Source: Bacteroidales bacterium (GTDB lineage Bacteria; Bacteroidota; Bacteroidia; Bacteroidales; UBA932). Taken from it: a stretch of 64,000 nt of DNA. Positions 1 to 64,000 of the stretch are shown here, in pieces (positions within the stretch are counted from its first letter, which is position 1; each line of letters starts with the position of its first letter). The stretch is taken from NCBI GenBank assembly GCA_017428725.1, contig JAFRQH010000022.1, positions 1-64,000 of the forward strand. The letters are read 5' to 3'. The position numbers and the translations under genes are program-made. The notes under the pieces were generated by a model that saw nothing but the letters and a program-made list of their open reading frames with translations, was not told the DNA's origin and made no database searches.

Positions 1-1557
1 CTCCAGAAAATGAAGAAGACCGCGGAGGACTATCTGCGCCAGGAAGTGACCGAGGCGGTCATCACCGTCCCCGCTTACTTCTCCGACTCCCAGCGTCAGG
101 CCACCAAGGAGGCCGGCAAGATCGCGGGCCTGGATGTCAAGCGCATCATCAACGAGCCGACGGCCGCGGCACTGGCCTACGGCCTTGACAAGAAGAACAA
201 GAACATGAAGGTCGCGGTCTACGACCTGGGCGGCGGCACCTTCGATATCTCCATCCTGGAGCTCGGCGACGGCGTGTTCGAGGTCAAGTCCACCAACGGC
301 GACACCCACCTGGGCGGCGACGACTTCGACCAGGCCATCATCGAGTGGCTGGCCCGCGAGTTCGCCTCCGACAACGGCGGCATCGACCTCAAGAAGGACC
401 CGATGGCCCTCCAGCGCCTCAAGGAGGCCGCCGAGAAGGCCAAGATCGAGCTCTCCAACGCCACGAGCGCCGAGATCAACCTGCCGTACATCACCGCGGT
501 CGACGGGATGCCGAAGCACCTTGTGAAGACCCTCACCCGCGCCAAGTTCGAGACGCTGTGCGACGACCTCTTCCGCCGCAGCATCGAGCCGTGCCGCAAG
601 GCCCTCGAGGATGCCCACCTGAGCGCCTCCGAGATCGACGAGGTCCTGCTCGTCGGCGGTTCCACCCGTATCCCGAAGGTCCAGCAGATGGTCAAGGACT
701 TCTTCGGCAAGGAGCCCAACAAGAGCGTGAACCCGGACGAGGTGGTCGCCATCGGCGCCGCCATCCAGGGCGGCGTGCTCGCCGGCGACGTCAAGGACGT
801 CCTGCTGCTCGACGTGACTCCGCTTTCCCTCGGTATCGAGACCCTCGGCGGCGTGATGACCAAGCTCATCGAGTCCAACACCACCATCCCTGTCCATAAG
901 GAGCAGGTCTTCTCCACGGCTTCCGACAACCAGCCTTCCGTCGAGATTCGCGTCCTGCAGGGCGAGCGCCCGATGGCCAAGGACAACAAGCAGATCGGCA
1001 TCTTCCACCTCGACGGCATCGCCCCTGCCCCGCGCGGCATCCCGCAGATCGAAGTCTCCTTCGACATCGACACCAACGGCATCCTGAGCGTGTCCGCCAA
1101 GGACAAGTCCACCGGCAAGGAGCAGCACATCCGCATCGAGGCCTCCAGCGGCCTGTCCGACGCCGAGATCCAGCGTATGCGTGACGAGGCCAAGGCCAAC
1201 GAGGCCGCCGACCGCGCCGAGAAGGAGCGCGCCGACAAGCTCAACAACGCCGACGCGATGGTCTTCCAGACCCAGCGCAACCTTAAGGACTACGGCGACA
1301 AGATCCCGGCTGACAAGCGCTCCGCGATCGAGTCCGCTTGCGAGGACCTCAAGAAGGCCGTCGACGCCAAGGACATCGCCGCCATCGACAGTGCCAACGC
1401 TGCGCTCGAGGCTGCCTGGCATGCCGCCTCCGAGGATATGGCCCGCGCCGCCCAGGGCGGTCCGCAGGCTGGCCCGCAGGGTCCGCAGGGCGGTCCTGAG
1501 GCTGGTCCCCAGGGTCCTCAGCCGGACTACGGAAACAACGGACCTGACGAGCAGTAA
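1..1557 (+). CDS. dnaK: Molecular chaperone DnaK (Hsp70), 5' end cut by window edge
   Basis: Cytosolic ATP-driven chaperone that binds unfolded peptides with DnaJ and GrpE. The reading frame is open from base 1, and the first residues ([12 protein letters not shown]) match the middle of the Hsp70 nucleotide-binding domain, so roughly 120 N-terminal residues lie outside the window; the ATG at 10 is internal. Visible are the Hsp70 signature around the [14 protein letters not shown] stretch, the phosphate-binding DLGGGTFD motif, the second signature [14 protein letters not shown], the linker-like [16 protein letters not shown] and the substrate-binding beta domain, followed by a helical lid. The tail is a Gly/Pro/Gln-rich run (repeats like [13 protein letters not shown]) ending PDEQ, in place of the acidic EEVD-type ending of some Hsp70s. 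A strong hairpin with a T-run follows. Confidence 0.97.
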
Positions 1558-1572
1558 TCCACTTGAAAAATG

Positions 1573-1607
1573 AAGGAGGCAGCCGACGAGGCTGCCTCCT
1601 TTTTTTT
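1573..1607 (+). terminator. Intrinsic terminator after dnaK
   Basis: An 11-bp perfect stem (AGGAGGCAGCC / GGCTGCCTCCT, loop GACGA) is followed by eight or more T. The opposite side carries a short A-run, so it may also stop transcription arriving from the convergent nitroreductase gene. Confidence 0.85.
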
Positions 1608-2133
1608 ACTTGATGATCCGGTAGTACCCTTCCTTGCGGGGTTTGACCGAAGGCGGGAAGGAGGCGGGGTAGCCCAGGGACAGGGCGCCGATGCCGATCA
1701 GGCCTTCGTCCACGCCCAGCTCGCGCATCAGGGCCTTGCCTTCCGGGGTGGCGAACATCTCACGTTCGCGGTTGATCCAGCAGGAGCCCAGCCCGATGGC
1801 ATGGGCGGCGAGCATCATGTTGCCCAGCACGAGGGACCCGTCGGGCACGGAATTCCGCCACACCTCCGGATCGCTGCCGAATACCAGCACGATGGTCGGG
1901 GCGCCGTAGAAGGGATGCGGGCTGCCGAGGATCTCGCCGTTGAGGCGGTCGATGCGCTCCACGAGGTCCGGCCGCTGGACGGCCACGATCCACGGGTCCT
2001 GGCGGCCCATCCCGGTCGGCGCCCAGGTGCCGGCTTCCAGCACGGCCTGCAATTCTTCGTCCGTGATCTGCTCCGGCTTGTAGCGCCGGATGCTGCGGCG
2101 CTCACGGAGCGCCTTGAGAACTACGTTGTCCAT
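1606..2133 (-). CDS. Nitroreductase family protein
   Basis: FMN-dependent NAD(P)H oxidoreductase-like protein, 175 residues, the usual size of small nitroreductases. The N-terminus has the family pattern ALRERRSIRRYKPEQIT (FMN phosphate-contacting Arg cluster), then the WAPTGMGRQDPW segment, and near the C-terminus IGIGALSLGYP, the typical GY-P turn. No signal peptide, so cytosolic. Its start codon follows the stop of the upstream GH28-like gene after one base, so the two form an operon. The physiological substrate cannot be read from sequence; flavin-dependent reduction of nitro compounds or quinones is the family norm. Confidence 0.9.
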   Translation of the reverse strand: MDNVVLKALRERRSIRRYKPEQITDEELQAVLEAGTWAPTGMGRQDPWIVAVQRPDLVERIDRLNGEILGSPHPFYGAPTIVLVFGSDPEVWRNSVPDGSLVLGNMMLAAHAIGLGSCWINREREMFATPEGKALMRELGVDEGLIGIGALSLGYPASFPPSVKPRKEGYYRIIK

Positions 2134-2134
2134 T

Positions 2135-3769
2135 CTATTTCAGTGTTTTGTCGTTTGCTGTCGGGAGGTGGAGGTCCCTGCGGCCGTCGGTGTTTGACAG
2201 ACGGAAGTCCCGTACGCCGTGGAGCACGAAAGCGGGGGCGTCCGCCCCGTTGTCGATGCGGAAGTTGTCGAACCGGATGTCCTCGGCGTCCATCAGGACG
2301 ACCGCCGGGCGCGTGTCGGGCGCGGCGGTCTCGATCCGGACGTCCCGGAAGGAGACCCGCCGGGCATAGCGCACGAACAGGCCCCAGGCGGGCAGCACCC
2401 CGAAACAGGAGGGCTCCGGGTAGGCCGTACGGCACTCGGGGATGTCATAGGCCCCGCGCGGGGCGATGTCCTCGGCGCGGGCCTTGGTGGGCAGCCCGCC
2501 GGTGTTGGGCCCGCCCCGGCCGTTGATGCCTTCGGCGGTGAAGAAGCTGTTGCTGAGCTGCTGGTCCTCGGCGTCGTGTATCGACAGGCCGCCGCGGTAG
2601 CGGATGTGCACGTCGCTGACGGTCACGTCCTCGACCCAGGCGTCGGAGATGCCGGCGAAGATGCTGGCGTAGCGAGCGTCTGCGCCGTCCACGACGATGT
2701 GGGAGAGCTTGACGCGGCGCAGCACGCCCGGCCCGCGCCCTTCGGGTCCGCGGCCGCGGTGTCCCAGCCGCAGGAAAAGCGGCGCCGTGCAGATGTCGCG
2801 CATCACGATGTTGGAGACGGCGATGTCTTCGAGGATGCCGCCGTCCACGCACTCCAGGGCGAGTCCGCGGCTGCGCTCGAACACGCAGTTGCTGACGGTG
2901 ATGCCGCGGAAGCCGCCCACGGACTCCGTGCCCATCTTGATGCGCCCGGTGGGCCCGTCCAGGTCGGGCGCTTCGTCGATGGTCCGCCCGTAAGTCCCGT
3001 CCAGGAAGGTCCCCGGGTCGAAGCCGGACACCTGGCAGCCCGTGATGGTGATGTCCTCGCAGGCCTGCACGCGGCCCAGCGAGTAGGAGCTCTTGAGGAC
3101 GATGGCGTCGTCGTTGAGGCAGTTGACCGTGCAGTTGGAGATGCGGACGTGGCGGCAGCAGTCGATGTCCAGCCCGTCGCGGTTGGAGTCGATCCGCACG
3201 TTGTCGATGGTCACGTTGTCCGCCCCCACGAGCCACATCACCCGCGCTCCGCCCATCCGTACGGCGAAGTCGCGGAACAGCAGGCCCCGGCTTTCGCGGA
3301 CGGTGAAGATGCGGCTCGGGACGGGGTAGGGGATGTCCGTGCCGAAGCCGCGCGTCACCACGTCGGAGCCGTCGATGAGTCCGGGGCCCACGACGGCGGC
3401 GTCGTGGATGCCCTCGCCGTAGAAGAGCGAGCCGCTCCAACGGGGGTAACGCCCGTCCGGCCCGGCCTCCACGTAGCCGGCCTCGGCCGTGGGCCGGGCG
3501 GCCTTGAGCACGCAGCCGCTCTCCAGCAGCAGCGTGACGTTGCTCTGCAGGGTGATGCCGAAGCAGTGCCACTGCCCGGCGGGCACGACCACCGTGCCGC
3601 CGCCGGCGGCATTCGCGGCGGCGATGGCGGCGTTGATGGGCAGATTGGCCTGCTCGCAGCCGCCCGGCCGGGCGCCGTAGTCCAGGATGTTGTAGAAGGC
3701 GGGGGTGCCGGCGTGCAGTACCGGCTGGCAGAGCAGCAGGGCCAGGGCCCAGGGGAGGAATCGTTTCAT
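2135..3769 (-). CDS. Secreted GH28-type (polygalacturonase-like) glycoside hydrolase
   Basis: Predicted exported pectinase-like enzyme of the right-handed parallel beta-helix fold, 544 residues. The chosen ATG at 3769 begins a signal peptide (MKRFLPWALALLLC...HAG); an in-frame start 21 bases upstream would spoil it and lie in the promoter. After the signal comes NILDYGARPGG, the usual GH28 N-terminus. Catalytic-region motifs are NRDGLDIDCC near residue 200 (in place of NTDG), NDDAIVLKS near 220 (the Asp pair) and GRIKMGTESVGG near 275 (the RIK element plus substrate loop). The canonical GHG motif is not obvious, so linkage specificity is uncertain. A TATCTTTG promoter box lies 18 bases upstream. 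Co-transcribed with the nitroreductase. Confidence 0.87.
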   Translation of the reverse strand: MKRFLPWALALLLCQPVLHAGTPAFYNILDYGARPGGCEQANLPINAAIAAANAAGGGTVVVPAGQWHCFGITLQSNVTLLLESGCVLKAARPTAEAGYVEAGPDGRYPRWSGSLFYGEGIHDAAVVGPGLIDGSDVVTRGFGTDIPYPVPSRIFTVRESRGLLFRDFAVRMGGARVMWLVGADNVTIDNVRIDSNRDGLDIDCCRHVRISNCTVNCLNDDAIVLKSSYSLGRVQACEDITITGCQVSGFDPGTFLDGTYGRTIDEAPDLDGPTGRIKMGTESVGGFRGITVSNCVFERSRGLALECVDGGILEDIAVSNIVMRDICTAPLFLRLGHRGRGPEGRGPGVLRRVKLSHIVVDGADARYASIFAGISDAWVEDVTVSDVHIRYRGGLSIHDAEDQQLSNSFFTAEGINGRGGPNTGGLPTKARAEDIAPRGAYDIPECRTAYPEPSCFGVLPAWGLFVRYARRVSFRDVRIETAAPDTRPAVVLMDAEDIRFDNFRIDNGADAPAFVLHGVRDFRLSNTDGRRDLHLPTANDKTLK

Positions 3770-3787
3770 AAATACCGACGGTTTGCA

Positions 3788-3795
3788 CAAAGATA
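3788..3795 (-). promoter_or_regulatory. -7 box TATCTTTG for the GH28-type gene
   Basis: Perfect match to the Bacteroidota TAnnTTTG element, placed directly after the T-run of the rpsU terminator. No clear -33 TTTG because the terminator stem occupies that position. Confidence 0.7.
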
Positions 3796-3831
3796 AGAAA
3801 AAAACACGCGGCCCGTAAGGGTCGCGTGTTT
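3796..3831 (-). terminator. Intrinsic terminator after rpsU
   Basis: On the minus strand, AAACACGCG pairs with CGCGTGTTT, extended by an inner CCC/GGG around a four-base loop, followed by seven T. It ends one base before the next gene's -7 box, separating the rpsU unit from the GH28 unit. Confidence 0.85.
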
Positions 3832-3855
3832 ATGGTAAAAGGTGTAAAGGACGGC

Positions 3856-4050
3856 TTACTGCTCGTCCTGAAGGCGCAGATGCTGCACGTAGATGGCCTT
3901 CTGCTTCGCAACGCGGCGGATCTCAGAGGGCTTCTGGAAATTCTTGCGGGCGCGCATCTCACGGACGGCACCGGTCTTCTCGAACTTCCGCTTGAATTTC
4001 TTCAGCGCGCGCTCGATGTTTTCGCCTTCTTTCACGGGTACGATGATCAT
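3856..4050 (-). CDS. rpsU: Small ribosomal subunit protein bS21
   Basis: Ribosomal protein of the 30S platform, 64 residues: MIIVPVKEGENIERALKKFK, then a very basic helical part (RRVAKQKAIYVQHLRL). Length and sequence are typical of Bacteroidota bS21. In this phylum bS21 together with bS18 and bS6 sequesters the 3' end of 16S rRNA, so most genes lack a Shine-Dalgarno; here the rpsU start itself has a textbook AAGGAGGTG at 4058-4066, consistent with the published model of bS21 autoregulation. A TACCTTTG box at 4082-4089 serves as promoter inside the end of the sirtuin gene, and a strong terminator follows, so rpsU is probably transcribed as a single gene. Confidence 0.96.
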   Translation of the reverse strand: MIIVPVKEGENIERALKKFKRKFEKTGAVREMRARKNFQKPSEIRRVAKQKAIYVQHLRLQDEQ

Positions 4051-4057
4051 TGCTTTA

Positions 4058-4066
4058 CACCTCCTT
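4058..4066 (-). promoter_or_regulatory. Strong Shine-Dalgarno of rpsU
   Basis: AAGGAGGTG on the minus strand, with its GGAGG core 9 bases from the ATG at 4050. I saw no comparably strong and well-spaced ribosome binding site before other genes of the window. It fits the proposed translational autocontrol of bS21 in Bacteroidota. Confidence 0.85.
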
Positions 4067-4081
4067 TTTCTTTTGAGGACG

Positions 4082-4115
4082 CAAAGGTAGCAAATTATTT
4101 TAACAATCCAACAAA
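4082..4115 (-). promoter_or_regulatory. Promoter of rpsU
   Basis: -7 box TACCTTTG at 4082-4089 and a TTTG at 4112-4115, 22 bases apart. It lies within the last codons of the upstream sirtuin gene. Confidence 0.7.
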
Positions 4116-4799
4116 TTCTTTCATTCCTTCCGTCGCAACCTTCTTGATGTGCTTGACGCGCTTGTCGTAGAGCGTCACGTCCGCCGGGTCGATCAGGTAG
4201 ATGGGGGCGTCGGCCCGGGCATAGCGATAGAGTCCCGCGGCGGGGTAGACCTGCAGGGACGTCCCCACGATGAGGACGATGTCGGCCGCGGCCACGAGCT
4301 CCACGGCCCGTTCGATCTTGGGGACGGCCTCGCCGAAGAAGACGATGTGCGGGCGGTACTGGGCGCCGTTGGGTGCCTTGTCGCCGAGGTGGACCTCGTC
4401 GTAGCCGACGTCTATGACATACTTCTCGGAGAAGCCGTCGTAGTCGTTGCAGGTGTTCTCGGGACGGACCTTGGTGGCTTCGCCGTGCAGGTGTACCACG
4501 TGCGTGGAGCCCGCGCGCTCGTGCAGGTTGTCCACGTTCTGCGTGATCACGTCCACGGTGTAGCGGTCCTCCAGCGCCGCGATGAGCCGGTGCGCCTCGT
4601 TGGGCTTGACTTCTCGCAGCTTGGCGCGCTGCATGTTGTAGAAATCCAGGACGAGCCGCGGGTTGCGGGCCCATCCTTCGGCGGAGGCGACCACCATCGG
4701 GTCGTAGTTGTCCCAGAGGCCGCCGTTGTCGCGGTAGGTCCCCAGGCCGCTCTCGGCGCTCACGCCGGCGCCGGTCAGCACTGCGATGCGTTGTTTCAT
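4095..4799 (-). CDS. Sir2-family NAD-dependent protein deacylase
   Basis: Predicted cytosolic sirtuin of 234 residues that removes acyl groups from lysines using NAD. Motifs: TGAGVSAESGLGTYRD (NAD binding), TQNVDNLHERAG, the catalytic His in HLHGEATK, VFFGEAVP and GTSLQVYPAAG. The zinc-binding Cys pairs of most sirtuins are absent (only one Cys in the region), a variation I recall from Bacteroidota relatives. The FYNMQR segment resembles the CobB Tyr-xx-Arg acyl pocket, but the Arg is shifted by one residue, so desuccinylase preference is doubtful. The ATG at 4799 overlaps the stop of the upstream ATPase gene by four bases (ATGA), so the two are translationally coupled. Confidence 0.92.
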   Translation of the reverse strand: MKQRIAVLTGAGVSAESGLGTYRDNGGLWDNYDPMVVASAEGWARNPRLVLDFYNMQRAKLREVKPNEAHRLIAALEDRYTVDVITQNVDNLHERAGSTHVVHLHGEATKVRPENTCNDYDGFSEKYVIDVGYDEVHLGDKAPNGAQYRPHIVFFGEAVPKIERAVELVAAADIVLIVGTSLQVYPAAGLYRYARADAPIYLIDPADVTLYDKRVKHIKKVATEGMKEFVGLLK

Positions 4800-5953
4800 T
4801 CCGTTGTCATTTTGAAGAAATACTTGCGGACCCAGTATTCGAAGAGCGGGTCCAGCAGGACGGGATTGTCGTCCGGGTCGAAGGTGACGATCTCCTTCTT
4901 GCAGAGCGCATCCTTGAGCCGGCGGACGTTGGCGGAGGAATTGAGACCGTATTGGCGGATGACCTCCGCGCTGCTGAAACGGGTGTGGCCGTCCAGGATG
5001 GCGCGCAGCAGACTGACCTGGAAGGTGGTCAGGTCGTTCATCGTGGCCACGAACCGGGGCTCGTGGATGGCCAGCAGGGTGGACAGGGCCTCCGTCAGGG
5101 TGGGCTCCAGGATGTAGCCGCGCGTCAGGGAGTCGCAGATGGAGCTGAAATGGTTGATGTACCAGATGTTGTCCTTGAAGAGCCGGCAGACGCCCTGCAG
5201 CAGCTCCCGGTCGATGACCTTGCCGGAGGTCAGGAAGCCGCGGTTGACGTGGTCCATGATCTCGCGCGTCTCGATGGTGGGGATGCGCAGCCGCTCCACG
5301 CGGCGCCAGAACCAGCGCCGGACCCCGAAGATGTCGTGCATCGCGTTGACCTGCGAACCCAGGAAGACGTAGCACGCTCCGGGAGCCAGGTCCGGCGGCA
5401 GGGTCTTGAAGACGCCCTCGAGGATGCGGCAGGCGCGCTCGCCGTCCTCGGTGAGCATCACGTTCTGGAACTCGTCCAGCACCACGATCCGCCGCACGCC
5501 GTCCCGGACGCCGATCCGGTAGGGGAGCAGGAAGGCGGCGCGCAGGTCCTCGTCGTCCAGCTCCCAGGTCAGGGAGACGACCTCGCCGCAGGCGCTGAAG
5601 CGCGCCGGGTCGAACACCAGGTGCGAACCGGCGAGCAGTTCCTGCGCCGTCCGGGCGTAATCCTCCGGGCCGCTGCCGGCGCTCTGCAGCGCAGCGGCGG
5701 CGAGCCGGAGCGCCAGCTCGCGCAGCGACCGCACGTCCAGCAGGCTGAGCTGCACGGGCGCGAAACGCTGTCCGGCAGGCTTCATGTTAAGAAAAGCCTG
5801 CTGGACGAGGGATCTCTTGCCGGTCTTGGGCGGCTCGTAGATGACCACGTTCTCGCCTTGCGAAACCAGGTTGGCGAAGACCTGCGTCTCGGTGCGCCGG
5901 CCGATGTAGTATTTGCCGGTCACGTATTTGTCGTAAGGAAAATGACTGTCCAT
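4796..5953 (-). CDS. ATP-binding protein of the archaeal-ATPase (ATPase_2/ORC-like AAA) type
   Basis: 385-residue P-loop ATPase. The N-terminus reads YYIGRRTETQVFANL, typical of this family, then Walker A EPPKTGKRSLV near residue 40, Walker B IVVLDEFQNV near 165, a sensor-like FLGSQVNAM, and a C-terminal winged-helix-like part (SSAEVIRQYGLNSSANVRRLKDAL) that may bind DNA. No transmembrane segment or signal peptide. The function of these proteins is poorly known. A strong promoter (TTTG, 20 bases, TAACTTTG) ends only 4 bases before the ATG, predicting a leaderless mRNA. It is followed by the overlapping sirtuin gene. Confidence 0.85.
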   Translation of the reverse strand: MDSHFPYDKYVTGKYYIGRRTETQVFANLVSQGENVVIYEPPKTGKRSLVQQAFLNMKPAGQRFAPVQLSLLDVRSLRELALRLAAAALQSAGSGPEDYARTAQELLAGSHLVFDPARFSACGEVVSLTWELDDEDLRAAFLLPYRIGVRDGVRRIVVLDEFQNVMLTEDGERACRILEGVFKTLPPDLAPGACYVFLGSQVNAMHDIFGVRRWFWRRVERLRIPTIETREIMDHVNRGFLTSGKVIDRELLQGVCRLFKDNIWYINHFSSICDSLTRGYILEPTLTEALSTLLAIHEPRFVATMNDLTTFQVSLLRAILDGHTRFSSAEVIRQYGLNSSANVRRLKDALCKKEIVTFDPDDNPVLLDPLFEYWVRKYFFKMTTE

Positions 5954-5957
5954 AGCG

Positions 5958-5989
5958 CAAAGTTAGTAACAATATTGTTAGGAAGCAAA
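5958..5989 (-). promoter_or_regulatory. Promoter of the ATPase-sirtuin operon
   Basis: TTTG at 5986-5989 and TAACTTTG at 5958-5965, spacer 20 bases. The start codon is 4 bases beyond the -7 box, so transcription probably begins at or next to the ATG. Confidence 0.8.
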
Positions 5990-6011
5990 AGCGGGGAATT
6001 TGACGGAAATA

Positions 6012-6043
6012 TTTGGCAGAATGGGGATTTTTGCGTAAATTCG
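6012..6043 (+). promoter_or_regulatory. Promoter of rplU-rpmA
   Basis: TTTG at 6012-6015, 20 bases, then TAAATTCG at 6036-6043 (one deviation from TAnnTTTG). Predicts a leader of about 90 bases before rplU. Confidence 0.65.
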
Positions 6044-6046
6044 CAG

Positions 6047-6138
6047 CCCAAAATAGATTTGATGACCGCTAAGCCATTGATAAAGAGCCGCCTGAGAGGG
6101 GCGGACGCTTACGGCCGAAACTTTTAACAAGTTTTAAG
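6047..6138 (+). other. 5' leader of rplU, possible regulatory RNA
   Basis: About 90 untranslated bases with two short hairpins: CCGCC/GGCGG at 6088-6104, and AAACTT/AAGTTT at 6118-6134 ending four bases before the ATG. Ribosomal-protein leaders often mediate feedback control; no known family was recognised by eye. Confidence 0.4.
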
Positions 6139-6450
6139 ATGTACGCAATCGTAGACATTGCAGGCCAGCAGTTCAAGGTTGAGGCTGGCAACGAAATCTT
6201 TGTGCAGCGGCTCGCCGATGCCAAGGGTGCTGATGTGGAGTTCGGAAAGGTCCTCCTCGTCGCGGACGACGCGGCGGTCAAGGTCGGGACTCCGTATGTC
6301 GAGGGTGCCGTGGTCAAGGCCACCGTCCTCGAGGATGATGTCAAGGCTGACAAGGTGCTGGTCTTCAAGAAGATCCGCCGCAAGGGCTTCCAGAAGCTCA
6401 ATGGTCACCGTCAGAAACTTACCAAGATCAAGATCAACGAAATCGCTTAA
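6139..6450 (+). CDS. rplU: Large ribosomal subunit protein bL21
   Basis: 50S protein of 103 residues contacting 23S rRNA. It starts [17 protein letters not shown], the standard bL21 N-terminus (YAI...G.QYKV), and ends with the [15 protein letters not shown] rRNA-binding stretch and KIKINEI. Five bases separate it from rpmA, the usual rplU-rpmA operon. Confidence 0.97.
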
Positions 6451-6455
6451 GAGTT

Positions 6456-6716
6456 ATGGCACACAAGAAAGGTCAATCCAGTTCCAAGAACGGTCGTGAG
6501 TCGCAGAGCAAGCGCCTGGGTCTCAAGAAATTCGGCGGCGAGGTCGTGAAGGCCGGCAATATCATCGTCCGCCAGCGCGGTACGGTCCACAATCCTGACC
6601 GCAACGTCGGGATGGGCAAGGACCACACCCTGTACGCCCTCATCGACGGTACGGTGAAGTTCACCCGCAAGCGGGAGAACAAATCCTATGTGTCGGTAGT
6701 CCCTTTCGAGAACTAA
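6456..6716 (+). CDS. rpmA: Large ribosomal subunit protein bL27
   Basis: 50S protein of 86 residues near the peptidyl-transferase centre. It begins [22 protein letters not shown], the canonical mature-type N-terminus without a cleavable leader of the Firmicutes kind, followed by [26 protein letters not shown] in two conserved pieces. Second gene of the rplU operon; a strong terminator follows before serS. Confidence 0.97.
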
Positions 6717-6739
6717 TCCCGGGGACCGGAAGTTGAATC

Positions 6740-6784
6740 AAAGGACCCAGCACTTCAAGGTTTTGAGGTGTGGGTCCTTTCTGT
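6740..6784 (+). terminator. Intrinsic terminator after rpmA
   Basis: Long stem in which AAAGGACCC pairs with GGGTCCTTT and an inner CAC.TCAA pairs with TTGA.GTG, followed by T-rich sequence. serS begins 16 bases later. Confidence 0.75.
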
Positions 6785-6800
6785 TTAGAATAGAAGGAAT

Positions 6801-8072
6801 ATGTTGACACTGAAGATGCTTCGCGATGACCCGAAGGCGGTCGTCGAGAAATTGAAGATCAAGAATTTCGACGCGCAGCCGATCGTGGACAAGGTGCTCG
6901 AGCTCGACTCGCTCCGGCGCCGGCTCCAGACCGAGAGCGACGCGCTGCTCGCGCAGCAGAAGCAGGAGGCTGCCCGGATCGGCGGCCTGATGAAGCAGGG
7001 ACTGCGCGAGGCGGCCGAGGCCGCCAAGGCCGAGGTGGCCGCCCTCAAGGCCCGCTCCGGCGAGCTCCTCGCCCGGATGGACGAGGCTTCCGCCGAGCTG
7101 GACCGCCAGCTCGTGCTGATGCCCAACACCCCTTGCGCGCTGGTCAAGCCCGGCAAGGGTGCCGAGGACAACGAGATCGTCAAGACGGGCGGTCCCGAGG
7201 TGCAGCTCCCCGAAGGGGCCCTGCCGCACTGGGAGCTCGCCAAGAAGTACGACATCATCGACTTCGACCTGGGCGTCAAGATCACGGGTGCCGGTTTCCC
7301 GGTCTACAAGGGCAAGGGCGCCAAGCTCCAGCGGGCGCTGATCAACTTCTTCCTCGACTGCAACACCGCGGCCGGCTACAAGGAGGTCGAGCCCCCTGTG
7401 ATGGTCAACGCCGCTTCCGGTTTCGGCACGGGCCAGCTCCCCGATAAGGAGGGCCAGATGTACCACGCCAACCTGGACGACTTCTATATGGTCCCGACCG
7501 CCGAGGTCCCCGTGACCAACATCTTCCGTGACGTGATCCTCCCCGCCGACCAGATTCCGCAGCGCCTGACGGCCTACACGCCGTGCTTCCGCCGCGAGGC
7601 CGGTTCTTACGGCAAGGATGTCCGCGGCCTGAACCGCCTGCACCAGTTCGACAAGGTCGAGATCGTGCGCGTGGAGAAGCCGGAGGATTCCTACCAGGCC
7701 CTGGACGATATGGTCGCCCACGTGGAGTCGCTGGTGAACCAGCTCGGACTGAAGTACCGGATCCTGCGCCTGTGCGGCGGGGACCTGTCCTTCACCTCCG
7801 CCATCACCTACGATTTCGAGCTCTGGTCCGCCGCGCAGCAGCGCTGGCTGGAGATCTCTTCCGTCTCCAACTTCGAGACGTACCAGGCCAACCGCCTGCA
7901 CCTCCGTTATCGTGACGAGGCCGGCAGGACCCAGCTTGCGCACACGCTCAACGGCAGCTCCCTGGCGCTTCCGCGCGTGGTGGCCGCCCTGCTCGAAGAC
8001 AACCAGACCCCCGAGGGGATCATCATCCCCGAAGTCCTGCGTCCTTACACCGGCTTCGACAGAATTGACTAA
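6801..8072 (+). CDS. serS: Seryl-tRNA synthetase
   Basis: Class II aminoacyl-tRNA synthetase, 423 residues, the usual length. An N-terminal coiled-coil arm (residues about 30-100, many Glu/Ala/Lys heptads such as LRRRLQTESDALLAQQKQEA) grips the tRNA long arm. Motif 2 is TPCFRREAGSYGKDVRGLNR near residue 260 and motif 3 is NGSSLALPRVVAALLEDNQ near 380. A GAAGGA lies 7 bases before the ATG but is weak. The stop overlaps the start of ruvC. Confidence 0.97.
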   Translation: MLTLKMLRDDPKAVVEKLKIKNFDAQPIVDKVLELDSLRRRLQTESDALLAQQKQEAARIGGLMKQGLREAAEAAKAEVAALKARSGELLARMDEASAELDRQLVLMPNTPCALVKPGKGAEDNEIVKTGGPEVQLPEGALPHWELAKKYDIIDFDLGVKITGAGFPVYKGKGAKLQRALINFFLDCNTAAGYKEVEPPVMVNAASGFGTGQLPDKEGQMYHANLDDFYMVPTAEVPVTNIFRDVILPADQIPQRLTAYTPCFRREAGSYGKDVRGLNRLHQFDKVEIVRVEKPEDSYQALDDMVAHVESLVNQLGLKYRILRLCGGDLSFTSAITYDFELWSAAQQRWLEISSVSNFETYQANRLHLRYRDEAGRTQLAHTLNGSSLALPRVVAALLEDNQTPEGIIIPEVLRPYTGFDRID

Positions 8073-8628
8073 TAAAGAACGGATTATCCTCGGCATCGAT
8101 CCCGGGACCAACATTCTTGGTTTCGGGATCGTGCGTGTGGATGCCGCAGGGCACCCTTCATTCGTGGACATGGGCGTGGTGGACCTGCGCAAGGTCGAAT
8201 CCCCCTACGACAAACTCGAGGTGATCCACGAGAAAGTGGGTGCGCTCTGTGACCTTCACCACCCGGACGACCTGGCGCTCGAGTCCCCGTTCTATGGGCG
8301 CAATGCGCAGGTCATCTTCAAGCTGGGCCGCGCACAGGGTGCCGCGATGATCGCAGGTTTGCAGCGCGGATGTCGCATTTATGAGTATGCACCCCGCAAG
8401 GCTAAGATGGCCATCTGCGGCAACGGCGCCGCCTCGAAAGAGCAAGTTTCGCTGATGGTACAGCGGACGCTTGGCATCAAAATTGCTAACAAATACCTCG
8501 ACGCAACAGACGCCCTCGCCCTCGCGATGTGCCATTTCTACCAATTAAACAGCCCGCTTGCCAGCGTGCAGTCGGGTTCTAGTTGGGAGAAGTTTATTGC
8601 ATCCAACCCAAACCGTGTGAAGAAATAA
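8065..8628 (+). CDS. ruvC: Holliday-junction resolvase RuvC
   Basis: Endonuclease that cuts four-way DNA junctions with RuvAB. The best start is TTG at 8065, which overlaps the serS stop by 8 bases and gives 187 residues, the family length; the frame is open further upstream but that part is serS in another frame. Acidic active-site positions are visible: GIDPGTN near the start, ALESPFYGRNAQ, and DATDALALAMCHF near residue 155. The coupling to serS suggests co-transcription. Confidence 0.93.
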   Translation: MTNKERIILGIDPGTNILGFGIVRVDAAGHPSFVDMGVVDLRKVESPYDKLEVIHEKVGALCDLHHPDDLALESPFYGRNAQVIFKLGRAQGAAMIAGLQRGCRIYEYAPRKAKMAICGNGAASKEQVSLMVQRTLGIKIANKYLDATDALALAMCHFYQLNSPLASVQSGSSWEKFIASNPNRVKK

Positions 8629-8637
8629 CCAACCGTT

Positions 8638-11622
8638 ATGAAGTCAGCCAAATTCCTCCTGCTGCTCGCAGGAATGTTCCTGGGTTTCAGCTTGTTCGCC
8701 CAGAACAACATCAAAGGCGTCCTGGTCGATGAGTCGACCGGGGAACCTTTAGGTTTCGCCACCGTGTCCCTGACCCGTGAGGGGCAGTCCCGGCCGACGA
8801 AATATGTCCTCTCCAACGACAAGGGGGCCTTCACGCTGGAGTCCGTCCGTAACGGCAACTACACCATTTCGGCTGAACTGATGGGTTACATCGCCTACTC
8901 CTCCCAGGTCAAGATGGAGTCCAAACTGATCGACCTCAAGGAGATCAAGATGAAGGTCGACAGCGAACAGCTGGATGCCGCCGAGGTCTCCGCCCTCGGC
9001 AACCCGGTCGTCATCAAGAAGGATACGATCGAGTACAATATGTCCTCGTTCAATCCCACGGATACCGACAACCTGATCGACGTCCTCAAGAAGATGCCCG
9101 GCATCGAGGTGGCTGACGACGGCACGATCACGGCCAACGGCGAGACCATCAAGAAGATCACGATCGAAGGCAAGACCTTCTTCCTCAACGACCCTTCCGT
9201 GGCCACGCAGAACCTCCCCGCCAAGGTGATCAACAAGCTGAAGGTCATCCGCAAGAAGTCCGAGCAGGCAGAATTCACCGGCATCGACGACGGTGAGGAG
9301 GAGACGGTCATCGACCTCAACGTCAATCCCGGGATGATGCAGGGCCTGATGGGCCGTGCCACCCTCGGCGTCGGCCACGACCTTCCGGCCCACCAGGGCG
9401 ACCTCAATGACTGGCGCTATGTCGGCAACGTCTTCCTCGGTCGTTTCACGCAGAAGACCCAGCTCAGCCTCATCCTCAACGGCGGCAACACCAACGGCGG
9501 CCGTGGCGGTGGCCGTGGCGGCTTCGGCGGCGGAGGCGGCGGAATGGGCGGCGGAGGCGGCATGGGTGGCGGAGGCGGCATCTCCACCAACTACGGCGGC
9601 GGCCTGAATGCTGCGACCGAGGCTTTCGACGGCCGGATGCAGGTCGGTGGCAACTACAACTACAACCACAACAGCAACGAATCGCTGTCCGACCGCTCCA
9701 CGACCAACTTCTATACGACCGGAGCCCAGATCAACGGCAGCCATTCCGCCAACACCTCGCTCAACGACAGCCACAGCTTCGGCATCCGCCTGGAGCACAA
9801 GTTCTCGGACAACGCCTCGATCATCTTCGAGCCGCAGGTGAACTTCCGTACCGGTTCCACGACGTCCGCCAGCGACAGCGACACCTGGTCCGCCGACGCC
9901 AACGGCAACCCGGTCCAGCAGCTCAACACCGCCGTGATCCGCAACACCGGCGCCAGCAAGTCCACGGGTACCTCCGGCTACCTGCTCTACCGCCAGCGTC
10001 TCGGCATTCCGGGCCGTACCCTTACGGCCAACGTCCGCTACAGCTTGAACAAGAGCAATTCCGACGCGTTCAACAACAACACGACCAACTTCCTGACGGA
10101 GAACCGCATCACCGAGCTCAAGCAGCATTCCGTCAACGGCTCCAACAGCTACCAGACTTCCGCCCGGATGACGTACACCGAGCCGCTCGGCAACTACTTC
10201 TACCTGGAGGCCAATTACAACTTCTCCTGGAACAAGAATACGTCCGACAAGACCACGTACGACCTGCTCCTGGATCCTTACGGCGGCATCATCGACTACT
10301 CCAACACCAACGGTACGGAGCAGATCAACCGTCGCCACGACATCGGCGGCAACGTCCTCTTCCAGAACGACAAGTTCCATATGCAGGCCGGTTTCAGCGC
10401 GATGCCGAACTACACCTACAAGAAGACGGATGTGTACGACCTCGCCGGCGTGCTCACCCCGCAGACCTACGAGGACAACCGCTTCAACTTCTCCCCGCAG
10501 GCGATGCTGACCTGGAACCCGAACGACAGCTGGAACCTCCGTTTCAACTACCGCGGTACCTCCAACCAGCCGGAGACCTCCGACCTGATGCCCGTCCCGG
10601 ACAACTCCAACCCGCTGAGCGTGCGCTTCGGTAACCCTACGCTGACGCCATATTTCAACCACAACATGAATATGAACGTCCGCTACAACAACAGGGCGAA
10701 GTTCGTATCCGCCAACTTCCGCATCAACGGCGGTTTCACGCAGAATCCGATCGCCTCGCTGGCCATCCGCACCACCAGCGGCGGCCGCTACACGATGCCT
10801 TTCAACGGCCCCACCACGGGCAACGCCGGCGGCAACTACTTCTTCAACATCCCGATCGGCCGCTCCCCGTTCACCATCAGCAACCAGGGCAGCGCCCGCT
10901 GGAACCAGTCCTTCACCTATGAAGGCGTGAACGTGGATATGAGCAAGTACACCGAGGAGGGCTTCTACGAGTTCATGAACTGGTTCATCGACCAGTTCAA
11001 CGACCCGGCCTACCACAAGGCGCATATCGTGGGCATCACCACCAACAACGTTACCGCTTCGGAGATGATCACCCTGCAGTATCGCGGCTCCTCCGTGTCC
11101 GCCAACCTGAGAGGCAACACCGATATGAGCCTCACGTCCTACAACCGGACGGGCGACGCCGCCAGCCAGAGTAGCACGATCGCCCAGAACACGCTGACCT
11201 GGCGCAACTCCGTGAGCGCCGACTTCACCTGGACCGTGTCCTCGATCGGCATGGATTTCATGGCTGACGCCAACTACAGGTGGTACAACGGCTACACGAC
11301 CAACCCCGAGCCGCAGATGCTCGTCAACGCCACCATCAACAAGCGCATCGGCGCCGTGACCCTCTCGCTGTCGGCGACCGACCTGCTCGGCCAGTCCCGC
11401 GCCTTGATGGTGTCGGACAGCGGCGCGCAGCACACGGAGAGCCTGAGCAATACGCTCGGCCGCTATATCCTGCTGTCCTTCTCCTACAACTTCGGCCGTA
11501 TGGGCGGCCGGGGCAACCGCGGCGGCGGTGGTTTCCGCGGCGGCAATATGGGCGGCGGCGGAGGCTTCCGCGGCGGCATGGGCGGCGGCGGCTTCGGCGG
11601 CGGACGTCCCCCGATGATGTAA
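8638..11622 (+). CDS. Outer-membrane beta-barrel protein with N-terminal carboxypeptidase-like regulatory domain
   Basis: 994 residues. A signal peptide (MKSAKFLLLLAGMFLGFSLFA) is followed by a CarboxypepD_reg-like beta-sandwich (GVLVDESTGEPLGFATVSL, about residues 25-100), a plug-like domain (DTIEYNMSSFNPTDTDNLIDVLKKMPG) and a long Tyr/Asn-rich barrel ending in aromatic strands. This is the TonB-receptor-like OMP_b-brl_3 type of Bacteroidota; no TonB box is evident. Two Gly-rich blocks stand out, one near residues 283-320 and one at the C-terminus with GGxRGG/GGGFGGG repeats ending RPPMM after the last barrel strands. Substrate unknown. Nine bases after ruvC; a strong terminator follows. Confidence 0.88.
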   Translation: MKSAKFLLLLAGMFLGFSLFAQNNIKGVLVDESTGEPLGFATVSLTREGQSRPTKYVLSNDKGAFTLESVRNGNYTISAELMGYIAYSSQVKMESKLIDLKEIKMKVDSEQLDAAEVSALGNPVVIKKDTIEYNMSSFNPTDTDNLIDVLKKMPGIEVADDGTITANGETIKKITIEGKTFFLNDPSVATQNLPAKVINKLKVIRKKSEQAEFTGIDDGEEETVIDLNVNPGMMQGLMGRATLGVGHDLPAHQGDLNDWRYVGNVFLGRFTQKTQLSLILNGGNTNGGRGGGRGGFGGGGGGMGGGGGMGGGGGISTNYGGGLNAATEAFDGRMQVGGNYNYNHNSNESLSDRSTTNFYTTGAQINGSHSANTSLNDSHSFGIRLEHKFSDNASIIFEPQVNFRTGSTTSASDSDTWSADANGNPVQQLNTAVIRNTGASKSTGTSGYLLYRQRLGIPGRTLTANVRYSLNKSNSDAFNNNTTNFLTENRITELKQHSVNGSNSYQTSARMTYTEPLGNYFYLEANYNFSWNKNTSDKTTYDLLLDPYGGIIDYSNTNGTEQINRRHDIGGNVLFQNDKFHMQAGFSAMPNYTYKKTDVYDLAGVLTPQTYEDNRFNFSPQAMLTWNPNDSWNLRFNYRGTSNQPETSDLMPVPDNSNPLSVRFGNPTLTPYFNHNMNMNVRYNNRAKFVSANFRINGGFTQNPIASLAIRTTSGGRYTMPFNGPTTGNAGGNYFFNIPIGRSPFTISNQGSARWNQSFTYEGVNVDMSKYTEEGFYEFMNWFIDQFNDPAYHKAHIVGITTNNVTASEMITLQYRGSSVSANLRGNTDMSLTSYNRTGDAASQSSTIAQNTLTWRNSVSADFTWTVSSIGMDFMADANYRWYNGYTTNPEPQMLVNATINKRIGAVTLSLSATDLLGQSRALMVSDSGAQHTESLSNTLGRYILLSFSYNFGRMGGRGNRGGGGFRGGNMGGGGGFRGGMGGGGFGGGRPPMM

Positions 11623-11629
11623 TGCCAAG

Positions 11630-11668
11630 TGATAGCGGCCTGCAAGCGCAGGCCGCTATCATTTTATT
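11630..11668 (+). terminator. Intrinsic terminator after the beta-barrel gene
   Basis: 14-bp perfect stem TGATAGCGGCCTGC / GCAGGCCGCTATCA with AAGC loop, then TTTTATTT. The next gene's -7 box begins four bases later. Confidence 0.9.
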
Positions 11669-11671
11669 TAT

Positions 11672-11679
11672 TATCTTTG
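11672..11679 (+). promoter_or_regulatory. -7 box TATCTTTG for the LysE-PASTA-rluD-lnt operon
   Basis: Perfect TAnnTTTG, 7 bases before the ATG at 11687; the -33 position falls within the terminator stem. Predicts a leader of only a few bases. Confidence 0.75.
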
Positions 11680-11686
11680 CAAGGTT

Positions 11687-12313
11687 ATGCTGGTTTCGGT
11701 CCTGAAAGCCCTGCTGGTCGGCATCATCGCTGCCGTGCCCGTCGGCCCCATCTTCGTGATGGTGGTGCAGCGGACGCTGTGCCATCGCCGCCGGGCGGGC
11801 ATGATGGTCGGGCTGGGCGCCGCCGCCGGGGATGCGGTCTACGCCACTGTTGGCCTGCTGACTCTCGAGTTGATCAAGGGATTCGTGCTGGGACACCAGG
11901 CGGTCTTCCTGATCGCCGGCGGGGTGATCATCGGCGTGATCGGTGTCGGGATGCTTACCCGCGAGGTCTCCCTGAGCCTGCCGGAAGAGAAGCGCCAGGT
12001 GTCGGACTGGGCCTGTGCCGTACAAGCCTTCGTGAGCACGCTCTCCAACCCGGCGGCGCTCGCCACGATGCTGGCTTTGCTGACCGCCTTCGGGCTGGGC
12101 GCCGGCAGCTCCCGGGTGCCGCTCCCGCTGCTGGCCCTGCTGATCGGTGCCGGCGAGGCGCTGTACTGGTTTGTCGTGACCGGGTTGCTGGCTCGTTTCC
12201 TGCGGATCCGGGAGCGTACCCTGCGCATCGTGAGCCGTGTGGCCGGCGCCTTGGTGTGCGTGTTTGCCATTGTCCTGGTGGTCCGGGGCATATTGATGAT
12301 AATAGGAAGTTAA
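11687..12313 (+). CDS. LysE/RhtB-family amino-acid exporter-like membrane protein
   Basis: Inner-membrane protein of 208 residues with about six hydrophobic helices. The N-terminal AAVPVGPIFVMVVQRTL matches the LysE family signature (PGP-like turn), and VSTLSNPAALATMLALL in the middle matches the conserved NPK/NP motif. The family exports amino acids or related solutes; the substrate cannot be assigned. First gene of a compact operon with a PASTA protein, rluD and lnt. Confidence 0.85.
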   Translation: MLVSVLKALLVGIIAAVPVGPIFVMVVQRTLCHRRRAGMMVGLGAAAGDAVYATVGLLTLELIKGFVLGHQAVFLIAGGVIIGVIGVGMLTREVSLSLPEEKRQVSDWACAVQAFVSTLSNPAALATMLALLTAFGLGAGSSRVPLPLLALLIGAGEALYWFVVTGLLARFLRIRERTLRIVSRVAGALVCVFAIVLVVRGILMIIGS

Positions 12314-12316
12314 CAA

Positions 12317-13114
12317 ATGGATATCAAATCGATTCTCAACAACTGGATTGTCAAGAACGTCCTGCTGGCGGTGGCTTTCATCGCCGGCCTGGTGCTGCTC
12401 TCGACCGTCCTGCTCTCGCTCATCACGCAGCACGGGAGGGAGATCACCGTGCCTGACTTCACGAATATGACGCTGCAGGAGGCGCGCAAGGCCGCCTCCG
12501 AGGCCCACGTGCGGATCCTGGTGACCGACTCCACCTATGTCAAGCGGCTCAAGCCCGGGGCGGTCTATCTCCAGACTCCGAAAGCCGGCGAGCGCGTCAA
12601 GCGCGGACGCCGCGTCCGCCTGACCACCAACACCCTGGTCCCGAAAGAGGTGGTGATGCCGGCCCTGGTCGGCTATTCGATGCGCCAGGCCAAGGCCGAG
12701 CTCGTCCGCACCGGACTGACGCTCGGACGTCTGATCTACATCCGGGACATCGCCACGAACAACGTCCTGCGCCAGCAGCGCGGCGGCGTGGACATCAAGG
12801 CCGGCACGCGCCTGGCCAGCGGCACGACCATCAACCTGGTGGTCGGCCTGAGCCCCAACGACAACATGACCTACACGCCGAAACTCATCGGCAAGCAGTA
12901 TCTCCACGCCGTGGACCTCACTCAGGAGAGTTCCCTCAATGTCGGACAGCTCCATTTCGACGAGACCGTCAAGACCTACGCCGATTCCGTCAGCGCCGTC
13001 GTCTACCAGCAGCGTCCCGCCGCTTCCCAGCAGGTCCGGATGGGCACCGAGATGAGTTTCTCGCTGACCACGGATCCGGCCAAGGTCCCTGCCCAGACCT
13101 CCACCAAGAAGTGA
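12317..13114 (+). CDS. PASTA-domain protein, single-pass membrane
   Basis: 265 residues. An N-terminal membrane helix (about 14-38, VLLAVAFIAGLVLLSTVLLSL) anchors a periplasmic part made of three PASTA repeats: VPDFTNMTLQEARKAASEAH, MPALVGYSMRQAKAELVRTG, and a diverged third one starting TPKLIGKQY. PASTA domains bind peptidoglycan fragments. There is no kinase domain, as is usual for the Bacteroidota version. It starts 3 bases after the exporter gene and its stop shares a base with the rluD start, so it may link cell-wall sensing to this operon, but its role is not known. Confidence 0.9.
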   Translation: MDIKSILNNWIVKNVLLAVAFIAGLVLLSTVLLSLITQHGREITVPDFTNMTLQEARKAASEAHVRILVTDSTYVKRLKPGAVYLQTPKAGERVKRGRRVRLTTNTLVPKEVVMPALVGYSMRQAKAELVRTGLTLGRLIYIRDIATNNVLRQQRGGVDIKAGTRLASGTTINLVVGLSPNDNMTYTPKLIGKQYLHAVDLTQESSLNVGQLHFDETVKTYADSVSAVVYQQRPAASQQVRMGTEMSFSLTTDPAKVPAQTSTKK

Positions 13115-14136
13115 TGCCGGGCGGGGAGCAGGAGATGTTCGAGCACTTCCGGCTGGAAGTGGATCCGGGGCAGGCCCCTGTCCGGATCGACAAGTATATG
13201 TCCACGCACCTCGAGGACACGTCCCGCAACCGCATCCAGCAGGCCTTCAAGGAAGGCTATGTCCGGGTGGGGGAGACGACCGTCAAGGCCAACTACATCG
13301 TCCGGCCCGGCGACGTGATCCGCTTCGTGATGCCCTACCGCCGCCGGGGGCTGGAGATCATCCCGCAGGACATCCCCCTCGCGATCGTCTACGAAGACGA
13401 CGACGTGCTGGTGGTCAACAAGCCTGCGGGAATGGTGGTCCATCCCGGCCACGGGCACTATGAGGGCACGCTCGTCAACGCCCTGGCCCACCACCTGGGC
13501 ATCAGCCAGGACAGCGAGGCCCTGGACGAGCGGATGGGGATCCTGGTGCACCGCATCGACAAGGACACGAGCGGCCTGCTGGCCGTGGCGAAGAACGACG
13601 AGGCGCAGCTGAAGCTCGCGAAGCAGTTCTTCGACCACAGCATCGAGCGCCGCTACAACGCCGTGGTCTGGGGAGACCTCCGCGAAGACGAGGGCACGGT
13701 CGAAGGCTACATCGGCCGGGACCCGTCGGACCGCCTGCGTTTCAAGGCGGTCGAGGACGAGGCGCACGGCAAGCGCGCGGTCACGCATTTCCGCGTGCTG
13801 GAGCGTTTCGGCTTCGTGACCCTGGTCGAGTGCCGGCTGGAGACGGGCCGCACGCACCAGATCCGCGTGCATATGTCGATGCTCGGGCATCCGATATTCA
13901 ATGACGAGCGATACGGCGGCAGCGAGATCCGCAAGGGAACCATCTATGCCAAGTACAAGCAGTTCATCCGCAATTGCTTCGAGATCTGCCCGCGGCAGGC
14001 CCTCCACGCCCGGACCCTGGGCTTCGCGCATCCGCGCACGGGGGAGTGGCTCCAATTCGATTCCGAGCTTCCGGAAGATATGACCGCCCTTCTGGACAAA
14101 TGGCGCAAGTACTGCGGTCAGATGCCCGACGAATGA
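13114..14136 (+). CDS. rluD: 23S rRNA pseudouridine synthase, RluD type
   Basis: Isomerises uridines of 23S rRNA to pseudouridine. About 340 residues: an S4 RNA-binding domain (RIDKYMSTHLEDTSRNRIQQAF...VRVGETTVKANYIVRPGD) then the RluA/RluD catalytic domain with HRIDKDTSGLLAVAKN, whose Asp near residue 149 is the nucleophile. RTHQIRVHM is also present. The ATG at 13114 overlaps the upstream stop by one base (TGATG); a GTG three bases earlier and an ATG at 13135 are alternatives. The stop overlaps lnt by four bases. Confidence 0.93.
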   Translation: MPGGEQEMFEHFRLEVDPGQAPVRIDKYMSTHLEDTSRNRIQQAFKEGYVRVGETTVKANYIVRPGDVIRFVMPYRRRGLEIIPQDIPLAIVYEDDDVLVVNKPAGMVVHPGHGHYEGTLVNALAHHLGISQDSEALDERMGILVHRIDKDTSGLLAVAKNDEAQLKLAKQFFDHSIERRYNAVVWGDLREDEGTVEGYIGRDPSDRLRFKAVEDEAHGKRAVTHFRVLERFGFVTLVECRLETGRTHQIRVHMSMLGHPIFNDERYGGSEIRKGTIYAKYKQFIRNCFEICPRQALHARTLGFAHPRTGEWLQFDSELPEDMTALLDKWRKYCGQMPDE

Positions 14137-15761
14137 TGAGAAAACCCCAGACCCTGCCCTGGCTGCTCACGGCCCTGTCCGTGGTCCTGCTGAGCCTGCC
14201 CTGGCTGGTGCCCCATACCGGAGCGCTGGCGCTGGTGGCCTTCGTGCCCCTGCTGTGCGCGGATGCGCTCGCGGACCAGTACAAACTCCGCGCGCGCTGG
14301 CTCTTCCCGGCCGCCGCGTTCGTGGCGTGGAACGCCGCCACGACCTTCTGGGTCTGCAACGCCACCGTGGGCGGCGGACTGTTCGCCATCTTTGGCAATT
14401 CCGTGCAGATGATGCTGGTCTGGCTGCTCTTCCGCCTGGCCAGGCGGAAACTGCCGGGCGTGCTGCCCTACATCTTCCTGGCCGCGATGTGGATCGCCTG
14501 GGAGCGCCGCTACTTCGACGTGCAGATATCCTGGCCGTGGCTGACGCTCGGCGGGGCCTTTGCGCAGAGCACGCGCACCGTCCAGTGGTACGAATACACC
14601 GGGATGCTGGGCGGATCGCTGTGGGTCTGGCTCTCCAACCTGGGCATCTACGGGCTGCTGGTCGCCGTGTCCGGAGGCCACTGGCAGCGCTGGAACGACC
14701 TCGCGCGCGGTTGTGCTGCCGTCGGGATCGTGCTGGTGCTGGCCGGGCCCGTTGTGGCGTCGAAGTTCATCTATTCCGCGTACGAAGAGCGTTCCGAAGG
14801 GACGGTGGACGTGGTGGTCGGCCAGCCGAATTTCGACCCGTACCAGAAATTCGAGTCGATGAGCCAGGCTGCGCAGACCCAGGTCCTGCTGGAGGAGTTT
14901 GAGAAGGCGCTCGCCGCACGGCGGCCCGGTCCCCTTCTCCTGCTGGCGCCGGAGACCTTCACGGGCGACATCTTCCTGGACCGCGCGGAGTCCTCGCCCA
15001 CGATGGAGCGCATCCGTGGCTTCCTCGCGGAACATCCCGGGGCGGAGATGCTGCTGGGGGCCACGACGTACGACCTCTATGCCACACGCTCGGCCCCGAC
15101 CATCCTGGCACGCCCGTTCGGGGATGGCTGGATCGTCTCACACAACAGCGCGGTGATGACGAATGCGCACGACCCGGCGGAAGTGTACCACAAGAGCAAG
15201 TTGGTGGTGGGGACGGAGCTGACGCCCTATCCCAAGATCTTCGTGCCGCTGGACAACTGGCTGGCCAAGAAGATGGGTGCAAGCGGCTTGATGGGCCGCT
15301 GCGTGGGGCAGGACGGCGTGTCCCTGCTGCATTTCGGACCTGAGCGCATCCCGTTGGGCTGCGCCGTCTGCTACGAATCCGTCTACGGGGAGTATTGTAC
15401 GGAATATGTCCGCAAGGGAGCGAAGGCGATGACCATCATCACCAACGACGCCTGGTGGGGGAACACCCCGGGGTACCGCCAGCATCTGAGCTATGCCCGT
15501 CTGCGGGCGATCGAACTGCGGCGCGACATCGCCCGCTGCGGCAATACAGGCATCTCTTGCTTCATCGACCAGCGCGGCGAAGTGCTGGATCAGACGGAAT
15601 GGTGGACCCGCGGGACGCTCTCGGGCGTCGTCCACCTGAGCGGGGAGCAGACTGCGTTCGTGCGCCACGGCGACGTGGTCGGGCGCGTGTGCACGCTCCT
15701 TTTCCTGCTCCTCTCCGCCATCCTGCTGGTACGGCTCTTCGTACCGGGCAAGCGCGGCTAG
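14133..15761 (+). CDS. lnt: Apolipoprotein N-acyltransferase
   Basis: Inner-membrane enzyme that adds the third acyl chain to lipoproteins, 542 residues. About six N-terminal hydrophobic helices (to roughly residue 215) precede a periplasmic nitrilase-like domain. The Glu-Lys-Cys triad is visible as LLLAPETF (near 272), YHKSKLVVGTE (near 353) and CAVCYESVYG (near 412), with NDAWWGNTPGYRQH typical of Lnt. The start is the ATG at 14133 overlapping the rluD stop as ATGA; a longer open frame upstream lies over rluD. It converges on, and overlaps by four bases, the small RHH-like gene. Confidence 0.93.
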   Translation: MMRKPQTLPWLLTALSVVLLSLPWLVPHTGALALVAFVPLLCADALADQYKLRARWLFPAAAFVAWNAATTFWVCNATVGGGLFAIFGNSVQMMLVWLLFRLARRKLPGVLPYIFLAAMWIAWERRYFDVQISWPWLTLGGAFAQSTRTVQWYEYTGMLGGSLWVWLSNLGIYGLLVAVSGGHWQRWNDLARGCAAVGIVLVLAGPVVASKFIYSAYEERSEGTVDVVVGQPNFDPYQKFESMSQAAQTQVLLEEFEKALAARRPGPLLLLAPETFTGDIFLDRAESSPTMERIRGFLAEHPGAEMLLGATTYDLYATRSAPTILARPFGDGWIVSHNSAVMTNAHDPAEVYHKSKLVVGTELTPYPKIFVPLDNWLAKKMGASGLMGRCVGQDGVSLLHFGPERIPLGCAVCYESVYGEYCTEYVRKGAKAMTIITNDAWWGNTPGYRQHLSYARLRAIELRRDIARCGNTGISCFIDQRGEVLDQTEWWTRGTLSGVVHLSGEQTAFVRHGDVVGRVCTLLFLLLSAILLVRLFVPGKRG

Positions 15762-16000
15762 AACAATTTGGGATGGCTCTCGTCGAGTCCGGTGAGGACC
15801 CGCTCCATCACCGCCTGGCGGATCAGGGCGGAGCGGGAGGATACCTTGAAGCGCTTGCAATAGGTGTCGATGGCCGCAAGCTCCTGTGCGTTGAATAGCA
15901 CGGACTTGCGGTGGATGCGCCGGAGCGAGGCCCGCTGCTTGTCCAGGTACGCGGGATCCACGTTCGTGAATTTCTTGCTACTCTTCTTTCTCTTGGCCAT
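15758..16000 (-). CDS. Small ribbon-helix-helix-like protein
   Basis: 80 residues. A basic N-terminus (MAKRKKSSKKF) is followed by a segment with the RHH pattern: FNAQELAAIDTYCKRFKVSSRSALIRQAV, read as a beta strand then two helices with the Ser-Arg-Ser-x-x-Ile-Arg turn. Such proteins usually bind DNA as dimers; an antitoxin role would need a toxin partner, and none is adjacent. It overlaps the thioredoxin-like gene by 23 bases as last gene of the coaD operon. Confidence 0.65.
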   Translation of the reverse strand: MAKRKKSSKKFTNVDPAYLDKQRASLRRIHRKSVLFNAQELAAIDTYCKRFKVSSRSALIRQAVMERVLTGLDESHPKLF

Positions 16001-16799
16001 AGAGCATATTGATATAGTGGATGATTTCCTGCAGGTTCTCCATCTCCAGCCTCCGGCCGAGGATCTCGCCGTCCTTCCAGACCACGAACACCTTGGGCGT
16101 GGAGAACACGCCGTAGTCCAGCAGGAGCGTGGATTCGTTCTTCGGATCCCAGAGGTGGACCACCCGGACGTTCCTGTTGGGCGTGCGGATGGCCTTGCGG
16201 AAGGCGCGGAAGTCCCGCCTGTCGGTGTCTACGTCGATGGCGCAGAAGTCCATCGGAAACTGCACCTCCGCCAGTACGCTGGGCAGGACGTGGGTCTCCA
16301 GCCGGCATTTGGCGCAGTGTGGCGAGTAGAAGAACAATACCGTGATGCGGCCCTCCGCGGGGACGGTGCGCCGCCCCCCGCAGGGCGTGCGCAGCGTCAG
16401 GGTGGGCGCCGTCATCCCGAGCAGGGTGCTGCGGTTCTCCAGGGCGAAGCGCTCCGCCTCGAACATCTCGAACTCGCTGCGCGGCTTGACTTTGCCGGGG
16501 GAGATCCATTCGTCGAAGACGTGCACGGCCACGGCCTCCTCGCCCATCACGCGGCTGAAACGGTAGTGGTCAAAAATGGCGAGCGCCACGTGCTGGCGGG
16601 TCAGGGAGTCGCGGCAGGAGGCGATGAGCGCATCGAATTCGTCGTTCTTGACGGAGACCTCCTCGCGCTCCAGTGCACCGTAGAACTGCGTCAGCAGGCT
16701 GTCCAGGGGGGCATAGCGGCCGGTGGTGTCGATCTGGGCCCGTCCCGGCAGGCAGAGCCCCAGGACGAGCAGCAGGCTGAGCAGTCGGGGGATCCTCAT
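15978..16799 (-). CDS. Secreted thioredoxin-like protein (TlpA/DUF5106 type)
   Basis: 273 residues. Signal peptide MRIPRLLSLLLVLGLCLPGRA, a helical N-terminal half, then a thioredoxin fold with the active site FFYSPHCAKCRLE (CxxC) near residue 168 and the cis-Pro region FSTPKVFVV. This build is common among Bacteroidota envelope thiol-disulfide proteins. The ATG at 16799 overlaps the coaD stop by four bases, and the 3' end overlaps the RHH gene, so all three are co-transcribed. Substrate unknown. Confidence 0.85.
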   Translation of the reverse strand: MRIPRLLSLLLVLGLCLPGRAQIDTTGRYAPLDSLLTQFYGALEREEVSVKNDEFDALIASCRDSLTRQHVALAIFDHYRFSRVMGEEAVAVHVFDEWISPGKVKPRSEFEMFEAERFALENRSTLLGMTAPTLTLRTPCGGRRTVPAEGRITVLFFYSPHCAKCRLETHVLPSVLAEVQFPMDFCAIDVDTDRRDFRAFRKAIRTPNRNVRVVHLWDPKNESTLLLDYGVFSTPKVFVVWKDGEILGRRLEMENLQEIIHYINMLYGQEKEE

Positions 16800-17269
16800 A
16801 TCACGTCGGGCAGGGTGATCCCTTCGGGGAGGAACTCCCGGGTGTCGCCGCGGTGGCGGAGCAGGTCGCGCACGGCCGAGGAGGAGATGTGGGCGAACTC
16901 CTGCGCCGTGGGGATGATGATGGTCTCGATCTCGGGGGCCAGCCGGCGGTTGGCGTCCGCGATGGCTTTCTCGTTGTCGAAGTCCATCATGTTGCGGATG
17001 CCCCGGACGATGTGGCGGATGCCGAGCTGCCGGCAGATGTCGATGGTCAGGCAGTCGTAGGAAATGACGCGCACGCGGTCTCCCAGCTCGGCCGTGGCCT
17101 GGCGGCAGATGTCGATCTTCTGTTCGTTGGTGAAGAATCCGCGCTTGTCCTGGTTGATGCCCACGGCCACCACGACTTCGTCGAACATCGTCAGCGCCCT
17201 GCGGAGGATGTTGAGATGTCCTGCGGTGAACGGGTCGAAAGAGCCCGGAAATAAAGCGATTGTCCTCAT
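16796..17269 (-). CDS. coaD: Phosphopantetheine adenylyltransferase
   Basis: Penultimate step of coenzyme A synthesis: transfers AMP to 4'-phosphopantetheine. 157 residues, the usual length; starts MRTIALFPGSFDPFTAGHLNIL with the TxGH nucleotidyltransferase motif, and has GIRNMMDFDNEKAIADANR and HISSSAVRDLL further on. Start chosen at 17269, where a TATATTTG box ends 7 bases upstream. Divergent from ung, first gene of a three-gene operon. Confidence 0.96.
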   Translation of the reverse strand: MRTIALFPGSFDPFTAGHLNILRRALTMFDEVVVAVGINQDKRGFFTNEQKIDICRQATAELGDRVRVISYDCLTIDICRQLGIRHIVRGIRNMMDFDNEKAIADANRRLAPEIETIIIPTAQEFAHISSSAVRDLLRHRGDTREFLPEGITLPDVI

Positions 17270-17275
17270 AACAAA

Positions 17276-17304
17276 CAAATATAGGCAAAAAATGCGTATA
17301 TTTG
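17276..17304. promoter_or_regulatory. Back-to-back -7 boxes for coaD (-) and ung (+)
   Basis: TATATTTG at 17276-17283 on the minus strand and TATATTTG at 17297-17304 on the plus strand, 13 bases apart, within a 36-base intergenic region. The plus box ends one base before the first ung ATG. Neither has a clear TTTG at -33. Confidence 0.7.
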
Positions 17305-17305
17305 G

Positions 17306-17977
17306 ATGATGACAGTAAAAATCGAACCCTCCTGGCGCGACGCCCTCCAATCCGAATTCGACCAGCCCTATTTCGCTCAGTTGGCGGCATTCCTGCATGC
17401 AGAGAAGGCCGCCGGCCGCCAGATCTTCCCGCCCGGCAGCCAGATATTCCGGGCATTCGAGCTCTGCCCGCTGGACCGGACCCGCGTCGTGATCCTCGGC
17501 CAGGACCCCTACCACGGCTACGGCCAGGCGATGGGCCTGTGCTTCAGCGTGCCGCAGGGGGTCCCCGCGCCGCCCTCGCTCAAGAACATCTTCAAGGAGA
17601 TTGAATCGGACCTGGGCATCCGGATGTCCGGCAGCCCGGACCTCACCCCCTGGGCCCGGCAGGGCGTGCTGCTGCTCAACGCGGTGCTGACCGTCCGCGC
17701 CGGCGAGGCCGCCTCGCACGGGTCGATCGGCTGGCAGACCTTCACGGACGCCGTGATCCGCACGGTCTCGGAGCGCCGCGACGGGGTGGTTTTCCTCCTC
17801 TGGGGCGCATACGCCCGCAGCAAGGCGCCGCTCATCGACGCGAAGCGCCACCTCGTACTCGAGGCGGCGCATCCTTCGCCGCTGGCCCGCGGCGCATTCT
17901 TCGGCTGCCGCCACTTCTCCCGCTGCAATGACTACCTTGCCGCGGAGGGCCAGCCGCCCATCGACTGGAAACTCTAG
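17306..17977 (+). CDS. ung: Uracil-DNA glycosylase
   Basis: Removes uracil from DNA in base-excision repair. 223 residues; VVILGQDPYHGYGQAMGL near residue 65 carries the catalytic Asp, LLLNAVLTV the substrate pocket, and AAHPSPLA near 188 the catalytic His loop. Two ATGs (17306 and 17309) are possible; since the -7 box ends at 17304, the second could be the true start of a leaderless message. The stop overlaps that of lon by four bases (convergent). Confidence 0.96.
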   Translation: MMTVKIEPSWRDALQSEFDQPYFAQLAAFLHAEKAAGRQIFPPGSQIFRAFELCPLDRTRVVILGQDPYHGYGQAMGLCFSVPQGVPAPPSLKNIFKEIESDLGIRMSGSPDLTPWARQGVLLLNAVLTVRAGEAASHGSIGWQTFTDAVIRTVSERRDGVVFLLWGAYARSKAPLIDAKRHLVLEAAHPSPLARGAFFGCRHFSRCNDYLAAEGQPPIDWKL

Positions 17978-20376
17978 AAGATGTAGGAGATCACGTCCTG
18001 GATGTCCTTGACGTAGTGGAACTCCAGGCCCCGGATGTAGATCTCCTTGATGTCCTCGATGTCCTTGCGGTTCTCCTCGGAGAGGATGATCGTGTGGACG
18101 CCCGCGCGCTTGGCGGCCAGGATCTTCTCCTTGATGCCACCGACAGGCAGTACGCGTCCGCGCAGGGTCATCTCGCCGGTCATCGCGATGCCGTGGCGCA
18201 CGGCCTGGCCGCGCAGCGCGGAAACCATCGAACTCACCATCGTGATGCCCGCCGAGGGGCCGTCCTTGGGCGTGGCGCCCTCCGGGACGTGGACGTGGAT
18301 GTCCTTGGCGGCGAACTGCTCGGAGGTCAGGTTCGCCATCTCGGGATGGGCCTTGATGTACTGGTAGGCGATGGTCGCCGACTCCTTCATCACGTCACCG
18401 AGGTTGCCGGTCATCGTCATCACACCCTTGCCGCCGGAGACGGAACTCTCCACGAAGAGGATCTCGCCGCCCATCTGCGTCCAGGCGAGGCCGGTGACCA
18501 CGCCCGGGGCTTCATTGCCCTTCTGCAGGTCGTGGAAGTTGGTGGGCAGGCCCAGGTACTCCTTGAGATGCTCCTTCTTGATGGTCGAGGGATAATCCTG
18601 ACCCATCGCGATCTTCTTGGCGGTGACGCGTGCCAATTTGGCAATCTGTTTCTCGAGGCCGCGCACGCCCGATTCGTGGGTGTATTCGTCGATGATGGCG
18701 GTCAGCGCCGCCTTGTCGATCTTGAGTGCATTCTTCGCGATGCCGTGCTCCTCGAGCTGCTTGGGCACGAGGAACTTCTTCGCGATCTCCATCTTCTCCT
18801 CGGCGAGGTAGCCCGTGACGTTGATCAGCTCCATACGGTCCAGCAGGGCCGGCTGGATGGGGGCCGTGCTGTTGGCGGTGGTGATGAACAGGACGTTGCT
18901 GAGGTCGTAGTCCAGGTCGAGGTAGTTGTCGTGGAAGGTGGAGTTCTGCTCCGGGTCGAGCGCCTCCAGCAGGGCGGAGGACGGGTCGCCCTTGAAGTCG
19001 GCGGCGAGCTTGTCCACCTCGTCGAGCACGATCACCGGGTTGGAGGTGCCGGCGCGGGCGATGCCGTTGAGGATGCGGCCCGGGAGGGCGCCCACGTACG
19101 TCTTGCGGTGGCCGCGCAGCTCCGCTTCGTCGTGCATGCCGCCGAGGGCGATGCGCACGTATTTGCGGCCAAGGGCCCGCGCGATGGACTTGCCCAGGGA
19201 GGTCTTGCCCACGCCCGGAGGGCCGTACAGGCAGAGGATCGGGGACTTCATGTTGCCCTTGAGCTTCAGCACGGCCAGGTACTCGATGATGCGGTCCTTG
19301 ACCGTGTCGAGGCCGTAGTGGTCGTTGTCAAGCACCTTCTGGGCGTGCTTGAGGTCGAGGTTGTCCTCGCTCATCTCGCCCCACGGCAGGTCCAGCATGA
19401 AGGTCAGGTAGTTGTACTGGACGCTGTAGTCCGGCGAGGATGGGTTGTATTTCTCGAGCTTGGCGAGCTCCTTGTTGAAGGCCTCGGCGATCTCCTTGGG
19501 CCATTTCTTGGTGGCGGCGCGCTCGCGGAACTTGTCGAATTCCTCGGCGTCGTCCATTCCGAGCTCCTCCTGGATGGTGCGGAGCTGGTTGTTGAGGTAG
19601 TATTCGCGCTGCTGCTGGTCGATCTCGCTCTTGACCTTCTGGTTGATCTCCTGCTTGATCTTCATCAGCTCGATCTGCACGTCCAGGATGGAGAGGAGCT
19701 TGAGGGCGCGGATCTTGACGTCGTCGTACTCGAGCAGCTGGATCTTGGACTCGAAGTTCTCCACTTCGATGGTCGTGGCGACGAAGTTCACCAGGAAACG
19801 GAAGTCGTCGATGGCCTTGAGCGCGCCGATGGTCTCGCGCGTGCCGATGTTGCTGGCGCGCAGGATGTGGATCGCCTTGTCCTTGAGCGCCTCGCCGATG
19901 GCCTTGATGTCCGTGCTGTGGCTGTCCTCCTGGAGGATGTCCGGGAGGTAGTGCACGCGGGCGGTGATGTAAGGCTCATAGCCGAGCACGGCGTCCAGCG
20001 ACAGGCGCTTGAAGGCTTGCAGGATGGCCGTGATCGTGCCATCCGGCATCTCCAGGGTCTTGAGCACCTTGCAGACGGAGCCGTAGCGGCTGAGGTCCTC
20101 CTCCTGCGGCTCCTCGACCATCACGTCGTTCTGCGGCACGGCGCCGATGAAGAAACCCTCTTTCTCGGCGTCCTGGATGAGGCGGACGGACTTCTCGCGT
20201 CCGATCGTGATCGGGAAGACGGCACCCGGGAAGAGCACGGCGTTGCGCAGTGCCAGGATGGGAAGGATGTCGGGAAGTTCGGACTCGTCGAACTTCAGCA
20301 GGCCTTCGCCTTGCATGACGGGTATGATGCTGACTTCTGCGCCAGCGGGGAAGGTGTATTCTTTATCTTGTCTCAT
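17974..20376 (-). CDS. lon: ATP-dependent Lon protease
   Basis: Cytosolic AAA+ serine protease degrading damaged and regulatory proteins. 800 residues with an N-terminal LON substrate domain ([19 protein letters not shown]), a coiled-coil, Walker [12 protein letters not shown] near 385, Walker [11 protein letters not shown], and the C-terminal protease domain with the catalytic Ser in [10 protein letters not shown] near 706 and a downstream Lys in [23 protein letters not shown] box at 20421-20428 gives a leader of about 40 bases. It may be stress-regulated, but no heat-shock-type element was recognised. Confidence 0.97.
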
Positions 20377-20420
20377 ATTCTTGCCAAATTGTCAGTAAAA
20401 GGGGCCTGATGACCCGGGTG

Positions 20421-20428
20421 CGAATATA
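20421..20428 (-). promoter_or_regulatory. -7 box TATATTCG for lon
   Basis: One deviation from TAnnTTTG, the same C variant as before rplU and the YugP-type gene. It lies 44 bases before the lon ATG. Confidence 0.55.
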
Positions 20429-20467
20429 GTCAATCTCCGTGCCACGCCCAAAAACTGCAAATATCAT

Positions 20468-20498
20468 TTTGAATAATAAAAAAATAAGTCTATTTTTG
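20468..20498 (+). promoter_or_regulatory. Promoter of the HU gene
   Basis: TTTG at 20468-20471, 19 bases, TATTTTTG at 20491-20498: a textbook Bacteroidota promoter. Leader about 45 bases. Confidence 0.85.
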
Positions 20499-20547
20499 CA
20501 CTCCAAAACCGCTGAGGGAGTATAACATAACTAAATATAACAAAGCA

Positions 20548-20823
20548 ATGACTAAAGCAGAAATCGTGAACGAAGTGGCGAAGGCCACCGGTATCGAGAA
20601 AGTGGCCGTCCAGACGGTGGTCGAGGCCACGATGGAAAGTATCAAGGCTTCTCTGATCAAGGGCAACCCCGTGTACCTGCGCGGATTCGGCAGCTTCATC
20701 ATCAAGCATCGCGCCCAGAAGGCCGCCCGTAACATCACGAAGCAGACCACGATGACCATTCCGGCCCACGACATCCCGGCCTTCAAGCCTTCCAAGACTT
20801 TTGTTGCGGCTGTCAAGAAATAA
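20548..20823 (+). CDS. HU/IHF-family nucleoid DNA-binding protein
   Basis: 91 residues. MTKAEIVNEVAKATGIEKVAV is the helical dimerisation part; VYLRGFGSFIIKHR and the beta-arm region (ARNITKQTTMTIPAHDIPAFKPS) match HU, including the conserved Pro that intercalates into DNA. It bends and compacts DNA. A strong promoter precedes it, and a tiny basic ORF and rng follow. Confidence 0.94.
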   Translation: MTKAEIVNEVAKATGIEKVAVQTVVEATMESIKASLIKGNPVYLRGFGSFIIKHRAQKAARNITKQTTMTIPAHDIPAFKPSKTFVAAVKK

Positions 20824-20838
20824 TCAAACCCCTATATT

Positions 20839-20928
20839 ATGCCTAACGGAAAGAAGCATAAGAGACATAAGATGTCCACGCATAAGCGCAAGAAGCGCTT
20901 GCGTCAGAACAGACACAAGAAGAAGTAG
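20839..20928 (+). CDS. Very small, highly basic conserved-type peptide (ribosome-associated candidate)
   Basis: 29 residues: MPNGKKHKRHKMSTHKRKKR followed by LRQNRHKKK; about two thirds are Lys, Arg or His. The ATG follows HU by 15 bases, and a hairpin with T-run follows its stop. Near-identical peptides occur, as I recall, across Bacteroidota in front of RNase G genes, and the composition is that of an rRNA-binding protein. It could be one of the lineage-specific small ribosomal proteins (bL38 has been described in Flavobacterium), but I cannot verify the identity. Confidence 0.75.
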   Translation: MPNGKKHKRHKMSTHKRKKRLRQNRHKKK

Positions 20929-20937
20929 TCGAGACAA

Positions 20938-20966
20938 AGCCTGACGGGAGATCCGGCGGGCTTTTT
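20938..20966 (+). terminator. Hairpin with T-run between the small basic gene and rng
   Basis: AGCCTGACGG pairs with CCGGCGGGCT (one mismatch, one G-T), loop GAGAT, followed by TTTTT. It may partly terminate HU transcripts and so reduce rng expression. Confidence 0.65.
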
Positions 20967-20973
20967 CTTGATA

Positions 20974-22542
20974 ATGATGACAATGGAAACCGCGAAAACA
21001 GAAAAAGACCTGGTGGTGGACGTCTCGTCCGCCGAGGTCCGGATCGCTCTGCTGGAGAACCACCGGCTGATCGAGCTGAACCGGGAATCGAACCAGGGTC
21101 AGAGCTTCTCGGTGGGCGACGTCTTCCTTGGCAAGGTCAAGAAGATCCTCCCCGCCCTGAACGCCGCTTTCGTGGATATCGGTGACAGCAAGGAGGCATT
21201 CATCCACTATCTCGACCTGGGCCTGCACTTCAACGCGTTCGACACGTTCGTGCGCGAGAGCAATCCCAACCGGGACCTCGGCAAACTCTATTCCGGGATG
21301 AAACTCGGCCCCGTCCTGGGCAAGGAGGGGCGGATCGAGGAGCATCTCAAGCCCGGCCAGATGGTGATATGCCAGATTACCAAGGAACCGATATCGACGA
21401 AGGGATCCAGGTTGACTGCGGAGATTTCATTGGCAGGACGCAACATCGTACTGCTCCCCTTTGCCGAGAAGGTGAGCGTTTCCCAGAAAATCTCCTCCAA
21501 GGAGGAGAAAAAACGACTTGAGACCCTCGTCCGAAGCATCCTCCCCAAGAACTACGGCGCCATCATCCGGACTGCCGCGGAAGGCAAGACGGCCGCCGTG
21601 CTGGTGGCCGAACTGCGCCTGCTCATCGAGAAGTGGGAGGGCTCCTGGAAGAAGGTGGCTGCATCCAAGGGGATGAAACTCCTCTTCACCGAGTACTCCA
21701 AGACCACGACCGTACTGCGCGACCTGCTCAGCGACTCGTTCTCCAACATCCACGTCAATGACCGCAAGGTCTATGAGGAGACGCGCAGGTACATTTCCCT
21801 GATCTCTCCCGAGCAGGAGAAGATCGTCAAGCTCTACGAAGGCCGGGAGCCGATCTTCGACCATTTCGAAGTGACCCGCCAGATCAAGAGCTCCTTCGGC
21901 AAGGTGGTACCGATGAAGCAGGGTGCGTATCTCGTCATCGAGACCACCGAGGCGCTCAACGTGATTGATGTCAACAGCGGCATCCGGGCCAAGACCACCG
22001 ACCAGGAGGAGAACACCTTCGAGGTCAACAAGCTCGCCGCCGAGGAGATTGCCCGCCAGCTGCGCCTGCGCGATATGGGCGGCATCGTCATCGTGGACTT
22101 CATCGATATGGCCAAGCCCGAGCACCGCAACGACCTGTACAGGTATATGCGGGAGCTGATGGCGGGCGACCGGGCCAAGCACAACGTGCTGCCCCTGACG
22201 AAGTTCGGCCTGATGCAGCTCACCCGCCAGCGGATCCGCCCCGTGACGGAGATCAACACCACCGAGAAATGCCCCCTCTGCCACGGCACCGGCAGGATCA
22301 CCTCCACCGTGGTCATCGACGAGGAGATCGAGCGCAAGGTCGCCGACCTCGTGGAGAAGGGACAGAAGACCCTGACCGTCAGGGTGAGCCCCATCCTGGG
22401 CGCTTACCTGACCCGCGGATGGAACTCCTTCCTCCGCAAGTGGAAACGCAAGTACAAGTGCAGGCTGGACCTGGTCGAGGAGACCGAACACAGCATCCTG
22501 CAGTATGAAATCGTAGATGAGAATGGGAAGGTGCTCGAGTAG
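20974..22542 (+). CDS. rng: Ribonuclease E/G family endoribonuclease
   Basis: Endonuclease for rRNA maturation and mRNA decay, about 522 residues, the RNase G length without the E-type scaffold tail. An N-terminal S1 domain (VGDVFLGKVKKILPALNAAFVDIG) is followed by the RNase H-like and DNase I-like parts; catalytic Asp residues are in NVIDVNSG and GIVIVDFIDM, and the zinc link is EKCPLCHGTGRI. Several starts are possible (TTG 20968, ATG 20974, 20977, 20983); the first ATG is used. It lies downstream of the HU unit across a terminator-like hairpin. Confidence 0.93.
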   Translation: MMTMETAKTEKDLVVDVSSAEVRIALLENHRLIELNRESNQGQSFSVGDVFLGKVKKILPALNAAFVDIGDSKEAFIHYLDLGLHFNAFDTFVRESNPNRDLGKLYSGMKLGPVLGKEGRIEEHLKPGQMVICQITKEPISTKGSRLTAEISLAGRNIVLLPFAEKVSVSQKISSKEEKKRLETLVRSILPKNYGAIIRTAAEGKTAAVLVAELRLLIEKWEGSWKKVAASKGMKLLFTEYSKTTTVLRDLLSDSFSNIHVNDRKVYEETRRYISLISPEQEKIVKLYEGREPIFDHFEVTRQIKSSFGKVVPMKQGAYLVIETTEALNVIDVNSGIRAKTTDQEENTFEVNKLAAEEIARQLRLRDMGGIVIVDFIDMAKPEHRNDLYRYMRELMAGDRAKHNVLPLTKFGLMQLTRQRIRPVTEINTTEKCPLCHGTGRITSTVVIDEEIERKVADLVEKGQKTLTVRVSPILGAYLTRGWNSFLRKWKRKYKCRLDLVEETEHSILQYEIVDENGKVLE

Positions 22543-22558
22543 GGCACCTTCTTTTTTG
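22527..22558 (+). terminator. Intrinsic terminator overlapping the rng stop codon
   Basis: GAAGGTGC pairs with GGCACCTTC around a loop that contains the TAG stop; six T follow. Its T-run also contributes the -33 TTTG of the next promoter. Confidence 0.8.
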
Positions 22559-22586
22559 TTTTTCTGCTTGAAATAGAGTATTTTTG
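22555..22586 (+). promoter_or_regulatory. Promoter of the secreted 316-residue protein
   Basis: TTTG at 22555-22558, 20 bases, TATTTTTG at 22579-22586. Confidence 0.8.
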
Positions 22587-22609
22587 AGCATAAACAAAAC
22601 CACAGGATT

Positions 22610-23560
22610 ATGACACGGTTCTATCTACAGCTGATGACGGCGGCAACCGCTCTCATCACACTTTGTTTTTCCCTGTCCGCCCAAGAAAAACTCATCCCCG
22701 GCGAAGGTGACGTCGAGGTTTTTTACGACAGTGGGAACCAGTTCGGCGTCTGGCATCCCGCTTCCCGGGAGTTCGAGCTGACTGCCGTCCGCAAGAGCGG
22801 CTCGCGTGCCGGGAAGCACTATGTTTTCACTTTCAAGGACGACGGCTCGGTCGTCTCCGATCTGGGGGCGGTCGTGGGGTCGGTCAGTAAGTCCGGCCAG
22901 ATGAGCCATACGCAGGGCGGACTCACGAATGTATCGGTCTCCACCCGTTACATTCTGTATAAGCGCGCTGAAATCGGTCAGATCAACGACCTCGGGGCGG
23001 TCTATGTCTACGGTAAGCGTGCGTATTACTGCTCGGCTCCGATGGACAAGAACGTCCTCTGTTTCGTGGCGATCTGCGCCAAGTTCGACGATGACCTGCT
23101 TGCCCAATACAAGAAGGCCAGGGACACACGCTCACAACAGGCGACAACCAAGACGCCCAAGCCGACCGTCGGCCGGAATGCCACCAAGCTCGAAATCGTC
23201 GGCAGCGAAGTGAAAGCATGTGATGCCAAGGGCGTCTGGATCGGCTCCGCCAAGATGGAGTCCGATGGCCGGATCAGCATCTATTCTGCAAAGAGTACGG
23301 TCCCTGTGGGCGTCCTCAGCGACGGCCATATCGAATTCCGGGGTTTCACGAATTACCTTTCATACTCCTATACCGAGACGACCGATACTTACACATTCAA
23401 TAGCGAGAAGGGGCTTCCGATAGTCGATGTCGAACACAACAGCGGCAGCAGGAGCTATGAAGTCCGGGACCGCGCGAGCCGGAAACTTATCAACACGTTC
23501 CCGGACACCATCGACGGTCGGTTCGGCGCCATGCTCATCTTCGGATTCTTCGACAAATAG
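22610..23560 (+). CDS. Secreted protein of unknown function
   Basis: 316 residues with a signal peptide (MTRFYLQLMTAATALITLCFSLSA, cut before QEK). The rest is rich in short beta strands and Ser/Thr/Gly. The C-terminal half has repeated short units such as VKACDAKGVWIGS, VPVGVLSDGHIEF and YEVRDRASRKLI, reminiscent of beta-flower-like repeats with DxxG turns found in other Bacteroidota, but I do not recognise a family with certainty. It is a single-gene unit with its own promoter and terminator. Confidence 0.8.
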   Translation: MTRFYLQLMTAATALITLCFSLSAQEKLIPGEGDVEVFYDSGNQFGVWHPASREFELTAVRKSGSRAGKHYVFTFKDDGSVVSDLGAVVGSVSKSGQMSHTQGGLTNVSVSTRYILYKRAEIGQINDLGAVYVYGKRAYYCSAPMDKNVLCFVAICAKFDDDLLAQYKKARDTRSQQATTKTPKPTVGRNATKLEIVGSEVKACDAKGVWIGSAKMESDGRISIYSAKSTVPVGVLSDGHIEFRGFTNYLSYSYTETTDTYTFNSEKGLPIVDVEHNSGSRSYEVRDRASRKLINTFPDTIDGRFGAMLIFGFFDK

Positions 23561-23583
23561 CAGGCCCCTCCTTCCTTGTTTCA

Positions 23584-23605
23584 GCCCGTCTCCGGACGGG
23601 TTTTT
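23584..23605 (+). terminator. Intrinsic terminator
   Basis: CCCGTC / GACGGG stem with TCCG loop, then six T. Ends the unit of the secreted protein. From here to 23704 nothing else was seen. Confidence 0.7.
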
Positions 23606-23682
23606 CGTCTCCGGGAGTGCCGTTTGACCGGAAGAGGTACCGCGGATGACCGAATTGACGTCCAGCCGTTCGGGCGCCGGGC

Positions 23683-23712
23683 TTGAAATGCCGTCGGAAA
23701 TCGTTATATTTA
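23683..23712 (+). promoter_or_regulatory. Probable promoter of the GH35-like lipoprotein gene
   Basis: TTG at 23683-23685, 19 bases, TATATTTA at 23705-23712 (last base differs from TAnnTTTG). Confidence 0.5.
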
Positions 23713-23749
23713 CATACCGATTGGAACCATATTATCAATACATAAACCA

Positions 23750-25477
23750 ATGAACCGATTAACTACTCTTCTGCTCGGCGTCCTTGCGCTTGCCGCAGCC
23801 GCCTGTACTTCCGCTCCGCAGCAGCAAACCCCCGCTGCATCCGATCTTCCCCAGCCCCATCTCGAGAAAAGGGGCCCCGTCACCCAGCTGATCGTCAAGG
23901 GAGAGCCGTTCCTGGCCCTGGCCAGCGAGCTGCGCAACTCCTCCGCCTCCAGTCCGGCCTATATGGAGCCGCTCTGGGCCAACCTCAAAGAGGGCGGGAT
24001 GAACACCGTCCTCGCCGTCGTGACCTGGGAGCAGGTCGAGCCCGTCGAGGACCAGTTCGACTTCACCGTCGTGGACGAGATGATCAAGGCCGCCCGCGCC
24101 AATGACCTCAAGCTGGCCATCCTCTGGTTCGGCAGTTGGAAGAACGGCATGAGCTCCTATCACCCGGTCTGGGTCAAGAAGGACAATGCCAAGTATCCGC
24201 CGGCACTGACCAAGGAAGGCAAGAAGCTCCCGATCCTGAGCACGCTCGGCCTGGCCACCGCCAAGGCCGACGGCAAGGCCTATGCCGCGATGATGAAACA
24301 CATCAAGGAGATCGATGCCGCCGAGCAGACGGTCATCATGATCCAGATGGAGAACGAGGTGGGCCTGCACGGCTACACCCGCGACTACAGCCCGGCCGCC
24401 AATGCCGCTTTCGCCGGCCCGGTGCCCGCCGAGCTGATCAACTGGCTCGTCGCCCACAAGGACAACCTCCTGCCCGAGACGATGGACGCCTGGAAGAAGA
24501 GCGGCTGCAAGACCTCCGGCACCTGGGAGGAGGTCTTCGGCAAGGGCGACCGCACTGACGAGATCTTCATGGCCTGGAACTACGCTTCCTACATGAACAT
24601 CGTCTCCGCCGCCGGCAAGGCCGAGTATGACCTGCCGACTTTCGTCAACGCCTGGATCGTCCAGCCCGAGGACAAGCGTCCCGGCAACTATCCTTCCGGC
24701 GGTCCGCAGGCCCAGAACCACGACATCTGGCGTGCCGGCGCTCCTGCCATCGACATCCTCAGCCCGGACATCTACCTTGCCGACTTCCCGAACATCCTGC
24801 GGATGTACTCCCGCAGCGGCAACCCGGTCTTCATCCCCGAGTCCCACGCTGGACAGGGCGGTGCGGCCAACGCCGCCTTCGCCATCGGCGAGATGGGCGC
24901 CATCGGCTACAGCCCGTTCGGTCTCGAGAGCGGCGCCACGACCCCGCAGAACCGGACCTTCGCCGAATTCTACCACAAGGCCGGCTGCTTCTCCAAGGAG
25001 ATCCTCAAGGCCCAGGCCGAGGGCCGCATCCACGGCACCTGGGTCAAGGCCCTCAACCCGACCCGGGTCAAGGACGAGGTCGTGATGGGTGACTACAAGA
25101 TCCAGTTCGAGCTCGTGTCCAGCGGCCGCCGCAACGGCGGCGCCCCGCAGCGTACCGGCGGCACCTATGCTCCTGATGCACAGGGCTATGCCATCGTGAT
25201 CCAGGACGACGCCGACAACTTCACCTTCCTGGGCTCCAACATCCGCGTGGTCTTCCAGCCCAAGGAGGGCAATGCGCAGACCGTGGGTCTGGCGAAGGTC
25301 GTCCACGGCGACTTCGACGCTGACGGCAACTGGGTGCCGGGCCGCTGGCTCAACGGCGACGAGATCCAGCTCCGCTACGACATCCTCCCCGCCATCGAGG
25401 AAAACTATTCCGGCCAGGGCCTCGACTTCGGCCGTCCGTCCCCGGAATTCATCAAGGTCCAGCTTTATAAGTATTAA
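23750..25477 (+). CDS. GH35-like beta-galactosidase family lipoprotein (DUF5597-type C-terminus)
   Basis: 575 residues. A lipobox (VLALAAAAC, Cys19) predicts a lipid anchor. The (beta/alpha)8 glycosidase domain has the acid/base Glu in IMIQMENEVG near residue 200 and the nucleophile candidate in PVFIPESHAG near 364; GGMNTVLAVVTWEQVEPVEDQ near the N-terminus is the usual GH35/GH42 barrel start. The C-terminal beta-rich part (from about 440) matches the DUF5597 layout. Likely removes terminal beta-galactosides or similar residues at the cell surface; exact substrate unknown. Followed by a palindromic element and a CBM9-PKD gene. Confidence 0.87.
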   Translation: MNRLTTLLLGVLALAAAACTSAPQQQTPAASDLPQPHLEKRGPVTQLIVKGEPFLALASELRNSSASSPAYMEPLWANLKEGGMNTVLAVVTWEQVEPVEDQFDFTVVDEMIKAARANDLKLAILWFGSWKNGMSSYHPVWVKKDNAKYPPALTKEGKKLPILSTLGLATAKADGKAYAAMMKHIKEIDAAEQTVIMIQMENEVGLHGYTRDYSPAANAAFAGPVPAELINWLVAHKDNLLPETMDAWKKSGCKTSGTWEEVFGKGDRTDEIFMAWNYASYMNIVSAAGKAEYDLPTFVNAWIVQPEDKRPGNYPSGGPQAQNHDIWRAGAPAIDILSPDIYLADFPNILRMYSRSGNPVFIPESHAGQGGAANAAFAIGEMGAIGYSPFGLESGATTPQNRTFAEFYHKAGCFSKEILKAQAEGRIHGTWVKALNPTRVKDEVVMGDYKIQFELVSSGRRNGGAPQRTGGTYAPDAQGYAIVIQDDADNFTFLGSNIRVVFQPKEGNAQTVGLAKVVHGDFDADGNWVPGRWLNGDEIQLRYDILPAIEENYSGQGLDFGRPSPEFIKVQLYKY

Positions 25478-25486
25478 TTGTTGCGT

Positions 25487-25619
25487 CCTGCCTTCGGAGG
25501 ATAGCAGACCTTCCCGAACCGTCGCTTCGCGACCCCTCCCACTTCGTGGGCCCCTCCCTCTTATGATGCCGAGGGTGGCACAGGTTCCGGAAGGTCTGCT
25601 ATCCTCCGAAAACGGCAGG
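25487..25619. repeat. Nested palindromic element, about 133 bases
   Basis: Outer arms at 25487-25520 and 25583-25619 are complementary over about 33 pairs, with one mismatch and a 3-base insertion (key pieces CCTGCC/GGCAGG and GGATAGCAGACCTTCC/GGAAGGTCTGCTATCC). Inside are two perfect hairpins, GTCGC-ttc-GCGAC (25521-25533) and CCCAC-ttc-GTGGG (25538-25550). The element fills the intergenic region between two genes in the same direction; no T-run follows, so it is not a normal terminator. Confidence 0.9.
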
Positions 25620-25639
25620 AACCGTATAAATTGTCGATT

Positions 25640-26806
25640 ATGAGAACCAAATTGATCACCCTCCTGCTCCTTTCTCTCCCCGTGCTGTGCCTGGCGCAGC
25701 GGCCGCAGCGGCCGGCCGCGCCGCCGCAGCCGGCGCCGCAGCCGCTCGACCTCACCATCCAGGTGACGGAGCCGGGTTTCCAGGTGTTCCAGTTCCCGAA
25801 GAACCAGATCCCCCGGATCGACGGCGACTTCTCCGACTGGGACATCGTGCCGGACAGCTATGTCGTGCCGATGGAGGAGATGTGGGACGACAGCGGCAAG
25901 CACCAGGGCCTCGATAAGAGCACGCTCGACATCAAGGTCAAGGTGGGCTGGGTCGAGGGCCTGAACCGCCTGTACTTCTACTACGAAGCCTACGACAATT
26001 TCTGGGATTTCAACCAGCTCCAGCTGCGCAACGACACCTTCGAGATCGTGGTGGACGCCGACCTGTCGGGCGGCCCCCACACCGACGAGTTCCGGCTCAA
26101 CAGCGAGGTGCTCAGCCGCTACGACGCCTTCTTCGCCCTGCAGAACGTCCACGCCCAGAACTACCACATCATGACCCCGCCCACGCCCGGCAAGGCTTGG
26201 ACGATGGTCTGGGGCGTGCAGCAGTGGCTCAAGGAGCTCCCGTACGCAAACTACGCCTACAGCTATGACTTCAAGCACGGCGAGTCCGGCACGCTCAAGT
26301 TCGAGTTCTACATCACCCCGTTCGACCACGCCAGTCCGGACGGTCCTGCCTATTCGACCGAGAGCCGCCTTTACGCCGGCAAGAAGATCGGTCTGTGCTG
26401 GGCGGTGATCGACTACGACGGCGGTCGCGGCAACGACGGCTTCTGGAACCTCTCCAAGCACCACCGCATGTTCGGCAACGCCTCGATGGAGCGCCTCTTC
26501 ACCCTGATGCCCCTCGAGAAGCAGTTCCGCCGTCCGGTTGAGGCCGCGTGGGACCACTACGTCGTGCCCGACACCCGCCGCGTCGTCTTTACGGACAAGA
26601 GCTACGGCAACGTGACCTCTTGGAAATGGGACTTCGGTGACGGGACCACCTCCACGGAGCAGAACCCTGTCCACGAATACAAGCAGGATGGCGCGCACTA
26701 TGTCGTGACCCTCTATGTGTCCGGCCCCGACGGGGAGGATCTCTGTTGCAAGATCTGGGATGTCTGCGTCCACGATCCGAAGAATCCGGTGGGCGTATAC
26801 AATTAG
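25640..26806 (+). CDS. Secreted protein with CBM9-like and PKD domains
   Basis: 388 residues. Signal peptide MRTKLITLLLLSLPVLCLA, a Pro/Gln-rich linker, then a CBM9-like sugar-binding domain starting IPRIDGDFSDWDIVPDSY and containing DTFEIVVDADLSGG; the C-terminal 80 residues form a PKD beta-sandwich (WKWDFGDGTTSTEQNPVHEY). No catalytic domain is visible, so it may bind glycans at the surface and assist the GH35-like enzyme upstream. ATG at 25640 chosen because it starts the signal peptide; a TTG 9 bases earlier is less likely. Confidence 0.87.
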   Translation: MRTKLITLLLLSLPVLCLAQRPQRPAAPPQPAPQPLDLTIQVTEPGFQVFQFPKNQIPRIDGDFSDWDIVPDSYVVPMEEMWDDSGKHQGLDKSTLDIKVKVGWVEGLNRLYFYYEAYDNFWDFNQLQLRNDTFEIVVDADLSGGPHTDEFRLNSEVLSRYDAFFALQNVHAQNYHIMTPPTPGKAWTMVWGVQQWLKELPYANYAYSYDFKHGESGTLKFEFYITPFDHASPDGPAYSTESRLYAGKKIGLCWAVIDYDGGRGNDGFWNLSKHHRMFGNASMERLFTLMPLEKQFRRPVEAAWDHYVVPDTRRVVFTDKSYGNVTSWKWDFGDGTTSTEQNPVHEYKQDGAHYVVTLYVSGPDGEDLCCKIWDVCVHDPKNPVGVYN

Positions 26807-26812
26807 AATATT

Positions 26813-26842
26813 TTTGTGGATTCAAGGGTTTTTGCTATCTTG
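26813..26842 (+). promoter_or_regulatory. Promoter of the rubrerythrin gene
   Basis: TTTG at 26813-26816, 19 bases, TATCTTG at 26836-26842, shortened -7 box as also seen before the histone-like gene. Confidence 0.65.
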
Positions 26843-26865
26843 CAGGACACTAACGAATATCCATT

Positions 26866-27414
26866 ATGAAAAAGAAATTCAGATGTCTCGTTTGCGGCTA
26901 TGTCTATGAGGGGGAGAATCCTCCCGCTGAGTGCCCGCAGTGCCGCGCTAAGGGCGATAAGTTCGTGGAAGTCAAGGGCGAAGGTCTGGAGTGGGCCTGT
27001 GAGCACCGCCTCGGAGACGGCGTCGTCGAGGACGCCGAGGTCATGCAGGGCCTGCACGACCACTTCAACGGCGAGTGCACCGAGGTGGGTATGTACCTCG
27101 CGATGAGCCGCCAGGCGGAGCGCGAGGGCTATCCGGAGATCGCCGACGCCTTCAAGCGCTACGCCTTCGAGGAGGCCGAGCACGCCGCCAAGTTCGCCGA
27201 GCTGCTGGGCGAGGTGGTCTGGGACACCAAGACCAACCTCAAGAAGCGTGCGGAGGCCGAGTGCGGCGCCTGTGAGGGCAAGCTCGCCATCGCCAAGCGC
27301 GCCAAGGCGCTGGGCTATGACGCCATCCACGACACCGTCCACGAAATGGCCAAGGATGAGGCCCGTCACGGCGCCGGATTCCAGGGCCTGTACAAGCGTT
27401 TCTTCGAGAAATAG
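26866..27414 (+). CDS. Reverse-type rubrerythrin
   Basis: Non-haem di-iron peroxidase protecting anaerobes from peroxide, 182 residues. The rubredoxin-like Fe site is at the N-terminus ([10 protein letters not shown] at 7-16 and CPQC at 23-26), and the four-helix ferritin-like domain follows ([45 protein letters not shown] supply the Glu/His ligands). This order is opposite to classic rubrerythrin and is called reverse rubrerythrin. Own promoter and a strong terminator. Confidence 0.94.
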
Positions 27415-27434
27415 GCCTTTGTGCCTGCTCTTTG

Positions 27435-27466
27435 AGGGACGGTCCTGCACGGACCGTCCCTTTTTT
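27435..27466 (+). terminator. Intrinsic terminator after rubrerythrin
   Basis: 11-bp stem AGGGACGGTCC / GGACCGTCCCT, loop TGCAC, then a T-run. Confidence 0.9.
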
Positions 27467-27479
27467 CGAACTTTCTTTG

Positions 27480-27487
27480 TATATTCG
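27480..27487 (+). promoter_or_regulatory. -7 box TATATTCG for the YugP-hslR-glmS unit
   Basis: One deviation from TAnnTTTG; 32 bases before the ATG. No clear -33 box. Confidence 0.5.
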
Positions 27488-27519
27488 CGGATGCGGTAAA
27501 CTTTAAATCATCTGTCCCT

Positions 27520-28194
27520 ATGAATATTTGGTTCCTGATGCTGGCCGTGATGGTGCTTTCGTTCATCGTCCAGCTGATGCTTTCCAGCAGATTTGCAAAG
27601 TATTCCCGGGTGCCCTCCCCGCGCGGGCTGACGGGCGCCGACGTGGCGCGCCTGATGCTGGCGCAGAACGGCATCACCGACGTCACGGTCCAGTCCGTAT
27701 CCGGCAAGCTGACCGACCACTACAACCCCCAGGACAAGACGGTCAACCTCAGTGAATCGGTGTACGGCTCGGCTTCGGTTGCAGCCTGTGCCGTGGCGGC
27801 CCACGAGACAGGCCACGCCATCCAGCATGCCCAGGGCTATGCCCCGCTGCGCCTGCGCTCCGCCCTCGTACCCGTCGTCACCTTCGCCAACAATACGGTG
27901 CAGTGGGTGCTGCTCGCCGGCATCCTGCTCATCAACGTCTTCCCGCATCTGCTTTGGGTCGGCATCGGCCTGTTCGCGCTGACGACCTTCTTCAGCTTCG
28001 TCACGCTGCCGGTGGAGATCAATGCCAGCCAGCGCGCCGTGCAGTGGCTGGACGGCGCCGGGATCGTGGACGCTTCGACGCGTCCGATGGCGGTGGACGC
28101 CCTCAAGTGGGCGGCCTACACCTACATCATCGCAGCGATCGGTTCCCTCGCCACGCTCTTCTACTATATTGCCCTGGGCAACAGCCGCCGCTGA
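27520..28194 (+). CDS. Membrane zinc metallopeptidase, YugP family
   Basis: 224 residues. One N-terminal membrane helix (MNIWFLMLAVMVLSFIVQLML) and two or three more after the active site; the zinc motif is HETGH in CAVAAHETGHAIQHAQGY near residue 97. Family members are putative neutral zinc metallopeptidases of unknown substrate. The next gene starts one base after the stop, so it is co-transcribed with an S4 protein and probably glmS. Confidence 0.9.
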   Translation: MNIWFLMLAVMVLSFIVQLMLSSRFAKYSRVPSPRGLTGADVARLMLAQNGITDVTVQSVSGKLTDHYNPQDKTVNLSESVYGSASVAACAVAAHETGHAIQHAQGYAPLRLRSALVPVVTFANNTVQWVLLAGILLINVFPHLLWVGIGLFALTTFFSFVTLPVEINASQRAVQWLDGAGIVDASTRPMAVDALKWAAYTYIIAAIGSLATLFYYIALGNSRR

Positions 28195-28195
28195 G

Positions 28196-28579
28196 ATGGA
28201 CAGTATCCGTATCGACAAATACCTGTGGGCGATCCGGGTATTCAAGACCCGGAGCGACGCCACGGACGCCTGCAACGGCAACAAAGTCAAGGTCGCAGGC
28301 GTCAACGCCAAGCCGTCCAAGGCCGTCAAGGCCGGCGATGTGCTGGAGATCCGCAAGGGCTCGGCCCTGTTCACATACAAGGTCCTCAAGGTCGCGGAGA
28401 ACCGGATGGGGGCGCAGCTCGTCCCCGAGTTTGCGGAGGACATGACTCCCGAGAGCGAGCGCGCCAAGCTGCACGCGCCCCGGGAGACCGTCGTCCTGCA
28501 GCGCGACCGCGGTACGGGCAGGCCGACCAAGCGGGATCGCCGCCAGTTGGAAGAGGCGATGGATATGCTTGATTTTTAA
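28196..28579 (+). CDS. S4-domain RNA-binding protein, Hsp15/HslR-like
   Basis: 127 residues: IRIDKYLWAIRVFKTRSDAT followed by VKVAGVNAKPSKAVKAGDVL is a full S4 domain as in Hsp15, which binds free 50S subunits carrying nascent chains. The C-terminal tail is basic (RDRGTGRPTKRDRRQLEEAM). Second gene of the YugP unit, 12 bases before glmS. Exact role in this phylum is inferred from the family. Confidence 0.87.
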   Translation: MDSIRIDKYLWAIRVFKTRSDATDACNGNKVKVAGVNAKPSKAVKAGDVLEIRKGSALFTYKVLKVAENRMGAQLVPEFAEDMTPESERAKLHAPRETVVLQRDRGTGRPTKRDRRQLEEAMDMLDF

Positions 28580-28591
28580 ATTGTTAGTTAT

Positions 28592-30436
28592 ATGTGTGGT
28601 ATTGTTGGTTATGTCGGGGGGCGCCAGGCCTACCCGATACTGATCAAGGGACTTACCCGGCTTGAGTACCGGGGCTACGACAGCGCCGGCGTGGCGTTGA
28701 TCAACGACAGCAGGGAGCTGGTCATCTACAAGACCAAGGGCAAGGTCAAGGACCTGGAGAAGCTGGCCGCCGACAAGGACGTCAGCGGCAACATCGGCAT
28801 TGCGCATACGCGCTGGGCCACCCACGGGGAGCCGAGCGATGTCAACTCCCATCCCCATTACTCGGAAAACCACAACCTCGCCTTGATCCACAACGGCATC
28901 ATCGAGAACTACCAGGCGCTCAAGACCGAGCTCACGCGCCAGGGCTACCATTTCCAGAGCCAGACCGACACGGAGGTGGTCATCCAGCTGATCCAGTACA
29001 TGATGGACTCCCGCAGAGTCAGTTGGGAAGAGGCCGTCCCGATGGCCCTGCGCCACGTCATCGGCGCCTATGCGCTGGTCATTATGGACAAGGACGAGCC
29101 CGACAAGATGATTGCCGCCCGCAAGGGCAGCCCCCTGATCATCGGAGTGGGGGAGAACGAGTACTTCGTCGGCTCCGACGCATCTCCGATCATCGAATAC
29201 ACCAACAAGGTCGTCTACCTGGGCGAAGAGCAGATCGCCTTCATCCAGCGCGGCCACGAGTTGCGGATTACGGACCTGAGCAGTGAAGAGCTGACCCCGG
29301 AAGTCCGCCAGCTGGAGATGAGCCTGTCCGAGATCGAGAAGGGCGGATTCCCGCATTTCATGCTCAAGGAGATCTTCGAGCAGCCCCGCACCCTGCGCGC
29401 GTCGATGAAGGGACGCCTGCATCCGGAGCTGGGGACCGTCAAGCTCTCCGGTGTGATCGACAACCGGGAGCGCCTGCTGGGCGCGAAGCGCATCGTCATC
29501 TGCGCCTGCGGCACCTCCTGGCACGCCGGCCTGATCGGCAAATACCTGATCGAGGAGCTGACCCGCAAGCCGGTGGAGGTGGAGTACGCTTCGGAATTCC
29601 GCTACCGCAGGCCGGTCATCGACTCCTCGGACGTGGTCATCGCCATCTCCCAGTCCGGCGAGACGGCCGACACCCTTGCCGCCGTCAACCTCGCCCGCGA
29701 GTCCGGGGCTTTCCTGTTCGGCATCTGTAACGTGGTCGGCTCGTCCATCGCCCGTGCTACCGACACAGGCTGCTACACCCACATCGGTCCGGAGATCGGC
29801 GTGGCGTCGACCAAGGCCTTCACGGCCCAGGTCACGACGCTCTTCCTGATCGCGATGAGCCTGGCCGAGCAGCTCGGCACGGTCTCCGACGAGCGCCGCG
29901 CCGCCCTGGTGGAGGAGTTGCAGCGCATCCCGGACAAGATCACCAAGATCCTGGAGCACGACGCCGACATCGAGGCGCTCGCCAAGGTCTTCACCTATGC
30001 CCACAATTTCCTCTACCTGGGCCGCGGGTACAATTATCCGGTGGCCCTGGAGGGAGCGCTCAAACTCAAGGAGATTTCCTACATCCACGCCGAGGGCTAT
30101 CCGGCCGCCGAGATGAAGCACGGCCCGATCGCCCTGATCGATGAAGAGATGCCAGTGGTGGTGATCGCCCCGCGCCGGGGCAATTACGAGAAGATCTTGA
30201 GCAACATCCAGGAAGTCAAAGCCCGCCGCGGCCGCATCATCAGCGTGATCACGGAGGGAGACCAGGACGTCAAAGCCCTGTCGGACTGGTACTTCGAGAT
30301 CCCGGACACGGAGGAGTGCTTCGAGCCCATCCTCTCGATCATCCCGCTGCAGCTGCTGGCCTACCACATCGCCATCGCCAAGGGACGCAATGTGGACCAG
30401 CCGCGCAATCTCGCGAAGTCGGTGACGGTCGAGTGA
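28592..30436 (+). CDS. glmS: Glutamine--fructose-6-phosphate aminotransferase (isomerising)
   Basis: First committed step of UDP-GlcNAc synthesis. 614 residues: MCGIVGYVGG with Cys2 as the glutaminase nucleophile, then two SIS sugar-isomerase domains (ICACGTSWHAGLIGKYLIEE and IAISQSGETADTLAAVNLARE), ending LAKSVTVE, the standard C-terminal tail that closes the active site. No glmS ribozyme is visible upstream, where only 12 bases separate it from the S4 gene. The product feeds peptidoglycan, LPS and the capsule made downstream. Confidence 0.97.
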   Translation: MCGIVGYVGGRQAYPILIKGLTRLEYRGYDSAGVALINDSRELVIYKTKGKVKDLEKLAADKDVSGNIGIAHTRWATHGEPSDVNSHPHYSENHNLALIHNGIIENYQALKTELTRQGYHFQSQTDTEVVIQLIQYMMDSRRVSWEEAVPMALRHVIGAYALVIMDKDEPDKMIAARKGSPLIIGVGENEYFVGSDASPIIEYTNKVVYLGEEQIAFIQRGHELRITDLSSEELTPEVRQLEMSLSEIEKGGFPHFMLKEIFEQPRTLRASMKGRLHPELGTVKLSGVIDNRERLLGAKRIVICACGTSWHAGLIGKYLIEELTRKPVEVEYASEFRYRRPVIDSSDVVIAISQSGETADTLAAVNLARESGAFLFGICNVVGSSIARATDTGCYTHIGPEIGVASTKAFTAQVTTLFLIAMSLAEQLGTVSDERRAALVEELQRIPDKITKILEHDADIEALAKVFTYAHNFLYLGRGYNYPVALEGALKLKEISYIHAEGYPAAEMKHGPIALIDEEMPVVVIAPRRGNYEKILSNIQEVKARRGRIISVITEGDQDVKALSDWYFEIPDTEECFEPILSIIPLQLLAYHIAIAKGRNVDQPRNLAKSVTVE

Positions 30437-31009
30437 TCAGTCCAGATACATCGCGTGGCGGACACGGTCGGCGACCGCGTCGCCTTTCAGCGCGCGCAGG
30501 ATCTCCAGCGCGAAACTGACGGCGTGGCCGGCGGAGCGGCCCGTGATGATGCGCCCGCAACGCACGGCCGGCGCCGGCGTGAAGACGGCGCCCTTCGCGA
30601 GGAGGGGCTCCTCGAAGCCTTCGAAACAGGTGAATTCCACGCCCTTCAGGTCGTCGAGTTGGCTCAGGATCAGACCCGGAGCGGCGCAGATGGCTGCTAC
30701 CGTCCCGCCGGCGGCATAGTGCTCCTTCATCAGGGAGATGAGCGGGGTGCACGATGCGAGGTTCTTGGAACCGGGCATCCCGCCCGGGAAGATCATCACG
30801 TCAGCGGCCGTCGTGCCGGCGTGGTCGGTGTCCAGCTCCGGCAGGAAGGTCTCGGCGCCCAGGGTGACGCCGTGGGATGACTCGATGAAGGGGTCGTCCG
30901 TGAGTGCGACCAGGGTGGTGTCCACGCCGCCGCGGCGGAGGACATCGTTTGTGGCGAGGGCCTCGACATCTTCGAAACCGTCGGCCAGAAAAATGCAGAC
31001 TCCTTTCAT
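30437..31009 (-). CDS. DJ-1/PfpI family protein
   Basis: 190 residues, flavodoxin-like fold of the DJ-1/ThiJ type: GVCIFLADGFEDVEALATNDVL at the N-terminus contains the conserved Glu, and the nucleophile-elbow Cys is in VAAICAAPGLIL near residue 105. Family functions range from redox stress response to glyoxalase activity; not assignable here. Its stop abuts the glmS stop (convergent). A TATTTTTG box ends 8 bases from the start. Confidence 0.9.
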   Translation of the reverse strand: MKGVCIFLADGFEDVEALATNDVLRRGGVDTTLVALTDDPFIESSHGVTLGAETFLPELDTDHAGTTAADVMIFPGGMPGSKNLASCTPLISLMKEHYAAGGTVAAICAAPGLILSQLDDLKGVEFTCFEGFEEPLLAKGAVFTPAPAVRCGRIITGRSAGHAVSFALEILRALKGDAVADRVRHAMYLD

Positions 31010-31016
31010 AACACCA

Positions 31017-31045
31017 CAAAAATACGCATTTTCTGATTATCTTTG
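31017..31045. promoter_or_regulatory. Divergent -7 boxes for DJ-1 gene (-) and barrel gene (+)
   Basis: TATTTTTG on the minus strand at 31017-31024 and TATCTTTG on the plus strand at 31038-31045, 13 bases apart, in a 61-base intergenic region. Confidence 0.75.
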
Positions 31046-31070
31046 CACAACAACCAATAGCTACCTTATT

Positions 31071-31841
31071 ATGAAGAGATTACCCCTCGTCATCCTGTTT
31101 TCCCTCGCGCTTTCCTGGAGTGCCGGCGCGCAGGTCTCCAACCGCTTCTCGCTGGGTGTCGGTACCGGCCTCGACGGTACCAGTTTCGAGCTGGGCACGC
31201 GCCTGGGCGACCACGTGCAGGTCCGCCTCGGCTACGGTACGGCCTTCGGACTGGGTTATACGCTCAAAGGAGACGAAGGCATCCGTGTCCCCCAGCATCC
31301 GGCCATGGAGGACAGTCCCGAGATCAACGTCCCGATGAAACTCAGTTTCGCCCGCAACGATGCGCGCCTCCTATTCAATTTCTATCCTGGCTCGCGTGCG
31401 ACCTTCCACATCACCCTGGGCGCCTATCTGGGGAGCGGCAGCTTCTTTAAAGGGGAGGTGAAAAACCTGCCCGATGACTACAATAATATTGGTTTGGAGA
31501 TGGGCGACTACACCGTCAAGGCCATCAACAATACCCTCCGCGTCGAGCTCCGGGCCTTCGGCCTCGGTTCTCCCGGTTTCGCTATCCTGCCCTATGCCGG
31601 CCTGGGCTTCGGCCGGCCGGTCCGCGCAGACAAGCGCGTGACCTTCTCCTTCGACCTGGGCGCCGCCTACCAGGGAGAACCCTCCCTGTGGGCGCGCAGC
31701 GTCAAAGCGGACGGGACGCGCGCGTATGTCAATGTTTCGGACAATGATCTGATCGACATTTCGGAAGTCGTCGAAGAGTACGGCCAGTACCTGAATTTCT
31801 GGCCGGTGATTAACTTCCACCTCTATTTCCGGCTCTTCTAG
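31071..31841 (+). CDS. Predicted small outer-membrane beta-barrel protein
   Basis: 256 residues. Signal peptide MKRLPLVILFSLALSWSAGA, then alternating amphipathic strands (RFSLGVGTGLDGTSFELGTRLG, VQVRLGYGTAFGLGYTL in shorter stretches) ending with an aromatic C-terminal Phe (HLYFRLF), the pattern of 8- to 10-stranded barrels. No specific family recognised. The frame is open upstream, but the ATG at 31071 begins the signal peptide and has a promoter 25 bases before it. Confidence 0.75.
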   Translation: MKRLPLVILFSLALSWSAGAQVSNRFSLGVGTGLDGTSFELGTRLGDHVQVRLGYGTAFGLGYTLKGDEGIRVPQHPAMEDSPEINVPMKLSFARNDARLLFNFYPGSRATFHITLGAYLGSGSFFKGEVKNLPDDYNNIGLEMGDYTVKAINNTLRVELRAFGLGSPGFAILPYAGLGFGRPVRADKRVTFSFDLGAAYQGEPSLWARSVKADGTRAYVNVSDNDLIDISEVVEEYGQYLNFWPVINFHLYFRLF

Positions 31842-31865
31842 CCGGGAATCGTCACGGAGAGGCCG

Positions 31866-32861
31866 CTACAGGTCCTCCGGCAGGACGGGCTCCGCATCGG
31901 GATTGATGTAGGGGTCCGTTTCCGTCCTGTGGACCGTGGTCTCCAGCAGAAGGGTGTCGCGCTCTCCGGGGAGCAGGCGGTACTCCGCGCACTCCGCCGG
32001 TACGAGCACCGTCTCGCCGGCGGGGAGCCGGAAGTCGAGCGACTGGCCGCCGGCCAGGGGGAGCTGGACGATCGCGCCGCCCCGGATGCAGCTGTAGAGG
32101 ACGAAGGAAGCGCCTTCGGACTGCGTATAAGCCAACGGCGCATCCAGGGACAGGCGCTCCACACGCAGCTGGGGCAGGTCCGCGAGCCGGTCGCCGGCAG
32201 GCGCAGAGGCGCCGAAGCGCCGGTAGTCGATGAAGTCGAGCGCGTCCACGAGGGTGAGCGAAGTGTCGAACTCGTCCGGATGAACCTCCTCTCCCCAGGC
32301 GCATAGGCAGAAGTCCAGCGGCGAGGACTCGGCGATCTCGAGGATCTCCACGTCTCCGGCGGCCGCGTGCGGCGTCCCGGCGGGGATGTGCAGGCACTGC
32401 CCGGCGTGCAGGGCGATGACGTTGAGCAGCTCCTCCACGCTGCCGTCCAGGCATTTCGTGTAGAAGGCCGTGGCGTCGGTGTCCCGACGGAAACCGGCCA
32501 TCGCGCGCGCATCCTTGCCGGCGCGCAGCACGTACCAGACCTTTTCCTTGCCGAGGAAGTCGTAACGCTGGGCTGCCGTCTCGTCGTCCGGGTGTACGCG
32601 CAGCGGCATCCGCCCGCGGACCGAGAGCTGCCGGACACAGACCGGGAACTGCCGCCCGTAGAATTCGTAGACGTTGTCCCCGACCACGCGGTCGAGGTAG
32701 GTGTCCATCACTTCGGCGATGCTGTTGCCGGCCAGCCAGCCCTCGCGCACCAGCGAGTCGCGGTACCCCAGGTCCGCCAGCCGGAAGGTCTCGCTGCCCC
32801 AGGGGTAGTCGTCCTGCAGGGTGCAGAAACGCAGGGGATATAGTTTCTTCTCGTCGTCCAT
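31866..32861 (-). CDS. manA: Type I phosphomannose isomerase-like protein
   Basis: 331 residues, cupin fold. Zinc-ligand motifs RVHPDDETAAQRY and HIPAGTPHAAAGDVEILE match the class I ManA family as found in Bacteroidota and Firmicutes; FYGRQFPVCVRQLS precedes them. It interconverts fructose-6-phosphate and mannose-6-phosphate, supplying GDP-sugar synthesis and mannose use. The ATG at 32861 was chosen because a TATTTTTG box ends 6 bases upstream; longer versions would cover the promoter. Confidence 0.9.
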   Translation of the reverse strand: MDDEKKLYPLRFCTLQDDYPWGSETFRLADLGYRDSLVREGWLAGNSIAEVMDTYLDRVVGDNVYEFYGRQFPVCVRQLSVRGRMPLRVHPDDETAAQRYDFLGKEKVWYVLRAGKDARAMAGFRRDTDATAFYTKCLDGSVEELLNVIALHAGQCLHIPAGTPHAAAGDVEILEIAESSPLDFCLCAWGEEVHPDEFDTSLTLVDALDFIDYRRFGASAPAGDRLADLPQLRVERLSLDAPLAYTQSEGASFVLYSCIRGGAIVQLPLAGGQSLDFRLPAGETVLVPAECAEYRLLPGERDTLLLETTVHRTETDPYINPDAEPVLPEDL

Positions 32862-32866
32862 AAGTA

Positions 32867-32895
32867 CAAAAATAGCAAAAAATACAGTATCTTTG
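32867..32895. promoter_or_regulatory. Divergent -7 boxes for manA (-) and metY (+)
   Basis: TATTTTTG on the minus strand at 32867-32874 and TATCTTTG on the plus strand at 32888-32895, again 13 bases apart, in a 59-base intergenic region. The same spacing occurs at coaD/ung and at the DJ-1 pair. Confidence 0.75.
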
Positions 32896-32920
32896 CTCTC
32901 CAACGGTTAGTCACAGCATT

Positions 32921-34204
32921 ATGGAAAAGAAACTCCACCCCGGTACGCTATGCGTCCAGGCCGGTTACGACCCGGCCAACGGCGAGCCCCGCCAGATGCC
33001 CGTCATCCAGAGCACGACCTTCAAATATACGACCAGCGACGAGATGGGCCGTCTGTTCGACCTCGAAGAGTCCGGCTATTTCTATACCCGCCTGCAGAAC
33101 CCGACCAACGACCGCGTGGCGGCGCGCATCGCCGCCCTGGAGGGCGGTGTGGCCGCGATGCTGACTTCCTCCGGCCAGGCCGCGAACTTCTTCGCCTGCT
33201 TCAATATCTGCGAAGCGGGCGACCACATGATTACCACGTCGGCGATCTACGGCGGGACCTTCAACCTCTTCGGCACGACCTTCCCCAAGATGGGGATCGA
33301 GGTGAGTTTCATCGACCAGAACGCCTCGGACGAGGAGATCGAGGCGGCCTTCCGGCCCAATACCAAGCTGGTCTTCGGCGAGGCCCTGACCAACCCGGGC
33401 GTGCGCGTGCTCGACATCGAGCGTCTCGCGCGCATCGCCCACGCCCACGGCGTGCCCCTGATCATCGACAATACCTTCCCGACCCCGGTGCACTGCCGTC
33501 CCTTCGAGTTCGGTGCGGACATCGTCACGCACTCCACGACCAAGTATATGGACGGTCACGGCACCACGGTCGGCGGCGTCATCGTGGACAGCGGCAATTT
33601 CGACTGGGAAGCCCACGCGGAGCGTTTCCCCGGCCTCTGCACCCCGGACCCTTCGTATCACGGACTGACCTACACGAAGAAATTCGGCAAGCTGGCCTAT
33701 ATCACCAAGGCCACCAGCCAGCTGATGCGTGACCTGGGCTCCATCCAGAGCCCGCAGAACGCCTTCTATCTCAACCTGGGCCTGCAGACCCTCGCCGTGC
33801 GGATGGAGCACGTCAGCCGTGCGGCGCGCCAGGTGGCGAGCTTCCTGCACGACCACCCGGCCGTCAAGTGGATCTGCTATCCCGACCTGCCGGACGACCC
33901 TGACCACGCCCTGGCGCAGAAATACCTCCCGGAGGGCTCCTGCGGGGTGATGGCCTTCGCCATCCACGGCGACCGTGCGGCGGCCAACCGCTTCATGGAC
34001 AGCCTGCGGCTGGTCACGATCGAGACCCACGTGGCGGATTGCTATACCTGCATCCTGCATCCGGCATCGCACACGCACCGCCAACTCAGCGACGAGCAGC
34101 TGCGCGAGGCCGGGGTGGACCCGGACCTGATGCGTCTGAGTATCGGATTGGAGGATCCCCGGGATATCATTGCAGACCTGGAGCAGGCGCTGGCTAAGGC
34201 TTGA
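32921..34204 (+). CDS. metY: O-acetylhomoserine sulfhydrylase (MetY type)
   Basis: PLP enzyme of methionine/cysteine synthesis that condenses O-acetylhomoserine with sulfide. 427 residues, the MetY length (longer than MetB/MetC). The PLP Lys is in HSTTKYMDGHG near residue 207; YTRLQNPTNDRVAARIAALEGG and TSSGQAANFFACFNI are family blocks; the C-terminus has RLSIGLEDPRDIIADLEQAL. Own promoter; a hairpin at 34206-34229 follows the stop. Confidence 0.94.
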   Translation: MEKKLHPGTLCVQAGYDPANGEPRQMPVIQSTTFKYTTSDEMGRLFDLEESGYFYTRLQNPTNDRVAARIAALEGGVAAMLTSSGQAANFFACFNICEAGDHMITTSAIYGGTFNLFGTTFPKMGIEVSFIDQNASDEEIEAAFRPNTKLVFGEALTNPGVRVLDIERLARIAHAHGVPLIIDNTFPTPVHCRPFEFGADIVTHSTTKYMDGHGTTVGGVIVDSGNFDWEAHAERFPGLCTPDPSYHGLTYTKKFGKLAYITKATSQLMRDLGSIQSPQNAFYLNLGLQTLAVRMEHVSRAARQVASFLHDHPAVKWICYPDLPDDPDHALAQKYLPEGSCGVMAFAIHGDRAAANRFMDSLRLVTIETHVADCYTCILHPASHTHRQLSDEQLREAGVDPDLMRLSIGLEDPRDIIADLEQALAKA

Positions 34205-34205
34205 T

Positions 34206-34229
34206 GCCTGATGGGTGCATCCCTCAGGC
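34206..34229. terminator. Hairpin between convergent metY and the permease gene
   Basis: GCCTGA/TCAGGC and GGG/CCC around TGCAT, with one bulged T. No good T-run on either strand, so termination efficiency is doubtful. Confidence 0.45.
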
Positions 34230-35432
34230 TTCCTCCGTCGCCTGGCTTCGGGGTGCAGCCAGCAAGGAGATCAAGATGCCTACCCCGGCGACGCCGAGCG
34301 TCGTCCAGAGCAGGTCGCTGGCCTGCAGGAGGACGGGATATGCCTCCAGGGCGAAGCCACCGGGCATCTTGACCAGGCCGAAATGCTGCTGAAGCAGCGC
34401 CAGGCCCACGCCGAGGAGCAACCCGCCCACCAGCCCTACGAGCGAGACCAGCCAGCCTTCCCAGATGAAGATCCGGCGGATGAGCCGGTCGTCCGCGCCC
34501 AGTGCGTGGAGTGTCTGCATGTCCTCGCGCTTGGCGATGGCGAGCATCGACAGCGAGCCGAGGATATTGGTGGCGATGATGATGACCACGAACAGCAGGA
34601 TCAGGTAGATGGCCAGTTTCTCATAGCGCATCATCTTGTAGAGTGCGGGATGCTGCTGGTAGCGGTCCTGTACCCGGTATTCGGGGCCCAGCAGTTCCTG
34701 CAATGCGCGGAGCCGGCGGCGGTCCGCCGGACCGTCCAGGCGGAGTTCGATCCCGCTCACCTCGCCCTGCAGTCCCAGCAGGGTGCGCATCTGGTCGATG
34801 GGCACGAGCAGCAGCTGCTCGTCCTCCGAGGCGCCGATGCTCAGCAGGCAGCCCGGATGCAGCTTGACGCTGCCCAGGGCCGCGGCCGGCCCGGCGAGCG
34901 GGATGCGGGCGCCCCGGCGCGGGAAGTACAGCACCAGCGGTTCCGTGAATCGCGGGTGGATCCCCAGTTTGTAAGCCAGCCCGGCGCCGACGGCGGCTTG
35001 GGGGATGTCTCCGACGTGCAGTGCGAACGTCCCTTCAAGGACGTGCGAGGCGAGCCGCGACTCCTCCTCGTAGACGGCATCCACGCCCTTGGCGCGCGCC
35101 AACTCCTGCCGGCCGTCATAGTGCAGGAAGACCTCCTCCTCCAGCACGCTGGAGACCTGCACGATGTGCGGGTCGTCCAGCAGGGCGTCGAAGGCCGGCC
35201 TTTCCGGGACGAAATACTTGCCGTGCACGGCCGTGACCAGCACGTCCGGGTCCAGGTCGGAGATGTTGTCGCGGATGATGCGGTCGAAGCCGTTGTAGAT
35301 GGACAGGATGAGGATCAGCGCGGCAGTGCCGATGACCATTCCGACGGCGCTGATCGTCGATATCACGTGGATGACCCCCAGCGACTTCTTCGCAACCAGG
35401 TATCTGCGCGCGATATAAAGGTCCGGCTTCAA
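34224..35432 (-). CDS. FtsX/LolC-E-like ABC transporter permease
   Basis: 402 residues. A first membrane helix near 20-45 (STISAVGMVIGTAALILILSIYNGF, starting YIARRYLVAKK), a large extracytoplasmic domain, then three more helices: LAIYLILLFVVIIIATNILGS, LVSLVGLVGGLLLGVGLALL and a last one near the C-terminus. The layout is that of lipoprotein-releasing LolC/E or MacB-type permeases. No ATPase subunit lies next to it. It starts directly after the rbfA stop, so it belongs to the tyrS-rbfA operon. Confidence 0.9.
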   Translation of the reverse strand: MKPDLYIARRYLVAKKSLGVIHVISTISAVGMVIGTAALILILSIYNGFDRIIRDNISDLDPDVLVTAVHGKYFVPERPAFDALLDDPHIVQVSSVLEEEVFLHYDGRQELARAKGVDAVYEEESRLASHVLEGTFALHVGDIPQAAVGAGLAYKLGIHPRFTEPLVLYFPRRGARIPLAGPAAALGSVKLHPGCLLSIGASEDEQLLLVPIDQMRTLLGLQGEVSGIELRLDGPADRRRLRALQELLGPEYRVQDRYQQHPALYKMMRYEKLAIYLILLFVVIIIATNILGSLSMLAIAKREDMQTLHALGADDRLIRRIFIWEGWLVSLVGLVGGLLLGVGLALLQQHFGLVKMPGGFALEAYPVLLQASDLLWTTLGVAGVGILISLLAAPRSQATEEA

Positions 35433-35780
35433 TTATTTCCTGAGGAGTTCCTCGATGTGTTCGGCGTAGTCCAGGGTGGAGTCCAGGTAGAAGTCCAGCT
35501 CGGGTACGATGCGCAGCTGCGAAGCCACCTTGCGGCCGAGCTCGCCGCGCAGGGCACGCTTGTTCTCCTCCAGGACCTGCATCACCTGCGGCGCGCGGTC
35601 GGAGGGGAAGATGCTCACGAAGACCTTCGCGATGCTCAGGTCGGGGCTGATGCGGACTTCGCTGACGGTGACCATGCACCCGCCGAAGACCGCCATCCCC
35701 TTGCTGCGGATGATCTCCGCCAGGTCGCGCTGAAGCTCGCGCGCGACCTTCAACTGTCTGGTAGAAGCGGGCTTATCCAT
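35433..35780 (-). CDS. rbfA: 30S ribosome-binding factor RbfA
   Basis: 115 residues, KH-type fold for 16S rRNA maturation. Motifs: [40 protein letters not shown] and [25 protein letters not shown], all typical. It overlaps the upstream tyrS stop by eight bases and is followed without gap by the permease gene. Confidence 0.95.
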
Positions 35781-37065
35781 TCACGATGATGATGAAATAG
35801 TCTTTCTTGCCTTTCTGGGCCAGGATGTACTTGCCGTCCACGATGTCCTTCTCGGTCAGCTGGTAGTTGATGTCGGTGACCTTGTCTTTGTTGAGGCTGA
35901 AACCGTTCTGCTGGATCATCTTGCGGGCCTCGCCCTTGGAGGGGAAGATCTGCGTGCGGACGGCCAGGGCGTCCAGGATGCCGATGGGCAGCTCGGAGCG
36001 GTCGATCCCGAAAGTCGGCACGCCGTCGAATACCGCCAGGAAGGTCCGCTCGTCCAGGGCGCGCAGGTCCTCGGAAGTGGACTTGCCGAAGAGCATCTGG
36101 GAGGCGCGCACGGCGTTGTCATACTCCTGCTGGCCGTGGACCATGATGGTGACTTCGCGGGCCAGCAGGCGCTGCAGTTCGCGGCGCTCGGGAGCCTCGC
36201 GGTGCGCGGCGATGGCGCCCTCGATGGTCTCGCGGTCCAGCATCGTGAAGATTTTGATGAAGCGTTCGGCGTCCTCGTCGCTGACGTTGAGCCAGAACTG
36301 GTAGAACTGGTAGGGCGAGGTACGCTCCGGGTCCAGCCAGACATTGCCTTTCTCCGTCTTGCCGAACTTGGTGCCGTCGGCCTTCTTGATCAGCGGGCAG
36401 GTGAGGGCGAAGGCTTCGCCGCCGTCCATCCGGCGGATCAGTTCGCTGCCGGTGGTGATGTTGCCCCACTGGTCGGAACCGCCGAGCTGGAGCACGCAGC
36501 CCTTATTCTTCCACAGCCAATAGAAGTCGTAGCCCTGCATCAGCTGGTAGCTGAACTCGGTAAAGGACATCCCCTCGCGGGATTCCGTGGAGAGGCGCTT
36601 CTTGACGGAGTCCTTGGCCATCATATAGTTGACGGTGATGTGCTTGCCGATGTCACGGATGAAATTGATGAAGGAGTAGTCCTTCATCCAGTCGTAGTTG
36701 TTGACGAGTTCGGCCTTGTTGGGGGCGTCGGATTCGAAATCCAGGAAATGGCTGAGCTGCGCGCGGATCCCGGCCACGTTGTGGGCCAGTGTCTGCTCGT
36801 CCAGCAGGTTGCGCTCCTGGGACTTCATCGACGGATCGCCGATCATGCCCGTGGCTCCGCCGATCAGGGCGATCGGCTTGTGGCCGCAGTTCTGGAAATG
36901 CCTGAGGATCATCACGCTGACCAGGTGGCCGATATGCAGGGAGTCCGCCGTGGGGTCGATCCCGACGTACGCGGCCTGCGGGCCTTCCATCAATTTCTCT
37001 TCCGTCCCGGGCATGATATCCTGGATCATGCCACGCCATTTGAGCTCTTCTACAAAATTCTTCAT
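35773..37065 (-). CDS. tyrS: Tyrosyl-tRNA synthetase
   Basis: Class I aminoacyl-tRNA synthetase, 430 residues. The HIGH-like motif is [11 protein letters not shown] near residue 43 and the KMSKS equivalent is KFGKTEKG near 233; a C-terminal S4 domain ([20 protein letters not shown]) contacts the tRNA. A TAAATTTG box at 37088-37095 is the promoter. First gene of tyrS-rbfA-permease, divergent from tpiA. Confidence 0.97.
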
Positions 37066-37087
37066 CGATTGCTTTCTAATAAGTCTG

Positions 37088-37115
37088 CAAATTTAGCTAT
37101 TATTTAGTAATTTTG
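37088..37115. promoter_or_regulatory. Divergent -7 boxes for tyrS (-) and tpiA (+)
   Basis: TAAATTTG on the minus strand at 37088-37095 and TAATTTTG on the plus strand at 37108-37115, 12 bases apart. For tpiA a TCTG lies 20 bases upstream of the -7 box. Confidence 0.75.
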
Positions 37116-37132
37116 CGATTCGAAATCAATCT

Positions 37133-37897
37133 ATGCAAAATATGAGAAAGAAAATCGTTGCAGGCAACTGGAAGATGAATACGACCAGACCTGATGGCAA
37201 AGAACTTGCGAAGGCCGTGGCCGCCCGTGCCGCGGAAGTCCCCGAAGGCGTCGGCCTGATCATCGCCCCGCCCTTCACCCACCTGTGCTGCTGCGGCAAG
37301 CAGCTCGAAGGCACCAAGGTGGAGCTCTCCGCCCAGAACTGCGCGGACCACGCCAAGGGCGCCTACACCGGCGAGATTTCCGTCGACATGCTCAAGGCTG
37401 TAGGCTGCCAGTGGACCATCCTCGGTCACTCCGAGCGCCGTCAGTATTACGGCGAGACCGACGAGAAGCTGGTCGAGAAGGTCAAGCTCGCCCTCGGCGC
37501 CGGACTCGGCGTCATCCTCTGCGTCGGCGAGAACCTTGACGAGCGCGAGGCCGGCAAGCATTTCGATGTCTGCGCCACCCAGATCAAGAATGTCCTCTAC
37601 AACTTCACGGCCGAGGACATGCAGAAGATCGTCATCGCCTACGAGCCCGTCTGGGCCATCGGCACCGGCAAGACCGCCACGGCCGAACAGGCTGAGGAGA
37701 TCCACGCCTTCATCCGCAAAGTGCTCGCCGACAAGTTCGGTGCGGCCGTTGCCGAGGAGGTCACGATCCTGTACGGCGGCTCCTGCAAGCCGTCCAACGC
37801 GAAGGAGCTCTTCGCCCAGAAGGATATCGACGGTGGTCTGATCGGCGGCGCCGCCCTCAAGGCCGACGACTTCATCCAGATCGCCCTGTCATTCTAA
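37133..37897 (+). CDS. tpiA: Triosephosphate isomerase
   Basis: Glycolytic enzyme, 254 residues. Catalytic residues are visible: Lys in GNWKMNTT, His in LGHSERRQYYG, and Glu in AYEPVWAIGTGKTA near residue 172; ILYGGSCKPSNAKEL is the phosphate loop. The ATG at 37133 is the first after the promoter; the second at 37142 gives MRKKIVAGNWKM, which matches relatives better. The 3' end overlaps the convergent lipoprotein gene by nine bases. Confidence 0.97.
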   Translation: MQNMRKKIVAGNWKMNTTRPDGKELAKAVAARAAEVPEGVGLIIAPPFTHLCCCGKQLEGTKVELSAQNCADHAKGAYTGEISVDMLKAVGCQWTILGHSERRQYYGETDEKLVEKVKLALGAGLGVILCVGENLDEREAGKHFDVCATQIKNVLYNFTAEDMQKIVIAYEPVWAIGTGKTATAEQAEEIHAFIRKVLADKFGAAVAEEVTILYGGSCKPSNAKELFAQKDIDGGLIGGAALKADDFIQIALSF

Positions 37898-38305
37898 GAC
37901 TCTCATACACAGGCCGATCCGGCCTGTGTTGCTCCATAGCCAGAACTGATCACCCTCGATGCGCAGCACCTCGAGGGTGAGTTTTTTCCGTGTCAGCACG
38001 TCCCGCTCGGTGGTCCAGGTCAGGTCCGCCGTCACCGTCTGTCCCTGGAAGGAGGGCAGCTCGATGAAGGTCGCCACGACGAAGTGGGACATATTGTCGG
38101 TGTGGACCCGGAACTCCCGCAGGTCCCGGCTGAAAGCGAGCTGGCACGTGGCGGGGTCGTATACGAAGGGGATGTCGCGTCCCACCATCAGGCGGACGCC
38201 TTCGTTCTCCGTGAAGGCGTTGCGCGTGCGTTGGTCCGAACAAGCGGCCAGCAGCATGGCGCAAAGGAGCAGCAGACAGGGGCGGAACGGGTGCGGGGAC
38301 ATCAT
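37889..38305 (-). CDS. Small predicted lipoprotein
   Basis: 138 residues with a lipobox (LLLLCAMLLAAC, Cys about 22). The remainder is a short beta-rich domain (TDNMSHFVVATFIELPSFQG) with no family I recognise. Its ATGATG start overlaps the stop of the upstream M6 protease gene, so the two are coupled and the lipoprotein may assist the protease. A 10-bp perfect hairpin (37907-37929, ACACAGGCCG/CGGCCTGTGT) lies inside its 3' coding end, just past the tpiA stop. Confidence 0.8.
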   Translation of the reverse strand: MMSPHPFRPCLLLLCAMLLAACSDQRTRNAFTENEGVRLMVGRDIPFVYDPATCQLAFSRDLREFRVHTDNMSHFVVATFIELPSFQGQTVTADLTWTTERDVLTRKKLTLEVLRIEGDQFWLWSNTGRIGLCMRVLE

Positions 38306-39930
38306 TGGACGGTGATTTCTTTGTAGATGGTCTCGGTGGTGCCGTCCGTGTGGAGGATCTGTGCGGCGAGAAGCCCGGACCGGCGCAAAGTGTAATTGCC
38401 GTCGGCCTCCGGCTTGATCGTCCGGCCGTCCATCGACCAGCGGACCTCTTCGACCGCGGTGGCGTTGAAGACGCGCAGCGGGAGCTTGCTCCCCACGGGG
38501 AAACTGCCGTCAAGGTTGCGCTGCGTGTTGCTGAGATAGATATAGGGGAAGGTGCCCTCGCGGTATGCCTTGGTCACGAAAGAGTCGCTCAGCGAGTAGC
38601 GCCTGCCGTCGTCCAGGAGGACCTGTACGGACACGTTGTAGCCCGTGCGGGGCTGCAGGAATTCCAGGGTGTGGCTGGTGGCCTCCGGACCCAGGTCGCG
38701 CAGGGTCGTCTCCTTGCCGTCCGTCCAGCTGACCCGGAAGCCCCGGATGCCGGCGAGCTCTTTGGAGACTTCCCAGCGCACCACGGCGGCATCCTGATAG
38801 ATGGAGAAGTCCGTCAGGACCAGGGGGCGGATGACATCGAACGAGACGCTCCCGTTAACGCCGAGGCGAATATCGGTCAGCGCCAGTCCCTGCGCCCGGC
38901 CGTCCCAGGCACGCATCGGCGTGGGGGAGTCAGAGCCGAACCAGTCGTATCCGTCCCGGGGGTACGGGAAGGCGGTGAGATCCCGGGCCTGCGGGTCGGC
39001 GGGGAGCAGCCGCACGCAAGGGTGCTCCGGGTTGTCATTGATCTCGCCCAACTCCCAGCGCTCCTTGGCGCTCACTTCCCGGCCCTGGCGGACGGACTGG
39101 CCGGCGGGATTGTCGGAACGGTCGATGTGGTAGACGTAGAGGCCGCCCCTGCCGCAGGCGAACAGGAAATACTCTCCCTCCCGGCCCGTCGTGGCCTTGA
39201 GGTAGCGCTGCCCCTCGCTGAGCGGGGCCAGTTCGTAATGCCCGACGGCGAGAGCCTCGACGTTGCCGAGTCCGAGCTGTTCGAGTTCGGGCGCACCGAA
39301 ATCGGGCAGGCCATGCCGGCAGCCCTCGTCCATGATCGAGGTGTCCCACAGGCCGGGAGTTCGTCCGCCGCTGTCCTCGCCGTCCGTGTCATAGAAGTCG
39401 GGCAGGCCCAGCACGTGTCCGAATTCGTGGCAGAAAATGCCGGTCCGTCCCTCGGAGCACACGGCGAAGCGGTCGATCCGCTTGCCCCGTATGCTGATGG
39501 TGCCTCCGGCGGAGGAGAGCCAACCCTGCTGCGGCCAGATGGCGGATTCGCCGCCGCCGTCGTCCTCTCCGACTCCGGCGGCCAGCAGGAAGACGTTGTC
39601 CACGGTCCCGTCGGAGTCGTTGTCGAACTGGGCGAAGTTGATCTCGTTCTGCTGCTGCGTGCAGGCTTCGCGGACGGCCTCCCCCAGGTTGACATCCTTG
39701 CGCTCGGAATAATTGGCGCCGTAGTAGGCCGTCTCGTGGGCGAGGGTGGTGACGGGCGCCAGGGAGAACTCGAAGGTGGTCTTCCCGGCGAACTGCCGGT
39801 TGAAATACTGCTCCGCCTGCCTGACGGTGGCCTCCAGCTGGGCGGGCGTGGACGTGAAAGCCTGGTCCTGGAACTCCACGGGCAGGACGATCATCCGGAA
39901 CACGGACAGCAAGAGGGTCAGGCAGGCCAT
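38302..39930 (-). CDS. M6-family metalloprotease with Fn3-like C-terminus
   Basis: 542 residues. Zinc motif FCHEFGHVLGLPDFYDTD near residue 167, a Met-turn-like LWDTSIMDEG after it, and a Gly-rich calcium-site-like stretch before it (DNDSDGTVDN). From about 370 there are Fn3-like and other beta domains ending EITVQ. The N-terminus is a short hydrophobic stretch (MACLTLLLSVFRMIVLPVEFQD), so there is little or no propeptide, unlike most M6 enzymes. The promoter box ends 3 bases before the ATG, implying a leaderless mRNA and supporting this start. Confidence 0.85.
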   Translation of the reverse strand: MACLTLLLSVFRMIVLPVEFQDQAFTSTPAQLEATVRQAEQYFNRQFAGKTTFEFSLAPVTTLAHETAYYGANYSERKDVNLGEAVREACTQQQNEINFAQFDNDSDGTVDNVFLLAAGVGEDDGGGESAIWPQQGWLSSAGGTISIRGKRIDRFAVCSEGRTGIFCHEFGHVLGLPDFYDTDGEDSGGRTPGLWDTSIMDEGCRHGLPDFGAPELEQLGLGNVEALAVGHYELAPLSEGQRYLKATTGREGEYFLFACGRGGLYVYHIDRSDNPAGQSVRQGREVSAKERWELGEINDNPEHPCVRLLPADPQARDLTAFPYPRDGYDWFGSDSPTPMRAWDGRAQGLALTDIRLGVNGSVSFDVIRPLVLTDFSIYQDAAVVRWEVSKELAGIRGFRVSWTDGKETTLRDLGPEATSHTLEFLQPRTGYNVSVQVLLDDGRRYSLSDSFVTKAYREGTFPYIYLSNTQRNLDGSFPVGSKLPLRVFNATAVEEVRWSMDGRTIKPEADGNYTLRRSGLLAAQILHTDGTTETIYKEITVQ

Positions 39931-39932
39931 AA

Positions 39933-39962
39933 CAAAGATAAAGGTACGGAGTTTTTGGCAAA
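39933..39962 (-). promoter_or_regulatory. Promoter of the M6 protease-lipoprotein operon
   Basis: TTTG at 39959-39962, 18 bases, TATCTTTG at 39933-39940; the ATG at 39930 follows after two bases. Confidence 0.7.
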
Positions 39963-40025
39963 AAGCAAATTCGCCGCCTCTTCCCCGCCGGCGACGGGCG
40001 GAGGGAAGTGTTTGTATGATGGCTA

Positions 40026-40056
40026 CTTGTAGTTTAGGAAAAAAAGCGTATCTTTG
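40026..40056 (+). promoter_or_regulatory. Promoter of rplY-pth
   Basis: CTTG at 40026-40029, 19 bases, TATCTTTG at 40049-40056. An imperfect palindrome at 39980-40008 lies between this and the divergent protease promoter. Confidence 0.75.
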
Positions 40057-40059
40057 CGC

Positions 40060-40142
40060 CGCATTTCAGAAAACCGTCAGGTTTTGGTGCAATGGGTCCC
40101 GGACCCGATCCGGGATGAGTAACACATTTTAACAACAGAACA
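40060..40142 (+). other. 5' leader of rplY with two hairpins
   Basis: AAAACC-GTCA-GGTTTT at 40070-40085 and TCCCGGA-cccga-TCCGGGA at 40097-40115, both perfect, in an untranslated leader of about 83 bases. A regulatory role such as bL25 feedback is a guess. Confidence 0.5.
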
Positions 40143-40718
40143 ATGCAGCATTTTGAACTGAAAGGCCAGACCCGCAAGGTCGGCAACAAAGCGGTCATCA
40201 AGGCTTTCCGTCGCGAGGGTCTCGTACCGTGCAACCTCTATGGCCTCGGCATGGAGAACGTCCTCTTCACCGTCAACGCCAAGGAACTCAAGGCTCTTAC
40301 CGACACGCCGAAGTCCTTCATCGTGGACCTCGTCCTCGACGGTGGCAAGGCCCGTACGGCCATCCTCCACGAGCTTCAGTGGCACCCTGTCACCGACGCT
40401 TGCCTCCACGTCGACTTCCTCGCCGTCAATGAGACCAAGCCCATCGCCATCAGCGTTCCGCTCGTGATCAGCGGCCACGCCAAGGGTGTGCAGCAGGGTG
40501 GTAAGTTCTATCAGAACGCCCGCGCCATCCGCGTCTGCGCCCTGATGAAGGACCTCCCCGACGAGGTGACCGTGGATATCTCCGGTCTCGGCCTCGACAA
40601 GCGTATCAAGGCTTCTGACATCCAGCTGGACAACGCCACGGTCGTCTCCGACAAGGATATGATCATCTGCGGCGTCAAGACCACGCGCAATGTTACTGCG
40701 GCTGCTGCGGAGGAGTAA
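40143..40718 (+). CDS. rplY: Large ribosomal subunit protein bL25 (CTC form)
   Basis: 5S-rRNA-binding 50S protein, 191 residues, the long two-domain version: an N-terminal L25 domain (FELKGQTRKVGNKAVIKAFRREGLVPCNLYG) in shorter conserved pieces and a C-terminal beta domain (VPLVISGHAKGVQQGGKFYQ, LPDEVTVDISGLGL). It ends in a small Ala/Glu tail. It overlaps or closely precedes pth, a common pairing. Confidence 0.96.
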   Translation: MQHFELKGQTRKVGNKAVIKAFRREGLVPCNLYGLGMENVLFTVNAKELKALTDTPKSFIVDLVLDGGKARTAILHELQWHPVTDACLHVDFLAVNETKPIAISVPLVISGHAKGVQQGGKFYQNARAIRVCALMKDLPDEVTVDISGLGLDKRIKASDIQLDNATVVSDKDMIICGVKTTRNVTAAAAEE

Positions 40719-41313
40719 ACCGACTCCCGCTGTGGCTGACAAGTGTTATCTGGTGGTCGGACTCGGCAACATCGGTGCCGAGTACGCTGCAAGCAGACAC
40801 AACATCGGCTTTATGATATTGGATGCCTGGGCTCAGGCATCCAATGTCGTTTTCGAGCCCGGCCGCTACGGTGACCAGGCCATCATCCGGGAGAAGGGCC
40901 GGGAATTCCACCTGCTCAAGCCTTCGACCTACATGAACCTCAGCGGCAATGCCGTCCGCTACTGGCTGCAGAAACTGGACATCCCCAGGGAGCAGATGCT
41001 GGTCATCTGTGACGACATCAATCTGCCTTTCGGCACCATCCGCCTGCGTCGCAACGGCAGCAACGGCGGCCACAACGGGCTGGGCAACATCGAGGAGGTC
41101 CTGGAATCCCGTGAATGGGCCCGGCTGCGGGTCGGGGTCGGACACGATTTCGCCCAGGGGCAGCAGATCGATTTCGTGCTGGGCAGTTTCTCGGAGGAGC
41201 AGCGGGCCGCAATTCCCGAAATTGCAAAAAAAATCATCGGAGGTATCCGGACATGGTGTTTCGTCGGTATGGATAAAGCGATGACGCAACTGAATACGAA
41301 GCAAAAAGACTAA
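40690..41313 (+). CDS. pth: Peptidyl-tRNA hydrolase
   Basis: Recycles peptidyl-tRNAs released from ribosomes. Motifs: LVVGLGNIGAEYAASRHNIGFM with the catalytic His, LLKPSTYMNLSGNAV, ICDDINLPFGTIRLRRNGSNGGHNGL. From the ATG at 40690 it has 207 residues and overlaps rplY by 29 bases; a GTG at 40732 (13 bases after the rplY stop, 193 residues, starting ADKCYLVVG) matches the usual family length better and may be the real start. Confidence 0.94.
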   Translation: MLLRLLRRSKPTPAVADKCYLVVGLGNIGAEYAASRHNIGFMILDAWAQASNVVFEPGRYGDQAIIREKGREFHLLKPSTYMNLSGNAVRYWLQKLDIPREQMLVICDDINLPFGTIRLRRNGSNGGHNGLGNIEEVLESREWARLRVGVGHDFAQGQQIDFVLGSFSEEQRAAIPEIAKKIIGGIRTWCFVGMDKAMTQLNTKQKD

Positions 41314-41317
41314 AAAA

Positions 41318-41348
41318 TTTGGTTTTTATTCTTTTCTTTTTTATCTTG
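41318..41348 (+). promoter_or_regulatory. Promoter of the histone-like gene
   Basis: TTTG at 41318-41321, 20 bases, TATCTTG at 41342-41348. Leader about 45 bases. Confidence 0.7.
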
Positions 41349-41395
41349 CCGAAAATTAAGCAGTTATCTTAATTAACATTTAATAATACAACACC

Positions 41396-41569
41396 ATGAA
41401 AGATCTTGTTAAGAAAATCGAGGCGACGATGGATGCCTTCAAAGTCAATGCTGAGGCTCAGGTAGTTAAGGGCAACAAAGCCGCTGGCGCCCGCGCCCGC
41501 AAGGCCGCTCTCGAGCTGATGAAGGATCTCAAGGAATTCCGCAGGGTTTCCGTCGAGGCCGCCAAGTAA
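41396..41569 (+). CDS. Histone H1-like (Hc1-type) small DNA-binding protein
   Basis: 57 residues: MKDLVKKIEATMDAFKVNAE, then GNKAAGARARKAALELMKDL and a short tail. This is the compact Bacteroidota Hc1-like protein with the conserved GNKAAGxRARKxxLEL core, thought to bind DNA non-specifically. Own promoter; the stop is followed by two T-runs (41570-41587), which together with a weak AAACCT/AGGTTT hairpin at 41600-41632 may end transcription. Confidence 0.9.
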   Translation: MKDLVKKIEATMDAFKVNAEAQVVKGNKAAGARARKAALELMKDLKEFRRVSVEAAK

Positions 41570-41668
41570 TTTTTTTTATTTTTTTTGCAACGTTCACGAA
41601 ACCTCCTGCATCTATGTTGTAGGTTTAGGTTTTAGTACACGTCTAAGAGTCGGTGAGCCGCGAGGTTG

Positions 41669-41708
41669 AGCCGGCTCTTTGCTTTTGTAAAAAAGCAAAG
41701 AGCCGGCT
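41669..41708. repeat. Perfect 18-bp hairpin
   Basis: AGCCGGCTCTTTGCTTTT at 41669-41686 pairs perfectly with 41691-41708 around GTAA. Its right arm runs into the first copy of the 54-base direct repeat. Confidence 0.9.
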
Positions 41709-41833
41709 TCGCCTATTCATCGAGGGGCGTTCCCCTCGAGCTCCCCCGGTCGCTTCGCTCCGAACTACCATCATCCAACAGCAAAGAGCCGGCTTCGCCT
41801 ATTCATCGAGGGGCGTTCCCCTCGAGCTCCCCC
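41694..41833. repeat. 54-base direct repeat, two copies
   Basis: Identical copies at 41694-41747 and 41780-41833, beginning AGCAAAGAGCCGGC and ending CTCCCCC, 32 bases apart. Each contains the hairpin TCGAGGGG-cgtt-CCCCTCGA. The first is followed by GGTCGCTTCGCTCCGAA. Confidence 0.9.
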
Positions 41834-42130
41834 CGGAATGCTGCTCGCAGGCAGGGAGGGTGGATTCGGAGCGAAGCGACGGGGGGAGTCTGAGGGGACC
41901 ACCCCTCAGACATAGTTTAACGCCAGGGCAGATGTCCGCGACATCTGCCCTACCCGGGCAAAATGCTCCTCAAAGGACCCTGCCTGTCTCGCTGTAGCAT
42001 TCCGGTCGGGCGAAGGTAGATTCGGAGCAGAGCGACGGGGGGAGTCTGAGGGGAACACCCCTCAGACATAGTGAAACGACGGGTGCAGATGTTCTCGACA
42101 TCTGCACCCAGCCTGCGAGCAGCATTCCGG
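41833..42130. repeat. MITE-like unit with 20-base terminal inverted repeats
   Basis: CCGGAATGCTGCTCGCAGGC at 41833-41852 is the exact reverse complement of 42111-42130. Between them are two related 54-base blocks (41863-41916, 42019-42072; start GATTCGGAGC, contain GTCTGAGGGG/CCCCTCAGAC) and two palindromes with different but perfectly paired sequences. No open frame resembles a transposase. Confidence 0.8.
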
Positions 42131-42144
42131 AGAATGAAAAGTGG

Positions 42145-43104
42145 TTAAAGCAGGGCGGAGAGGCACTTGCGGAGGCTGTCGGTCCAGTAGGGGACAGACA
42201 GGCCATAGGTGGCTTTGACCTTGGTCTTGTCAAGGACTGAGAACGCCGGACGTCGGACCGGGCTCGGGAATTCGTCGGAATGGCAGGGCCGGATGTCACA
42301 GGCGGAGCGTCCGGCCTCCGGGCAGATCTGATCCGCCATTTCCGCGATCCGCTTCGTGAAATCATACCAGCTGCAGACCCCTTCGTTGCTATAGTGGTAG
42401 ATGCCGCAGACCGGTCCTGCCAGGATAGCGAGAATGGCGCTGGCCAGGTCGCCGGCGTAGGTGGGCGTGCCGACCTGGTCGAAGACCACGCTGAGCCGCG
42501 GTTTCTCGGCCGTCAGGCGGAGCATCGTCCGCACGAAATTCTTGCCGAATTCGCTGTAGAGCCAGGCGGTGCGCAGGATGACGTACCGGCAGCCGGTGCG
42601 CTGGATGGCCTGCTCGCCGTGGAGCTTGGTCAGGCCGTAGACGCCGGTGGGTGTGCCGGTCTGGTCCTCCCGGCAGGGGGTGTTGTACGGGTCTCCGCCG
42701 AATACATAGTCCGTACTGACGTGTATCAGCAGGCCGCCGTTCTCCCGCATCGCCAGGGCGAGGTTCTCCGGAGCCTTCGCGTTGAGGAGCTCCGCCAGTT
42801 CCGCGCGCTCCTCGGCAGCGTCCACGTTGGTGAAGGCCGCGCAGTTGACGATAGCATCGATCCGCCGCTCGCGCACCAGGGTGCGGACGGCATCAAGGTC
42901 GGTGATGTCGAGCCGGCGCGTGGACGTGTCTACGGGCGCGCCGCCGGCGAGCTTGCGGAGCATCGTGGCGGATTCCTCCGAGGCTTCGGTGACATCGGTG
43001 AAGAGGAATTCCATTTCCGGGCCCGGCCCGGAATGACGGGAAGCGGCCAGCAGCCGCATCTCATTGCCCAACTGGCCGTTGGCACCGGTGACAAGGATAT
43101 TCAT
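42145..43104 (-). CDS. rfbD: dTDP-4-dehydrorhamnose reductase
   Basis: Last step of dTDP-L-rhamnose synthesis (NAD(P)H-dependent 4-keto reduction). 319 residues, extended [23 protein letters not shown] Rossmann start, HVSTDYVFGG, the active-site GVYGLTKLHGEQAI (YxxxK) and VILRTAWLYSEFGKNFV. The ATG at 43104 overlaps the rfbC stop by four bases; an upstream open extension is rfbC in another frame. Last gene of rfbACD, ending next to the repeat block. Confidence 0.95.
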   Translation of the reverse strand: MNILVTGANGQLGNEMRLLAASRHSGPGPEMEFLFTDVTEASEESATMLRKLAGGAPVDTSTRRLDITDLDAVRTLVRERRIDAIVNCAAFTNVDAAEERAELAELLNAKAPENLALAMRENGGLLIHVSTDYVFGGDPYNTPCREDQTGTPTGVYGLTKLHGEQAIQRTGCRYVILRTAWLYSEFGKNFVRTMLRLTAEKPRLSVVFDQVGTPTYAGDLASAILAILAGPVCGIYHYSNEGVCSWYDFTKRIAEMADQICPEAGRSACDIRPCHSDEFPSPVRRPAFSVLDKTKVKATYGLSVPYWTDSLRKCLSALL

Positions 43105-43670
43105 AACACGAAAGGGATTTGCGTGTCGGCCAGGACGGCGCGGGCGCGGTCCTTGTCGCTGAGGATCATCCGCTCCGCGGGAACCTGCCAGTCGATCCCC
43201 AGGGCGGGGTCGGCCAGCTGGATGCCGGAGTCGGCCTCCGGGTGGTAGAACTCGTCGCATTTGTATTGGAAGACCGCCGTTTCGCTGAGTACGGCGAACC
43301 CGTGCGCAAACCCCTTGGGGATGAAGAACTGCAGATGGTTCTCTCCTGAAATCTCTACTGCGACGTGCTGCCCGAAAGTAGGTGAGCCTTGCCGGATATC
43401 TACAGCCACGTCGAGTACCTTTCCGGCCACGCAACGCACCAGCTTGCTCTGTGTGAAAGGCGGATTCTGGAAGTGCAGGCCGCGGACCACGCCGTAGCTC
43501 GACATCGATTCATTGTCCTGCACGAACTGTATGCTGTGCCCCAGCAGCGGGGTCACCTGCGCGTCGAAATCCCGCTGGGAAAAACTCTCGAAAAAGTAGC
43601 CCCGCGCGTCCTTGAACACGCGTGGCTCGATGATGAAGACGCCCTCCAGGGCGGTGGGGATTACATTCAT
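43101..43670 (-). CDS. rfbC: dTDP-4-dehydrorhamnose 3,5-epimerase
   Basis: Cupin-fold epimerase of 189 residues. Motifs: [20 protein letters not shown], the catalytic His in [31 protein letters not shown] and [14 protein letters not shown]; the Tyr that protonates the sugar is in [14 protein letters not shown]. Coupled to rfbA and rfbD by ATGA overlaps. Confidence 0.95.
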
Positions 43671-44557
43671 TTCTTGCGTTTCTCGTCCTCGATACACTTG
43701 AGCAGATACTGCCCGTACTGGTTCTTGAGCATCGGCTGCGCCAGCTCGCGCATCCGCTCCTCCGTGATCCAGCCGCGGTGGTAGGCGATGCCTTCCAGGC
43801 AGGCGATCTTGAGACCCTGGCGCTTCTCGATGACTTCCACGAAGATGGAAGCCTCTGCCAGGCTGTCGTGCGTGCCGGTGTCCAGCCAGGCGAACCCCCG
43901 CCCGAAAGTCTGGACCTTCAGCTCGCCGTCCCGCAGGAACTCCTGGTTGACCGTGGTGATCTCCAGCTCCCCCCGGGCGGACGGCTTGATGTGCTTGGCC
44001 ACGTCCACCACCTTGTTGGGGTAGAAATAGAGCCCGACGACGGCGTAGTTGCTCTTCGGCTCCTTCGGCTTCTCCTCGATGCTCAGGCAGTTTCCGTCTG
44101 CATCGAACTCCGCCACGCCGTAGCGCTCCGGGTCGTCCACCCAGTATCCGAACACCGTGGCTTTGCCGTCCTGTTCCGCCGAGCGGACCGCCTCCTTGAG
44201 GAGTGCGGTCAGGCCGTTTCCGTGGAAGATGTTGTCCCCGAGCACCAGGCAGGCGCAGTCGTCGCCGATGAACTCCTCGCCGATAAGGAAAGCCTGGGCC
44301 AGACCGTCCGGGCTGGGCTGCTCGGCGAATTCGAAATGCACGCCGTAGTCGGAGCCGTCGCCGAGCAGGCGCCGGAAGCCCGGGAGGTCCTGGGGCGTGC
44401 TGATTATCAGGATGTCACGGATACCCGCCAGCATCAGGACGCTGATCGGATAGTAGACCATCGGTTTGTCGTAGATCGGCAGCAGTTGCTTGCTGACGCC
44501 TTTGGTGATCGGGTAGAGCCGGGTGCCGGAGCCGCCGGCGAGGACGATGCCTTTCAT
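43667..44557 (-). CDS. rfbA: Glucose-1-phosphate thymidylyltransferase
   Basis: Makes dTDP-glucose, first step of the rhamnose pathway. 296 residues: [20 protein letters not shown], then [32 protein letters not shown] and [15 protein letters not shown], all signature blocks of RmlA. Start at 44557; a TACTTTTG box lies 28 bases upstream. First gene of rfbA-rfbC-rfbD. The rfbB dehydratase expected between A and C is not in the window. Confidence 0.96.
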
Positions 44558-44584
44558 TGGCGGAACGTTTTTAGGTATGCAGGA

Positions 44585-44592
44585 CAAAAGTA
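44585..44592 (-). promoter_or_regulatory. -7 box TACTTTTG for rfbACD
   Basis: Perfect TAnnTTTG. It lies 43 bases from the divergent box of the C11 peptidase gene. Confidence 0.7.
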
Positions 44593-44634
44593 CAAAAACT
44601 TTTCCGCATCGCTGATTATTTGCCGTACTTTGTT

Positions 44635-44642
44635 TAAATTTG
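44635..44642 (+). promoter_or_regulatory. -7 box TAAATTTG for the C11 peptidase gene
   Basis: Perfect TAnnTTTG, six bases before the ATG at 44649; no clear -33 TTTG at the right distance. Confidence 0.6.
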
Positions 44643-44648
44643 CGCTCG

Positions 44649-45878
44649 ATGCGCCGGGTCAGGTACATACTCCTCTCGTTCGCCGTCCTGCTCGTTCAGG
44701 GTGGCTGCAACGGCCTGGACCGTCCCTATGAAGGGACGTACGACCAGGTGCTCATCTTCTGCGCCCTCGGCTACAACAATCTCAGCCCCGACCTGGTGTC
44801 GAATTTCGAACAGATCCAGGACGGCATCCTGCCCGGCCTGTGGCAGGATAAGGCCATCGTGGCTTTCTGCCACACCTCCGTCGGGCTGGATTACACCAAG
44901 CCCAACCCGCCGCGGCTGATCCGCATCTACCGCGATTCCGAGGGCAAGGCCCGGGCCGACACCCTCAAGACGTACGACAATATGGCCGTCGGTGCCACCA
45001 AGGAGTCCATCCGCACAGCGCTCACGGAGATCATGGAGCGCTTCCCGTCCAAGCATTACGGGATGATCGCCTCTTCCCACGGAACGGGCTGGATCCCGGG
45101 CGGATATACTTCCGACAGCGAGTATTCCAGCATCCGGGAGCGGGTCGAGGAGCCCGAGACGCCCTGGCCGCTCACCAAGGCCTTCTGCAACCATTTCACC
45201 CGCAGGGGGACGGTCACGGATATCAATTGGATGGAGTTCTCCGATTTCGTGGACGCCATTCCAATGAAGCTGGACTACTTGATCATGGACGCCTGCCTGA
45301 TGGGCGCGGTCGAGGTGGCCTGGGACCTCAAGGATATCTGCAACTACCTGGTCTTCTCGCCGACCGAGGTGATGGAATACGGGATGATCTACAAGACCCT
45401 TTCCTGGGATATGCTCAGCGGCCGGGAGGCCGACCTGCGGACCTACTGCGAGGAGTTCTATGACTATTACAGCAATATGAGCGGCAGCCCGTACGGGACC
45501 ATCACCCTGCTGGACTGCTCGCGGCTGGACGCGCTCGCCGAGGCCTTCGGCGCGATTGTCGGGGCGCACCGCGCGGAGATGGGCATCCGCCAGCTCAGTA
45601 CTGTCCAGCGGTACTACTATCCCTCCAGCAAGCTCCGCTTCTTCTATGACCTGCGGGACTTTGCCGACAAGCTGGATGCGAGCGCCTCGGAGATGGCGCG
45701 CCTGGACGCCGCGCTGGAAGCCTGTGTGCTCTATCACGCAGAGACGCCGACCTTCTTCAACCTGCCCCTGGAGCGCTGCTGCGGCCTGTCGGTCTATATC
45801 CCGGATCCTGCCCGTACGCGCCTCAATTCTTTCTATCGGGACCTGTCCTGGAACCGGAAGGTGCAACTCGTGAAGTAA
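44649..45878 (+). CDS. Clostripain-family (C11) cysteine protease lipoprotein
   Basis: 409 residues. A short signal ending in a lipobox-like LLVQGGC predicts a lipoprotein. The caspase-like fold of C11 peptidases is indicated by the catalytic His in [14 protein letters not shown] near residue 143 and the catalytic Cys in [17 protein letters not shown] near 215, with [14 protein letters not shown] after it. C11 enzymes cut after Arg or Lys and often mature by self-cleavage. The gene lies alone between the rfb operon and the capsule promoter; a link to capsule function is possible but unproven. Confidence 0.9.
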
Positions 45879-45888
45879 GGCATTCTTT

Positions 45889-45920
45889 TTTGGCAGATTC
45901 CCGATTTGTTCGTATCTTTG
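45889..45920 (+). promoter_or_regulatory. Promoter of the capsule operon
   Basis: TTTG at 45889-45892, 20 bases, TATCTTTG at 45913-45920. It is flanked by the short inverted repeat GGCATTCT (45879-45886) / AGAATGCC (45947-45954). Confidence 0.8.
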
Positions 45921-45924
45921 CTTA

Positions 45925-46079
45925 ACATTTTATTCCCTTCGCGTGTAGAATGCCAAAGGATTGCAGTGTTGGCTCCTGGATAGGAGCACGGCTGCTGCGC
46001 GGGCCGATCCCGCCAATCCGTGACGCCGCCCGGTTCTTTGTGTCTCCAAAGGCCGGGGAGTGAAGGAAATGCCCAAACC
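45925..46079 (+). ncRNA. Structured 5' leader of upxY, candidate cis-regulatory RNA
   Basis: About 155 bases between promoter and the GTG of upxY. Three hairpins can be drawn: GCAG...GGCTCC/GGAGC...CTGC (45963-45995); GCGGG-ccgat-CCCGC (45999-46013); and CCCGG-tt-CTTTG/CAAAG-g-CCGGG (46029-46057). The heptamer CCGTGAC occurs twice, at 46018-46024 and at the upxY start. Capsule operons of Bacteroides have leaders on which UpxY acts; whether this is one, or a ligand-sensing RNA, cannot be told. Confidence 0.55.
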
Positions 46080-46637
46080 GTGACCACAAAACTCATCCAA
46101 CCCTCTCCCGAAGGCCTCCATTGGTACGCCCTCAAGGTTTTCTACAACCGGGTGGTCTACCTCAAGTCCCTGCTTGAAAAGGAAGGCAAGGAGACCTATG
46201 TCCCGCTGCATACGGTGGAGCAATATGAGAGCGGCCGATTGACCTATGTGGAGAAGCAGCTGATTCCCTCGTTGCTTTTCGTGCGCTGCGAGGAGCGGTG
46301 GCTGGTGGACTTCAAACACGGGCACAACGCTGATTTCATGTTCTACGTTGCGCCCCAGTCCAACCTGCCCGGAGCGATCCGGGATGAGGAGATGCGTTCG
46401 TTCATCCTCGTGACCTCCGCAAATGCCGGACGCAACGTGAAGTACTTCGGTGCCGATGCCCCAGAGTATCGTACCGGCGACCGCGTTCGGGTCATCGAAG
46501 GTATCTACAAAGGTGCCGAGGGCTACATCAAGCGGATCAAAAAGGACCGCAAGCTCATTGTCTCGGTGACCGGCGTCGCCGTGGTGGCGGTGAGTTACAT
46601 CCATCCGGATTATTTGGAGAAATTGACAAATGATTGA
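46080..46637 (+). CDS. UpxY/NusG-like transcription antiterminator of the capsule locus
   Basis: 185 residues from the GTG at 46080. The NGN domain starts HWYALKVFYNRVVYLKSLLEKEG and the KOW motif is in YRTGDRVRVIEGIYKGAEGYI, followed by a typical hydrophobic strand (VSVTGVAVVAVSYI). Specialised NusG paralogues of this kind (UpxY) stand first in Bacteroides capsule operons and prevent premature termination there. A second in-frame GTG at 46020 lies within the structured leader and is less likely. Confidence 0.88.
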   Translation: MTTKLIQPSPEGLHWYALKVFYNRVVYLKSLLEKEGKETYVPLHTVEQYESGRLTYVEKQLIPSLLFVRCEERWLVDFKHGHNADFMFYVAPQSNLPGAIRDEEMRSFILVTSANAGRNVKYFGADAPEYRTGDRVRVIEGIYKGAEGYIKRIKKDRKLIVSVTGVAVVAVSYIHPDYLEKLTND

Positions 46638-47802
46638 CAAGTCTATGAAAAGGTGGTCCCTCTGTTTTATCGGGTTCCTGTTTTTGATGGTGTTCCTGCT
46701 TCAGGGACGGCTTTGCGCAGCGGACAAATTATATATCTGGAACGCGGAGGAACTGGAGGCCATCAAGACCGACCCGTCAAAGAAAGCCTTGGCGGACAGG
46801 TATGTTGCCAAAGCGGATTCCTGTCTCTTGCTGCAGCCTTTGACAGTGGTGGACAAGAGCTGGTCCTTCGCTGAGGACAAGCATTATTATTGTACGATGG
46901 CTCCCTATTGGTGGCCTATAGAAGTAAACGGGAAGACCGTCTTTGTAAACCGTGATGGACACGTCAATCCGCAGAGCCTGGATCTGGACAAGGCCAAGAT
47001 AGCCCAGCTTGGAGATCGGATGAAACTCCTTGCAATTGCTTATTATTTTACGGGGGACGGGCGTTACTTTGATGCTTATCGGGAGCAACTGGATGTGTGG
47101 TTCATCAACCAAGACACATATATGTATCCGGATTTCCTGTATGCGCAGGTTGTCCCAGGGAGGAATGGCAATAAGGGCAGGGGTGTCGGAATAGGGGAAG
47201 GTCACGGATTCAATGACGTGCTCGAGTCCTTCCGTTTGATCGATTCCGTCAGGTCGGTTGGCACCAGAAGGAGAGGCAAGGTGATCGCCTGGTTCCGTCG
47301 CCTGGGGGACTGGATGGCTACGAGCGCGCAGGGGATCGAGCAGGCGAAGATGAACAATAATCTGGGTATTTCTTATGATACCACATTGGCAAATATTTCG
47401 CTTTTTGTAGGGAACCGGGCACGCGCAGAACAGATATTCGACCAGTTCTCCGAGAAGCGGACGTTCAAACAGATCGAGGAGGATGGTAAGATGCCCGGAG
47501 AATTGCAAAGGACCAAGGCGTTCAGTTATTCGGTGTACTGCCTGGATTTTTTCACCGATTTCTTCCTTCTAGCTTCGTCTGCCGGTACTGATGCTTATGA
47601 GCGGGATCGGGATCGCTACAATGCGGCATATAAGTTCTTGCTGCAGTTCGTAGATAACCATGAAACTTTTCCTTACAATCAGATCATCGGCTGGCGGGAT
47701 TCCACCCGGTCTCTCTATGACCAGATCGATCGGCTGAAGAGGATAGACCCTGAAATTGCGGACAGGCTGACAATCAATTCCGCATCCTCGGTAGAGAAAT
47801 GA
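46630..47802 (+). CDS. Secreted alginate-lyase-family protein
   Basis: 390 residues. Signal peptide around residues 6-31 (WSLCFIGFLFLMVFLLQGRLCA). The alpha-toroid alginate lyase pattern is clear: YYCTMAPYWWP and VNRDGHVNPQSLDLDKAKIAQL, then helical repeats with NNNLGISYDTTLANISLFVG and RTKAFSYSVYCLDFF. The catalytic Asn/His/Tyr set is plausibly within these blocks. In a capsule operon it may trim or release the polysaccharide in the periplasm. It overlaps upxY by eight bases. Confidence 0.87.
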   Translation: MIDKSMKRWSLCFIGFLFLMVFLLQGRLCAADKLYIWNAEELEAIKTDPSKKALADRYVAKADSCLLLQPLTVVDKSWSFAEDKHYYCTMAPYWWPIEVNGKTVFVNRDGHVNPQSLDLDKAKIAQLGDRMKLLAIAYYFTGDGRYFDAYREQLDVWFINQDTYMYPDFLYAQVVPGRNGNKGRGVGIGEGHGFNDVLESFRLIDSVRSVGTRRRGKVIAWFRRLGDWMATSAQGIEQAKMNNNLGISYDTTLANISLFVGNRARAEQIFDQFSEKRTFKQIEEDGKMPGELQRTKAFSYSVYCLDFFTDFFLLASSAGTDAYERDRDRYNAAYKFLLQFVDNHETFPYNQIIGWRDSTRSLYDQIDRLKRIDPEIADRLTINSASSVEK

Positions 47803-49574
47803 TCAACATCCAAGATAAACTTAACTGTTGTGGCTGTAATGCCTGTGGGGATATTTGTGCCCACTACGCGATAAGCTTTTCTTCCGACCGGGAAGGCTTC
47901 TGGTATCCCGTCGTCGATTTGGAGAAATGTACGGATTGCCACCTGTGTGAACGCGTTTGTCCGATGACCGGTCCGGCCGATTATGTGAGCAGGTATCCTG
48001 TCCCGAAAGTATTTGCCGCATACAACAAGGATGAGCCGGTCAGGCTTGACAGCACTTCCGGAGGCGTGTACTCCGCACTGGCGAATGCGATGTATGCGAA
48101 GCATTCGTTCGTGGGCGGAGCCGTCTACAATGACGACCATACTGTCAGGCATATCGTATCGGACGACCCGGCCATGCTGGATGAGATCAGGAGCTCCAAG
48201 TATCTTCAGAGCATCATGTCCGGTCAGTACCGGGAGATCCGGTCTCTACTGAACGAAGGAGAATCCGTCCTTTATTGCGGCTGTCCCTGCCAGATACAGG
48301 CTTTATATAAGTTCCTCAACAAGGAATACGAGAACCTGGTCACTTGTGATTTTATCTGCAGGGGGGTGAACTCGCCCAAAGTCTTTCTCAAGTATATGGA
48401 GATGCTCGAGCGCGAATTCGGCTCCAAGGCGACCAAAATCAAGTTCAAGGCAAAGAAATGGGGGTGGCATAATTTCTCTTTGCGGGTTAATTTCGCCAAT
48501 GGGGAAGAGTACTGCAAGGACAGGTGGCACGATCTCTTCTTCATCGGTTATCTGCAAGCGGGCAATTTTACCCGGCCCTCCTGTTATTCTTGCCGGTTCA
48601 AAGGTTTCCCCCAAAAGGCGGACATTACGCTTGCCGATTTCTGGGGGATCGAGAAAATTGACAAAACGATGGATCAGGATAAGGGAACATCCCTTGTGCT
48701 GATCAATTCCGACAAGGGAAAGGCTTTGTTCGACAGCATCAAAGACGGAATTGAATGCAAAGAGTTCACTATGCAAGATGCCGCCAAAGGGAATCCCGCA
48801 ATGTATAGCTCTTTGTCTTCCATTCCCTTGAATCGCGAGGCGTTTTTTGAAGACTTGGACATAATGGATTTTTCACGGGTCGCACGAAAATATTTCCCGC
48901 ATCGAAACCTCTTCACAAAAGCAATGAATAAATTGTCCCCGTTGTTCAAATTGGGTTGTTCGTTCTCATCCTGGTCAACTTTTTTGAGAATTAATTTTTT
49001 CTCACGGCACGTCGTTCGCGCTGCCAAATTACCGTTCCTTAATGAAAGCAGGACCGTCATTCAGATGGATGAGAATTCATCGATGGTCCTCAAAGACAGG
49101 TTTATCACGGGCATGAGACAAGTGAAAAAGGCCCGTTCGGAAACGCGCATCCTATTGGAAGAAAACAGCGAATTGGTCGTAAACGGGCGTTTCACGGTCT
49201 TTGCCAACAGTTACATCCGGGTCATCAAAGGCGGGCGGCTGATCCTTCATGGCGGATCCATCAATGAGAATGTGCAGATCACAGCGGCGGATACGGTTGA
49301 GATAGGCAAAGAAGCGACGATCGGGCGCGATGTCGTGATCAGGTCTTATGACGGGCATACGATTTGTCAGCCGGGGTACAGAAAATCCGCTCCCATCCAC
49401 ATCGGAGAACACGTCTGGATCGGACAAGGGGCGACCATCCTGAAAGGTGTGACCATTGGCGACGGGGCTGTCGTCGCTTCGGGGGCTATTGTTACGAAAG
49501 ATGTTCCTGCCAATTCACTTGTAGCCGGCGTGCCGGCAAAGGTTATCAAAGAAGGCATTAGTTGGGTCAAATGA
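47799..49574 (+). CDS. FrhB-like iron-sulfur protein fused to a left-handed beta-helix acyltransferase
   Basis: 591 residues, two modules. Residues 1-60 carry two 4Fe-4S sites (C10/C13/C16/C20 region CCGCNACGDIC and C44/C47/C50/C54 in CTDCHLCERVCP). Residues about 65-390 are the coenzyme F420 hydrogenase/dehydrogenase beta-subunit family (LDSTSGGVYSALANAMY, YCGCPCQIQALYKFL, CDFICRGVNSPKVF, CYSCRFKGF...ADITLADFWG). From about 450 to the end is a hexapeptide-repeat beta-helix with HIGEHVWIGQGATILKGVTI and the SLVAGVPAKVIK end typical of O-acetyltransferases. FrhB-like proteins are frequent in capsule loci beside pyruvyl transferases, but normally as separate proteins. Confidence 0.88.
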   Translation: MINIQDKLNCCGCNACGDICAHYAISFSSDREGFWYPVVDLEKCTDCHLCERVCPMTGPADYVSRYPVPKVFAAYNKDEPVRLDSTSGGVYSALANAMYAKHSFVGGAVYNDDHTVRHIVSDDPAMLDEIRSSKYLQSIMSGQYREIRSLLNEGESVLYCGCPCQIQALYKFLNKEYENLVTCDFICRGVNSPKVFLKYMEMLEREFGSKATKIKFKAKKWGWHNFSLRVNFANGEEYCKDRWHDLFFIGYLQAGNFTRPSCYSCRFKGFPQKADITLADFWGIEKIDKTMDQDKGTSLVLINSDKGKALFDSIKDGIECKEFTMQDAAKGNPAMYSSLSSIPLNREAFFEDLDIMDFSRVARKYFPHRNLFTKAMNKLSPLFKLGCSFSSWSTFLRINFFSRHVVRAAKLPFLNESRTVIQMDENSSMVLKDRFITGMRQVKKARSETRILLEENSELVVNGRFTVFANSYIRVIKGGRLILHGGSINENVQITAADTVEIGKEATIGRDVVIRSYDGHTICQPGYRKSAPIHIGEHVWIGQGATILKGVTIGDGAVVASGAIVTKDVPANSLVAGVPAKVIKEGISWVK

Positions 49575-50752
49575 AATTGTTGATTGTTGGCGGCACCGGC
49601 GTCTTGAGTTCGGCGGTTGTCGCAGAAGCGATAGCGCAGAAAATCGAAGTCACGATTATCACCCGTGGCATCAAGAAAAAAGAGATTCCTGGCGGGGTGA
49701 CCTATATCAAGGCGGATTACCGGAACCGGGAAATGATGCTTGCCAAATTGGAGGGTAAGCGTTATGACGCTGTCATCGATTTTATCTGTTACAATCGGAA
49801 GCAGATCGATTACAGTATCGAATTGTTGCATCGTTTTGCCGATCAGTATGTTTTTATCTCTACGGCGTGTGTTTATGACAGCAGAGTCCAGGGTGTTAAA
49901 GATGAAAACGCCGACAAGGTGCTTCCGGATTGGAATTACAGCGTCCAGAAATGGGAATGCGAGTGTTTCCTGAAGGGACAGGCGGAGAAATTGGGATTCA
50001 ATTATACCGTTGTTCGTCCGTGTGTCACTTATGATGACACCCGGATCCCTTATGGAGTTATGCCTCTGTATGGGTACCATTGGACATTCTGTGCCAGGAT
50101 CCTGAGCGGGAAACCGGTGTTGCGCTGGGATGGAGGTAATGCCCGGTGGAATATGATGCGGGTCGAGGATTTCGCAGTGGGATTGCTTGGCGTCATCGGG
50201 AATCCCCATTGTTATGGGGAAGCCTATAACATCAGTGGGGACAATTCGTACTCGTGGAACGAGGTTTTACACACATTGGGAGAACTGTTGGGCAAGGATC
50301 CCACCGTTTTCGACGTGTCCAGCGAGGAGTTCAAAAAATACTATCCTGACAGAAAAGGAGAGATTGCCGGTCGTTCACTGGATTTGATTGTCAGCAACAA
50401 CAAGGTCAAGGGGATCGTCCCTTCGTTCGGGACGACGTATTCCCTCAAGGCAGGATTGCAGCGGACGTTGGAAGCCTACGAGGGGGATGATTATCAATTA
50501 GGGATAGATTGGAAGTATGATGCCGCGATGGACCGCGTCATCAAGGTGCTTTCCAAAAAGAGAGGGCTGTCAACAAAGCAGTTCAATCTTGGTTTCAATG
50601 ATTATCTTGGGACGGCTACAAGTGCGGACCGCCGGGTGTACTGGCTGGAATTCCATCGGGACAATCCGATGATCAAGGCATCCCTTCTTGGAGCCCGTTT
50701 CTTTGGAAAGATAGTGCGTTCGTTTAAGAATGGCAGAGGTCACCACAAATAG
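49571..50752 (+). CDS. NAD-dependent epimerase/dehydratase family protein
   Basis: 393 residues. MKLLIVGGTGVLSSAVVAEA is an atypical-SDR Rossmann start; VFISTACVYDS and the catalytic YSVQKWECE (YxxxK) follow, with VRPCVTYDDTR as in sugar-modifying SDRs. The C-terminal 90 residues are an extra helical part (YQLGIDWKYDAAMDRVIKVL). Likely acts on a nucleotide sugar of the capsule unit; which one is unknown. ATG at 49571 overlaps the previous stop (ATGA); the 3' end overlaps the flippase gene by 23 bases. Confidence 0.85.
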   Translation: MKLLIVGGTGVLSSAVVAEAIAQKIEVTIITRGIKKKEIPGGVTYIKADYRNREMMLAKLEGKRYDAVIDFICYNRKQIDYSIELLHRFADQYVFISTACVYDSRVQGVKDENADKVLPDWNYSVQKWECECFLKGQAEKLGFNYTVVRPCVTYDDTRIPYGVMPLYGYHWTFCARILSGKPVLRWDGGNARWNMMRVEDFAVGLLGVIGNPHCYGEAYNISGDNSYSWNEVLHTLGELLGKDPTVFDVSSEEFKKYYPDRKGEIAGRSLDLIVSNNKVKGIVPSFGTTYSLKAGLQRTLEAYEGDDYQLGIDWKYDAAMDRVIKVLSKKRGLSTKQFNLGFNDYLGTATSADRRVYWLEFHRDNPMIKASLLGARFFGKIVRSFKNGRGHHK

Positions 50753-52280
50753 GACCATTGCAAAGAACACCGTTTTCCTGTACATCCGGATGCTGTTCGC
50801 GATGGCGGTATCGCTGTATACCTCCCGCGTTATCCTGGATGTATTAGGTGTGGATGATTACGGCCTTTATCAGGCCGTCGGCGGTGTCGTTGCGATGATG
50901 TCGTTCCTTAACAGTGCTCTCTCGCACGGCACATCAAGATTCCTGACCTTTGAACTGGGGACCGGGAATTACGAGAGATTGGAGCGCACCTTCTCCTCTG
51001 TTATGACGGCGCATATCCTGCTGGCGTTGTTTATCATCCTTGTAGCAGAAACGCTGGGTCTCTGGTTTGTCCGAAACAAGCTCGTCATCCCGGAAGACAG
51101 GATGGAGGCGGCCATCATCGCTTACCATTTCTCGATTCTCACGACGGTCATTCATATCATCCAGGTTCCGTACAATGCATCGATCATTGCTCACGAGCGG
51201 ATGAATGTCTATGCATACGTGAGCATCATCGATGTCGTCTTGAAGCTCCTGATCTGCTATCTCCTGAAGATAGGTGGATTTGATAAACTGGCTCTGTATG
51301 CCATGCTTCTCTGTGGTGTCCAGACCTGCGTTGCCTTGATTTACCGTATCTATTGCGTGCGGAAGTTTTCGGAGACGCATTACAGGCCCATGTGGGATTG
51401 GAGCATCCTGAAAGGAGTCCTGGGTTACTCTGGGTGGAACCTGTTTGCAAATACGGCATTGGCCTTGGTCACCCAGGGAGCGAGTGTGTTGCTGAATATG
51501 TTCTTCACGTCGGCGACGGTCACCGCGATGTCCATCTCAAATCAGGTAAACGCTGCTGCGCAACAGTTCGTCAATAGTTTCCGGACGGCGGCGAATCCTC
51601 AGATCGTAAAAAAACTGGCCGTAGGAGATAAAGAAGGAAGCCAGCGTCTGCTTCTCGTGTCGACCAAGTTCAGTTTCTATCTGATGCTGCTGTTGTCGTT
51701 ACCGATCTTCCTGGTTTGTGATGAACTGCTGGCGATTTGGCTGAAAGAGGTCCCCGCATACACGAATGTGTTTGTCCGCTTCACCATTGTGACTTGTCTC
51801 TTTCAGGTTTTCGATACCTCGTTCTATACGGCATTGTATGCGAAGGGCAGGATCCGCGAGAACGCTTTGATCTCTCCATCCATCTTGTTCATCCTGTTTC
51901 CGATCGTTTACGTGCTGTTCAAGCTGGGCCTCCCTCCGACCAGCCTGTCGATTGGTCTTCTGGTTGCGTATGCCATCCTGGGTCTTATCGTAAAGCCGAT
52001 GCTGATTGTCAAGATCGCTGATTATAAATGGCGTGACATCCTGCAGGTGTTCGTCGATTGCCTGAAAGTTGCCGTTGCCGCAGTGATTCTTCCGCTCGTC
52101 CTGTATCATTTCTCCGACAGTTGGTCCGGAGGCAGCCACATAGTCCGCTTCTTGGTGATGGGGTTCGTCTCCGTCCTCTGTGTCTGTGCTTCCGTCTGGT
52201 GTCTTGGACTTACGCGGGAATGGAGGCGGAAGGTGATTTCCTTTGTCCGGAGCAAGATTCATCAAAAAGCAGGTAGATAG
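50730..52280 (+). CDS. Polysaccharide flippase, Wzx/MATE-like
   Basis: 516 residues with about 12-14 hydrophobic helices. It starts TNRTIAKNTVFLYIRMLFAMAV and continues YTSRVILDVLGVDDYGLYQAVGG, the usual N-terminus of O-antigen/capsule flippases in Bacteroidota. It would move the lipid-linked repeat unit across the inner membrane. GC content is clearly lower than in the housekeeping part. Confidence 0.92.
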   Translation: MAEVTTNRTIAKNTVFLYIRMLFAMAVSLYTSRVILDVLGVDDYGLYQAVGGVVAMMSFLNSALSHGTSRFLTFELGTGNYERLERTFSSVMTAHILLALFIILVAETLGLWFVRNKLVIPEDRMEAAIIAYHFSILTTVIHIIQVPYNASIIAHERMNVYAYVSIIDVVLKLLICYLLKIGGFDKLALYAMLLCGVQTCVALIYRIYCVRKFSETHYRPMWDWSILKGVLGYSGWNLFANTALALVTQGASVLLNMFFTSATVTAMSISNQVNAAAQQFVNSFRTAANPQIVKKLAVGDKEGSQRLLLVSTKFSFYLMLLLSLPIFLVCDELLAIWLKEVPAYTNVFVRFTIVTCLFQVFDTSFYTALYAKGRIRENALISPSILFILFPIVYVLFKLGLPPTSLSIGLLVAYAILGLIVKPMLIVKIADYKWRDILQVFVDCLKVAVAAVILPLVLYHFSDSWSGGSHIVRFLVMGFVSVLCVCASVWCLGLTREWRRKVISFVRSKIHQKAGR

Positions 52281-52286
52281 CAATTT

Positions 52287-53399
52287 ATGAAAATAGGTAT
52301 TTTAACGGTCCCGTTCAATAACAATTATGGCGGATTGCTTCAGGCATTTGCGCTGAAGTCCGTTTTGGGTGGGATGGGACACGATACCGTCATCATCAAC
52401 CGCAGGCGCAACCGCCCCACGGGTTTCAAGTTCAAGGTGTATGCCTTGTTGGTCAAGTTGCACCTGATTGATGATTATCTGTCAAAAAAGACGGCTGCAC
52501 TGAGCATAAATACCGATCGTTTCAAAGAGAAGTATCTGGAACCCATCACGGAACCCAATTATTCGACACAGGAACTGCGGCGTTGTCTGGATCTTGGGAT
52601 AAACGCTTTCCTTGTAGGCAGCGACCAGGTCTGGCGCTATCGTTATGCCAAGGATAGTATCGATGACTACTTCTTCAGTTTCCTGAACGGAACGGGAATC
52701 CCCCGATTCAGTTATGCGGCATCGTTCGGAACAGAGGTGATGGATTATCCGGAAGACAAAAGAGTCACTGTTACGCGACTGCTGAAACAGTTCTGCGGCC
52801 TTTCGGTACGGGAAGAGAGCGGGAAAGACCTTCTGGTCGATGATTTGGGAGTAGCTCCTGATAAGGTGCATACAGTGCTGGACCCTACCTTGCTGCTTTC
52901 GTCAGATGATTATAAGCAACTGTTCCAAGGTCAATCGGATCATCCCTGGGGATATCTGTTTACGTATATCCTGGACGAAGCCGTGATCGATTCGGAGAGC
53001 ATCTCTTCCCTGATGAAAAGTATGGACCTGGGACGGGTGGATATGAAGGCGCAAACGGGGGATGTAAGTAAACAAGAAGTGATAGAACCGGTCGAAAAAT
53101 GGCTCTCCGCCATATACTACTCCGATTTCGTAATTACAGATTCTTTCCACGGGACCGTATTCTCCATTATCTTTAACAAATCCTTCCTGACCGTCGCCAA
53201 TCCGACGCGCGGTATTACACGACTGCAGGCCTTGTTGAAGCAGTTCGGTTTAGAAGACCGTCTCGTAATGAGTCCGGAACAGATCATGTCTGTTCCACAG
53301 ACCACTATTGATTGGTCGGTGGTTAATATGAAGATACAGGAGCTGAAAGCATCCTCTATTAATTATTTGGCCACTACGATTGACTCCATCGTATTTTAG
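52287..53399 (+). CDS. Polysaccharide pyruvyl transferase family protein
   Basis: 370 residues of GT-B-like fold. MKIGILTVPFNNNYGGLLQAFAL, FLVGSDQVWRYRY, CGLSVREESGKDL, VLDPTLLLSSDDY and the C-terminal YSDFVITDSFHGTVFSIIFNKSF match the PS_pyruv_trans family. It adds pyruvyl ketals, negative charges, to sugars using PEP. Its presence three genes after the FrhB-like fusion fits a known capsule neighbourhood. Six bases after the flippase gene. Confidence 0.92.
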   Translation: MKIGILTVPFNNNYGGLLQAFALKSVLGGMGHDTVIINRRRNRPTGFKFKVYALLVKLHLIDDYLSKKTAALSINTDRFKEKYLEPITEPNYSTQELRRCLDLGINAFLVGSDQVWRYRYAKDSIDDYFFSFLNGTGIPRFSYAASFGTEVMDYPEDKRVTVTRLLKQFCGLSVREESGKDLLVDDLGVAPDKVHTVLDPTLLLSSDDYKQLFQGQSDHPWGYLFTYILDEAVIDSESISSLMKSMDLGRVDMKAQTGDVSKQEVIEPVEKWLSAIYYSDFVITDSFHGTVFSIIFNKSFLTVANPTRGITRLQALLKQFGLEDRLVMSPEQIMSVPQTTIDWSVVNMKIQELKASSINYLATTIDSIVF

Positions 53400-53445
53400 C
53401 TCGTCTGTCTCTTTGAATGAAGTTGATTCCGTTCGTCGCTCTATT

Positions 53446-54582
53446 ATGAATGATGCAGATTCGAAAGCAATAAGTTCAATCCGTTTTCCATTGGCCGTTA
53501 TGGTCGTGGCGATTCACTCTTATTTCGCGGTAAATGGGTGGGCGTTGTCTGATGTAAAAAACTATGGGCTAGGATGCAATAGTGCACAGTTTTTTATAAT
53601 TTCGATTTCACACGTAATAGCCCAAATTGCGGTGCCGACTTTTTTCCTTATTTCTGGTTTTTTGTTTTTCAGTCATTTTGGAGATGGCGGCTCACGTGTT
53701 TGGAAACGAAAGATATCAAACCGGATCAAGACATTGTTGGTCCCATATCTTTTGTGGATTCTACTCTATATTGGATATTCAGCATTGTCCGGATATAAGA
53801 CGATTCTTCAAGATGGATTAGTAGAATGGTTGCGGTCTGTAGGTGGAATGGATGTCTTATGGTGTTGCAAAACCTGGAATCTTGACAGAGTTGATCTTTG
53901 GGGACGTCCTTTGATTTCATCTGCTCCTGTACTCGTCCCGTTTTGGTTCCTACGAGATTTATTCATTTGCATTCTTTTTAGTCCGCTTTTCTATTTCTGT
54001 TTCAAAGATTCATCCCCAAGAATCCTCAAGATAGGCGCATTGGTTGTTCTGTCCGTTTTGTTTTTTACACAAACTTCTTTGGTTGTCCCAGGCTTTAGTT
54101 CGTTGGCATTGTTCTTTTTTGGCGTCGGGAGTGCTTTGTCTCTTGGGGAGAAGAGTCTTGTGGAAGTATTCGCTCGGTACCGGATTGTTGAATGGGTTTT
54201 GTTCCTGGGGCTGTTTGTTGTAGAGGTCGCTCTTGATGGACATCATTCTCCTGTCGGGAATATTATATATCCATTCTTTATTGCCGCAGGCGTCGCTTCG
54301 GTTTGGACGCTAAAGCCTAATAAGTGGTGTATAAAGTTAGAACGATTCACCTTTTTTATTTTTTCGTTCCATGCTTTCATCTTGCCTTTTCTCAAAGCGA
54401 TGCTAATGCAATTCATTGCGAAAGGTACCAGCATTGACGTTGAGTATGCGGAAACTCATTCATTGTTGGTAATAGGGATTTATTGTTTAGAAATCATTCT
54501 CGCTGTACTGATTTCCATGAGCTTGTATTGGGTTCTTCAGAAGACCCTTCCGCGGGTATGTAAGGTGCTTTGTGGACGCTGA
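53446..54582 (+). CDS. Membrane acyltransferase, family 3
   Basis: 378 residues with about ten hydrophobic helices. IRFPLAVMVVAIHSYFAV carries the conserved His of acyltransferase 3 proteins, and PTFFLISGFLFFSHFG with the Arg-rich loop RKISNRIKTLLVPYLLW follows. It O-acylates (often acetylates) the polysaccharide. The ATG at 53446 fits the family N-terminus; the frame extends 66 bases upstream over the previous gene. Base composition is the lowest in the window: two sampled lines have about 37-40% GC. Confidence 0.87.
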   Translation: MNDADSKAISSIRFPLAVMVVAIHSYFAVNGWALSDVKNYGLGCNSAQFFIISISHVIAQIAVPTFFLISGFLFFSHFGDGGSRVWKRKISNRIKTLLVPYLLWILLYIGYSALSGYKTILQDGLVEWLRSVGGMDVLWCCKTWNLDRVDLWGRPLISSAPVLVPFWFLRDLFICILFSPLFYFCFKDSSPRILKIGALVVLSVLFFTQTSLVVPGFSSLALFFFGVGSALSLGEKSLVEVFARYRIVEWVLFLGLFVVEVALDGHHSPVGNIIYPFFIAAGVASVWTLKPNKWCIKLERFTFFIFSFHAFILPFLKAMLMQFIAKGTSIDVEYAETHSLLVIGIYCLEIILAVLISMSLYWVLQKTLPRVCKVLCGR

Positions 54583-54625
54583 AATCATTAGCTGAAACCT
54601 TGTCTGCCGTCTAACACGTTTTTGA

Positions 54626-55957
54626 ATGCTCTCCTGGATTCTGTCCACCATATTGTATCTGGCGACCATTGCGGCCGGGTTGTTCCTTGACTTTGGTGTT
54701 GTCGCCAAAACGGATGTCCGGTCGCGGGCGAAGCATATCAAGTGGAAACGCGCCTACTTGGTCTGGCTCTATGTATTCCTCTGTTTCGGCTATATGACCG
54801 GCGCCGATTGGCGGAATTATGAGCCTGTATATCTTTATGGAGATTATATCCTGCATTTCTTGACAGAGCCTGCATCTTGGTTCGTCTTCTCGTATTTCCC
54901 GAAGGTCATTCCGGACTTCTTCTTGTTCATGGGGATTGTCAAATGCCTTTATCTTTTCTCGGTATACAAACTTGTCTCCACCGTGACGGACAAATGGGCT
55001 TCCGTCCTGGCATTGCTGATTCCGCTTAAATTGGGTTTCATGCTGATACAGAATCCTTTGCGATTCATGATGGCCCTTATCTTCATCAATTTCGCATTGG
55101 TTTATCAGTATAAGTATCTGTCGGAAACCGGTAGTCATTCGCGCAAGATGGTCCTATTGATAATGGTGTTCACCATTATTTCCATTCTTTTCCATACCTC
55201 CTGTGTGGTCTATTTGCTGCTGATTCCTCTGGGTTTCCTGGCCCCCAAGCTGAAAAAGGTCAATCCCTGGGTCTTGTATGGGATTTATCTGTTTTTCGTC
55301 TTCCTGACCAGTGACTTGACGCTCATCAACAGTTTGAAACGGGGAGCAATCGAAACGGTCCAGCAGTATATGGAAATGAGCGATTATGCCAACTATGAGT
55401 TGGAAGAGGCGACGGGTGGAATCCGGAACCCCATCCAGATTCTCTTCGTCTTGATCGTCCTTATTTCCCGGGATAAGGTTTGTGCGGCATTTAAGAATGG
55501 CCCCATTGTTTATGGGTACACATTGTACTATTTCTTCATGTCCAGATTGACGGTGCTGATACCGACCGGTTTTCGCCTTTCGCTCCCGTTCAATATTTTC
55601 TTCGCCATCTTCATTATCTACATGCTGGAAGCGAGGTTGCGCCTTTCCAGGCTTTCATTGGAATACAAACGGGCCGGAATCGTTCAACCCCAGCCGGTCA
55701 GGCCTGCTCCTTCCCGGAAACGTTCCCGATACCGTTACATGCATTTCCCGGTCAGGGTCTGTGCCCAGTTGATGATCGTATACACGTTACTATCTTTCAG
55801 CAAAAAGATGTGGACGTCAATCGATTTCATACCCTACTCGAACAGTATCCCATATCTTGTCATAGGGCATAAGCCTTTCGAGTATCGCAGTCAGTATAAT
55901 ATGGACGCTTATCACGCCAGGACGGGGAAATACTTTGAAGGGCGTGACGACAGATAG
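54626..55957 (+). CDS. EpsG-like polysaccharide polymerase (Wzy role)
   Basis: 443 residues, about ten membrane helices. The motif GYMTGADWRNYEPVY in the first loop and IPLKLGFMLIQNPLRFMMAL match the EpsG family, which polymerises exported repeat units. The C-terminus has a short cytosolic-looking basic stretch (RPAPSRKRSRYRY) and a further helix. The position between flippase, transferases and GTs supports the Wzy assignment. Confidence 0.82.
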   Translation: MLSWILSTILYLATIAAGLFLDFGVVAKTDVRSRAKHIKWKRAYLVWLYVFLCFGYMTGADWRNYEPVYLYGDYILHFLTEPASWFVFSYFPKVIPDFFLFMGIVKCLYLFSVYKLVSTVTDKWASVLALLIPLKLGFMLIQNPLRFMMALIFINFALVYQYKYLSETGSHSRKMVLLIMVFTIISILFHTSCVVYLLLIPLGFLAPKLKKVNPWVLYGIYLFFVFLTSDLTLINSLKRGAIETVQQYMEMSDYANYELEEATGGIRNPIQILFVLIVLISRDKVCAAFKNGPIVYGYTLYYFFMSRLTVLIPTGFRLSLPFNIFFAIFIIYMLEARLRLSRLSLEYKRAGIVQPQPVRPAPSRKRSRYRYMHFPVRVCAQLMIVYTLLSFSKKMWTSIDFIPYSNSIPYLVIGHKPFEYRSQYNMDAYHARTGKYFEGRDDR

Positions 55958-55965
55958 AACCACGG

Positions 55966-56994
55966 ATGGACAGATTTGCGGAATACGATGACATAAGCAG
56001 ATACCGCCAGACATTGATGGGGATTGCGCTTTTCAGCGTAATGTTCTCTCATTGGTTCGGTTTCCAGGAGATCACGACAGGTATTCCATATCTGGTTTCG
56101 ACCATCCTGACCAAGCTGGTATTTACCGGAGGGTTGTTGTTCCTGTCGGGATTCGGATTGTATTATTCGTTTTCGAAGGATCATGGCGTGAGAGGGTTTT
56201 ACAAGCGGCGTCTGACCAGACTGTATATTCCTTTCCTGCTTTTGTCCCTCCCGTTATATACATATTTCTTATGTTGTAGGGATGATTATGGCTTGCTTGA
56301 TTATGCCGGTCAGTTGTCTACGTTGTTCTTCTGGTTCAAGGGCAATTATGGCGGGATGTGGTATGTGGCGATCTCGCTCTTCCTGTATCTCGTTTTCCCG
56401 GCCATCTACCTGTTCGTCTTCAAGACGCATTCTGGAGGGCGGGTGGTTGCGAAAGCGTGTATTATGCTGATAACCTTGTATTTGGCCCTTGTTGGAATAA
56501 GGACTTTTTTCCCTTCCTATTTTGAAGTGGTTGAAATCGGCATAGAAAAGATTCCTTTTTTCATCCTGGGTATGCTGCTGGCCTATGGGGTTCGGGAAAC
56601 GGTCTTGACCCGGAAGGAATACCGGTATGGTGTCCTGGTCATAGGAGTGCTATATGCTGGCCTCACGGCATTGAACCGTTTCATGGACTCGTATTGGCTC
56701 AATCACTTCACCGGTATTTTCCAGAAGTTGTTTTTTATCCCGTTGCTGTGTATCTTGTTCAATTTGCTTGGCAATGGTTTTGTCGGAAGGACCGTCAAGT
56801 CCTTTTTTGATTGGTTTGGGAAGTACTCGCTGGAACTGTATATACTTCACTTGCATTTTTATATGTTTTTTCACTTCGGTTTTCTCAATACGAGCCTTTC
56901 CGATTGTGCGCAGGCTACAATGGCGATGTGTTTCGCCCTTGCCTTATGCGTGCCCGTGAATAGGTTGTTGGCAATGGTAACGAAGCGCAGATGA
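55966..56994 (+). CDS. Membrane acyltransferase, family 3
   Basis: 342 residues, about ten helices. MGIALFSVMFSHWFGF holds the conserved His, GGLLFLSGFGLYYSF and the Arg motif FYKRRLTRLYIPFLLL follow, and GKYSLELYILHLHFYMFF near the C-terminus is typical. A second acyltransferase besides the gene at 53446, so the polymer may carry two kinds or positions of acyl group. Nine bases after the polymerase gene; overlaps the next gene by four. Confidence 0.85.
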   Translation: MDRFAEYDDISRYRQTLMGIALFSVMFSHWFGFQEITTGIPYLVSTILTKLVFTGGLLFLSGFGLYYSFSKDHGVRGFYKRRLTRLYIPFLLLSLPLYTYFLCCRDDYGLLDYAGQLSTLFFWFKGNYGGMWYVAISLFLYLVFPAIYLFVFKTHSGGRVVAKACIMLITLYLALVGIRTFFPSYFEVVEIGIEKIPFFILGMLLAYGVRETVLTRKEYRYGVLVIGVLYAGLTALNRFMDSYWLNHFTGIFQKLFFIPLLCILFNLLGNGFVGRTVKSFFDWFGKYSLELYILHLHFYMFFHFGFLNTSLSDCAQATMAMCFALALCVPVNRLLAMVTKRR

Positions 56995-58127
56995 AAAGAA
57001 TTCTTGTTATTACCCCCTTTGATATGAATGTCCGTACAGGTGGAGGCCTTGCCGGGCTTGCATATTATAACTCCCTTTGCTCCCTCTTTCCCGGGATGGT
57101 GGATACGATCTGTCCGAAGGAAGCTTGTTATGGTAACTTTGCGTCCGCCATTGCCGCGCCGAAGCGCACAGGACTACGGCGGCTTAGTTTGAGCCCGCAT
57201 CGATACAAATCCTTTGTGCATACTTTCCTGACAAGCCACAAGTCAGAGTATGGCCTTTGCGTAATCAACGGGGGCATCTATGCGGGAGACATGATGGATA
57301 TGATCCATCGGCACGGGCTGAAGATAATGGTCATCCATCACAACTGCGAGCGGGAATTCCATATGGATAATAAAACTCCGCTTACATTGCGGGGACGGAC
57401 ACCGTTTTACGTGAACCATCTTGAGAAAATGGCTTATAAGAAAGCAGATCGGAATTGTTTTCTGACAAGCGCGGATCTGGACCTGTTCCGGAAGTATTAC
57501 GGGACAAGCAGTACGGAACCGTATCTGTTGGGGGTATTTGAGCCGGAAAACAGGCCGGGAGCCCCTCTCCCGGACAGAAATCCGGAGGATCATCCGCTTG
57601 TGGTTGCCATCACGGGCAGTCTCTGCACCCTGCAGACAAGAATCGGGATCAAGGATTTCTTTGACAATTATTACCGGATCCTGAAAACTGTTGTGCCGGA
57701 AGTTTCCGTCCTGATTGCAGGTCGTGATCCGGGAGAGGATATCTTTGCATTTGAAAGGGAGCAAAAGGGCGTCAAAGTCATCCCCAACCCTGAGAATATG
57801 GATGATGTCCTCCGGGATGCAGATGTCTTTCTCTGTCCGACCAACGTCGGCGGCGGTTTGAAGCTTCGTGTGATGGATGGCCTGAAAAAAGGCCTACCTG
57901 TCCTGACACATCAAGTGTCCGCCCGAGGCTATGAGTTCCTTTATGGATTCCCGTTCTTCCGATACTACTCTGACGCGGATTCCTTTAAGAAGGGGATAGA
58001 ATCCATCCTTCAGTCCAGAAAGAGTTTCACGCATGCAGATATACGGGCGGAGTATTTGAAAGTTTTCAGTTTCTCTTCTGGCGAGAGCCGGATGAAGGAT
58101 GCAGTCAAACACCTAGTAGATCAATGA
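56991..58127 (+). CDS. Glycosyltransferase, GT4-like
   Basis: 378 residues, GT-B type. MKRILVITPFDMNVRTGGGLAGLAYY is the N-terminal donor-independent domain; in the C-terminal half VVAITGSLCTLQTRIG, VSVLIAGRDPG, KVIPNPENMDDVLRDADVFLCPTNVGGGLKLRVMD (in parts) correspond to the nucleotide-sugar domain with a diverged EX7E region. Adds one sugar of the repeat unit. It overlaps both neighbours by four bases. Confidence 0.87.
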   Translation: MKRILVITPFDMNVRTGGGLAGLAYYNSLCSLFPGMVDTICPKEACYGNFASAIAAPKRTGLRRLSLSPHRYKSFVHTFLTSHKSEYGLCVINGGIYAGDMMDMIHRHGLKIMVIHHNCEREFHMDNKTPLTLRGRTPFYVNHLEKMAYKKADRNCFLTSADLDLFRKYYGTSSTEPYLLGVFEPENRPGAPLPDRNPEDHPLVVAITGSLCTLQTRIGIKDFFDNYYRILKTVVPEVSVLIAGRDPGEDIFAFEREQKGVKVIPNPENMDDVLRDADVFLCPTNVGGGLKLRVMDGLKKGLPVLTHQVSARGYEFLYGFPFFRYYSDADSFKKGIESILQSRKSFTHADIRAEYLKVFSFSSGESRMKDAVKHLVDQ

Positions 58128-58900
58128 GAATCAGGTCGTTCCTTGTGGCTTTGGGCATGATGGTCCCATTGGCCGTATCGGCGCAGTTTACCGATGCGAC
58201 GACGGGATTGTTGCAGATGCCGTCCGCAGAAATGCAGAAATCCGGGACATTCTTCATAACCAATAATTTTCTGAACCCGAACGCGACTCCGACGCCGAAG
58301 TGGATTTACACTACTTTCTCATACGGGTTTTCAATCGCGTTCTGGTCCAGGCTTGAAGTGGCATATGTCTGTACAATCATCGATGGGAAGAAACAACGGA
58401 ATCCGTCCCAAAGGGATATGGTCATGTTCAACCAGGACCGCCATTTCGCAGCACGTTTCCAAGTGATGCGGGAAGGAGACTTGTGGGAATATATGCCCAG
58501 TATCGTCGTGGGTTTGAGTGACCCGGTGTCTAACAAGGGAGCTGATTACATCGGTTCGGATGTGTCGGCAAACAATGGCTATTTCAATCGGACATATATA
58601 GCGGCTTCCAAACATTTCAAAACCCCGGTCGGTCTTGTCTCCGGCCATTTGGCGTACATCTATAACAGACGTTTGGATTATCGTTTGAACGGCCCCTGTG
58701 CCGGAGTATGCTGGAGTCCGGTTTGGCTGACAAACCAGGGAATTCTGGATGAAGTGAAAATCATCGCGGAATACGACTCCCGGACGGTGAATGTCGGAAC
58801 GGTGGTGTCGCTTTTCGGGGATCATGTCGAGGGGATGTTTGAATGGCAGGGTTTCAGGTGGATCAATTTTGGGGTGAGATTCAAGATTTCCGTGAAATAA
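58124..58900 (+). CDS. YjbH-like outer-membrane protein
   Basis: 258 residues. Signal peptide MRIRSFLVALGMMVPLAVSA; TDATTGLLQMPSAEMQKSGT resembles the start of YjbH-type exopolysaccharide proteins (TGLxxMPSA pattern), and the rest is beta-strand-rich with an amphipathic aromatic end (WQGFRWINFGVRFKI). Such proteins are implicated in export or surface retention of polysaccharide. Being inside the GT series, it probably serves this polymer. Confidence 0.75.
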   Translation: MRIRSFLVALGMMVPLAVSAQFTDATTGLLQMPSAEMQKSGTFFITNNFLNPNATPTPKWIYTTFSYGFSIAFWSRLEVAYVCTIIDGKKQRNPSQRDMVMFNQDRHFAARFQVMREGDLWEYMPSIVVGLSDPVSNKGADYIGSDVSANNGYFNRTYIAASKHFKTPVGLVSGHLAYIYNRRLDYRLNGPCAGVCWSPVWLTNQGILDEVKIIAEYDSRTVNVGTVVSLFGDHVEGMFEWQGFRWINFGVRFKISVK

Positions 58901-58912
58901 GGGGAGGGTGTT

Positions 58913-60127
58913 ATGAGTAGAATTCTTTTGCTGACCACTATGTATCCCAGTCCGAACAGGCCTGGGACGGATGTATGTCATTACTTTGCCCGCGGGTGGA
59001 AAAAAATGGGCCACGATGTGATCGTAGTTCATATGAGGTCCTGTTTCCCCATGGTCTATCAGAAACTGGCAAACTTGATTCCCCGGATTACCCAAAAGTA
59101 TTTCGGCGCATACCTGTCGGATATGTCCAACCATCAGGTGGTACGATATGAGATGGATGGTGTTCGTGTTATAGGATTGCCTCTTGTAAAGATCATCCCG
59201 CATTCAAACGCCACCCGCAGATGCCTGAAAGCCACACGGGAGTTCATCATCGGGGAACTGGGACAGTCCGGCTGGGTTCCTGATGCCATAGTTGGACATT
59301 TCTCCAGCCCGCAATTGGAACTGATACCGAAACTGAAAGCGTGGTATCCCGAGGCAAAAACGACGTTGGTCCTGCATTCGACGGACACCCCCGGCCAGAT
59401 AAAACGGAATCATCCGTTCGGATGCAAGCATCTGCTGTCTTCTTTTGACAGTATCGGCTACCGTTCCGTAAAGATACGCGATCAGTTTGCGGCCGTTTTC
59501 GGTAATGATTACCATTTCTTCCATTGCTATTCCGGCTTGCCTTCGGATTTCTATTCTGACGGGGTCAAAAGGCATTTTGAGGATGGACCGGTCCATTCTT
59601 TCCTCTATGTAGGACAGTTTATCCGTCGAAAGTATCCGAAAGAACTGATGTCCGCCCTCTGCACCGTTTATGGGACTTCTCCGTTTCATTTGACTTATGT
59701 CGGTAAAAAGGATGTGATGTATGATGACCTGGCGGCCTATGCCAATGAAAGGGGGATTGCCGGAAAAGTTTGTTTTACCGGAAAACTCAACCGAAGCGAG
59801 ATCATAGACTATTATGATGATGCAGCTTGTTTTGCGATGATCAGCCGGGATGAAACCTTTGGCCTTGTCTATCTTGAAGCGATGTCCCGGGGATGCCTCG
59901 TCATTGCATCCCGGAAGGAAGGGATGGATGGGTTGATTGTTGATGGGAAGAACGGGTTCCTTTGTGCTGCCGGAGACGCTGCGGAGCTCTCGGAGGTCAT
60001 CAAGCGGATCAACGCAATGAGCGGCGAAGAAAAGACACGGATCTCGAACGCTGCTGTCTCGACGGCTCTCCGAATGACGGACGAGGCCGCTGCAAAAGAT
60101 TATTATTTCCACATTTTTAATAATTGA
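58913..60127 (+). CDS. Glycosyltransferase, GT4 family
   Basis: 404 residues, GT-B fold. RILLLTTMYPSPNRPGTDVCHYFARGW at the N-terminus; in the second domain FLYVGQFIRRKYPKELMSAL, VCFTGKLNRSEIIDYYDDAACFAM and the EX7E motif DETFGLVYLEAMSRGC. Uses a nucleotide sugar to extend the lipid-linked unit. A GGGAGGG lies 4-6 bases before the ATG, more SD-like than most here but in an unhelpful spacing. Confidence 0.92.
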   Translation: MSRILLLTTMYPSPNRPGTDVCHYFARGWKKMGHDVIVVHMRSCFPMVYQKLANLIPRITQKYFGAYLSDMSNHQVVRYEMDGVRVIGLPLVKIIPHSNATRRCLKATREFIIGELGQSGWVPDAIVGHFSSPQLELIPKLKAWYPEAKTTLVLHSTDTPGQIKRNHPFGCKHLLSSFDSIGYRSVKIRDQFAAVFGNDYHFFHCYSGLPSDFYSDGVKRHFEDGPVHSFLYVGQFIRRKYPKELMSALCTVYGTSPFHLTYVGKKDVMYDDLAAYANERGIAGKVCFTGKLNRSEIIDYYDDAACFAMISRDETFGLVYLEAMSRGCLVIASRKEGMDGLIVDGKNGFLCAAGDAAELSEVIKRINAMSGEEKTRISNAAVSTALRMTDEAAAKDYYFHIFNN

Positions 60128-60134
60128 GAGTAGA

Positions 60135-60911
60135 ATGAAAGCAGTCCTTTTAGCCGGAGGTTTCGGTACGAGAATCGCTGAGGAAAGTCATCTGAAGCCA
60201 AAACCGATGATTGAAATCGGGGGAAAGCCGATTCTATGGCATATTATGAAGCATTACGCTTCATATGGAATCAATGAATTCATCATTTGTGCCGGTTATA
60301 AACAACACGTAATCAAGGAGTGGTTTGCCAATTATTATCTGCATACCAACGATATCACGTTCGATCTGTCGGAAGGGAGCCGTTTGACAATCCATTCCAA
60401 TCAGGCGGAGCCATGGAAAGTGACAGTCGTCGATACGGGTTTGAACACGATGACCGGCGGACGTATCAAAAGGATCCAGCCATACATCGGTGAAGAGACT
60501 TTCCTGTTGACATATGGAGACGGGGTCTCTGATGTCGATATCCAGAAGACGATAGATTGGCATCGCAGATATGGAAAACTGGCCACGATGACGGCGATCC
60601 TTCCCGAGAGCCGTTTCGGCGTTTTGGATCTGGACGGTGCGATGGTCACCGGTTTCCGGGAGAAGAACCAGTCTGATTCCGGATGGATCAATGCCGGATT
60701 TATGGTTTTGGAGCCGGGCGTCTTCGATTACATTGCCGGAGATGAGACTGTCTTCGAACGGGCTCCGCTTGAGAATCTCGTTCAGGACAAAGAGCTGATC
60801 TGTTACAAACATACCGGTTTCTGGCAGTGTATGGATACGTTGAGGGATAAGGAGAAGTTGGAGAAACTTTGGGAATCCGGACAAGCTCCTTGGAAAACCT
60901 GGACTGAGTAA
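60135..60911 (+). CDS. rfbF: Glucose-1-phosphate cytidylyltransferase
   Basis: Makes CDP-glucose from CTP and glucose-1-phosphate. 258 residues, the family length: MKAVLLAGGFGTRIAEESHLKPKPM in conserved pieces, ILWHIMKHYASYGINEFIICAGYKQHVIKEWF, LTYGDGVSDVDIQKTI and GFWQCMDTLRDKEKLEKLW. First gene of the CDP-hexose module; its TAA shares a base with the next ATG. Confidence 0.95.
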   Translation: MKAVLLAGGFGTRIAEESHLKPKPMIEIGGKPILWHIMKHYASYGINEFIICAGYKQHVIKEWFANYYLHTNDITFDLSEGSRLTIHSNQAEPWKVTVVDTGLNTMTGGRIKRIQPYIGEETFLLTYGDGVSDVDIQKTIDWHRRYGKLATMTAILPESRFGVLDLDGAMVTGFREKNQSDSGWINAGFMVLEPGVFDYIAGDETVFERAPLENLVQDKELICYKHTGFWQCMDTLRDKEKLEKLWESGQAPWKTWTE

Positions 60912-61990
60912 TGATAGATATTTTTGATAATTTTTATGCTGGAAAGCGCGTCCTGGTGACCGGTCATACCGGTTTCAAGGGCAGTTGGCTTGCCATCTGG
61001 CTTCATTGTCTGGGTGCGCAGGTCGTAGGTGTCGGACTCGATCCGGAATCGGAGAGAGACAATTTCGTCCTCTCTGGGATCGGGAGGAAGATCAAGGCGG
61101 ATATTCGTGCGGATATCCGTGACGGAGAGAAAATGAAGGAAATCTTCCGAACGTACCGTCCCGAGATCGTTTTCCATCTGGCTGCGCAACCCTTGGTGCG
61201 TCTGAGTTATGAGATCCCGGTGGAAACCTATCAGACAAACGTTATGGGGACGGTACATATTATGGAGGCCATCCGTGCGACGGAGAGTGTTCGTGTGGGT
61301 GTGATGATCACTACGGACAAATGCTATGAGAATAAGGAGCTGCTGACTGGTTACAAGGAGGATGACCCGTTTGGAGGGTATGATCCGTATTCATCCAGCA
61401 AAGGGGCTTGTGAAATCGCCATTCAGTCTTGGAGGAGAAGCTTTTTCAATCCGGCTGATTATGGTCGCAAACACCAGATGAGTCTTGCCAGCGTGCGTGC
61501 CGGCAATGTCATCGGCGGTGGAGATTGGGCAAAGGATCGCATTGTCCCGGATTGTATCCGTGCCTTGGAGGACGGCCGTCCGGTTGAAATACGCAGCCCC
61601 AAGTCCATTCGTCCGTGGGAGCACGTCCTGGAACCGCTGAACGGTTATCTCTTGTTGGCAAAGAAAATGTGGGAACATCCGACAGAGTATTGTGAAGGAT
61701 GGAATTTCGGTCCGGAACAGGAATCCGTCACGACTGTGTGGGAGGTAGCTTCATTGATAGTCGACAGTTACGGGAATGGTTCTCTGAAGGACGTTTCCTC
61801 TCCCGGCGCTTTACACGAGGCGCAATTGCTGTTGTTGGATATCACGAAGGCAAAGACCCGGCTGGGGTGGAAGCCCTGCTTGGATGTCGGGCGGTGTGCC
61901 CGCCTCACGGCCGATTGGTATAAGCATTACAGGGAGCAGGATGTCTTCTCCCTTTGTGTCAGAGAGATAGAATCATTTTTAGGAAAATGA
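60911..61990 (+). CDS. rfbG: CDP-glucose 4,6-dehydratase
   Basis: Extended SDR forming CDP-4-keto-6-deoxyglucose. 359 residues: VLVTGHTGFKGSWLAIWLHCLGA, HLAAQPLVRLSYEIPVETYQTNVMGT, ITTDKCYENKE, and YDPYSSSKGACEIAIQSW with YxxxK-type Tyr and Lys. These blocks are specific to RfbG as against RfbB. Overlaps its neighbours by one and four bases. Confidence 0.95.
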   Translation: MIDIFDNFYAGKRVLVTGHTGFKGSWLAIWLHCLGAQVVGVGLDPESERDNFVLSGIGRKIKADIRADIRDGEKMKEIFRTYRPEIVFHLAAQPLVRLSYEIPVETYQTNVMGTVHIMEAIRATESVRVGVMITTDKCYENKELLTGYKEDDPFGGYDPYSSSKGACEIAIQSWRRSFFNPADYGRKHQMSLASVRAGNVIGGGDWAKDRIVPDCIRALEDGRPVEIRSPKSIRPWEHVLEPLNGYLLLAKKMWEHPTEYCEGWNFGPEQESVTTVWEVASLIVDSYGNGSLKDVSSPGALHEAQLLLLDITKAKTRLGWKPCLDVGRCARLTADWYKHYREQDVFSLCVREIESFLGK

Positions 61991-62901
61991 AAAAGGCTAT
62001 TGTCACAGGTGCGAATGGTTTCGTAGGTTATTGGCTGATTCGCGAACTCCAGCGCAACGGAGTTGCTGTAACGGCTGTCATCAAGGATGAGGATGAGAAC
62101 ATATCTGCCTTGGCGGAGTTCCCGGATGTGGTAATTGTCTACTGTGACTTGTCTGAGTTCCTGGATTTGCCAACCCGGATCCCCGCCCGGGACTTTGATG
62201 TGATGTATCATCTGGCCTGGGTCTCTGCAGGAGGTCCTGGGCGGGCGGACTACGCCGTCCAGCTGAATAATGTCAAATATGCCTGCGATGCGGTGGCTGC
62301 CGCCGCCGCCATCGGTTGCAGGAAAATCCTTTTCGCCGGAACGGTTACCGAACGGATTGCTGAGAATGTCCTGAATCTCTCGGCGAAAGCGGTGAATAAT
62401 ATTTACGGGGTGTGCAAGCATATGACCCATTGCCTTGTGGATATTGAGAGCAGACGGCAGGGAATCGAATACGTGTGGATGCAGTTCTCAAACCTGTTCG
62501 GCCCATATAGCATCAATGGGAATATTGTCGGGTATACCATCAAGGAATTGTTGTCCGGCCGTGAGGCGACATTCGGCCCGTCAAACCAGCCTTATGACTT
62601 GCTTTACATTGAGGATCTGGCAAGGGCGGCCTATCTGTTAGGGAGCAAGGCGACCAAGCGGAGTTGCTATTACATCGGGAGCGGCGATGTCCGTATTCTT
62701 TCGGAGTATCTTATGGAGATTGGGGAGGAGATGGAATTGCCCGGAATGATCCGGATAGGATTCAGACCTGATGACGGAACGCGATACGCCAAGGAGTGGT
62801 TCGACATATCGCCTTTGGTGGAAGACACGGGATACAAGCCATCTTTCAGCTTTGCCAATGGTTTGAGGAAGACGGTCGATTGGATGAAAACAACACTATA
62901 A
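61987..62901 (+). CDS. NAD-dependent epimerase/dehydratase, likely CDP-4-keto-sugar reductase or epimerase
   Basis: 304 residues, extended SDR: AIVTGANGFVGYWLIRELQRNG, YHLAWVSAGGPGRADYAVQLNN, LFAGTVTERIAENV and a catalytic YGVCKHM (YxxxK). Its position after rfbF-rfbG suggests it acts on the CDP-4-keto-6-deoxy sugar, for instance as a 4-reductase as CDP-abequose synthase does, but the product cannot be read. ATG at 61987 overlaps the rfbG stop (ATGA). Confidence 0.85.
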   Translation: MKKAIVTGANGFVGYWLIRELQRNGVAVTAVIKDEDENISALAEFPDVVIVYCDLSEFLDLPTRIPARDFDVMYHLAWVSAGGPGRADYAVQLNNVKYACDAVAAAAAIGCRKILFAGTVTERIAENVLNLSAKAVNNIYGVCKHMTHCLVDIESRRQGIEYVWMQFSNLFGPYSINGNIVGYTIKELLSGREATFGPSNQPYDLLYIEDLARAAYLLGSKATKRSCYYIGSGDVRILSEYLMEIGEEMELPGMIRIGFRPDDGTRYAKEWFDISPLVEDTGYKPSFSFANGLRKTVDWMKTTL

Positions 62902-63473
62902 TGGCATTTACGTTTCATAAAACATCGATCGAGGGCCTTGTCTTGATCGAACCCCATGTCTTTGAAGATGAGCGGGGCTATTTTATCAAGGATTTCGAGA
63001 AGAATGTGTTTGCGGCCAATGGCTTACCGGATTTTGTCATTGAAAGCAACGAGTCCAAATCGAGGAAAGGGACTATCCGGGGCTTGCATTTCCAGCAAAA
63101 GCACTCGCAGGGGAAACTGATCCGGGTAATCCGGGGAGCGGTCTATGACGTGGCCGTGGACCTGCGTTTCGGATCCCCGACATTTGGCAAATGGGAAGGC
63201 TTCGAGCTCACGGAAAGCAATCACCTCGAATTGTTCATCCCGAAGGGTTTCGCGCACGGGTATCTGGCATTGGCCGATGACAGCGTTTTTTCGTATAAAT
63301 GTTCGGATATCTATGCCCCGGAGTTCGATAGCGGAATCCGTTATGACGATCCGGATATCAATGTCAGATGGCCGTTTGAAAGGGTAGGCTTGGAGAATAT
63401 AATCACATCCGCCAAGGATGCGAAACTGCAGAGTTTTTCAGAATTCGTCCGGAAAGGACAAGCCATTGAGTAG
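62901..63473 (+). CDS. RfbC-like sugar 3- or 3,5-epimerase, probably for the CDP-sugar
   Basis: 190 residues, cupin fold of the RmlC family: LVLIEPHVFEDERGYFIKDFE, catalytic His in [69 protein letters not shown]. It is a second RmlC homologue in the window, distinct from rfbC at 43101, and stands in the CDP module, so it probably epimerises the CDP-linked 4-keto-6-deoxyhexose. One-base overlap with the preceding gene. Confidence 0.88.
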   Translation: MAFTFHKTSIEGLVLIEPHVFEDERGYFIKDFEKNVFAANGLPDFVIESNESKSRKGTIRGLHFQQKHSQGKLIRVIRGAVYDVAVDLRFGSPTFGKWEGFELTESNHLELFIPKGFAHGYLALADDSVFSYKCSDIYAPEFDSGIRYDDPDINVRWPFERVGLENIITSAKDAKLQSFSEFVRKGQAIE

Positions 63474-63476
63474 CGT

Positions 63477-64000
63477 ATGGATCGAATGACTATATTGGTC
63501 GTATCTTATGATGGATACAGCGATGTATGGCCGGGACTGTTCGCGAGCCTGCGGAGGTTCTGGCCGGACTGTCCGTATGAAATAGTACTGGCCAACAACG
63601 AGAAGGATTTGGCTAACAATGCTGTCCGGGTTATCCATGCCGGTGCGGACGCTCAATGGAGTACCAGGACCCGGATTGCCTTGGAACAGATTGAAACAAA
63701 GTATGTTTGCTTCCTCCTTGAAGACTTTTTCTTTTCCGGGAAGGTTGATGCAGAAAGAATTGAGAGCGCAATGGACTTGATGGAGAAGGATGGGTTGGAG
63801 TACTATAAGTTGTTGTCTTTCTCCAAGATCAAGACCAAGTTATACGATAGGGATGATGTCTTGCAGGTCATCCCTGCGGGGCTTCCGTATGGGGTCAGCC
63901 TTCTGGCGGCAATCTGGGAACGGGAAGCGTTCCTCCGGATGATCGGAGACGGGGATTATAATCCCTGGCTGTTCGAGGCCAGAAGGATTGAGGAGGCGAA
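63477..64000 (+). CDS. Glycosyltransferase-like protein, 3' end cut by window edge
   Basis: The first 174 residues are visible, starting MDRMTILVVSYDGYSDVWPG. SLRRFWPDCPYEIVLANNE is a GT-A-like beginning, and YVCFLLEDFFFSGKVD carries a conserved acidic LLEDF motif that stands for the DxD-type metal site in related capsule transferases. The frame is open to the window end. It starts three bases after the epimerase stop, so it continues the capsule operon. Confidence 0.75.
   Translation, partial: MDRMTILVVSYDGYSDVWPGLFASLRRFWPDCPYEIVLANNEKDLANNAVRVIHAGADAQWSTRTRIALEQIETKYVCFLLEDFFFSGKVDAERIESAMDLMEKDGLEYYKLLSFSKIKTKLYDRDDVLQVIPAGLPYGVSLLAAIWEREAFLRMIGDGDYNPWLFEARRIEEA

Follow-up and report, generated by a model that had tools for sequence, protein, structure and literature searches.

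A hairpin repeat confined to one genus of gut and rumen Bacteroidales, with the properties of a mobile element

The window analysed here is a 64,000-nucleotide stretch of a Bacteroidales genome (contig JAFRQH010000022.1, positions 1 to 64,000). It carries four copies of one repeat, two per strand, between a short gene with its stop codon at 41567–41569, whose encoded C-terminus looks histone H1-like as judged from its sequence, and the minus-strand rfbD gene, which ends at 42145, to the right of the repeats. A sequence-only reading of this region had described four diverged copies in two orientations with hairpins, and their coordinates, sequences and perfect pairing proved to be as claimed. 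The copy list itself required amendment: all four copies exist, but the second minus-strand copy is truncated and has lost its core, a third minus-strand hairpin had been missed, and the plus-strand pair, grouped with the others, sits in a composite cassette that stands apart from them and has ends of its own.

The first minus-strand copy, M1 (41691–41747), has a core hairpin, TTCGGAGCGAAGCGAC, at 41749–41764 and a perfectly paired hairpin 1 with the arms TCGAGGGG and CCCCTCGA at 41720–41739 (covariance-model match, 41710–41764; E = 2.2e-14). The hairpin that had been overlooked (41669–41708, minus strand) is the locus-specific, or third, hairpin of M1, with perfect 18-bp arms; its far arm (41669–41686) faces the 3′ end of the left-hand gene, which ends at 41569, and its near arm occupies 41691–41708. 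M2 (41777–41833, minus strand) is a tandem copy of M1, 98% alike, truncated with loss of the core at 41833 (model match, 41796–41837; E = 1.4e-5), and its hairpin 1 arms lie at 41806–41813 and 41818–41825. The plus-strand copies, P1 (41856–41927) and P2 (42012–42083), are 88% alike and share a perfectly paired hairpin 1 with the arms GTCTGAGGGG and CCCCTCAGAC (41888–41911 and 42044–42067, respectively). Their core hairpins lie at 41865–41880 (model match, 41865–41919; E = 2.7e-16) and, as TTCGGAGCAGAGCGAC, at 42021–42036 (model match, 42021–42075; E = 3.0e-16). Their third hairpins are perfect as well: that of P1, AGGGCAGATGTC/GACATCTGCCCT at 41925–41951, is a variant of a hairpin common to the cassette copies, others of which carry the GCAGATGT version, and that of P2, GGGTGCAGATGT/ACATCTGCACCC at 42081–42109, faces the 3′ end of rfbD. 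The plus- and minus-strand pairs are 84–86% reverse-complementary over 43 nt. The core, with up to three mismatches, occurs four times in the window versus 0.16 times expected; the repeats, which crowd and nest within this region, are not due to chance.

The cassette that encloses P1 and P2 spans 41833–42130, with the end sequence CCGGAATGCTGCTCGCAGGCAGGG at 41833–41856, an inverted copy of it at 42107–42130 and an internal related end at 41982–42005. A pattern for the end motif was found at 17 sites across the genome. The ends, CCGGAATGCT(GCTCGC/ACAGCG)AG(A)CAGGC, constitute a second repeat family, only some copies of which enclose the hairpin element. Yet another family is represented by a module, ...GGCCGCCCGTGGCCTCGTGAACGGGAGGGGCCC...GATAGCGCGAAGCGCGTAGTTTTC..., which is common to three loci of the same genome (L003, L006 and L008) and lies beside cassettes there. 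Tandem arrays of the hairpin element were observed at L107 (own genome, contig C7, near 151.8 kb), L065, L133 and L140; the array unit comprises the core, hairpin 1 and the near arm, and the far arm, where visible, is found only in the last unit. Immediately before a sequence that resembles the RNase P RNA gene, L009 (G000:C30, near 78.02 kb) has a diverged core, TTTTTGAGCGAAGCGACTGGGGG, together with a long hairpin.

The genome and its relatives were searched with the core and with a covariance model, as the sequence-only reading had proposed. The core with up to two mismatches occurs 18 times in the 2.63-Mb genome, versus none for a reversed control pattern, and a covariance model built from 18 copies detected about 26 copies in the genome at E values below 0.003. 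Matches were obtained in 25 of 41 congeneric genomes, some of them weak. Among 295 sampled genomes of the order, representing 183 genera, only the own genome was matched, the remaining 294, one further genome of the same genus included, giving no match. A strict pattern matched 86 stretches in a search over 84,980 species; the matches listed came from Bacteroidales or Bacteroidia assemblies, many of them from ruminants, except for one titled Selenomonadales, which we take to be mis-binned. Thus delimited, the family is confined to one genus of gut and rumen Bacteroidales and is patchy even there. A similarly strict pattern had no exact match in the viral contigs searched, and we set aside a phage origin. 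In Rfam only sub-threshold matches were obtained, none above the gathering threshold of a family. That reading had named two findings that would speak against it, confinement of the copies to the window and free loss of pairing elsewhere; instead, copies are many and pairing is kept.

In all, 173 distinct copies were collected, and 151 of them were used for a boundary profile. Conservation sets in sharply at position 0 and tails off around position 47, giving a unit of about 48 nt with the consensus 5′-TTC GGA GC NNN GC GAC nn AGGGGG TCT GGGGG nnnn CCCCC AGTCAT-3′. Its core is a bulged hairpin, TC-GGA-GC-NNN-GC-GA, with a variable loop, followed by AGGGGG and then by the G/C hairpin (hairpin 1). 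Upstream of the core the profile showed no conservation and hence no GTAG tag, and terminal inverted repeats, absent from the 48-nt unit, are present only on the composite cassette. The fold is conserved while the sequence changes, as had been claimed for the window copies: the core stem has the compensating variants GGC/GCC, GGCC/GGCC, GGGC/GCCC, GACC/GGTC, GCC/GGC and AC/GT, and hairpin 1 has 73 distinct, mostly perfectly paired arm pairs (for instance, CTGAGGGG/CCCCTCAG, TTGAGGGG/CCCCTCAA, CCGAGGGG/CCCCTCGG, CAGGGGGG/CCCCCCTG and GCGGGGGA/TCCCCCGC), although these counts do not represent independent events since the copies share descent.

Beyond the 3′ side of the unit, mostly starting 55–70 nt from the start of the core, lies the third hairpin. 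We scored it as strong when the stem score was at least 10, with arms of 10–26 nt and a loop of 2–8. By this definition a strong third hairpin is present in 100 of 168 copies and missing from 68, versus 0 of 168 shuffles, 1 of 159 downstream stretches and 2 of 156 upstream stretches; with strong stems in just 1–2% of control stretches, chance palindromes do not account for it. Its sequence differs from locus to locus (99 distinct among the 100). Where a judgement can be made, the far arm is native DNA (a gene, a terminator or a tRNA 3′ end) and the near arm an inverted copy of it. Ortholog comparison shows that the far arm encodes family-typical residues in mnmA (GGATTTTGGAAGGC, RILEG) and mutY (EPLV), and structure alignment shows the same for WLLMFK in purL; the residues LLLEP in hrpB, AIG in tatD, FVE in rlmN and IVPML in tsaB are presumably of this kind, as judged by the point where the family match resumes or by what is typical of these families. 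The near arm of mnmA is absent from the empty-site orthologs, and we therefore reject landing on a pre-existing hairpin for this gene; at terminator sites such landing may occur. Among six mutY orthologs, 93% of the third-hairpin cells are paired, with five double-changed pairs, and the covariation score of the whole mutY structure was reached by none of 500 shuffles. Stretches of 12 nt or more, often much longer, stand on both sides of the unit as direct repeats in 34 of 167 copies (controls, 0) and consist mostly of near-arm sequence; we noticed no short target duplication of constant length around the copies.

The selection for the folded form that the sequence-only reading had drawn from the kept pairing is one of several readings that fit, strong as the covariation is. 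Pairing of the locus-specific hairpin also follows from the way its arms are made, because one of them was copied from the DNA next to it, and arm pairing is perhaps also restored by re-copying.

The orientation of the element was examined at stable RNA genes. ARAGORN located 26 tRNA or tmRNA genes no more than 180 nt from a core. In 26 of 26 cases the element turns the side bearing the third hairpin toward the gene's 3′ end, and none of the other three possible geometries occurs. The third hairpin at these sites is the terminator, often stretched past its T-tract by the reverse complement of the tRNA 3′ end, as in the tRNA-Lys example GGGAGCAC-AAAAATAGCC...GGCTATTTTT-GTGCTCCC. A run of 7 nt or more from the last 15 nt of the RNA gene recurs in inverted form at 10 of 29 loci with the element versus 2 of 22 without it, a conservative contrast because some of the loci counted as lacking the element hold a diverged copy (e.g. 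L183 and L073); on inspection, both exceptions do. The window has the same geometry, M1 facing the 3′ end of the left-hand gene and P2 that of rfbD. Another possible source of this polarity is that such an arrangement is the one tolerated, or of use, next to tRNA genes.

Copies are not restricted to the ends of genes. At least one open frame, in some cases perhaps non-coding, crosses 84 of the 173 copies. Family searches identified tsaB, hrpB, purL, rsmA, rdgB, tatD, rlmN and mnmA as genes interrupted in frame and without stop codons, and mutY likewise carries the element in frame without stops. The same searches found interruptions in a U32-family gene, a methyltransferase gene, mnmG, hydF and the genes for a GH3 glycosidase, a GHMP kinase, an AcrB-type pump, and radical-SAM and B12-dependent proteins. 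Both orientations occur inside genes, and SEATQGVWGIRPP is an example of the peptide that such an insert is predicted to encode. Orthologous sites are often empty. In mnmA, anchors that lie 42 nt apart in nine orthologs are 126 nt apart in genome G062, an in-frame gain of 84 nt. Alignment with a solved MnmA-type protein stops at residue 138 and resumes at residue 173, where the solved protein has about seven residues, which puts the gain at the element at about 27 residues. The mutY site is occupied in G000, G008, G120 and G131, and in G082 without the third hairpin, and is empty in several other genomes; further occupied copies lie in named loci. Such gene-internal copies make a purely intergenic regulator unlikely. 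The element behaves as a mobile repeat that enters even protein-coding genes, and not as an RNA element particular to rfbD.

The same variable spots hold other palindromes. Of 121 genomes sampled from the genus, only 26 have a close mutY match (E ≤ 1e-60). One of the mutY loci, L248 (G142), has the mutY hairpin, GCCGCTGGTC-aac-GACCAGCGGC, without the core or hairpin 1; this may be an excision scar or the pre-insertion state, and it is possible that the hairpin came first there. Three further loci, L274 (mnmA of G061), L251 (mutY of G103) and L212 (mutY), contain in-frame palindromic inserts of the form GTCATTCC...GGAATC, repeats that resemble CGTC/TGTC-type REPs and are separate from the element, in the same genus. 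A further type of in-frame palindromic insert, TTTTTCGCAAAGCCTTGCGAAAAA and similar, occurs in mutY of three other genomes (L264, L267 and L268). The mutY linker seems to collect palindromes.

We consider that the repeat is a genus-specific, non-autonomous mobile hairpin element whose insertion makes an inverted copy of target DNA, perhaps by self-primed (snap-back) synthesis, and assign this reading a probability of about 0.6. Its landing sites are the 3′ ends of genes (terminators and tRNA/tmRNA 3′ ends) and in-frame positions inside protein-coding genes. Its mobility is well supported, though indirectly, by comparisons between genomes. From these patterns we infer dedicated moving machinery and self-primed copying. 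The 3′ end of the target would fold over onto its own strand, through a terminator hairpin if one is present, and would be extended by 10–25 nt with that strand as the template. Synthesis would then switch onto the element, as RNA or single-stranded DNA, copy it to its defined 5′ end and join the other side. Fold-back, self-extension and template switching would be expected to leave an inverted target copy, a 5′ end that is sharp and a 3′ side that is fuzzy, as observed. Against a simple snap-back stand the 68 copies that lack a strong third hairpin and the L248 hairpin without a core. It also counts against the favoured reading that neither candidate enzyme could be tied to the element: Y1 transposase genes, though common, are not flanked by it, and several genomes rich in it have no reverse transcriptase. 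Repeated insertion at one spot or a long target duplication fits as well, because of the tandem arrays and the direct repeats at 34 of 167 copies. More tentatively, the repeat might represent a novel class of small mobile elements, in which self-primed extension is followed by a switch to a template of small, structured RNA (or of single-stranded DNA) whose 5′ end is fixed, each insertion carrying the palindrome of its landing site.

Bulged hairpins are the usual substrate of Y1 HUH (RAYT/TnpA-REP) enzymes. The element could accordingly be of the REP type, moved as single-stranded DNA in trans by such a transposase (family described in PMC6006769), with its bulged hairpins as recognition sites and the locus hairpin reflecting a preference for hairpin targets and repeated insertion at one spot. 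Y1 transposase genes are present in 31 of 41 genomes, their number correlates with that of element copies (Spearman 0.45, p = 0.003, uncorrected for relatedness), and tandem arrays do occur. We nevertheless regard this explanation as rather unlikely: there is no GTAG tag, the sequence upstream of the core being unconserved; the element was found in only 2 of 40 Y1 neighbourhoods and never as flanking pairs; and the near arm of mnmA, absent from orthologs, is not explained by pre-existing hairpins. Membership of the RAYT/REP group itself was rejected, the Y1 genes being present but unflanked by the element and the tag missing. Linkage to a reverse transcriptase was also rejected, its gene being missing from several element-rich genomes and the correlation weak.

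A cis-acting 3′-end element, namely a terminator, RNA stabiliser or antisense blocker that spread long ago and is kept by selection behind genes, would account for the position behind genes with a fixed polarity at all 26 tRNA/tmRNA neighbours, for terminators strengthened by extension and for the conserved fold. It sits poorly with the many in-frame copies in conserved genes, which occur in both orientations and at places where termination would do harm, and with a patchy distribution in which orthologous sites are often empty; we find it doubtful, more so than movement by a Y1 enzyme. Still less probable is spread and homogenisation of hairpin-rich sequence by replication template switching, slippage at palindromes and recombination, with no mobile machinery at all. 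The tandem arrays, the near-arm direct repeats upstream of 34 of 167 copies, the coreless L248 hairpin and the kept pairing at mutY would all fit such a process, but a single unit of about 48 nt with a sharp 5′ end at more than 100 sites in unrelated genes would not, and strong palindromes are rare away from the unit.

The closest known counterparts of a mobile hairpin element of this kind are the Rickettsia palindromic elements (RPEs; Ogata 2000, 2002). As reviewed in PMC10969869 and PMC2229807, these are short palindromic repeats of about 105–150 bp with terminal inverted repeats, many of them in frame in conserved genes, where they add about 25–50 residues, and others intergenic, with no transposase known. 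The present element resembles them in being dispersed, in frame in conserved genes, also intergenic and without a known transposase. By description it is set apart from them: it consists of two separate hairpins without inverted ends, whereas an RPE is one long palindrome; its taxon, a Bacteroidales genus, is different, as its sequence probably is; and it has a locus-specific inverted target copy, for which PMC10969869 and PMC2229807 give no RPE equivalent. CGTC REPs, which include dRS3, RPE-4 and RPE-6, are hairpins without a linked transposase, some of them intragenic and encoding 20–30 residues, and have been reported from Bacteroidetes among other phyla (PMC3733652). They too have a hairpin with a G/C-rich core, no linked transposase and some copies in genes, but their hallmark, a terminal unpaired CGTC (or TGTC/CCTC) on a single 8–9-bp stem that starts with A-T pairs, is absent here, and the element has two conserved hairpins with a G-tract between them. 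With GTAG REPs and their RAYTs it shares dispersed bulged hairpins, often behind genes, and Y1 transposases in most genomes (PMC3733652, PMC2817692, PMC6006769), but it lacks the GTAG tag and does not flank the Y1 genes. MITEs are likewise small, non-autonomous and dispersed and can fuse with reading frames (PMC10969869), but the 48-nt unit lacks terminal inverted repeats, which only the surrounding composite cassette possesses. Palindromes inside translated conserved genes are also found in the mitochondria of Nematomorpha, as perfect inverted repeats with both arms encoding conserved protein (PMC6649704), whereas in the present case only one of the two arms does so, the other being an inserted copy linked to a repeated element. 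As far as tested, the element works like RPEs and intragenic REPs and is a member of neither. The open-access literature yielded nothing matching in-frame palindromic elements in Bacteroidetes or snap-back insertion, and the mode of insertion stands a real chance of being new.

Most known cases of mobile palindromes inserted in frame into housekeeping genes come from Rickettsia, together with some intragenic REPs elsewhere. The rumen and gut Bacteroidales provide a separate and diverse case, a set of natural experiments on proteins that tolerate some 25–40 inserted residues. How CGTC repeats spread without a linked transposase is left open in the literature on them (PMC3733652), and the locus-specific inverted copy offers a testable clue to the spread of palindromic repeats of this sort.
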